Shown here: piece after piece, positions 1 through 25,928 of the stretch
How positions within the stretch are numbered: position 1 is the stretch's first letter
How the letters are laid out: each line of letters opens with the position of its first letter
IMG/VR virus record: IMGVR_UViG_3300008459_000331
Location: 1-25,928 of that record
DNA: 25,928 nt
From: a virus
Strand: one strand, 5' to 3'
Program-made: the position numbers and the translations under genes
Notes under the pieces: generated by a model
Database searches by the model: none
Seen by the model: only the letters and a program-made list of their open reading frames with translations
What the model was told of the DNA's origin: nothing

Positions 1-41
1 CCTTCCAGCCAGCGGCGCACCATTCTGCGAAGCCACCTCAT
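1..41 (-). CDS. Partial small basic protein, cut by window edge
   Basis: Only the first 13 codons are inside the window (MRWLRRMVRRWLE), a strongly basic, tryptophan-containing start. The ATG overlaps the TGA of the upstream gene in the ATGA arrangement used throughout this operon, which is the main reason to believe it is a real start. No function can be given from so little sequence. Confidence 0.5.
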   Translation of the reverse strand, partial: MRWLRRMVRRWLE

Positions 42-439
42 TCGTCACCCCCTGACGCCTTGCGGATGTTGACGCCCAGCTTGGTGCCATAGGTAATACC
101 GGGTGGCACTTCGCCAGTCTCATCCATGTGAGACCGGACCGCGGTCTTGGACACACGCTTCTCCAGCATGTCGAACGCGTCATGGTTCTTGATGAAGGTC
201 AGCACAGCATCCCAGTCCGCCACGTTGGCGAAGTCAGTGCTGGTCACGAAGGCCGTGCCAGCCGAAGTCTTGAACGAGGTAACACCCTCGTCGTCAGCCT
301 TCTGCATCAGCCACGCTTCCAGCTTGGACATCTTGGCCTTGAGTTCAGCGACCTTCTCCTTGGTCTCGTTCTCAACTGCCTCCTTCTTCCTCCGCAGTTT
401 GAGGTAGGTCTCCACCACCTGCTCGACCGTAAAGCTCAT
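38..439 (-). CDS. Hypothetical phage protein with N-terminal coiled coil
   Basis: This is a 133-residue protein. The start is the ATG at 439, which overlaps the upstream stop (ATGA) and is preceded by GGAGG inside the upstream gene's last codons. The frame stays open upstream, but that part is only shadow sequence. Residues about 5-45 are rich in K and E with heptad character (VEQVVETYLKLRRKKEAVEN onward), predicting a coiled coil. The C-terminal half contains DWDAVLTFIKNHDAFDMLEK, then RVSKTAVRSHM and ETGEVPPGITYGT. From memory, similar proteins with the same DWDA, EKRVSKTAV and ETGE.PPG segments are common near replication genes of other tailed phages, but no function is known to me. Confidence 0.9.
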   Translation of the reverse strand: MSFTVEQVVETYLKLRRKKEAVENETKEKVAELKAKMSKLEAWLMQKADDEGVTSFKTSAGTAFVTSTDFANVADWDAVLTFIKNHDAFDMLEKRVSKTAVRSHMDETGEVPPGITYGTKLGVNIRKASGGDE

Positions 440-663
440 TCCATCCTCCACACCCGGACGCCCTGCGCCCCATCCTTGTCCACCTTGGCAGTGACGAACC
501 GTGCTTCGAGCCGCTTGCCTGCCCGCTTGCACAGCGCAGACATCTGCGTGGTGTCCTTGTTCACGACGAAGAAGCTGTCACCAACTTCCATCTGGTCGAA
601 CGGGTACTTCCAGCGCACGTTCTTCTCCGGCAGCGGAACGTCCTTCTCGATGCTAAACGACAT
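436..663 (-). CDS. Small phage protein of the MEVGDSFFV type
   Basis: This is a 75-residue protein with start ATG at 663 and an AAAGGA ribosome binding site 6 nt upstream. It carries MEVGDSFFV near residue 25 and ends in GVRVWRME. That pairing (MxxGDSFFV, a basic middle, then G-RVWR) recurs in many small phage proteins of unknown function. The compact size and beta-rich composition suggest a small nucleic-acid-binding fold, but that is inference. It lies 1 nt after the helicase stop, and its own stop overlaps the next start, so translation is probably coupled. Confidence 0.88.
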   Translation of the reverse strand: MSFSIEKDVPLPEKNVRWKYPFDQMEVGDSFFVVNKDTTQMSALCKRAGKRLEARFVTAKVDKDGAQGVRVWRME

Positions 664-664
664 G

Positions 665-2212
665 TTATTCCTTTCCCATCTGGGCTATCAGGTCTAGCAA
701 CACACCCTGTAACTTCTGCTTATTCTGCAGACGTTCATAGATGCGATGCTCCACCTCAGTTGCTTCAATGTGTACGACGTTCGACACGTGCTTCTTGCCG
801 ATACGTTCGACACGACCGTTGGCCTGAACATACTGTTCATTACTAGTGATCGGACCATACCATACAACGGTTGACGCCGCTGTCAAGGTCAATCCATGCG
901 CCATTGTCGCAGGATGTGCAATTAGTACGCGAGGGTCGCGGGCGTTCTGGAAGTTGTGGAAGATGTCATTGCGCTTGGCAGACGACACCTCACCGTTGAC
1001 CACGCCCACCGTCCAGTCCTTGGACAGTTCGCGCTCCAGCATCCGCAGAGTGCCTGTCAAGGGGACGAAAAGAATAACCTTCTCGCCTGCTTCCTCGATG
1101 ACTTCCTTCACGGCGCTGATCCGTGGACCACAGTCCAGTTCGAGCAGCTCTCCATTCTCCCCGTAAGCTACACCCAGTGCGATCTGGATCAGCTTCTGCG
1201 CCTTTACTGCTTCGTTAACAGCAGTGATCGTGCCGCCTGCCACCTCGGTGACCAGCTGCTTGACCATCTGCTTGAAGTGCTTGGCCTGCTCGGGTGTCAG
1301 TGGCACCTTGCGGGTCTGGGTCACAGTGTCTGGCAGGTCAAGACACTCCTCCCGGGTGAAGCGGATGGATGGCTGGAGCACGTGCTTCACAACGTCCACG
1401 CTCTCAGGGCGGGGGACAAACTTCCACTGGCCCATCTTCATCATGACCTGCTCACGGAAGCCGGTGTAGCTCTTGCTCATGTGCGGGCTGTTCACCAGCT
1501 TAGCCAGTGCCCACGCATCGGTGGGTTCGTTCGGGGTGGGTGTGCCCGTCATCAGCCACAGGTTCATGTGCGGCTGCACCTGCAGCCAGCGATAGAACTG
1601 CTTGAAGCGCCGGGTCGATGGGTTCCGGTAGACCGCTGCCTCGTCGATGATGACAAGGTCGAACATGTCCAGTGCTTCCTTGGCGATGATGGGGAAGCCA
1701 TCGTGGTTGATGATGTAGAAGTCCGCCTCGGTGTTGAGCAGCTTAAGCCTACGCTTGGCGTCACCATAGAGGGTCACCGACTTGCGGTGGTACAGCTCCT
1801 TGAACACAGCGTCACCCCACACCCGCTCAAGGGTGGACAGGGGCGACAGGATCAGCACCTTCTTGATGAGACCCATGTTCATCAGGTAGTCGGCAGCCCA
1901 CAGGGCGCTGACAGTCTTGCCTGTCCCGATCGAGTTCAACACTAGGCAACGCTTGTTCAGTGTAAGGAACTCAGCCGTGGACTTCTGGTGTTCGTATGGC
2001 GTGAAGCGCCCGGGCCAATCGTACTGGTAGGCAATGGGCGACGGCGGGTTGAACCCCAGTTCCTTGAGGCGCTGCATCTCCTTCACCCGGTGGGGTATCA
2101 CGACGATGCGTGGGTCAGACGGCAGCTGCCTCGCCTTGGGTATGCACTCTAAGACCCGGTGTGGGTCACTCAGTTTGAGGGCCACGGCCCTCGCGGACTC
2201 GACGACAAGCAT
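665..2212 (-). CDS. SNF2/DEAD-like superfamily 2 helicase
   Basis: This 515-residue protein has the full superfamily 2 motif set: a Q-type PYEHQ (72-76), Walker A SIGTGKT (94-100), Walker B DEAA (190-193), motif III TGTP (222-225), motif V HGLTLTAAS (439-447) and motif VI QANGRVERIG (463-472). The DEAx box and the Q-x-x-GR-x-x-R-x-G motif are as in SNF2-like helicases of phages. It probably remodels or unwinds DNA during phage replication or recombination. It follows VRR-NUC and Cas4-like nuclease genes and the polymerase. The start at 2212 has GGGAG 8 nt upstream and overlaps the previous gene by 47 nt. The length is normal for stand-alone phage members. Confidence 0.95.
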   Translation of the reverse strand: MLVVESARAVALKLSDPHRVLECIPKARQLPSDPRIVVIPHRVKEMQRLKELGFNPPSPIAYQYDWPGRFTPYEHQKSTAEFLTLNKRCLVLNSIGTGKTVSALWAADYLMNMGLIKKVLILSPLSTLERVWGDAVFKELYHRKSVTLYGDAKRRLKLLNTEADFYIINHDGFPIIAKEALDMFDLVIIDEAAVYRNPSTRRFKQFYRWLQVQPHMNLWLMTGTPTPNEPTDAWALAKLVNSPHMSKSYTGFREQVMMKMGQWKFVPRPESVDVVKHVLQPSIRFTREECLDLPDTVTQTRKVPLTPEQAKHFKQMVKQLVTEVAGGTITAVNEAVKAQKLIQIALGVAYGENGELLELDCGPRISAVKEVIEEAGEKVILFVPLTGTLRMLERELSKDWTVGVVNGEVSSAKRNDIFHNFQNARDPRVLIAHPATMAHGLTLTAASTVVWYGPITSNEQYVQANGRVERIGKKHVSNVVHIEATEVEHRIYERLQNKQKLQGVLLDLIAQMGKE

Positions 2213-2495
2213 GTATCCACTCCCTTACCTGCTCGATTGTGGCCTTGTCATAGACCACGAAACACTTGCCACCCGCAGCTTCGATGTCCGCCATGCACTT
2301 TATCTGCAAGGCGGTGGGCTTTTTGGTGGCGTCAGCTTTACACTCGATACCCAAGAACAAACCTTCCACGACCGCAACTCGGTCGGGGATGCCTGCACTA
2401 CCAAATGGTCCGGCCTGCGGGGGGTAAAACCACACCCGCTCAGCCTTCAACATCCGGTCTAACGCTGTCTTGATCTTGCCCTCTGGAGTGGCCAT
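2166..2495 (-). CDS. VRR-NUC domain nuclease
   Basis: This is a 109-residue single-domain PD-(D/E)XK nuclease. The diagnostic elements are GSAGIPDRVAVVEG (catalytic D38), the E-x-K motif in GIECK (E51, K53) and Q64 in TALQIK, followed by GGKCFVVYD. VRR-NUC proteins cut structured DNA, and stand-alone viral members have been proposed as Holliday-junction resolvases. The ATG at 2495 is preferred; an upstream in-frame TTG at 2501 overlaps the Cas4-like gene's stop. The C-terminal tail is read in a second frame as the helicase N-terminus. With the neighbouring polymerase, helicase and exonuclease-like genes, a recombination or replication-fork role is likely. Confidence 0.92.
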   Translation of the reverse strand: MATPEGKIKTALDRMLKAERVWFYPPQAGPFGSAGIPDRVAVVEGLFLGIECKADATKKPTALQIKCMADIEAAGGKCFVVYDKATIEQVREWIHACRRVREGRGPQTE

Positions 2496-2497
2496 CG

Positions 2498-3166
2498 TCA
2501 ACTCGCAAATTCACAGAAGCCCTTGCACGGGCAGAATTTGCACAGCCCACTGGGCTTGGCCGGCCAGTTGTCAGTCTCCAAAGACTTCTCCACCCGATTG
2601 ATGCGCGTCATCAGTCGCGTCCACATCTCGTCCTTGTGCTCGACCCGGTACAGTTCCTTGTCGATGGCGTTCTCCTTGGTCCACACAAACATGGAGGAGA
2701 CCTTGGTGATCGACGGCCAGAAGCTGAACACAGCGAGGGCGAACATCTCCAGCTGGTCGAAGTCAGGGCGGCGCTTGCCTGTCTTCCAGTCCACCACCAC
2801 AGCCGTGGAGTTGCCGCGGATCACGAGAACGTCGAGCTTGAAGCGCAGCCATGCGTCCTTGGCAAACCAGCTGGTGGGTTGCAGGTCACTGGTCAGGGTG
2901 TACTCCTGCTCGACGAGCAGCATCCCGCCGCCGTCGGCACCTGCCTTAACCTGATCGCACAGTGGCTTGAGCGCAGCCGTCTCCTCGGGCAGGCCAACAG
3001 CCGGGGCCTTGAGGTATTCTTCCAGCTGCTTGTGCACCCGCTCACCGTACACTGTCGCCGTGCCCGGCTGGTCCACCACTTCCTTGGTGATGCGCTGGTG
3101 GTAGTACCTCTTGGGGCCGTTCTCATACATCTTGAGGGCAGTGTACGAGTGAGCGAGTTTAGTCAT
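2498..3166 (-). CDS. Cas4/RecB-like PD-(D/E)XK nuclease with cysteine cluster
   Basis: This is a 222-residue protein. Motifs in order are GERVHKQLEEYL (H45), FKLDV (D112), VVDWKTGK (D126, K128) and DQLEMFA (Q138), which together give a RecB-family nuclease core. The C-terminus carries four cysteines in CKFCPCKGFC (209, 212, 214, 218), a likely iron-sulfur or zinc site as in Cas4 and AddB-type nucleases. Likely activity is 5'-3' exonuclease on phage recombination intermediates or host DNA. The start at 3166 overlaps the previous stop by 8 nt. No CRISPR genes are nearby, so the Cas4 resemblance does not imply CRISPR adaptation. Confidence 0.9.
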   Translation of the reverse strand: MTKLAHSYTALKMYENGPKRYYHQRITKEVVDQPGTATVYGERVHKQLEEYLKAPAVGLPEETAALKPLCDQVKAGADGGGMLLVEQEYTLTSDLQPTSWFAKDAWLRFKLDVLVIRGNSTAVVVDWKTGKRRPDFDQLEMFALAVFSFWPSITKVSSMFVWTKENAIDKELYRVEHKDEMWTRLMTRINRVEKSLETDNWPAKPSGLCKFCPCKGFCEFAS

Positions 3167-3386
3167 TACGTGTCTCCATGGGCATCCACCCGAGGGGTTT
3201 CTCAAGAACAAAGTTCAGTACATCTGGGTCATCCGCGCGCCATTGTCTGGCGCGATAGCCCCAGCCTTTGCCACTACGCTCCGCGAACGGTACGACTCCG
3301 GCATGCTGGTAGTAGAGGACCACTGGGTTCTCCCGAGTGGCCTCGGGTGCAGTGTCCATTGGTTGGAAGGTGGGTAAGGTAGTCAT
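3159..3386 (-). CDS. Small phage protein of the FQPMDTAP...GWMPM type
   Basis: This is a 75-residue protein beginning at ATG 3386, which overlaps the polymerase stop (TGATG). It has FQPMDTAPEATRENPVVLYY near the N-terminus and KPLGWMPM near the C-terminus. Short phage proteins that start with a DTAP segment and end with GWMP are frequent and usually called DUF551-like or hypothetical. Its role is unknown. It sits between the polymerase and the Cas4-like nuclease and is almost certainly cotranslated with both. Confidence 0.85.
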   Translation of the reverse strand: MTTLPTFQPMDTAPEATRENPVVLYYQHAGVVPFAERSGKGWGYRARQWRADDPDVLNFVLEKPLGWMPMETRND

Positions 3387-5251
3387 CACGTGTCTCCATA
3401 GTTGTCAGCCGTGCCTGCCTCGCAGGCCACGGGCAAGTCGGGTGCCCAAGTCGGGGCGGTGGACATGATCTCGACGATGTCCTTCTCTGCCTGCTCAGCC
3501 TTATCCTCAGGCACTACGCAGACGTTCTCGTCATGCACTTGGAAGGCGACGTGGTAGCCAGCGTCTCGGATCGCCAGCATCTGCTCTGCCACAACGATGC
3601 GTGCCAGTGCTTGGGTCACGTTCTCCACCATCATCGCACCGTAGAGGCGGCTCTGGCCGGGGACTTGGCCACTGCCAGTGTCAACCTTACTGCCATCGAG
3701 CCGGGCCTTCATCGCCCGATCAAACATGCGGCGGTCTTGGATGTAGGTGAACTGCCGATCGGTGGCCGACAGGCCGTGGTAGCGCAGCTTCATCCCGTTG
3801 GGCAGGAGGACACCATCAGCATCGTAAGTCAGGATGTTACCGATCCGCCCCTTGCGCCCAGCCACCATGCTGGACAGGGCGTAGCCACACTCACCCCAGA
3901 GCTTGACGATCTGATGGTAACCCGTGCGGTAGGTGCGAACCAGACGCTCGATGTCCTCCTCTGGCAGGTTGACGGGTGGCTTGCCACGCTTGAGCGTCAG
4001 CCCAAACTTGTCAGCCGACATGCCGTAGCCCAGCCCAAGGATGGCTGCTTTGCCCACGTGACGCTCCAGCATGTCGGCCTTGGTGATCTTGCGACCGTAG
4101 AACGTCGTGGCAAACTCTGAGTAAACGTCCCGGCCCTCACGGAACCACTGCACAAGGTCAGCCTGCCCGGCAAGGTAGGCCACCATGCGGGCTTCGATCT
4201 GGCTGCTGTCACAGCTGATGATCTTGTATCCCTCGGGTGCCCGGAGGGCATGGCGCAGCACACCACCACGGGGCAGGTTCTGTAGGTTGAGCTTGTCCCC
4301 ACCAGAGAAGCGGCCAGTGTGGGCACCATAGTAGTTGAGCATGATGGGCAGCCGACCACGTGACTGCACCCCCAGCAGAGATGCTGTGCGCGTCTCCTCT
4401 AGAGTGGACTTGAGCCCCAGCCGTGCGGATACCAGCGTCTGGACGATGGGGTCGTGGTGATCTTGCAGTGCAGTGAAGGCGAGGTCGGTCTTGGCGAAGG
4501 CGTAAGTCTCCTTGCCCGTGGTCCCGCTGATCTTGGTCGGTGGCTCCACCCCACGCTTGCGCAGCAGCTTGGCGAACTTGTCGTTCGACATGATGTACTC
4601 TTTGCCCTTGCCACCAAGGGTGTCGAGCAGTGCCTGCTTCTCTGCCTGCACCACGACGAGGTGCGCAGCCAGCTTGTCCTCGTCCAACTCCACTGTCGGC
4701 TCGGTGTACATCCGGATGGCGGTGTCGATGACGCGCATCTCTGAGACAGGGAACCCCTTACGCAGCTTCTTGAACAGCTGGTAGGTCAGCTCGATGTCGT
4801 TGGCACAGTACTTCATGTACGCAGCCAGCTCTGCTGGGGAGAAGTGCCTGCGGCGTTTGCCCAGTGCTTGGATAACTTCCTCGCCCTTGGCCCCCAGCCC
4901 GTAGTGCTGAGCCAGTGCCTTGAGGCTGCCGCCCACCGTCGCCTGATGCAGAGGACGCGCCATAGATAGCGTGTCCAACCACAGCTTGGGCTTGATGCCG
5001 TAGTGCCACGAGAGGATAGCCCCGTCGAACATGGTGTTGTGGCAGAGGATGGCCTTGTCGCTGTAGTCCAGTGACTTGAGGAACCTGCCCACGTTGTCAC
5101 CACTGTAGGTATCTACGGGCCCGTCGTTGACCTTGACACCCACCCCGATCACCTCGAACAGGTCAGACCTGACGTAGGCTTCCGTTGTGATCTTGGACAG
5201 CGAGTATTCCCTGTCGTAGAAAGTCTCGAAGTCGATGGTTACAATGTCCAT
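3386..5251 (-). CDS. Family A DNA polymerase with 3'-5' exonuclease domain
   Basis: This is a 621-residue replicative polymerase. The N-terminal DnaQ-like exonuclease has TIDFETF (D7, E9), HNTMFD (71-76) and NDIELTY (D152). The polymerase domain has motif A CDSSQIEARM (D348), the O-helix RHVGKAAILGLGYG (K401, Y409) and motif C VHDE (573-575). The residue aligned with E. coli Pol I Phe762 is leucine (L405). All catalytic residues are present and there is no 5' nuclease domain, as usual for phage PolA. The ATG at 5251 overlaps the previous stop as TGATG; a GTG lies just before it. No primase is encoded in the window. Confidence 0.97.
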   Translation of the reverse strand: MDIVTIDFETFYDREYSLSKITTEAYVRSDLFEVIGVGVKVNDGPVDTYSGDNVGRFLKSLDYSDKAILCHNTMFDGAILSWHYGIKPKLWLDTLSMARPLHQATVGGSLKALAQHYGLGAKGEEVIQALGKRRRHFSPAELAAYMKYCANDIELTYQLFKKLRKGFPVSEMRVIDTAIRMYTEPTVELDEDKLAAHLVVVQAEKQALLDTLGGKGKEYIMSNDKFAKLLRKRGVEPPTKISGTTGKETYAFAKTDLAFTALQDHHDPIVQTLVSARLGLKSTLEETRTASLLGVQSRGRLPIMLNYYGAHTGRFSGGDKLNLQNLPRGGVLRHALRAPEGYKIISCDSSQIEARMVAYLAGQADLVQWFREGRDVYSEFATTFYGRKITKADMLERHVGKAAILGLGYGMSADKFGLTLKRGKPPVNLPEEDIERLVRTYRTGYHQIVKLWGECGYALSSMVAGRKGRIGNILTYDADGVLLPNGMKLRYHGLSATDRQFTYIQDRRMFDRAMKARLDGSKVDTGSGQVPGQSRLYGAMMVENVTQALARIVVAEQMLAIRDAGYHVAFQVHDENVCVVPEDKAEQAEKDIVEIMSTAPTWAPDLPVACEAGTADNYGDT

Positions 5252-5541
5252 CACACCACATCCCCCCTAAGGCGCCGCGCTGTACGCCACGCTGTGTATC
5301 TCATCTGCGTCTCATGATCTTCTGATAGGAACTGCAACATCTGCACCAGCCCATTGGCGGACATGTTGCTCTTAGCTGCCAGCTCGTCGAGCGCATACTT
5401 CGCTACTTGCGACGCGATCCTACTGTCCAGCTCTGCTGATACAATATGGCTCATACTAGCTGTGTCTTCGCGTATGCGTACATCCGCATATGGTATGCTC
5501 ATATACGACCGTACCGCGTCCTTCATGTCATCTGGATTCAT
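5251..5541 (-). CDS. Hypothetical protein upstream of the polymerase
   Basis: This is a 96-residue, probably all-helical protein with several methionines and a basic C-terminal segment (MRYTAWRTARRLRGDVV). I recognise no domain. The start at 5541 has GGGTGAG about 8 nt upstream and lies 6 nt after the diphosphohydrolase-like stop. Its stop overlaps the polymerase start. Its position suggests a replication accessory role, which is inference only. Confidence 0.85.
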   Translation of the reverse strand: MNPDDMKDAVRSYMSIPYADVRIREDTASMSHIVSAELDSRIASQVAKYALDELAAKSNMSANGLVQMLQFLSEDHETQMRYTAWRTARRLRGDVV

Positions 5542-5547
5542 CCTGTC

Positions 5548-5874
5548 TCACCCTGTCTTATGCCTGTCGTCTGTCCCTATTGCACGGCGCTCGTATGAAA
5601 TAAGAAACGCAATGCAACATGCTGCGTGTGCGAGGTGTGAATACCCCGTCTCCGGATCGTTATCTTGACCACGCCACCACGCCCACATATGTCGCATGAG
5701 TGCACCGAATGGACGGTGCCACGCCATACCCTTCTCCCAGTTACGTTCACTATACTTAACAGCACCGTAAGTCAACACTCGTGCTGTTTCTTCTAGCAGT
5801 TCAGGTGGGATCAGGTCGAAGCGCAGCTTGTCGCCGTCGAACTTGACGCCTTCTTCGAGTGGGGGCTTGGTCAT
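5548..5874 (-). CDS. dATP/dGTP diphosphohydrolase-like (MazG/MazZ-like) protein
   Basis: This 108-residue protein matches the phage family known as dATP/dGTP diphosphohydrolase N-terminal domain (DUF5664, related to MazZ). It shows KFDGDKLRFDLIPPELLEE, ARVLTYGAVKYSERNWEKG, RHMWAWWRGQ, and DPETGYSHLAHAACCIAFLI with E75, H80 and H83. Family members hydrolyse purine dNTPs to dNMP and pyrophosphate, shaping the nucleotide pool before replication. The start at 5874 has GGAGG 5 nt upstream. The frame is open further upstream, but that part is leader sequence with strong secondary structure. The gene lies two genes before the polymerase. The exact substrate is unknown. Confidence 0.85.
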   Translation of the reverse strand: MTKPPLEEGVKFDGDKLRFDLIPPELLEETARVLTYGAVKYSERNWEKGMAWHRPFGALMRHMWAWWRGQDNDPETGYSHLAHAACCIAFLISYERRAIGTDDRHKTG

Positions 5875-5993
5875 TCGATCCTCCAGTGGGGATCGTGAGG
5901 GGCGCTGGTGGATGATAAGCCGTAGCGCAGTCTGATCTTCGACCAACACAAAACCGCAGGTTTCGCTGCGCCCCTCACGACATTGGTAGCGGG
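5875..5993 (-). promoter_or_regulatory. Structured 119-nt leader with possible SD-sequestering switch
   Basis: This is the only sizeable gap between 6.0 and 5.5 kb. A perfect 13-bp inverted repeat (TCGTGAGGGGCGC at 5893-5905 and its complement at 5968-5980) closes 62 nt that can form small inner hairpins, for example AAACC-TGC-GGTTT. Next to it CGATCC/GGATCG (5876-5881 with 5890-5895) can form a 6-bp hairpin that includes part of the GGAGG ribosome binding site of the downstream gene. The two helices share 5893-5895, so they compete. This suggests translational control of the diphosphohydrolase-like gene; it is inferred from pairing by eye. Confidence 0.55.
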
Positions 5994-6305
5994 TCAGGTG
6001 GTGGCCTGCAACCGCGATTTCTTTTCTGCGGCCAGCTTGGCCAGTGCTCTTTCGACAGCGGCCGTCCCGGCTGACAGCTTGACCTTGGGCTTGTCCTCGA
6101 TCTCGTCAGTCCACACCACGATGGGCTTCGGCTTGGGCGGCGGTGCCCATGTCATACCCAGAGGTAGGGCAATCCCGAAGCGTTCGGCTGCGGCGTCGAT
6201 GGACTTGCGGTGCATGCCATAGTGCCGGGAGGTTTGGGTTGCGTTCCACCCCTTGTCCCGTGCTGCTTCGATCATGTCACGGGTAATCTTTTTGCGGCCA
6301 TTCAT
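5994..6305 (-). CDS. Helix-turn-helix DNA-binding protein
   Basis: This is a 103-residue protein. The N-terminal 45 residues form a likely helix-turn-helix: ITRDMIEAARDKGWNATQTS then RHYGMHRKSIDAAAERFGI, resembling homeodomain-like or resolvase-type HTH segments. A proline/lysine linker (PPPKPKPIVVWTD) leads to a basic, alanine-rich C-terminal helix. A transcriptional or DNA-binding accessory role is likely. The start at 6305 has GGAGAG 6 nt upstream, and the gene overlaps the previous one by 29 nt. It is the last gene before the structured leader at 5875-5993. Confidence 0.87.
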   Translation of the reverse strand: MNGRKKITRDMIEAARDKGWNATQTSRHYGMHRKSIDAAAERFGIALPLGMTWAPPPKPKPIVVWTDEIEDKPKVKLSAGTAAVERALAKLAAEKKSRLQATT

Positions 6306-6471
6306 AGGCTCTCTCCTTGATCTTGTTTATTTCCGGTAGGTTCTGCCTCAGCATATACATGATGAGGTCGAGTTGTTCTTGGGTGGCCCACATGCCACCC
6401 GGCACCCGGACATAGCCCGCCGCACGCAGTGCACTGGCACCGGGGCTAGTGTCGCTAGGTGCTCTGCTCAT
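6277..6471 (-). CDS. Hypothetical 64-residue protein
   Basis: It has a short disordered start (MSRAPSDTSPGASAL), then GYVRVPGGMWATQEQLDLIM and a helical, charged C-terminus. No family is recognised; the GYVRVPGGMWAT segment could be a small beta-hairpin followed by a helix. The ATG at 6471 overlaps the upstream stop as TGATG. The last 29 nt are shared with the start of the HTH gene, including its ribosome binding site. Confidence 0.78.
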   Translation of the reverse strand: MSRAPSDTSPGASALRAAGYVRVPGGMWATQEQLDLIMYMLRQNLPEINKIKERAYEWPQKDYP

Positions 6472-6644
6472 CAGTCGCTGTCCCTTGTGATCTCGTAAGC
6501 CACAAGATGCAGGACACCAACGGCAGCGGCGAGGGGCATTCGTCCGCTATATTCATAGATCAGGGCTTTGATGCGGTCGCCCAGTTCCCCCGTCACGTCC
6601 TCGGCCCTCTTGCCGTCGCCCTTGAAGATGCGGATGTCAGTCAC
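6471..6644 (-). CDS. Hypothetical 57-residue protein with GTG start
   Basis: The chosen start is GTG at 6644, preceded by the GGAGAGAGCC cassette seen at three other starts nearby and overlapping the stop of the preceding gene by 8 nt. The protein begins MTDIRIFKGDGKRAEDVTG and continues with a long amphipathic helix (RIKALIYEYSGRMPLAAAVG and onward). An in-frame ATG lies further upstream but inside the previous gene. Function is unknown. Confidence 0.78.
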   Translation of the reverse strand: MTDIRIFKGDGKRAEDVTGELGDRIKALIYEYSGRMPLAAAVGVLHLVAYEITRDSD

Positions 6645-6807
6645 GGCTCTCTCCCTTGTTCTTCCCGAAGGCGAAGTCGATCCACTCCTCGCAGGCATCG
6701 AAGGCGTGTTGGATGCCCTCGATATTCCCTTCACGAACAGCTTCTCGCAAGCGGTTCCACTCAGTCAGCATTTTAGAGACACGTCTGTTCCCGTAACGGT
6801 CACTCAT
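6637..6807 (-). CDS. Hypothetical 56-residue protein
   Basis: This short ORF reads from ATG 6807 to TGA 6637 and begins MSDRYGNRRVSKMLTEWNRL. It is helical and charged, with CEEWIDFAFGKNKG near the end. It fills what would otherwise be a gap between two accepted genes, starts with the shared AAAGGAGCGAGCC-ATG cassette, and overlaps both neighbours by 8 nt. That organisation is the main evidence it is real. No family is recognised. Confidence 0.75.
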   Translation of the reverse strand: MSDRYGNRRVSKMLTEWNRLREAVREGNIEGIQHAFDACEEWIDFAFGKNKGESRD

Positions 6808-6988
6808 GGCTCGCTCCTTTCAGCGCCTCTCGGCCTTTGCCTGTGATCTGGGGGCGCGACCCTCTGGTGACGTAGCCTTGGCCCTGCAACCACTCAAGGG
6901 TTTCCCCCATCGCAGCGCCCCAGCGCAAGTCCTTACCAGAACCCGGCTCGGCAATCTCTCTCAGCACGTTTCGTTCATAGGGGGTCAT
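6800..6988 (-). CDS. Small winged-helix-like protein
   Basis: This is a 62-residue protein from ATG 6988, which overlaps the upstream stop (ATGA) and has AAGGAGAGAGCC immediately before it. YERNVLREIAEPG, then ETLEWLQGQGYVTR and ITGKGREAL has the layout of a minimal winged helix: helix, recognition helix, wing, and a terminal T-x-x-G-x-x-A segment. It may be a small DNA-binding regulator, which is inference. The ORF extends upstream in frame, but that part is shadow of the preceding gene. Confidence 0.82.
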   Translation of the reverse strand: MTPYERNVLREIAEPGSGKDLRWGAAMGETLEWLQGQGYVTRGSRPQITGKGREALKGASHE

Positions 6989-7347
6989 GGCTCTCTCCTT
7001 TTGATTGTCGCAAGCGCAGCAATGGCGTCGAGGTAGTAGGTGTGGGCCATGTAGTCGCCCTTGGCCCGGTCGCGGATGGTCTCGAACCAATCCACTGCCT
7101 GCGCCAGCTTGGCTTCGAGGGCGTCCCGCTCTTTCTCAAGTTTGAGGTAGTCGTTCTCCATCATGCAGGCTTCTTGCTCCTGCATTTCCAACTCATCCTC
7201 CGCAAACTTGGCGTCCTGACGTGCGGCGGCGAGTTGTTCGGTCAGGGCTTCGATGCGGTCCAGCATGTTCTTTTCCACGCAGTCACATACGTCTAGCGTG
7301 GCAAACTTGAAGGGACAGTCATCTCTGTGGTCGTGATACTCAGTCAT
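6985..7347 (-). CDS. Coiled-coil protein with N-terminal His/Cys cluster
   Basis: This is a 120-residue protein from ATG 7347, which overlaps the previous stop (ATGA); a GGGAGAGGG tract lies upstream. The N-terminus has H5, H7, C11, C21 and C23 in the segment HDHRDDCPFKFATLDVCDC, a possible metal site. Residues about 30-90 are a long coiled coil with heptads (RIEALTEQLAAARQDAK and onward, then LKLEKERDALEAKLAQAV). The C-terminus returns to short helices. Similar Cys-plus-coiled-coil proteins occur in phage early regions, but no function is known to me. Confidence 0.85.
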   Translation of the reverse strand: MTEYHDHRDDCPFKFATLDVCDCVEKNMLDRIEALTEQLAAARQDAKFAEDELEMQEQEACMMENDYLKLEKERDALEAKLAQAVDWFETIRDRAKGDYMAHTYYLDAIAALATIKRREP

Positions 7348-7565
7348 GCTCGTGCCCTCTCCCATGCAAGCCGCCCGATGCGGTTGGCCAATACCTCAAG
7401 GTCCTCGGCACTCAGGTCATCCTTGTCAGCCAGTGCTGTGTAGACAGAGTTGCACGCCGGCCTCGATGGCAGCGCCCGGATACCATCCATCACCATGACG
7501 GCACTGGCAGCGGTGGACTTCATGTCCCGCAGAAACGGAACGTCAGATTGTTTGGTTCTAAACAT
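7344..7565 (-). CDS. Hypothetical 73-residue helical protein
   Basis: It starts at ATG 7565 with GGAGG upstream and a TGATG overlap with the preceding gene. It is mostly helical, with KSTAASAVMVMDGIRALPSR in the middle and EDLEVLANRIGRLAWERARA at the end. No recognised domain. The gene is kept because of good start signals and tight coupling on both sides. Confidence 0.82.
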   Translation of the reverse strand: MFRTKQSDVPFLRDMKSTAASAVMVMDGIRALPSRPACNSVYTALADKDDLSAEDLEVLANRIGRLAWERARA

Positions 7566-7777
7566 CAGTTATCCTCCAAGAATGTGTCGTAGTCTGCGTC
7601 TTGCATGGTGACCCCCCGGCATGTGGCCTTGCTCCTGACATGCGCTGAGAACAGGGGGTCGTCGGGGTGGAACTGCCCACCCCAACTGCTTACTGCGTCT
7701 GCCACGTAGTTGGCCATTGCGTCAGGCTCGATGTGGTCCAGCGTGCGGACCGAGACAGTCAGTCGATAGACAGGCAT
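7565..7777 (-). CDS. Hypothetical 70-residue protein
   Basis: The chosen start is ATG 7777, which overlaps the previous stop (TGATG). The product begins MPVYRLTVSVRTLDHI, a likely beta strand, followed by DAMANYVADAVSSWGGQFHP and a C-terminal acidic tail. The strand-helix-strand look is typical of small ferredoxin-like folds, but this is only a guess. Function is unknown. Confidence 0.8.
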   Translation of the reverse strand: MPVYRLTVSVRTLDHIEPDAMANYVADAVSSWGGQFHPDDPLFSAHVRSKATCRGVTMQDADYDTFLEDN

Positions 7778-8373
7778 CACTGCTCCTCCCACTCGTCAAC
7801 GTCGGCCCGGTCAGGGTGACAGGTGAACCACTCCCGGCTCGGCTTGCTCTGGTCAGAGGTCCGCCACAGTTGGAACTTGGCACACTCACCCTTGGCATAC
7901 ATCGCCCGGACAGCAGCCGAGATGGAACTGTATTCTGTCAGGCCCTCGGTCCGGACCTTACCGGGCACAAGCTCTGAGTAGAGGGACGACACTGTCCATA
8001 CCCCACCCTTACGCATGGTGCTCCGCACCCGGTCCGCCATCGTCGGCTCCGCCGGAACCGAGGGCTCGATGTCGAACTGGTCGAAGGGCATGGCATACTG
8101 CACAGGCACTGATGTCTTAACAGGGGTGGGGTTGCGAGACAGGAACACAGTCAGCCAAGGCGTGCGTTCTGCCTTGTCAGGGAAGCGGTTGGGCACCAGC
8201 TTGGCGGTGACCTCCATGCCGACTGACACCTGCGTTGTCGTGGCGACGTTGACCGGGATGTAGCAGTTCTCTCCGTTGTCCATGCGGACACCGAACGCTG
8301 ACCCTGAGGGCAGCACATTGGCGATGACCAAAGCGGTCTCGACCGGGACGAGGTGGGGGTATGCGTGTTCCAT
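7777..8373 (-). CDS. Predicted OB-fold plus winged-helix nucleic-acid-binding protein
   Basis: This is a 198-residue protein. Residues about 10-65 (ETALVIANVLPSGSAFGVRM and onward to GMEVTAKLVPNRFPD) resemble an OB fold with a G-FGV strand and a Y-IP strand as in cold-shock or S1-like domains. Residues about 110-185 (MADRVRSTMRKGGVWTVSSL then YSSISAAVRAMYAKGECAKF) look like a winged helix. The order OB then winged helix suggests a single-stranded or double-stranded nucleic acid binder. The start at 8373 has AAGGAG 8 nt upstream. The fold assignment is inferred from sequence pattern only. Confidence 0.85.
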   Translation of the reverse strand: MEHAYPHLVPVETALVIANVLPSGSAFGVRMDNGENCYIPVNVATTTQVSVGMEVTAKLVPNRFPDKAERTPWLTVFLSRNPTPVKTSVPVQYAMPFDQFDIEPSVPAEPTMADRVRSTMRKGGVWTVSSLYSELVPGKVRTEGLTEYSSISAAVRAMYAKGECAKFQLWRTSDQSKPSREWFTCHPDRADVDEWEEQ

Positions 8374-8393
8374 TGTGTATCTCCTTGATGTGA

Positions 8394-8855
8394 TTAGTTG
8401 TCGAACCAGAACACCACGCGATAGTCCGCAGTGTCAGCATCGCCGTCGTAGACGTTGATCGAAGCCTTATACAGAAGGCGGAAGTAGCTTGTGTCCTCAC
8501 CTTCCAGACGTTCTCTTGTCATGGTAGCAATGAACTCCGAGTTGTCAGCGCACCAGCACATGGCGAACTCCTCAAGTGGCAGCCACGAGTGGCTGTGTGC
8601 ATCAACACCCCAGCCTTCGGACAGCGCAACGCTCAGGTCAGAGGCGTCATCAGGTAGGCCCACAGGTTCAGGGCCATCACCCCGCACCCCAGCCAGTCTG
8701 GCAAAGAAGGCATAGTCACGATCGCCCACCGCCGGAGCGTGGTAGTCCCAGCCCGGCTCGTTGTAAGAGAGCTTCGGGATGCCGCCATCAGTGCGGACAC
8801 CGATCCACTTGTCCCCATACTTGCGCTCGACCACGATGTGTATGTCAGCACCCAT
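8394..8855 (-). CDS. Conserved hypothetical protein of the MGADIH type
   Basis: This is a 153-residue protein starting MGADIHIVVERKYGDKW. It contains the blocks RDYAFFARLAGVRGDG and GLPDDASD, and HSHSWLPLEEF. This combination (MGADIH, RDYxxFxxLAGVR, GLPDD, HSxSWL) is a recurring family of unknown function in phages and bacteria, recalled from memory. The many conserved His and Asp residues would allow metal binding. The ATG overlaps the upstream stop (TAATG). No catalytic role is established. Confidence 0.88.
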   Translation of the reverse strand: MGADIHIVVERKYGDKWIGVRTDGGIPKLSYNEPGWDYHAPAVGDRDYAFFARLAGVRGDGPEPVGLPDDASDLSVALSEGWGVDAHSHSWLPLEEFAMCWCADNSEFIATMTRERLEGEDTSYFRLLYKASINVYDGDADTADYRVVFWFDN

Positions 8856-9445
8856 TACGCATCCTCCTCCTCTACTTCTTCAATAAGATCGTTTGCTACC
8901 AGCGTATCCCACACACCATCGTCGCTGGTGAGGTAGTCGTGCTCCTCCTCCAGCTTGGTGTAGAGATCGTTCATGTAAGTGCGCCACTGCTCAGCCAGTG
9001 CTGCCTCGAAGTCCACGATCTCCTTGTCCACCATGTCATCCCAGCGTTGGATGACAGCCTCTTGCAACTCAGACTTGGGGTTCGCACACTGCCAGAACGC
9101 TTCGCACTCAGCGTTGATGCTGACGCTGCTGGAGTGGTAGTAACGACCGCGATGGTCACTGGTGGCCCAGACAGCGCCGCCCATCTCGATCAGCTTGCGA
9201 AGCATGGGGAACTGATCCACGTGGTGGTGGTTGAGGTAGGTCAGGGCGTTGTCCAAGGAGCCGACGAAGCAGGCGCCGTCACCCTGTGACCAGAAGCCGG
9301 AGAAGTATGTCTTGTCCACTTGGATGCCGACCTGCTTCATGTCCTCGATGAAGTCAGACTCAACACAGTCCCACCAATCGTTATACTCGACGTTAATGAA
9401 GCGATACTTTTCCAGCAGAGCAGTGCGTTGCGATGATGCGACCAT
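8855..9445 (-). CDS. Conserved phage protein with SGFWSQGDGACF motif
   Basis: This is a 196-residue protein. The landmark is YFSGFWSQGDGACFVGSL (about 47-64), found in a broad family of phage proteins. Some relatives are labelled as antitoxin-like in databases, but I do not think that label is reliable. The rest is helical and ends in an acidic tail (DDGVWDTLVANDLIEEVEEE). The start at 9445 has GGAGG 9 nt upstream, and the first 53 nt overlap the previous gene in another frame. Function is unknown. Confidence 0.86.
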   Translation of the reverse strand: MVASSQRTALLEKYRFINVEYNDWWDCVESDFIEDMKQVGIQVDKTYFSGFWSQGDGACFVGSLDNALTYLNHHHVDQFPMLRKLIEMGGAVWATSDHRGRYYHSSSVSINAECEAFWQCANPKSELQEAVIQRWDDMVDKEIVDFEAALAEQWRTYMNDLYTKLEEEHDYLTSDDGVWDTLVANDLIEEVEEEDA

Positions 9446-9653
9446 CGTTGGTTACCTCCAGAGTTGCATGTCCAATAGCTACATCCCGTAGGATGTTCTG
9501 ATACAGTTCGAGTGTCTTGTCCGCTGCCTCCAGTGCAGTCTCTGTTTGCTCAAGGATGTCGTCACGATCCCTGAGTTCCTGCCACTGGTGGATGATCCAT
9601 GCGGCGGCGATGACCAGCGCCACCCACGATACAAAGAGTTCAGTTGGTATCAC
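9393..9653 (-). CDS. Small membrane protein with N-terminal TM and coiled coil
   Basis: The chosen start is GTG at 9653 (86 residues), because AGAGGA lies 8 nt upstream and the start overlaps the previous stop as GTGA. An in-frame ATG at 9686 is possible. One transmembrane helix is near the N-terminus (VSWVALVIAAAWIIHQW), followed by a coiled coil (ELRDRDDILEQTETALEAAD and onward). The topology resembles an inner-membrane spanin, but the early-region location argues against a lysis role. The last 53 nt overlap the next gene. Confidence 0.78.
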   Translation of the reverse strand: MIPTELFVSWVALVIAAAWIIHQWQELRDRDDILEQTETALEAADKTLELYQNILRDVAIGHATLEVTNDGRIIATHCSAGKVSLH

Positions 9654-9970
9654 TTCATGTGTCCTCTCATACGGTGGAGCGTGCACAATGCAGTCACCAC
9701 CTGTTGCAGTGTTCCTTCAATAGGTGGTGGTGCGTCGCTGGGACGGCCCCCGGGCAGGTCCCCGAACAGTATACCACGAATTGGTGTGTCGTTGTTCTCC
9801 TTTCTGATGAAACCAATAGCGGCGAAACGGTAGGGTGAGCGACGGCGCGACTTGACATCCCACTCGTTGACCTTCCGAACGAACACCCCGATGTCCACCG
9901 CGAAGCTCTCCTGCATCAGCTTGGCCTTGCCACCCGGCTCGAACCCATAGCCTTCGGGAAAGTCCACCAT
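9650..9970 (-). CDS. Hypothetical protein next to the VWA gene
   Basis: This is a 106-residue protein from ATG 9970, which overlaps the stop of the VWA gene (TGATG); a GTG lies one codon earlier. Mixed composition: GKAKLMQESFAVDIGVFVRK, then SPYRFAAIGFIRKEN and a proline-rich stretch (SDAPPPIEGT). It might be a small alpha/beta partner of the VWA protein because translation is coupled, but I recognise no domain. Confidence 0.8.
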   Translation of the reverse strand: MVDFPEGYGFEPGGKAKLMQESFAVDIGVFVRKVNEWDVKSRRRSPYRFAAIGFIRKENNDTPIRGILFGDLPGGRPSDAPPPIEGTLQQVVTALCTLHRMRGHMK

Positions 9971-11097
9971 CACACACGCACCCGGCAGTGCTCACCGAAG
10001 GGAGCCGTCATGTCAGTGGTCATGGCCCAGATAACCGGGGTGGTGCAGTCGTCAGGGTAGGGGGTGTAGCCATCAGTCAGCACGATGGTGCAGGCGAGGT
10101 TGTCAGCATGACCCTCTGCATCGAGGAAGTCGAAGGCAGCACGCACATCAGTGCCGCCACCACCGTGGAAGCTGATGGACACAGTGTCATCAGGCAGGAA
10201 GCAGTCGTAGTGGGTGACCACGGCATCGAAGTAGACCACATGCAGCTTCTCAGGACGCAAGTCCTCATGGACAGTGCGAACCTCGGCAGCCATCTGTGCA
10301 AGGATGTCATCACCAATGGAGCCGGAGCAGTCCACGAGGAAAGCGATCGGACCCATGCGCTCACCCGTCCGGCTCGGCATGTAGAAACCCTGAGACAGGA
10401 ACCTACGGTTGGGCCGGGCGAAGCTGCGCTCGTCAGTCTTGTGCTTGACCACGAACTTCTGGAGCACCTCGCGCCAGTCAACCGTTGGATTGAGGATTCT
10501 GTCCACAAGCCGGGCCATGCCAGCCGACAGTTTGCCCATCATCTTGGCAGCCTGTGCAGCCTGTGCCACCTTGACCTTCCACTCGGCAGCCTCTTGGGCT
10601 TGGTCAGAGGCAGTGCCCTCACCATCCTCAAGGTCTTGGCCAGTGCCACCCATGTCACCGCCGCCACCCTCGCCATCACTCTCGGGCAGCAAGGTGTAGA
10701 TGTGCTCACTGACACCCTGACCTGCGTCATAGAGCGCCTTGTTGAGGCAGCCACCCTCGATGAACTTACCAATGCCCTCGTCGGTCAGCAGTTGGTTGAT
10801 GACGTAGTCAGCGGCCTTGTTCCAACGCTTAGGGTCACGGGACTGACGGCGGAAGTTGTGCTCCAGCATGGGGTGCATGCACTCATGAGCCACGAGGAAC
10901 TTAAGCTCCTCATCAGACAGGCCGGAGACAAACTCCGGGTTGTATAGCACACGCTTGCCATTGGTGGCAGCGGTAGGGATGATGTCAGAGTAGGTGTGCG
11001 GCATACCCAGTGCGATAGCACCGACAAAGGGATGCTCAAGGATGAGGCTGGTCTTGGCCTTGGCCAAGCGGGTCTTGAGTGTGTCGAGAGACTGCAT
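9970..11097 (-). CDS. HExxH metallopeptidase-like / VWA domain protein
   Basis: This 375-residue protein has two parts. The N-terminal part has VAHECMHPMLEH, an HExxH zinc site (71-75), followed by WNKAADYVIN, as in the putative metallopeptidase domain DUF2201. After a flexible Gly/Asp/Glu linker (about 140-165), the C-terminal VWA-like domain has an intact metal-ion-dependent adhesion site: DCSGS (D256, S258, S260), GGGGTD (T316, D317) and LTDG (D342). Such proteins typically work with MoxR AAA+ ATPases, and one is encoded nearby at 12924-13916. The start at 11097 has AGGAG overlapping the previous stop codon. The substrate is unknown. Confidence 0.93.
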   Translation of the reverse strand: MQSLDTLKTRLAKAKTSLILEHPFVGAIALGMPHTYSDIIPTAATNGKRVLYNPEFVSGLSDEELKFLVAHECMHPMLEHNFRRQSRDPKRWNKAADYVINQLLTDEGIGKFIEGGCLNKALYDAGQGVSEHIYTLLPESDGEGGGGDMGGTGQDLEDGEGTASDQAQEAAEWKVKVAQAAQAAKMMGKLSAGMARLVDRILNPTVDWREVLQKFVVKHKTDERSFARPNRRFLSQGFYMPSRTGERMGPIAFLVDCSGSIGDDILAQMAAEVRTVHEDLRPEKLHVVYFDAVVTHYDCFLPDDTVSISFHGGGGTDVRAAFDFLDAEGHADNLACTIVLTDGYTPYPDDCTTPVIWAMTTDMTAPFGEHCRVRV

Positions 11098-11102
11098 GTG
11101 TG

Positions 11103-11522
11103 TTACTCCTGTGTGTTGTTAAGAAAGTCTTTGATCGAGGTGCCGTGGTCTACCGCTCTGAGCCTGCGGTCCACACCATACAAGTCCCAGAGATCGTGCT
11201 GGTCGCTGGCCCCGCCGTCAATCTCCACCGTGATGTCATTGTATTCCTCACCGATACGGACGAAGGCAGTGCCAGCACCTCGATCAGCCGCAGCACCAAG
11301 CAAGGCATGGTGACACTTCACATCATCGTAGTTGTCATACCACTTGACATTCTCGAAACTTGCGTGGAGCAGGGTCATCACATCGACGATCTCAGTGATG
11401 CTGTAGTGCGCCAAGTCCTCAGGCGAGATCGTATTGTTGAGCCTGACCTCAGCAAGGAAGGCGATGACCGCCTCCCGATTGGCAAAGGCCATGCCTATAG
11501 CCACGTCACTGTAGTATCCCAT
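11103..11522 (-). CDS. Conserved phage protein of the MGYYSDVA type
   Basis: The chosen start is ATG 11522 (139 residues, MGYYSDVAIGMAFANREAVI), because GGAGTGTGACACACATG matches the start cassette of neighbouring genes. A GTG three codons earlier overlaps the previous stop. Phage proteins beginning MGYYSDVA are common and uncharacterised. The C-terminal half (GTAFVRIGEEYNDITVEIDG, then LWDLYGVDRRLRAV) looks alpha/beta. It lies between the large helical protein and the VWA protein and may be part of that module. Confidence 0.87.
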   Translation of the reverse strand: MGYYSDVAIGMAFANREAVIAFLAEVRLNNTISPEDLAHYSITEIVDVMTLLHASFENVKWYDNYDDVKCHHALLGAAADRGAGTAFVRIGEEYNDITVEIDGGASDQHDLWDLYGVDRRLRAVDHGTSIKDFLNNTQE

Positions 11523-11527
11523 GTGTG

Positions 11528-12388
11528 TCACACTCCCATAAAAGCGCCCATCCGGGCCATGATGTCAGAGGCTTCGTCGATCTTGGACTGACGCAGCACC
11601 GGGTCGTTGACCACGGCATCCTTGCTCAGACCAGCCAGCTTAGCCTCCACCTCGTAACGCATAGCTTCGAGGTTCGGGTCGTCCATAATATTCAACCGAG
11701 GCAACAGCTTACACAGTTCTGTGATGTGCTCAAGCGTGCTCTCATGGAACCGAGACTTGGGGTCGTCGATCTTGGAGAGACGCTCAACCATATGCTTAAC
11801 ACGATCGTAAAGGCGTTGCCAAGCATCACGCATGGCGATGCCAGAGTTTTCTTCCACCCTGCGCTGGAGGTCAGCCTTGATACTGTCAAGCTCATCGTCT
11901 GCCAGTTGGACACGGAAGTCAGCAGTCGGCACAGGCAGGACCACCAAGTCCATGCTGAACTTAGACCGCAGGTCGCGGACATCGGGGTAGTCCTCGATGT
12001 TGTAGAGGGTGCCGAGGAACCGCTGAGCCGTGGTCTGGAGGGACGGGTAGTCCGCCAAGAACTTACTCACCACCTGCTCCCACTCAGACTTGCGCTTGCG
12101 GAAGGTGGTCATGAAGCTGAGGTAGTTGGAAGTGGGCAGCATGTGTGTGTTGTTCAGCCCCCACGGCAGGGTGTTGGTCAGGAAGTCCTTGCGGATGTCA
12201 CCTGTCATGGTGTGGATGTTGGCGAGGCTGTCACTCATGGGCAGCAGCTTCTTGTGGTAGTTACCCACGTCATAGCCAGCGCCGTTGATGTCGGATACTG
12301 CCTTGGTGGCCTTCTTGTCCAGCTTGCGTGCTGTCCACTGGGAGATGTTAAGCTGCACCAGCAGTGCACGATCAGAGAGATGTGTCAT
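11528..12388 (-). CDS. Large helical phage protein associated with MoxR/VWA genes
   Basis: This is a 286-residue protein, mostly helical. The N-terminus has LLVQLNISQWTARKLDKKAT, then a TGDIRKDFLTNTLPWGLNNT segment and LPTSNYLSFMTTFRKRKSEW. I recall phage proteins with the same ISQW-R-DK and NTLPW blocks beside MoxR ATPase and VWA genes (sometimes labelled DUF3150), but could not check this. It may be an adaptor or substrate-recognition part of the ATPase machine. The start at 12388 has AAGGACAC upstream. No enzymatic motif is seen. Confidence 0.88.
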   Translation of the reverse strand: MTHLSDRALLVQLNISQWTARKLDKKATKAVSDINGAGYDVGNYHKKLLPMSDSLANIHTMTGDIRKDFLTNTLPWGLNNTHMLPTSNYLSFMTTFRKRKSEWEQVVSKFLADYPSLQTTAQRFLGTLYNIEDYPDVRDLRSKFSMDLVVLPVPTADFRVQLADDELDSIKADLQRRVEENSGIAMRDAWQRLYDRVKHMVERLSKIDDPKSRFHESTLEHITELCKLLPRLNIMDDPNLEAMRYEVEAKLAGLSKDAVVNDPVLRQSKIDEASDIMARMGAFMGV

Positions 12389-12403
12389 GGTCTGTGTCCT
12401 TGT

Positions 12404-12709
12404 TTAAGAGATACGGTGAGCAGTGAGATCAGCCAGCACTTCGTCTGCTGACCGGGCGGTCCAGCCATCGGGGATACTGATCGGGATTTCCCCGGTCAGG
12501 TAGTTGTCACTCGCGTCATCGGTGGCGATGATCCGGGCGTTGAACGAGGTGGAGTAGTCCATCTCATCAACTAAGTCCCATATGGACTTGCCACCATGAT
12601 CGAGGTCAGCGCGGACTTTCTCCACGGCGGCAGCGAGGTTGTCTGCTTCCACCTCAACGTGGCCATAGACACTGACGTCATGGGCTAGGGTGAAGTTGAA
12701 TGTGGGCAT
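12404..12709 (-). CDS. Hypothetical 101-residue protein in the ATPase module
   Basis: It begins MPTFNFTLAHDVSVYGHVEV and continues with EADNLAAAVEKVRADLDHGG. The alternation of strand then helix suggests a small alpha/beta fold. The C-terminal part reads YLTGEIPISIPDGWTARSAD. The start has AGGAG overlapping the upstream stop (GAGTAACACATG). It lies between the small protein after the AAA+ gene and the large helical protein. Function is unknown. Confidence 0.83.
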   Translation of the reverse strand: MPTFNFTLAHDVSVYGHVEVEADNLAAAVEKVRADLDHGGKSIWDLVDEMDYSTSFNARIIATDDASDNYLTGEIPISIPDGWTARSADEVLADLTAHRIS

Positions 12710-12712
12710 GTG

Positions 12713-12922
12713 TTACTCCTTGTTGATGAGACGGAGATAGGCTTGGTAAGCGGTCCACTGGTCAGGGAACTGTTGCTTGAGGTAGTCGGTGAGGGAGAGC
12801 ATACGATCGGACCAGTCACGACTGTCCCGATACTCGATATACTCACCAGTCATGCGGCCAAGGCCACCGAACCCGTCGATGGCCTTGATGTAGACGAGAT
12901 ACCCTGCAAAGGTGCCTGTCAT
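12713..12922 (-). CDS. Hypothetical 69-residue protein following the AAA+ gene
   Basis: The real part of this frame begins at ATG 12922 (MTGTFAGYLVYIKAIDGFGG), one base after the AAA+ stop. The upstream extension of the frame overlaps the ATPase gene and is low-complexity shadow. The C-terminus (YLKQQFPDQWTAYQAYLRLI) is helical and aromatic. The ribosome binding site is weak, so translation probably depends on coupling to the AAA+ gene. No domain is recognised. Confidence 0.78.
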   Translation of the reverse strand: MTGTFAGYLVYIKAIDGFGGLGRMTGEYIEYRDSRDWSDRMLSLTDYLKQQFPDQWTAYQAYLRLINKE

Positions 12923-12923
12923 A

Positions 12924-13916
12924 TCAGAACAGCACCGACTGATGCTTGATGGACCAGTCAATGAAGCCCTTGGTCGAGGTGACGGCGGGATCACGACGGA
13001 CAGCCATCGACATAGCCAGCACTGAGAACTCAGCCGGGCAGCGGGACAGGTAAGTGACAGCCCGGTCGATGTTGGCCTGAGAGATGCGTGATGCGATGGC
13101 ACCAGACAGAGCGTAGAGAGTGGCCGGATCGGACGGCACATCGGCACCATCGGGGTTGAGTAGGATGGCATCAGGGTTAGGCAGCTTGCGGTAAATCTTG
13201 AGGAACCCCACGAACTCAGCCGCAGCCCCCTCACCAACGGCACCCTTGAAGCAGTCGAACTCAGCCTCAGCAGGGACAGCACCGAGGACAGCACTGACAC
13301 CCTCAGCCCACGAACGAGGCGTTGGGTTCTGGTCCTTGTTGGCATCGAAGTCATGGAGCAGACCGGGACGGAAGCGGATGAAGGCCACGACCTCAGACTT
13401 GACACCATGTGTCAGTGCCCACGACGACCAGTCATCGAGGTTGGTGTCGAACTCTAGGACAGTCTCACGATTGCGGAGGTGGGACAGCACCCGGTTAGCC
13501 CCGGCACGATCCGACTGCCTGTTACCAGTGGAGACGACAGTCCAGCCCTTGGCAAGGGGTGTGCCGTGGAGATTGCGTGCTTGGCAGATGTTAGCCAGCA
13601 CTTTCTGGATGTCGGCCGGGGCTTGGTTACGATCATCGAAGCAGAGCACACCACCACGACCGTCGTCGTAACGAGAGCCAACGGCAGGGAACCAGTCGGG
13701 GATCATGTAACGCAGGGTCTCGCCCCCAATGACAGGGATGCCGAAGTCCTCGACCAGCATGGTCGGCAGGTGACGCTCGACGTAGTGCAGACCGAGAGCC
13801 TCAGTCACAGACTGAACGAGGGTGGTCTTGCCACCACCCGGCGCCCCCTCGATAGCCACGGTGCGGTTGATCGAGATGAGGTCTTTAAGTGTGTCAGACA
13901 GAAGGGATGGACGCAT
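12924..13916 (-). CDS. MoxR-type AAA+ ATPase
   Basis: This is a 330-residue protein with Walker A GAPGGGKTT (24-32), Walker B GGVLCFDDRNQAP (about 88-100, with DD rather than DE at the core), sensor 1 STGNRQ (N132) and an SHLRNR arginine segment (about 145-150). The organisation is that of MoxR-family ATPases, which act with VWA proteins as chaperone-like remodelling machines. The start at 13916 has GGAGTAATACACA upstream. It opens the module that includes the large helical protein and the HExxH/VWA protein. The second Asp in Walker B is unusual, but similar phage MoxR proteins may carry it. Confidence 0.93.
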   Translation of the reverse strand: MRPSLLSDTLKDLISINRTVAIEGAPGGGKTTLVQSVTEALGLHYVERHLPTMLVEDFGIPVIGGETLRYMIPDWFPAVGSRYDDGRGGVLCFDDRNQAPADIQKVLANICQARNLHGTPLAKGWTVVSTGNRQSDRAGANRVLSHLRNRETVLEFDTNLDDWSSWALTHGVKSEVVAFIRFRPGLLHDFDANKDQNPTPRSWAEGVSAVLGAVPAEAEFDCFKGAVGEGAAAEFVGFLKIYRKLPNPDAILLNPDGADVPSDPATLYALSGAIASRISQANIDRAVTYLSRCPAEFSVLAMSMAVRRDPAVTSTKGFIDWSIKHQSVLF

Positions 13917-13953
13917 TGTGTATTACTCCATGTGTTGTGGCTTGTCTCATCAG

Positions 13954-13995
13954 TGCCACGGTAGCCATCCGTGGCAGACTGGGGTTGCCCCCAGT
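13954..13995 (-). other. Two tandem hairpins in the leader of the AAA+ gene
   Basis: In the 101-nt gap before the AAA+ start, transcribed leftward, a 7-bp hairpin with a GCAA (GNRA) loop (13978-13995) is followed by an 8-bp hairpin with a 7-nt loop (13954-13976, stem TGCCACGG). Neither has a U-tract, so they are not classic terminators. They may mark an RNA processing or stabilising element that sets the level of the ATPase module separately from the genes upstream. Confidence 0.6.
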
Positions 13996-14017
13996 TTCGA
14001 CTCATAGGGAATTTGCC

Positions 14018-14800
14018 TCACCCCCACCGCTTCTTGCTGGACTGGATGGCAGTAAGCTGCTTGTAGGCAGTGACATAGGCCACCTCGGTCTCCTCGATGC
14101 AGTCGTGATAGGTCAGCACTTGGCGCCGGATGGCGTCGAGGTGAGAGTCAACAGTGACATAAGTGGACATGCCACGGGCAATGTCAGCGTAGCGATCCGG
14201 CTCATCGAGGCAAGCCAAGGCGATGTTAGACAGGCTGACAGTGCCCCAACGCTCACCTTGTCTAGGGTCAATGCCCAGTCTGACTTGGGTCTGGACCCAC
14301 AACTTGAACTGGTCGAAGCCCTTGGCACAGGCAGCATTAGCCTTCTTGCGGTTGACACTGTAACGGGTGAAGGGCTTGGTCCCAGCGATGATGTTAAGGT
14401 TCTTGTCCAGTGTGGCACAGCCATCGACCAGATACCCCATGCTGGTGTTGTTGATAGCACTGTTGCGTATCCACAGGACAGGACCAACAGGGTTGGTGTA
14501 GCTGGCCCAGACAGCACCGCGGAGCACTTGGTTGACCGCCTCGTCTGTCAGCTTGGAAGCATAGGGTTCGAGGTCAATGGTGCCATCGTCATGGTAAGTG
14601 ATGATGTCAGTCTGGTAGAGCCGGATGGCGACAGAGCCATTGTCAAGTTTGCGGATGGTGAGGTTGTCATTGCGCCGCTGACCAAGGGGTCTCGTGTCAG
14701 TGGACCGCCCCCTGATGGGGACGATGCTGTCATACTTAGCCAGAGCTTGCTCATAGGAAGTGATGCCGCCACGGGGCAGGACGATGTTAGAGCCGAACAT
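14018..14800 (-). CDS. Conserved phage protein, function unknown
   Basis: This is a 260-residue protein. Residues about 28-80 carry the block RGRSTDTRPLGQRRNDNLTI then GSVAIRLYQTDIITYHDDGT and IDLEPY. A similar block (R-G-TRPL, IAVRLH-TDI-T-DG-I-L) recurs in phage proteins of unknown function. The rest is mixed alpha/beta with several Cys and Tyr residues. The start overlaps the previous stop (TAATG) with AAGGAGA upstream. It precedes the two hairpins and the ATPase gene, so it may belong to the same functional module. Confidence 0.87.
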   Translation of the reverse strand: MFGSNIVLPRGGITSYEQALAKYDSIVPIRGRSTDTRPLGQRRNDNLTIRKLDNGSVAIRLYQTDIITYHDDGTIDLEPYASKLTDEAVNQVLRGAVWASYTNPVGPVLWIRNSAINNTSMGYLVDGCATLDKNLNIIAGTKPFTRYSVNRKKANAACAKGFDQFKLWVQTQVRLGIDPRQGERWGTVSLSNIALACLDEPDRYADIARGMSTYVTVDSHLDAIRRQVLTYHDCIEETEVAYVTAYKQLTAIQSSKKRWG

Positions 14801-15027
14801 TACAGGGTCTCCTTGATAGCGTTGATGCTGTTGTTGGTGGCGTTGACCACGGACCAGAGGGCAGTCTGGTAGGGGATGGTCGGGTCAGACTGGATGACCT
14901 TGTCCACCTTGCGGTAGAACTCATTGACGCCGAGGTAGCCAATGACTGACATGGTGACACGTATCGTCTTGGGGTCGAGGACGGCGGTGGAGACGAAGGT
15001 GGTCGTAACGGTGACGGTGGTAGGCAT
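14800..15027 (-). CDS. Hypothetical 75-residue protein
   Basis: The N-terminus is valine/threonine-rich (MPTTVTVTTTFVSTAVLDPK), suggesting beta strands, followed by VIGYLGVNEFYRKVDKVIQS and a helical tail with ATNNSINAIKETL. The start has AAAGGA 9 nt upstream, inside the end of the preceding gene, and is 1 nt after its stop. No family is recognised. Confidence 0.82.
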   Translation of the reverse strand: MPTTVTVTTTFVSTAVLDPKTIRVTMSVIGYLGVNEFYRKVDKVIQSDPTIPYQTALWSVVNATNNSINAIKETL

Positions 15028-15028
15028 G

Positions 15029-15235
15029 TCAAAGTCCTTTCAAATGTGAGAGCCACTTGTAGACAGTGGACTGGCCGACGTTGAACTGAGCGGCAGCCTC
15101 CTTGACAGAGACACCCTCCACTCTGACGAGGCGCAGCACTTCGGCTCTCGTGGTGTCGTCGAGACCATAGGCTGGGTGGTAATCAGGGACGACTATGAGA
15201 TAGTCGGGGCTGGATGGTGTAAAGGCCAGCCGCAT
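15029..15235 (-). CDS. Small helix-turn-helix regulator
   Basis: This is a 68-residue protein. The C-terminal half is a clear helix-turn-helix: DDTTRAEVLRLVRVEGVSVK then EAAAQFNVGQSTVYKWLSHL, as in transposase-like or Trp-repressor-like HTH domains (EAA-F-V-STVYKWL). It probably binds DNA in the control region just upstream of its own operon, where paired palindromes and octamer repeats lie. The ATG at 15235 overlaps the preceding stop (TGATG) with GAGGTGG upstream; a GTG one codon earlier is also possible. Confidence 0.85.
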   Translation of the reverse strand: MRLAFTPSSPDYLIVVPDYHPAYGLDDTTRAEVLRLVRVEGVSVKEAAAQFNVGQSTVYKWLSHLKGL

Positions 15236-15546
15236 CACAGTGCCACCTCTACCGGAGCAAGGCCGGGGTTGAACTGGATGTTAAGATGAGTGACGCCATA
15301 GTGCTGCTTGAGGTCGTGACGGTCACAGACAGTGATCCGGCAGTTGTTAAGCGGGGAAGACTGGTCGACCACTACGAGTTCATGACCAACGGTGTAGTCA
15401 TAGACGGCATCAGCCTGACTGATGTAAGGGCGGCGAAGTGGCTTGACAGTGAGGGACTTGGTGTAAACCTGAGCAGCGAGGTCAGCGAGTTTGGTCCAGT
15501 TGGCCATGATAAGGGTCCATAGTTGTGTGTTAAGATTGATAAGCAT
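15235..15546 (-). CDS. Hypothetical first gene of the leftward operon
   Basis: This is a 103-residue protein. ATG 15546 lies about 39 nt after the predicted transcription start, but it lacks a strong ribosome binding site. An internal ATG at 15507 (MANWTKLADLAAQVYTKSLT) gives 90 residues and a more typical N-terminus. The C-terminal half is beta-rich with HDLKQHYGVTHLNIQFNPG. No domain is recognised. As the first gene it could be an early regulator or host-takeover factor, which is only a guess from position. Confidence 0.75.
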   Translation of the reverse strand: MLINLNTQLWTLIMANWTKLADLAAQVYTKSLTVKPLRRPYISQADAVYDYTVGHELVVVDQSSPLNNCRITVCDRHDLKQHYGVTHLNIQFNPGLAPVEVAL

Positions 15547-15591
15547 TGTCAGGACCAGACTGTTTACAAGGTAGAGTCGGCCTGAGCCATG

Positions 15592-15620
15592 ACCTTAGCC
15601 GATTCCGCTGGCCGTGTCAA
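15592..15620 (-). promoter_or_regulatory. Sigma70-like leftward promoter of the long operon
   Basis: On the minus strand TTGACA (15620-15615) is followed after 17 bp by TAAGGT (15597-15592). The start point would be near 15585, about 39 nt before the first gene. The core TTGACACGGCC is shared with the second leftward promoter at 17043-17071. The -10 box is weak (3 of 6), so an activator may be needed; the paired repeats at 15641-15674 lie at about -65 and -86. Confidence 0.6.
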
Positions 15621-15640
15621 GTTTCGGAGGGTAGGGAGGT

Positions 15641-15674
15641 TTAATCCGCGCGGATAATGGGTTAGTCCGCGCGG
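15641..15674. repeat. Two operator-like CCGCGCGG repeats, 21 bp apart
   Basis: TTAATCCGCGCGG (15641-15653) and TTAGTCCGCGCGG (15662-15674) are direct repeats with a 21-bp offset, two helical turns. The first sits in a perfect 12-bp palindrome (ATCCGCGCGGAT, 15644-15655). They lie just upstream of the leftward promoter on the same face of the helix, as expected for an activator or repressor dimer pair. Confidence 0.65.
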
Positions 15675-15773
15675 GAACTGTGTAAAGTATCTACGAATTG
15701 GGCGCGCGATAGGCGAAGTATCTTTACAGTATGGATAGTGCAAGTGTTTGATTTTGTTAGCGTTTTTTGGGGT

Positions 15774-15929
15774 GTATCTAAACTATCTACGATTTTTCAG
15801 AAGATAGACCCACTAAAAGAGCGCAACTGGAGCGGTTGTATTGTAAAGGTTTACACTCAACCGAGTTGATTGACGATTTCCGTCACGTATCTTCAAAAAA
15901 AACGTGTATATTATAGATAGTTTAGATAC
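15774..15929. repeat. 16-bp perfect inverted repeat in a TATCTA-rich tract
   Basis: GTATCTAAACTATCTA (15774-15789) and its exact complement (15914-15929) are separated by 124 bp. Related TATCTA/TAGATA words occur near 15689, 16021 and 16067, often beside GTGTAAAG. The arrangement suggests binding sites for a second protein or an unwinding region; no function is proven. Confidence 0.65.
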
Positions 15930-16110
15930 TTTACTACTACTACACACTGGTTTGATATGCTTTACACAAGCTAACCCCTTGGTTTCATTGGCTTTTCCAT
16001 TTTGGTGTAAACATGTAAACTATCTAAATTTTACACATTCCGTGTAAAGGTAGTGTAAAGGTAAAATAGATAGTTGTTTAATATCAATGACTTACTGGGT
16101 GTAAAGACAT

Positions 16111-16190
16111 AGGCCCCCGACAAATGGCACTCGATACGAGACGCTTTACACTAGAGCTACAGGCCCCCGACGTATGGCGAGTGTAACGAG
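16111..16190. repeat. 30-bp imperfect direct repeat, 50-bp offset
   Basis: The segments 16111-16140 and 16161-16190 share 22 of 30 bases, both beginning AGGCCCCCGAC, with ATGGC in the middle and ending ACGAG. An inverted GTGTAAAG copy lies between them. They are GC-rich islands inside an AT-rich tract. Confidence 0.6.
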
Positions 16191-16256
16191 CAAACTTAAC
16201 ACGCAACCGCTACCTATGCGGGCGGTGTAAAGGTGTAAAGGTGTAGAGCAGACAAC

Positions 16257-16287
16257 AAAAAACCCGCCCGGTGGTTAGCCGGGCGGG
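16257..16287 (-). terminator. Rho-independent terminator of the two-gene leftward unit
   Basis: Read leftward, a perfect 9-bp GC stem (CCCGCCCGG with its complement, 16263-16287, 7-nt loop) is followed by six U. It lies 6 nt after the stop of the 63-residue membrane protein gene, so the 16900-16294 unit ends here and the long operon needs its own promoter. Confidence 0.9.
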
Positions 16288-16293
16288 TCAGGG

Positions 16294-16485
16294 TTAGGTC
16301 AGGGCGAAGAAGAGGAACAGCAAGGTGGCGATCACGCCCATCAGCGCTTGGCCTATCATTTGCCAGTCCACCTTGCGGTGGTGAGCGGCGAGGTAACGCT
16401 GCGCGTTGTCCTGTCCGCGCTTGGAAATGTGCGTGTCGATCTTGAGCTGGCGATCGCGCAACGCGGCTTTGGTGTCGTGCTTCAT
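16294..16485 (-). CDS. Small tail-anchored membrane protein
   Basis: This is a 63-residue protein. The N-terminal 40 residues are highly charged (MKHDTKAALRDRQLKIDTHI and onward), and the C-terminal 20 form one hydrophobic helix (MIGQALMGVIATLLFLFFAL), giving a tail-anchored topology. The start has AAGGATT 7 nt upstream. It is the second gene of a short cistron ending in a strong terminator. A holin-like role is possible from size alone, but one C-terminal helix is not typical and the location is not a lysis cassette. Confidence 0.82.
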   Translation of the reverse strand: MKHDTKAALRDRQLKIDTHISKRGQDNAQRYLAAHHRKVDWQMIGQALMGVIATLLFLFFALT

Positions 16486-16511
16486 TCTGTCAATCCTTGT
16501 GTGAGAGGTGA

Positions 16512-16542
16512 GGCGGGCCCTTGTGGGGCCCGCCCTGTTTTT
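16512..16542 (+). terminator. Rightward-facing terminator-like hairpin
   Basis: GGCGGGCCC (16512-16520) pairs with GGGCCCGCC (16526-16534) and is followed on the plus strand by CTGTTTTT. It lies between two minus-strand genes yet has its U-tract only in the rightward direction. It would stop rightward transcription arriving from the repeat region, or act as a weak processing hairpin in the leftward mRNA. Confidence 0.65.
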
Positions 16543-16900
16543 AGAACTCTACCTTGGGCGCGGCGGCCTTGGCGGGCCGCGATCCGGTGCCTTTGGTGAA
16601 CTTGAGTTTCGGCTGCGGGAACTTGCCGCGGACCAGAACCAGCTCGATCATGTCGGCCTCTTTGGCCAGCTTGGCGAACACTGCCGGAGTTACGTCGGCA
16701 CCAGCCGCAAGGGGCTTTTCAAAGCCGTCGGCCCAGATGGACCAGCCGGACATGGTCAGCTTGTTGCCCTTGATCGCGTCGACCAAAGTTTTGGGGTTGC
16801 CGGCATTGTGCTTGCCGTCGGCTTTCCCCGTGATCCGGAATATATCCGAACCAGCTTTGACCGGAACGATTGCGACTTGACCTTCGAAAAGTTTAGCCAT
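16541..16900 (-). CDS. Hypothetical 119-residue protein
   Basis: The chosen start is ATG 16900 (MAKLFEGQVAIVPVKAGSDI), with AAAGGA 8 nt upstream. Upstream in-frame codons lie in the leader. The N-terminal half seems beta-rich (FRITGKADGKHNAGN), followed by GWSIWADGFEKPLAAGADVT, a helix, and a basic Lys/Pro/Ala-rich tail (KFTKGTGSRPAKAAAPKVEF). The tail would suit nucleic-acid binding. It is the first gene of a separate leftward cistron next to the repeat field, so an origin-binding or early regulatory role is worth testing. No family is recognised. Confidence 0.83.
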   Translation of the reverse strand: MAKLFEGQVAIVPVKAGSDIFRITGKADGKHNAGNPKTLVDAIKGNKLTMSGWSIWADGFEKPLAAGADVTPAVFAKLAKEADMIELVLVRGKFPQPKLKFTKGTGSRPAKAAAPKVEF

Positions 16901-17042
16901 TGTGTGTCCTTTCATATGGCATAAGGTTGATACTTCTGCCACCCATCATCGGCACTACGTGCCTAGGGTCAGGTTAACGATGTCAAAGAGCGCCGGGGCT
17001 TCCCCCGTCCCGTCCAGCGATCGTTTGCTGTTCGGTGAGATC

Positions 17043-17071
17043 TTTATCCGCTTTCCTGTCGGCCGTGTCAA
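17043..17071 (-). promoter_or_regulatory. Sigma70-like leftward promoter of the two-gene unit
   Basis: On the minus strand TTGACA (17071-17066), a 17-bp spacer and GATAAA (17048-17043, 4 of 6) form a good promoter. Transcription would start near 17036, about 136 nt before the 16900 start codon. It shares TTGACACGGCC with the promoter at 15592-15620. Confidence 0.62.
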
Positions 17072-17076
17072 CTGCT

Positions 17077-17105
17077 AATTTATAAAAATCTGCGACAATT
17101 TATAA
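17077..17105. repeat. AATTTATAA pair at UP-element position
   Basis: AATTTATAA occurs at 17077-17085 and 17097-17105, exactly 20 bp apart, just upstream of the -35 box of the leftward promoter. The first copy falls where an UP element would contact RNA polymerase alpha subunits. A related ATTTTATAAC lies at 17248-17257. Confidence 0.5.
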
Positions 17106-17341
17106 CAAAAAACGCGCGCCGCGCGGTCGCAGGCAGGCATGGGGGGTGGGGGGTTGGACAGCGGTCGCGCGGCCCCCCGCTATTGTAGTAAACCTCTTAC
17201 AACACAACCCAAAAATACCAATCTTTACACCTGTACATCACCCGAACATTTTATAACACCCCTGCCAAAAATTTTCCCGGCCCAAAAAACCAAATCTTTA
17301 CACTATTGACCGCCCCCGCCTCCAAGAGTTACCATCCCCCC
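17106..17341. other. Gap before the rightward genes with GC island and octamers
   Basis: There is no credible ORF. A GC-rich island (17111-17180) holds two runs of six G (17141-17146, 17148-17153), a run of six C (17173-17178), and the octamer GCGGTCGC twice (17123, 17161). After it the sequence turns AT-rich and has inverted GTGTAAAG copies at 17223 and 17296. A TATAAC at 17252 could be a rightward -10 box, but I find no good -35 at the right distance. Confidence 0.5.
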
Positions 17342-17818
17342 ATGTACATGAGCCCTGTTCACACCAAATGGACCGATCGGTTCGCCTTTGAACTCGCCCT
17401 TCTCATGGAAGGCAGCGGGGAAAAGCTCGACGAACTGCTGGATCGGCACGAGTTCGAGGCATCAGACCTCCTCACCTTCAAGAACGACGCCACTTTTCTC
17501 AAGAAAGTGGAGGCTTACAGGGAGGAAGTACGCACCAAGGGCCTCACATTCAGGGTCAAGGCGCGTGCACAGGCCGAAGAACTGCTCAAGACCAGCTGGA
17601 TTCTCATCCACGACCCCATTGTGAGCCCCGCGGTGAAGGCCGACCTCATCAAAAGCACGGTCAAGTGGGCCGGACTGGACACAACCCCCGCCGGAGAGGG
17701 TCAGAACAACGCCGGTGGCGTCACGATCAGCATCAATTTGGGTGGACAGACGCTGGATGTGACCGCCAAACCCGCCCCGACCGAGGTCGAGGACGCCGAT
17801 GTCGTCGAAGAAGATTGA
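17342..17818 (+). CDS. Terminase small subunit (probable)
   Basis: This is a 158-residue protein from ATG 17342 (MYMSPVHTKWTDRFAFELAL). An upstream TTG at 17306 has no ribosome binding site and is disfavoured; the ATG site is also weak (AAGAG about 13 nt upstream). The central region is helical (LDELLDRHEFEASDLLTFKN, then FRVKARAQAEELLKTSWILI), as in small terminases that bind packaging sites. The C-terminus (GGVTISINLGGQTLDVTAKP then an acidic tail) suits oligomer and large-subunit contacts. Its place directly before the large subunit is the main support. Confidence 0.85.
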   Translation: MYMSPVHTKWTDRFAFELALLMEGSGEKLDELLDRHEFEASDLLTFKNDATFLKKVEAYREEVRTKGLTFRVKARAQAEELLKTSWILIHDPIVSPAVKADLIKSTVKWAGLDTTPAGEGQNNAGGVTISINLGGQTLDVTAKPAPTEVEDADVVEED

Positions 17819-17972
17819 TCCGATCGAGGTCTGCAAGCTGGACAGCACATTTGCAGTGCAAGCGCTCGTCGCCACCCTACGGGACACCAATAAGTCCTAC
17901 AGAATCATGAAAATTCCACGGCCGAAGCCTAGGTCTCCCCTCTATACGGTGATTATCTACAATGCCGCTTGA
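17799..17972 (+). CDS. Hidden 57-residue ORF between terminase genes
   Basis: This ORF runs from ATG 17799 to TGA 17972. It overlaps the small-terminase gene by 20 nt and the large-terminase start by 11 nt. GAGGAC sits about 5 nt upstream of the ATG. The product (MSSKKIDPIEVCKLDSTFAV, then RDTNKSYRIMKIPRPKPRSP) has a basic, proline-containing middle. Without it there would be a 143-nt gap in a tightly packed operon. Function is unknown; a packaging accessory is possible from context. Confidence 0.7.
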   Translation: MSSKKIDPIEVCKLDSTFAVQALVATLRDTNKSYRIMKIPRPKPRSPLYTVIIYNAA

Positions 17973-19359
17973 TATTTCCTACACACCCACCCCTACGGTC
18001 ACCCGGTTCATGCAATCGGACAAGAAGATGCGGGTCATCATGGGTCCTGTCGGCTCCGGCAAGTCCGTGGCCTGCTGCTTTGAGATTATCCGGCGTGCCA
18101 GCCAGCAAAAGCCCAATGCCAATGGCATCCGCAAGACCCGCTGCGCTGTGGTCCGCGAAACTGTCCGCCAACTCTCCGATACCACGATCAAAACCTTCCT
18201 CGACTGGTTCCCTCCGGGGGTCTGTGGTCACTTCATGCGCACCACCAAGACCTACTTCTTCAAGGTGGGCGATGTGGAGTGCGAGATCATGTTCCGCGCG
18301 CTGGACGACGCGGATGACGTGGCCAACCTCAACTCTCTCGAACTGACCTTCGCGTGGTTCAACGAGTGCAGGGACATCCACCCGGATATTGTGGACGCGA
18401 TGTCCAAACGTGTGGGTCGTTTCCCCTCAGCCAAGGATGGCGGGGCAACGTGGCACGGGATGTGGGCGGATACCAACCCGCCGACCATGGACACGTGGTG
18501 GTTCTACCAGATGGAGAAGATCGACCCGAAGGATGGGGTCAGCCCCAACAACAACGGGTGGGATGTGTTCAAGCAGCCGTCGGGGCGCAGCCCCTACGCG
18601 GAGAACATCGAGAACCTGCCGGAAGGGTACTACGACACCCAAGGCCGATCGGAGGAGTACGTCAGGGTCTTCATCGACGGGGAGTACGGGCTTAGCCTTG
18701 CCGGCACGCCGGTGTTCAAATACTTCCGGCCGGACTACCACATGGCCAAGATGCCGCTCAAAGCCATCACCAATGGCACGAGACCGATTATCGTGGGGAT
18801 GGACCTCGGGCTCACGCCCGCGGCCGTCATCGGACAGCAGGACCCACGAGGCCGGGCGCTGGTGCTCGCAGAGGCGGTCAGTTACGACATGGGCATCCAG
18901 AGGTTCATGCGCACGGTGCTCAAGCCCCTGCTCTACGAGAAGTTCGCCGGGGCGCCAATCATCATCGTGGTTGACCCAGCCGGTACACAGCGAGCCCAGA
19001 CCGACGAGCGCTCCGCGGTCGACATCATCAAGGCCGAAGGGTTCAGGGTCATGCCCGCCCGGACCAACAACATCACACCGCGCATCGCCGCGGTCGACGA
19101 CTACCTCATGCGACAGGTCGACGGTGATCCGGGGTTCCTCATGGACCCCAGCTGCATCCGGCTTAAGGCAGCTCTGATGGGCGGCTACCGGTTCAAGAAG
19201 AACGGCGACGGGTTGGAGAAGTCGGGCGATGCCGGCAAGCACAGCCACATCGGTGACGCGATTAGCTATCTGATGATGCACATCGGCAGTCTCGACAGTG
19301 GCGCGATGATGCACACGCGGCGAGAGGTGAAGCGAGTTGACGCCAAAGGGTGGGCATGA
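17962..19359 (+). CDS. terL: Terminase large subunit
   Basis: This 465-residue packaging motor has ATPase and nuclease domains. Walker A is GPVGSGKS (28-35) and Walker B is LELTFAWFNE (126-135, catalytic E135). The RNase-H-like nuclease has VGMDLGL (D281), VVDPAG (D338) and HIGDAISYL (D432) as its three acidic sites. Length and motif order are normal for phage TerL. The start overlaps the small ORF upstream. It cuts concatemeric DNA and drives it into the prohead through the portal encoded at 19959-21986. A terminator follows 54 nt after the stop. Confidence 0.96.
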   Translation: MPLDISYTPTPTVTRFMQSDKKMRVIMGPVGSGKSVACCFEIIRRASQQKPNANGIRKTRCAVVRETVRQLSDTTIKTFLDWFPPGVCGHFMRTTKTYFFKVGDVECEIMFRALDDADDVANLNSLELTFAWFNECRDIHPDIVDAMSKRVGRFPSAKDGGATWHGMWADTNPPTMDTWWFYQMEKIDPKDGVSPNNNGWDVFKQPSGRSPYAENIENLPEGYYDTQGRSEEYVRVFIDGEYGLSLAGTPVFKYFRPDYHMAKMPLKAITNGTRPIIVGMDLGLTPAAVIGQQDPRGRALVLAEAVSYDMGIQRFMRTVLKPLLYEKFAGAPIIIVVDPAGTQRAQTDERSAVDIIKAEGFRVMPARTNNITPRIAAVDDYLMRQVDGDPGFLMDPSCIRLKAALMGGYRFKKNGDGLEKSGDAGKHSHIGDAISYLMMHIGSLDSGAMMHTRREVKRVDAKGWA

Positions 19360-19412
19360 TACATAAAGTGTACCGGCGGATTCCCCTCCCTCGTCCGCTG
19401 CCTGCTCGACCT

Positions 19413-19441
19413 AACCCCTCCGGCCCACCCCCGGAGGGGTT
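19413..19441 (+). terminator. Rho-independent terminator-like hairpin after terL
   Basis: AACCCCTCCGG (19413-19423) pairs perfectly with CCGGAGGGGTT (19431-19441) over 11 bp with a 7-nt loop, followed by a modest U-rich TCTCTTG. It lies just before a new promoter. Confidence 0.7.
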
Positions 19442-19445
19442 TCTC

Positions 19446-19474
19446 TTGCTAGATGCGCGCAGCCGGGTTATATT
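19446..19474 (+). promoter_or_regulatory. Sigma70-like rightward promoter of the head genes
   Basis: TTGCTA (19446-19451), a 17-bp spacer and TATATT (19469-19474, 5 of 6) form a good promoter. The start point would be near 19481, 20 nt before the next gene. Placed right after a terminator, it lets portal, scaffold and capsid genes be expressed separately from the terminase genes. Confidence 0.62.
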
Positions 19475-19500
19475 CTGTCAACTTGCAAGGGAGGTCCGTC

Positions 19501-19719
19501 ATGGACAAGAAGAAATCACTGGCGCCGAAGAAGTCCCCGCGCCCTATGGACGCAGAGACGGGACGCGCAAATGCGACCCTGACTCGCGCCATGGGCGGTG
19601 CTGCGGCACGTGAGCGGCAGGATGCCGAGGCCGGGCGCATGGACGCTAAGCCTAAGGCCAAAGCCACCAAGGCTGGCATGAAGTCCAGCCCGCGCCCCAA
19701 GAAAAACCCGATGTACTGA
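19501..19719 (+). CDS. Small basic Lys/Pro/Ala-rich protein
   Basis: This is a 72-residue protein from ATG 19501 with GGGAGG 6 nt upstream; the frame continues upstream, but that part overlaps the promoter. The product is very basic and probably disordered, with the segment KKSLAPKKSPRPMDAETGRA near the start and SSPRPKKNP near the end. The SPRP-K motif appears twice (KKSPRP, SSPRPKK). Such proteins could bind DNA or be minor virion proteins, and position next to the portal favours a head role. No family is recognised. Confidence 0.82.
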   Translation: MDKKKSLAPKKSPRPMDAETGRANATLTRAMGGAAARERQDAEAGRMDAKPKAKATKAGMKSSPRPKKNPMY

Positions 19720-19729
19720 GGAGTTCACC

Positions 19730-19945
19730 ATGGCACCGAAGACCCCAATCAAGACCGGTCGCAAGCCGACCACCGTCAACAAAGATAACTTCGGCACCGG
19801 CTACGCGAAGATGGTGACCGCAAACAAGCTGGACAAAGCTGGTTTGCCGGGTGCCGCGAAGAAGATGTCGCGGGAGGCGCTGGACATGATGGACAAGGGA
19901 TCGCACCGCCTGCAGAAAGACTTTGGCAAGCGCAAGAAGCCGTAA
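19730..19945 (+). CDS. Small basic head-region protein
   Basis: This is a 71-residue basic protein (MAPKTPIKTGRKPTTVNKDN to DFGKRKKP) with GAGGAG 6 nt upstream. The middle is helical (AGLPGAAKKMSREALDMMDK), with lysine-rich ends. Like the gene before it, it resembles small basic proteins next to the portal in some marine podovirus-like phages, which is a memory-based comparison. Function is unknown. Confidence 0.83.
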   Translation: MAPKTPIKTGRKPTTVNKDNFGTGYAKMVTANKLDKAGLPGAAKKMSREALDMMDKGSHRLQKDFGKRKKP

Positions 19946-19958
19946 ATAGGAACTCACT

Positions 19959-21986
19959 ATGGCAGGTCTGACAATTCTCCGCGTCGTTGGTAACGATGAG
20001 CTTGTGCGCCAAGAGCGCGAACAGGCAGAGCGTGAACTCGCAGCGCGGCAGAGCAGCCCCGTCATGGTGGGTTTGACAGCGCACCTCAAGGAGTGCTGGG
20101 ACGCAGCGCGCATCTCGCGTGACCCGATCACCGACATCATGCTCAAGGCCATGCGCCAGCGCAACGGTGAGTACGAGGCCGACAAGCTCCAGCGCATCCA
20201 AGAGCAGGGTGGCTCGGAAGTCTTCATGATGATTACCGAGGTCAAGTGCCGCGCTGCGGAGAGCTGGCTGCGGGACATCCTGCTCGACAACGGCACGCCA
20301 CCGTGGGACATCGTGCCCACACCTATCCCAGACCTGTCGCCCAAAGAGGCGGAGGAGCTGCAGATGGCCTTCGCCGAGCGCGTGATGGAGATCGTCCAGT
20401 CGTCAGGGCAGGCTCCGAGCAAGAGCCAGATCGGCGAGCTTAAGGAGATGGTCGGGCAGGAGTTCCGGTTCAAAATCCTGCAGGCGGCGCAGAATCGCGT
20501 CGACAAGATGCGGATCAAGATCGAGGACCAGTTCGCTCAGGGCGGCTGGTCGGACTCGTTTAACGAGTTCATTACCGACCTCGTGACTTTCCCGGCAGCC
20601 TTCATCAAGGGGCCGATCGTTCGGCGCCAGCGGTACCTCAAGTGGGAGGGCAGCAAGCTCGTCCCCGGCGAGCGCATTGCGCCTGAGTATGAGCGGGTCA
20701 GCCCGTTCAACATCTACCCCGAGCCGGGCATCACCCGGATCAACGATGGCTACATCTTCGAGTACCACGAACTGACCCGCACCCAGCTGGCCGATCTCAT
20801 CGGTGTGCCGGGCTACGACGACGCTGCCGTCCGCAAGGTGCTCGAAGTGGGCAACACCCAGTCATGGGTGCAGGAGTGGCAGAAGGACTCACGCGAGGAG
20901 GAGGAGCGCAAGTTCCACACCGAGCTGCGCCCGACCGAGGTCTACGACACGCTGGAGTTCTGGGGCAAGATCAGCGGCCGGATGCTGCGCGAGTGGGGCA
21001 TGACCGAGGAGGAAGTGCCTGACGTCGACCGCGAGTACGACGCCAACGTCTGGACCGTGGGGAACTATATCATCAAGGCGGTGCTCAACTACGACCCGCT
21101 CGGCGAGAAGCCCTACGCCAAGACCAGCTTCATTAAGCAGCCCGGCGCCTTCTGGGGCAAGGCCATTCCCGAGATCATCGAGGACATCCAGAACGTCTGC
21201 AACGCAGCAGCCCGGGCTCTGGTCAACAACATGGCGATCGCCTCCGGGCCGCAGGTCGAGGTTAACCTCGAACGTCTGCCTCCCAACGAGGACATCACCC
21301 AGCTGCAGCCGTGGAAAATCTGGCAGGTGATGAACGACCCGCTGGGTTCGTCAGCTCCGGCAGTGCGGTTCAACCAGCCCAACGACAACGCCAACACGCT
21401 GGTGGGGGTCTACGACCGCTTCTCACGCATGGCGGACGACCACAGCGGCATCCCGGCCTATATCTACGGCGACACCAACGTGCAGGGGGCAGGACGCACC
21501 GCGTCGGGCCTCTCCATGCTGATGGGCTCCGCGGGCAAGGGCATCCGGCAGGTGGTGATGCACATCGACAGCGACGTGCTCAAGACCATCGTGCAGCGCC
21601 AGTTCGTTTACAACATGCGCTACGATCCGGATGAGTCGATCAAGGGCGATGCACAGGTCGTTGCCAAGGGCGCGGTTAACCTCGCTGTCAAGGAGACGGT
21701 CAACGTCCGCCGCGTGGAGTTCCTCAACGCCACGGCCAACGAGTTCGACATCAGCATCATCGGGCCGCAGGGTCGCGCCGCGCTGCTGCGTGAGGTCGCT
21801 AAGGGGCTGCAGATGTCGGTCGACGACATCGTCCCGTCGCGTGAGAAGCTGGCGATGAACGAGCGGCTCGCTGCTGCATCGCAGCAGATGCCGGCACCCG
21901 GGGGCGGGCAGCCCGCGGCACAGAACACGGACCTCGCCGGTGCGCCGGCCGGTGGTACCAATCTCATAAACGGGGGGCCGCAGTGA
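19959..21986 (+). CDS. Portal (head-tail connector) protein
   Basis: This 675-residue protein forms the ring through which DNA is packaged. Supporting segments are the stem/wing-like ERVSPFNIYPEPGITRINDG, the FIKQPGAFWGKAIPEIIEDI helix region, and the conserved block DDHSGIPAYIYGDTNVQGAG then RTASGLSMLMGSAGKGIRQV (about 490-530). The size fits podovirus-type portals. The start has AGGAA 6 nt upstream. The C-terminus is Gly/Pro/Ala-rich (APGGGQPAAQNTDLAGAPAG), as often seen in portal tails. Its stop overlaps the next start. Confidence 0.92.
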   Translation: MAGLTILRVVGNDELVRQEREQAERELAARQSSPVMVGLTAHLKECWDAARISRDPITDIMLKAMRQRNGEYEADKLQRIQEQGGSEVFMMITEVKCRAAESWLRDILLDNGTPPWDIVPTPIPDLSPKEAEELQMAFAERVMEIVQSSGQAPSKSQIGELKEMVGQEFRFKILQAAQNRVDKMRIKIEDQFAQGGWSDSFNEFITDLVTFPAAFIKGPIVRRQRYLKWEGSKLVPGERIAPEYERVSPFNIYPEPGITRINDGYIFEYHELTRTQLADLIGVPGYDDAAVRKVLEVGNTQSWVQEWQKDSREEEERKFHTELRPTEVYDTLEFWGKISGRMLREWGMTEEEVPDVDREYDANVWTVGNYIIKAVLNYDPLGEKPYAKTSFIKQPGAFWGKAIPEIIEDIQNVCNAAARALVNNMAIASGPQVEVNLERLPPNEDITQLQPWKIWQVMNDPLGSSAPAVRFNQPNDNANTLVGVYDRFSRMADDHSGIPAYIYGDTNVQGAGRTASGLSMLMGSAGKGIRQVVMHIDSDVLKTIVQRQFVYNMRYDPDESIKGDAQVVAKGAVNLAVKETVNVRRVEFLNATANEFDISIIGPQGRAALLREVAKGLQMSVDDIVPSREKLAMNERLAAASQQMPAPGGGQPAAQNTDLAGAPAGGTNLINGGPQ

Positions 21987-22210
21987 AGCAGGCCACCCCC
22001 GAAGTAATCCTCGCGCTGGCTAACAGCGTCCGTCAATACCCAGTCATCCAAGAGTGGCTGGGAGAGTGGCGGATGTCTGAGCTTGAACGGCTACCCAGCG
22101 TAGGACAGAGCGTGACACTTGCACAGGGGCGGTGTCAGGTCTTAGGCGAGCTTTACAAGCTCGTCAGTGAGTCCCCTGACTTAGCAGCAAAGTCCCGTAG
22201 GGGCAGCTGA
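21983..22210 (+). CDS. Small post-portal protein with GTG start
   Basis: This is a 75-residue protein whose GTG start at 21983 overlaps the portal stop (GTGA), with GGGGGG upstream. It is helical, with VIQEWLGEWRMSELERLPSV and LAQGRCQVLGELYKLV. Phages with this type of portal often have a similar 70-90-residue protein in this place; its role is not known to me. It might assist portal ring assembly or scaffold contact, by position only. Confidence 0.82.
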   Translation: MKQATPEVILALANSVRQYPVIQEWLGEWRMSELERLPSVGQSVTLAQGRCQVLGELYKLVSESPDLAAKSRRGS

Positions 22211-22242
22211 TCCAACCACGCACACCCGAGAGGAGCGTCCAA

Positions 22243-23238
22243 ATGGCTATTCCCGCGCAAATCCGCAAACAGTCCGAGGCTATCTCGAAGCTGTACGAAG
22301 ACTTGAACCCGACCGAAGGAGAACAATCTCCGGCGGAGGGTGAGGTCCAGCAGCCGACAGGAGCCAACGGTGAGAGCGGTTCTGCCGCTGAACCGGCGCC
22401 TGCAGAGCAAGGGCAAACCGGAACCACGAATGATAACCCGACCGCCGAGCAGCGTTACCGCACCCTCCAAGGGATGTACAACGCTGATACGGCCCGCCTC
22501 CGGGCGGAGAACAATCAGATGGGCCAACGCGTCACTCAGCTCGAACAGCTGATCGCGTCGCTTTCCGCGCCCCAGCAGGCACAACAACCTGCACAGGCAG
22601 CCGCGGCGAAGCTCATCACCGACAAGGACGTTGAGGATTACGGCGACTCGATCGAGGTCATGCGCCGTGCCGCCCGCGAAGAAGTTGCTGCAGCGCAGCA
22701 GGAAGTCGCGGAACTCAAGCGTTTGTTCATGCAGATGCAGACAAACGTCGTCCCCAAGGTGGAGAGCGTCGTACAGCGACAGGCCCTTAACTCTGAGCAA
22801 ATGTTCTGGTCAGAACTGTCGGCGGAAGTCCCAGACTGGCGTGAAATCAACGCCGAGCAAGGCTTCCACAGCTGGCTGCTTGAGATCGACCCGCTGTCCG
22901 GCGTATCCCGGCAGTCGTACCTCGATAACGCGCAGAATCAGCTGGATGCACGGCGGGTCGCAGGGTTCTTCAAGACGTGGCAGTCAATGAATGGCGGTTC
23001 TGTTGCTCAATCACCTCGGAACGTTGCCAGTTCTCAACTTGAAAAACAGATCGCACCGGGTCGCGGTCGTACAGCGGCGAGCACTCCTGCCGCCAATGAC
23101 GGCAAGACCTACGCCCGGGCGGACGTCGCCAAGTTCTTTGACGACGTGCGCAAAGGTCTGTATAAGGGTCGTGAGCAGGAGCGTGACCGGATCGAACGCG
23201 ACATCTTCGCTGCACAGCGAGATGGCCGCATTACATAA
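22243..23238 (+). CDS. Scaffold (capsid assembly) protein
   Basis: This is a 331-residue acidic/glutamine-rich protein between portal and capsid genes, the normal place for scaffold. The N-terminal part is disordered and low complexity (NPTEGEQSPAEGEVQQPTGA). It is followed by coiled coil (YRTLQGMYNADTARLRAENN then MGQRVTQLEQLIASL), and a second helical part around 140-180. The C-terminus is basic and ends EQERDRIERDIFAAQRDGRI, suited to binding the capsid interior. It guides prohead assembly and leaves before packaging. The start has GAGGAG upstream. No protease is seen. Confidence 0.9.
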   Translation: MAIPAQIRKQSEAISKLYEDLNPTEGEQSPAEGEVQQPTGANGESGSAAEPAPAEQGQTGTTNDNPTAEQRYRTLQGMYNADTARLRAENNQMGQRVTQLEQLIASLSAPQQAQQPAQAAAAKLITDKDVEDYGDSIEVMRRAAREEVAAAQQEVAELKRLFMQMQTNVVPKVESVVQRQALNSEQMFWSELSAEVPDWREINAEQGFHSWLLEIDPLSGVSRQSYLDNAQNQLDARRVAGFFKTWQSMNGGSVAQSPRNVASSQLEKQIAPGRGRTAASTPAANDGKTYARADVAKFFDDVRKGLYKGREQERDRIERDIFAAQRDGRIT

Positions 23239-23262
23239 ACTGGCTAAGTGAAAGGACACCAC

Positions 23263-24189
23263 ATGGCCTATCCCGTTGCTCCCGGCCGCCCCAACTACTC
23301 GGGTAACTTCATCCCCGAGATTTGGTCCGGCAAACTGATCGAGAACTTCTACGACGCCACCGTGCTGTCGGCGATCTCGAACACCGACTACGAAGGCGAA
23401 ATCCGCCGCATGGGCGATACGGTTAACATCCGTACCCAGCCCAACATCACCATCCGCGAGTACGTCAAGGGTCAAAACCTCGTCGTCGAAAACCCGGACT
23501 CGCCCAAGCTGCAGCTCCTGATCGACAAAGGCGAGTACTTCTCCTGCGTCGAAGACGACATCGACCGCGTTCAGTCGGACATCAAACTGATGGACATGTG
23601 GTCGAAGGATGCTTCGGAGCAGATGAAGGTCAAGATCGACCAGCGCGTTCTGACCGACATGCTGCCGGACATCGACGCTGCCAACAAAGGCGCGACCGCT
23701 GGTGCACAGTCGGCTGCGTTCAACCTCGGCACCACCGGTTCGCCGCTGACCGTGACCAAGGATGGCGCTTCGACCACCACCCCGGTCATCGACCTGATCG
23801 TTGACATGGGCACCGTGCTCGACGAGGCCAACGTGCCGGAGTCGGACCGCTTCCTCGTGATCCCGGCCCGCATGGCTGGTCTCATCAAGAAGTCGGAACT
23901 CAAGGACGCTTCGCTCTCGGGCGACAGCGCGAGCCCGATCCGTAACGGCCGTCTCGGCATGATCGACCGCTTCACGCTCTACGTGTCGCACAACCTGAAC
24001 GTCTCGTCCGGCAAGACCTCGATCATCGCCGGTCACAAGATGGGCTTCACCTTCGCGTCGCAGATGACTGAGATGGAAACTATCCGCGCTCAGTCCACCT
24101 TCGGCAACATCGTGCGCGGCCTGCAGGTGTACGGCTACAAGGTCACTAAGGGCGAGGCGCTGGCACAAGCCGTCGTCCAGTTCGCATAA
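23263..24189 (+). CDS. Major capsid protein
   Basis: This is a 308-residue protein from ATG 23263 (MAYPVAPGRPNYSGNFIPEI), with AAAGGA 7 nt upstream; a GTG at 23248 is in frame but lies before the ribosome binding site. The pattern is that of HK97-fold coat proteins: N-terminal FIPEIWSGKLIENFYDATVL, the beta segment GDTVNIRTQPNITIREYVKG, a central insertion with gly/thr-rich stretch, the VIPARMAGLIKKSEL helix, and a C-terminal YGYKVTKGEALAQAVV. It follows scaffold and precedes two possible decoration proteins. Confidence 0.93.
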   Translation: MAYPVAPGRPNYSGNFIPEIWSGKLIENFYDATVLSAISNTDYEGEIRRMGDTVNIRTQPNITIREYVKGQNLVVENPDSPKLQLLIDKGEYFSCVEDDIDRVQSDIKLMDMWSKDASEQMKVKIDQRVLTDMLPDIDAANKGATAGAQSAAFNLGTTGSPLTVTKDGASTTTPVIDLIVDMGTVLDEANVPESDRFLVIPARMAGLIKKSELKDASLSGDSASPIRNGRLGMIDRFTLYVSHNLNVSSGKTSIIAGHKMGFTFASQMTEMETIRAQSTFGNIVRGLQVYGYKVTKGEALAQAVVQFA

Positions 24190-24201
24190 GGAGAACAGAT
24201 C

Positions 24202-24678
24202 ATGGTTGCCTACACTGACTCCCTTGGGTTCTACAAGAACTCGGCTGGTTTCTCGGCCAACTACACCGACCGCGTCAGCGTGATCGAGATCGACCTCGAC
24301 TTCGCAAAAATCGCGGCAGCCCGCACCGCCGCCAGCGCAGCCGCGCTGGGCTCCGGCGACACGCTGGTCATCGGCACCCTGCCCAAAGGCTCGTTCGTTC
24401 TGTCCGGCGTTGCTACGCTGGTCCGTGCGGAAGGCGCTGCGGCCAACATCGACGTCGGCATCAGCGGCGGCACTGTCGACTTCTGGGTCGACGGTTTCGA
24501 CCTGAACGGCACGGTTGGTTCCACCGGTGGCTACGCTGATGCAACGGCCTACTATGTAACCGCTGACACCGGCATCCTGTTGACCCTCAACTCTGCCAGC
24601 GTTGACGCAGCTCGCGTCAAAATCTCGCTGGCAGTGGTCAACATGGGCGCTGAACTCGGCACCATTCCGTCGGCCTAA
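24202..24678 (+). CDS. Probable head decoration or minor head protein
   Basis: This is a 158-residue beta-rich protein with AAGGAG 7 nt upstream. It shows SVIEIDLDFAKIAAARTAAS, then GDTLVIGTLPKGSFVLSGVA and NIDVGISGGTVDFWVDGFDL, ending SLAVVNMGAELGTIPSA. It is made of alternating strands with no enzymatic motif. Position directly after the capsid gene and similar length to the next protein suggest a capsid-decorating role or a related virion protein, which is inference. Confidence 0.82.
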   Translation: MVAYTDSLGFYKNSAGFSANYTDRVSVIEIDLDFAKIAAARTAASAAALGSGDTLVIGTLPKGSFVLSGVATLVRAEGAAANIDVGISGGTVDFWVDGFDLNGTVGSTGGYADATAYYVTADTGILLTLNSASVDAARVKISLAVVNMGAELGTIPSA

Positions 24679-24679
24679 T

Positions 24680-24701
24680 GATGGGGGCTTCGGCCCCCAT
24701 C
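24680..24701 (+). terminator. UUCG-tetraloop hairpin after first decoration-like gene
   Basis: GATGGGGGC pairs perfectly with GCCCCCATC over 9 bp with a TTCG loop. No U-tract follows, so full termination is doubtful. It may be a stabilising or partial-termination hairpin that tunes capsid versus downstream gene levels. Confidence 0.65.
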
Positions 24702-24723
24702 TCCCAACAAAAGGAGACTGAAA

Positions 24724-25200
24724 ATGGGTGTCTATAGCGGTATCTCGCAGGACAACGTCCGGATCAACAGCGGCAATGCAACCCTGCAGACGCTGGCTGT
24801 CACCGGGTCGGTCGTTGCGGCCGGTGTGGTTATGAATGTGCGTCAGCGGTTTACGATCGCTGAGGTGAACGCCGGCGCGACGCTTGTCGCCGCCGTCGCT
24901 GGCAAGTCCATCCGCATGGTGTCGTGCAAAGCTATCGCCGTTGGCGGTGCTGCTGGCGCCGTGACCACGGTGGATGTGCTGGGAACTCTGAGCACTGGGC
25001 GCAAGCTCGTTGCCTTTGCGCAGGCTAACCTGACGCAGAGCGCTGTGCTCACCGATGGCGGCACTGGTGCGGCTGTCCTCGCAGATGGTGCGTCCTACAC
25101 CGCAAACGACGCGGGTACGGCCGTCACTGTCGGCAAGACCGGCAGCAGCGTGACGACTGCAACGCACATCGACGTGATCTTTGATTACGTCCTTGTCTAA
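24724..25200 (+). CDS. Probable second head decoration-like protein
   Basis: This is a 158-residue, beta-rich, Ala/Val/Gly/Thr-rich protein with AAAGGAGA upstream. Segments include MNVRQRFTIAEVNAGATLVA, KSIRMVSCKAIAVGGAAGAV and HIDVIFDYVLV. It has the same length as the upstream protein but little identity visible by eye. Sitting between capsid and fibre-like genes, a surface-decoration or head-completion role is plausible, but no family is recognised. Confidence 0.8.
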   Translation: MGVYSGISQDNVRINSGNATLQTLAVTGSVVAAGVVMNVRQRFTIAEVNAGATLVAAVAGKSIRMVSCKAIAVGGAAGAVTTVDVLGTLSTGRKLVAFAQANLTQSAVLTDGGTGAAVLADGASYTANDAGTAVTVGKTGSSVTTATHIDVIFDYVLV

Positions 25201-25205
25201 AATCT

Positions 25206-25227
25206 GCGAGGCCCTTCGGGGCCTCGC
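25206..25227 (+). terminator. UUCG-tetraloop hairpin before the fibre-like gene
   Basis: GCGAGGCCC pairs perfectly with GGGCCTCGC over 9 bp with a TTCG loop, followed by a short U/C tract (TTCTTC). Together with the hairpin at 24680-24701 it brackets the second decoration-like gene. It is a possible weak terminator. Confidence 0.65.
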
Positions 25228-25245
25228 TTCTTCAAGGAGCGCACC

Positions 25246-25928
25246 ATGGCCACCAACCTGACAGCAGAAAAAGTTAAAGACAGCTTCTCGCAACTGCTGC
25301 ACATCGACGGCGGGCCTGAGGCTACGCCCAAGACGGTGTACAGCGGCACGGGCACGGCGACTGCGCTCAAGGTCGGCACAACCAACGTCGAGGTCGACAA
25401 CATCCGGGTCGATGGCAACACCATCAGCACGACGGACACCAACGGTAACTTGACTCTGTCTCCGAACGGCACCGGCGCCGTCGTGATGGGCAACGTGAAT
25501 ATCACCGGTGGCACGATCACCGGAACGAGTTTTCCCGGCAGCTTCACGGGTATCACACTTATCGAGTCCACAACGCTGGCCACCAGCGATGCGGAGACTG
25601 GTCTCACGATCACCGAGAACACGATCTCGGCAGACGGCACCGACACCAACATCGACATCAACATCACGCCCAAAGGTACGGGCGAGGTGAACGTCACGAA
25701 CATCGACGTCCTGAGTGGCAAGGTGCCGTTCAGCACGATCACTGGCCGGGCCTTTGCCTGTTTCTCTGACATCACAGACCAGACCGGCAGTGTGTCTGCA
25801 GGTACGGCGGTCAAGTTCGGGACCACTGAGGTCGCAGGTTCTGGCATCACGATGGTTACGGACGGTACCAACCTCACGCGCCTCACCTTCGCTGCGGCCG
25901 GTACGTACATGGTCGCTCCGAACCTGCA
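25246..25928 (+). CDS. Fibre/appendage-like virion protein, 3' end missing
   Basis: An uninterrupted frame runs from ATG 25246 (AAGGAG 7 nt upstream) to the window edge, giving 227 residues. The protein has a repeat: NTISTTDTNGNLTLSPNGTG then NTISADGTDTNIDINITPKG, each ending P-GTG-V. Such repeats are common in beta-helical phage fibres and appendage proteins. From about residue 160 (STITGRAFACFSDITDQTGS, then LTRLTFAAAGTYMVAPNL) the sequence looks like the start of a C1q/TNF-like jelly roll, a receptor- or trimer-forming domain. The fold call is by pattern and the C-terminus is unseen. Confidence 0.82.
   Translation, partial: MATNLTAEKVKDSFSQLLHIDGGPEATPKTVYSGTGTATALKVGTTNVEVDNIRVDGNTISTTDTNGNLTLSPNGTGAVVMGNVNITGGTITGTSFPGSFTGITLIESTTLATSDAETGLTITENTISADGTDTNIDINITPKGTGEVNVTNIDVLSGKVPFSTITGRAFACFSDITDQTGSVSAGTAVKFGTTEVAGSGITMVTDGTNLTRLTFAAAGTYMVAPNL

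Follow-up and report, generated by a model that had tools for sequence, protein, structure and literature searches.

A conserved array of short repeated words around an AT-rich element as a predicted replication origin and divergent control region of uncultured phages

The viral DNA analysed here (the window, which is the entire 25.9-kb record) carries a dense array of the octamer GTGTAAAG, hereafter the A box, and judging from the layout of the words and their surroundings this array is rather likely to be part of a replication origin combined with an early/late divergent control region. A total of 12 A boxes were counted in the window, against 0.33 expected from dinucleotide shuffles, none of 100 of which reached 12. 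The ten exact copies that the earlier note had placed within 15680–17303 were recovered in full, against a mean of 0.05 in shuffles of that region, and one further copy starts at 15217. When up to one mismatch is allowed, 18 copies were observed against 1.6 in the shuffled region. The non-coding core alone holds eight exact A boxes, against 0.05 in shuffles of the same AT-richer stretch. The copies fall into two groups, a dense non-coding one of eight at 15680–16240 and another of two, at 17223 and 17296, immediately 5′ of terS; the gap between them contains two leftward genes (16294–16485 and about 16541–16900) with no exact copies, together with an intrinsic terminator. The features of the region are shown in Table 1.

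Table 1. Coordinates of the predicted features in and around the array (positions of the window).
Feature	Coordinates	Strand	Basis or remark
69-aa HTH_23 protein, candidate regulator	15029..15238	-	Profile match; not obligate
A box within gene 15029-15238	15217..15224	+	Exact word
First gene of leftward operon	15235..15546 (likely start ATG 15508)	-	Conserved in core and middle relatives
Non-coding core, divergent control region / predicted origin	15547..16253		707 bp, 43% GC; word enrichment against shuffles
A box GTGTAAAG	15680..15687	+	Exact word
b box TAGATA	15688..15693	-	Offset comparison
IHF consensus site AATCAAACACTTG, A-tract upstream	15741..15753	-	One of the window's two WATCAANNNNTTR matches
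b-box tandem pair, 9 bp apart	15775..15789	-	Offsets kept in 15 and 12 of 16 relatives
Predicted DNA unwinding element: A-tract + TATATTATAGATAGTTTAGATAC + ACTACTACTAC	15888..15947		Lowest duplex stability in the window (60-bp scale)
b-box tandem pair within unwinding element	15914..15928	+	Inverted relative to the 15775 pair
A box	15960..15967	-	Exact word
Degenerate IHF-type site AACCAAGGGGTTA, one mismatch	15972..15984	-	Mismatch read off the sequence
Conserved block AACCCCTTGGTTTCATTGG holding the degenerate IHF-type site	15973..15991		Relatives compared
A box	16042..16049	+	Exact word; position kept in 15/16 relatives
A box	16053..16060	+	Exact word; relatives' offsets compared
b box beside right IHF site	16067..16072	+	Offset comparison
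IHF consensus site TATCAATGACTTA, b box before it	16082..16094	+	Second of the two consensus matches
A box	16099..16106	+	Exact word; relatives' offsets compared
A box	16144..16151	-	Exact word
Two A boxes head-to-tail	16225..16240 (16225-16232, 16233-16240)	+	Exact words; relatives' offsets compared
Intrinsic terminator at the end of the two leftward genes that lie right of the array	16261..16289	-	
A box 5′ of terS	17223..17230	-	Exact word
A box adjoining terS promoter -35 hexamer	17296..17303	-	Exact word
Conserved sigma-70-type terS promoter: TTGACC (17306-17311), 18 bp, TACCAT (17330-17335)	17306..17335	+	Aligned relatives
Putative terminase small subunit gene terS, so named from its position before terL	17342..17818	+	ATG at predicted transcription start; homologues in relatives

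Since the window is the whole record, genome-wide octamer counts were taken from longer relatives found via terL. The earlier note had raised the prospect of copies spread equally elsewhere, or of an array without conservation in related phages, and neither was encountered: 11 of 12 A boxes fall inside the counterpart region in G001 (51.6 kb), all eight in G002 (60 kb) and nine of ten in G004 (57.3 kb, apparently a complete genome since its ends repeat), and about 25 loci retain the array. De novo word counts over the relatives revealed that both the A word and the second word described below (the b box) differ between lineages. The core group uses GTGTAAAG, the middle group GTGTTAAG together with GTGTAAAG, and the far relatives (terL about 78%) TGTAAAGTT/TGTCAAGTT, that is TGT[A/C]AAGTT, while the b word is TAGATAGTT or, in far relatives, TAGATTGTT. 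With their words altered, the far relatives retain the A-tract, the 9-bp b repeats and the IHF-type blocks. The A boxes at 16042–16060, 16099 and 16225–16240, and one variant left of the AT-rich element, are often retained and many others move. A DNA search against annotated phages gave no match, a search against plasmids gave just one trivial 28-bp match, and to our knowledge neither word fits any described element. For terL, one match came from a bacterial genome, an actinobacterial MAG, and no host was assigned from it.

The octamer array of the earlier note stands; the second word, the predicted unwinding element and the IHF consensus sites were missed there. The second word, TAGATAGT, has four exact copies in the core against 0.02 in shuffles, and the b boxes often form 9-bp tandem pairs at near-fixed positions. 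With offsets measured from an AT-rich anchor at 15894, seven of the eight b boxes hold near-fixed offsets in 10–15 of 16 relatives. The two pairs of opposite strand in Table 1 face each other, and their 16-bp arms are perfectly complementary.

Duplex stability was calculated by the nearest-neighbour method at 60-bp and 120-bp scales, and the counterpart of 15888–15947 is the global stability minimum in five near-complete relatives (G001, G002, G009, G010 and G004). In G004 a neighbouring segment about 200 bp off nearly ties with it, and at the 120-bp scale the stability of that segment is slightly the lower of the two. In each of these near-complete relatives the stability minimum lies at or beside the AT-rich element. 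The triplet run ACTACTACTAC was also considered as a DnaA-trio, a reading that was dropped as the run is not conserved, and no DnaA box (TTATCCACA, up to one mismatch), such as a DnaA-dependent origin carries, was found in the window region, though one is present in some far relatives. In all five relatives analysed, cumulative GC skew reaches its extremes no more than about 0.6–5 kb from the array. This measure is confounded with the change of gene direction, for the gene-orientation switch falls at the array's location; skew and AT-richness are also compatible with a divergent promoter region, which counts against an origin.

Perfect matches to WATCAANNNNTTR, quoted as the IHF consensus in PMC10380432, number exactly two in the window, both in the core, against 0.03 in core shuffles. 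The same concentration, as expected of an IHF-assisted region, was observed in the relatives, with 2/2 copies in the region in G001, 3/3 in G002 and 3/4 in G004. In addition, a block AAGTGGTTGATTTCATTGG recurs about 200–230 bp apart around the AT-rich element in many relatives, and its other strand contains a perfect WATCAANNNNTTR and a flanking A/T run, so that IHF is the economical explanation of the block and these are predicted IHF sites. Blocks of this type were picked up by a pattern scan in at least 120 viral stretches, mostly outside long ORFs, whereas a reversed control gave 17; a literature text search on the IHF-type block returned nothing relevant. The block had also been entertained as a new element, an idea dropped in view of the perfect consensus with its A/T run and of several adjoining ORFs of ~400 aa. 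Several IHF-type block copies lie just 3′ of such ORFs, which could be candidate integrases. Viral DNA of 33–67% GC (contigs L133–L212) is strongly enriched in the IHF-type block AASYSVTTGRTTTCATTGG, which often lies close to the least stable DNA. IHF also has roles in transcription and integration.

The genes around the array were examined for candidate binders. The HTH_23 protein, given as 15029–15235 and suggested as a binder in the earlier note, turned out not to be obligate, as neither sequence nor ORF scan found it in the array-bearing L015, L021 and L022, and it was dropped as the A-box binder because it was not found in several relatives retaining the array. The other suggested binder, at about 16541–16900, has a likewise patchy distribution among relatives. 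It belongs to a small protein family, MAK-[FY]xGxVSI, of 95–119 aa, whose window member (16544–16900, minus strand) lies right of the array, with far relatives carrying members on both sides of theirs (L063, 7314–7595 and 8679–8972; L080). Neither this 119-aa protein nor the 103-aa product of the first leftward gene has a Pfam match, and their structure models are of low confidence (pLDDT 60 for the 119-aa family and 55 for the first gene). Replication genes, namely prim-pol/DUF927 and an SNF2 helicase, are present. Further left, a Type II hammerhead ribozyme, scoring 40 bits against Rfam RF02276 and thereby exceeding the gathering threshold, was located at 13935–14002 on the minus strand, between a MoxR-like ATPase gene and gene 14018, and also in relatives L015, L017 and L031.

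On the right side, the terS promoter of far relatives reads TTGACA with CTATATT-like −10s, and in the core group one A box ends 2 bp 5′ of the terS −35; since it abuts this conserved element, the A boxes probably act in transcription too. The A boxes are also oriented, with 56 plus and 15 minus copies around the AT-rich element and 14 of 14 minus 5′ of terS, counts from related loci for which p-values overstate the bias. The ATG of terS coincides with the predicted transcription start in aligned relatives, which suggests a leaderless mRNA. A G-run/C-run block (GGGGGGTGGGGGGTTGGAC ... GGCCCCCCG) at 17139–17182, about 160–200 bp 5′ of terS, is kept in the core and many far relatives, and could be a hairpin, a packaging signal or a termination signal.

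Of the three readings offered in the earlier note, the iteron-type origin is well supported as far as an origin-type architecture goes, with a predicted unwinding element, predicted IHF sites and tandem or inverted 9-bp repeats kept in relatives; an operator array is plausible for some A boxes, given the one 2 bp from the terS −35 and the orientation bias; and a part of a phage-specific promoter is not upheld, there being neither a −10 at a fixed A-box spacing nor a fixed A-to-b spacing. Well-studied plasmid iterons are repeats of 17–22 bp bound by a known Rep protein. The iteron origins of pSC101 and R6K share with the window region repeated initiator-type sites, an AT-rich unwinding element, IHF sites and compactness (PMC4980987), but differ in that two short words (8 and 9 bp, both enriched and conserved) occur here in both orientations, in a compact non-coding region with the stability minimum at or beside the element. 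No cognate initiator (Rep) was recognised among the genes scanned, and membership of the iteron family is therefore not claimed. The oriL/oriR of phage SPP1 likewise combine direct repeats with an AT-rich unwinding element, and oriR is intergenic (PMC6316719), whereas SPP1 uses gp38/gp39/gp40, none of which was recognised here; the likeness claimed is one of kind, not of sequence. E. coli oriC also has an unwinding element, an IHF site and multiple 9-bp initiator boxes, while the boxes of the window region are GTGTAAAG and TAGATAGTT in place of DnaA boxes. By analogy, repeated short sites with an unwinding element and IHF sites beside a replication operon match known origins in kind.

The strongest rival, which we hold unlikely though far from negligible, is pure transcription control. 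On this view a phage regulator would use the A boxes as its operators, both to repress the early genes read leftward and to act at the late promoter of terS, while the AT-rich element and the IHF sites would serve promoters and the origin would lie elsewhere. The A box directly 5′ of the terS −35, the orientation bias, the A boxes that reach into leftward coding DNA and the HTH gene adjoining the array are all in its favour. It accounts poorly for the near-fixed b boxes, one tandem pair of which lies where the genome's duplex is least stable, and for the scarcity of promoter-like sites in the region (three against 1.8 expected) with no −10 spaced from the A boxes; moreover, the layout of AT-rich element, IHF-type sites and repeats recurs in relatives with unrelated words.

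Stoperators of the mycobacteriophage type, at which a repressor blocks promoters and stops elongation, are a very improbable identity for the A boxes. Like those of Cluster A mycobacteriophages, the A boxes are asymmetric, with lineage-specific words and an orientation that partly follows transcription, and in the far variant, TGTCAAG, the word overlaps the terS promoters' −35 hexamer, TTGACA. However, published stoperators are spread across the genome (PMC6550527, PMC9283540), whereas nearly all A boxes sit in one region of about 2 kb, and no immunity repressor was identified. Just as little probability attaches to the A boxes being −35 elements of phage or host promoters, even though CTTTACA resembles the sigma-70 −35 hexamer and CTTGACA is the terS −35 in far relatives, because a scan for −10 elements 15–19 bp 3′ of the A boxes, where a sigma-70 promoter array would have them, gave no clear peak, and head-to-tail copies are only 8 or 11 bp apart. 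The variant with the b box as −10 was dropped, as the A-to-b distance is not fixed. Slighter still is the chance of pac/cos packaging sites for the small terminase, for though the region adjoins terS/terL, the copies extend over 2 kb, are dense at the AT-rich element and in the opposite operon, and change their words while terS is conserved. An artefact of chance or composition, suggested by the region being AT-richer than the genome, can be set aside: shuffling of the region itself and the conservation of the array already rule it out.

Under the preferred reading, a combined origin and divergent control region, IHF would bend the DNA at sites on either side of 15888–15947, and a phage initiator would bind the near-fixed 9-bp b boxes, notably the inverted pairs at 15775–15789 and 15914–15928, and then open the A-tract/AT-rich element, after which the prim-pol/DUF927 primase-helicase, the SNF2 helicase and PolA might be loaded. 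A phage-encoded sequence-specific protein would bind the more mobile, oriented A boxes, coat the origin and extend to the late terS promoter through the A box abutting its −35, and so might couple replication to the switch in transcription from the leftward early genes to the rightward late ones. More speculatively, and we hold this rather doubtful, the region might be a two-code origin, with a conserved IHF/unwinding chassis, rigid initiator boxes and, separate from these, mobile and oriented boxes through which a second phage protein would link firing to the late promoter, both codes being rewritten between lineages (GTGTAAAG, GTGTTAAG, TGTCAAGTT, AAAAGGTAG, TGTTACGA). In such a two-code origin, the rewriting possibly keeps co-infecting relatives from firing each other's origins.

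Three cultured relatives, Rollin, KPP25 and RHph_TM3_14A, share the helicase, polymerase and nuclease genes, and each has a non-coding stability minimum with an IHF-type block. In Rollin, the divergent region combines the stability minimum, an IHF site and AAAAGGTAG-type palindromes, and the phage has its own repeat, AAAGGTAG, in ten copies; palindromic 25-bp repeats AAAAGGTAGYAACTTRCTACCTTTT were also observed in its divergent region (L113, 1–560 / record end). KPP25 likewise has its own repeat word, with the stability minimum of its first 50 kb at 26.49 kb in a non-coding gap holding eight copies of TGTTACGA, and this gap lacks a perfect IHF consensus and holds instead a similar block, AAGTGGTTGTTTCTTGA. 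Within the first 45 kb of RHph_TM3_14A, both IHF sites and the stability minimum fall in a non-coding gap at 19355–20125, and no strong word cluster was found in this phage. The words of these phages are unrelated to GTGTAAAG, and the records viewed carry no origin annotation; as read from the sequences, the chassis is kept across the cultured relatives and the words are not.

The analysis thus provides a precise, testable prediction of an origin and early/late switch for widespread uncultured phages of roughly 57–60 kb, and the matching place in the cultured KPP25, Rollin and RHph_TM3_14A makes the region accessible to such tests. If the prediction is true, these phages would have an origin in which the IHF/unwinding chassis is kept and the recognition words are swapped by lineage.
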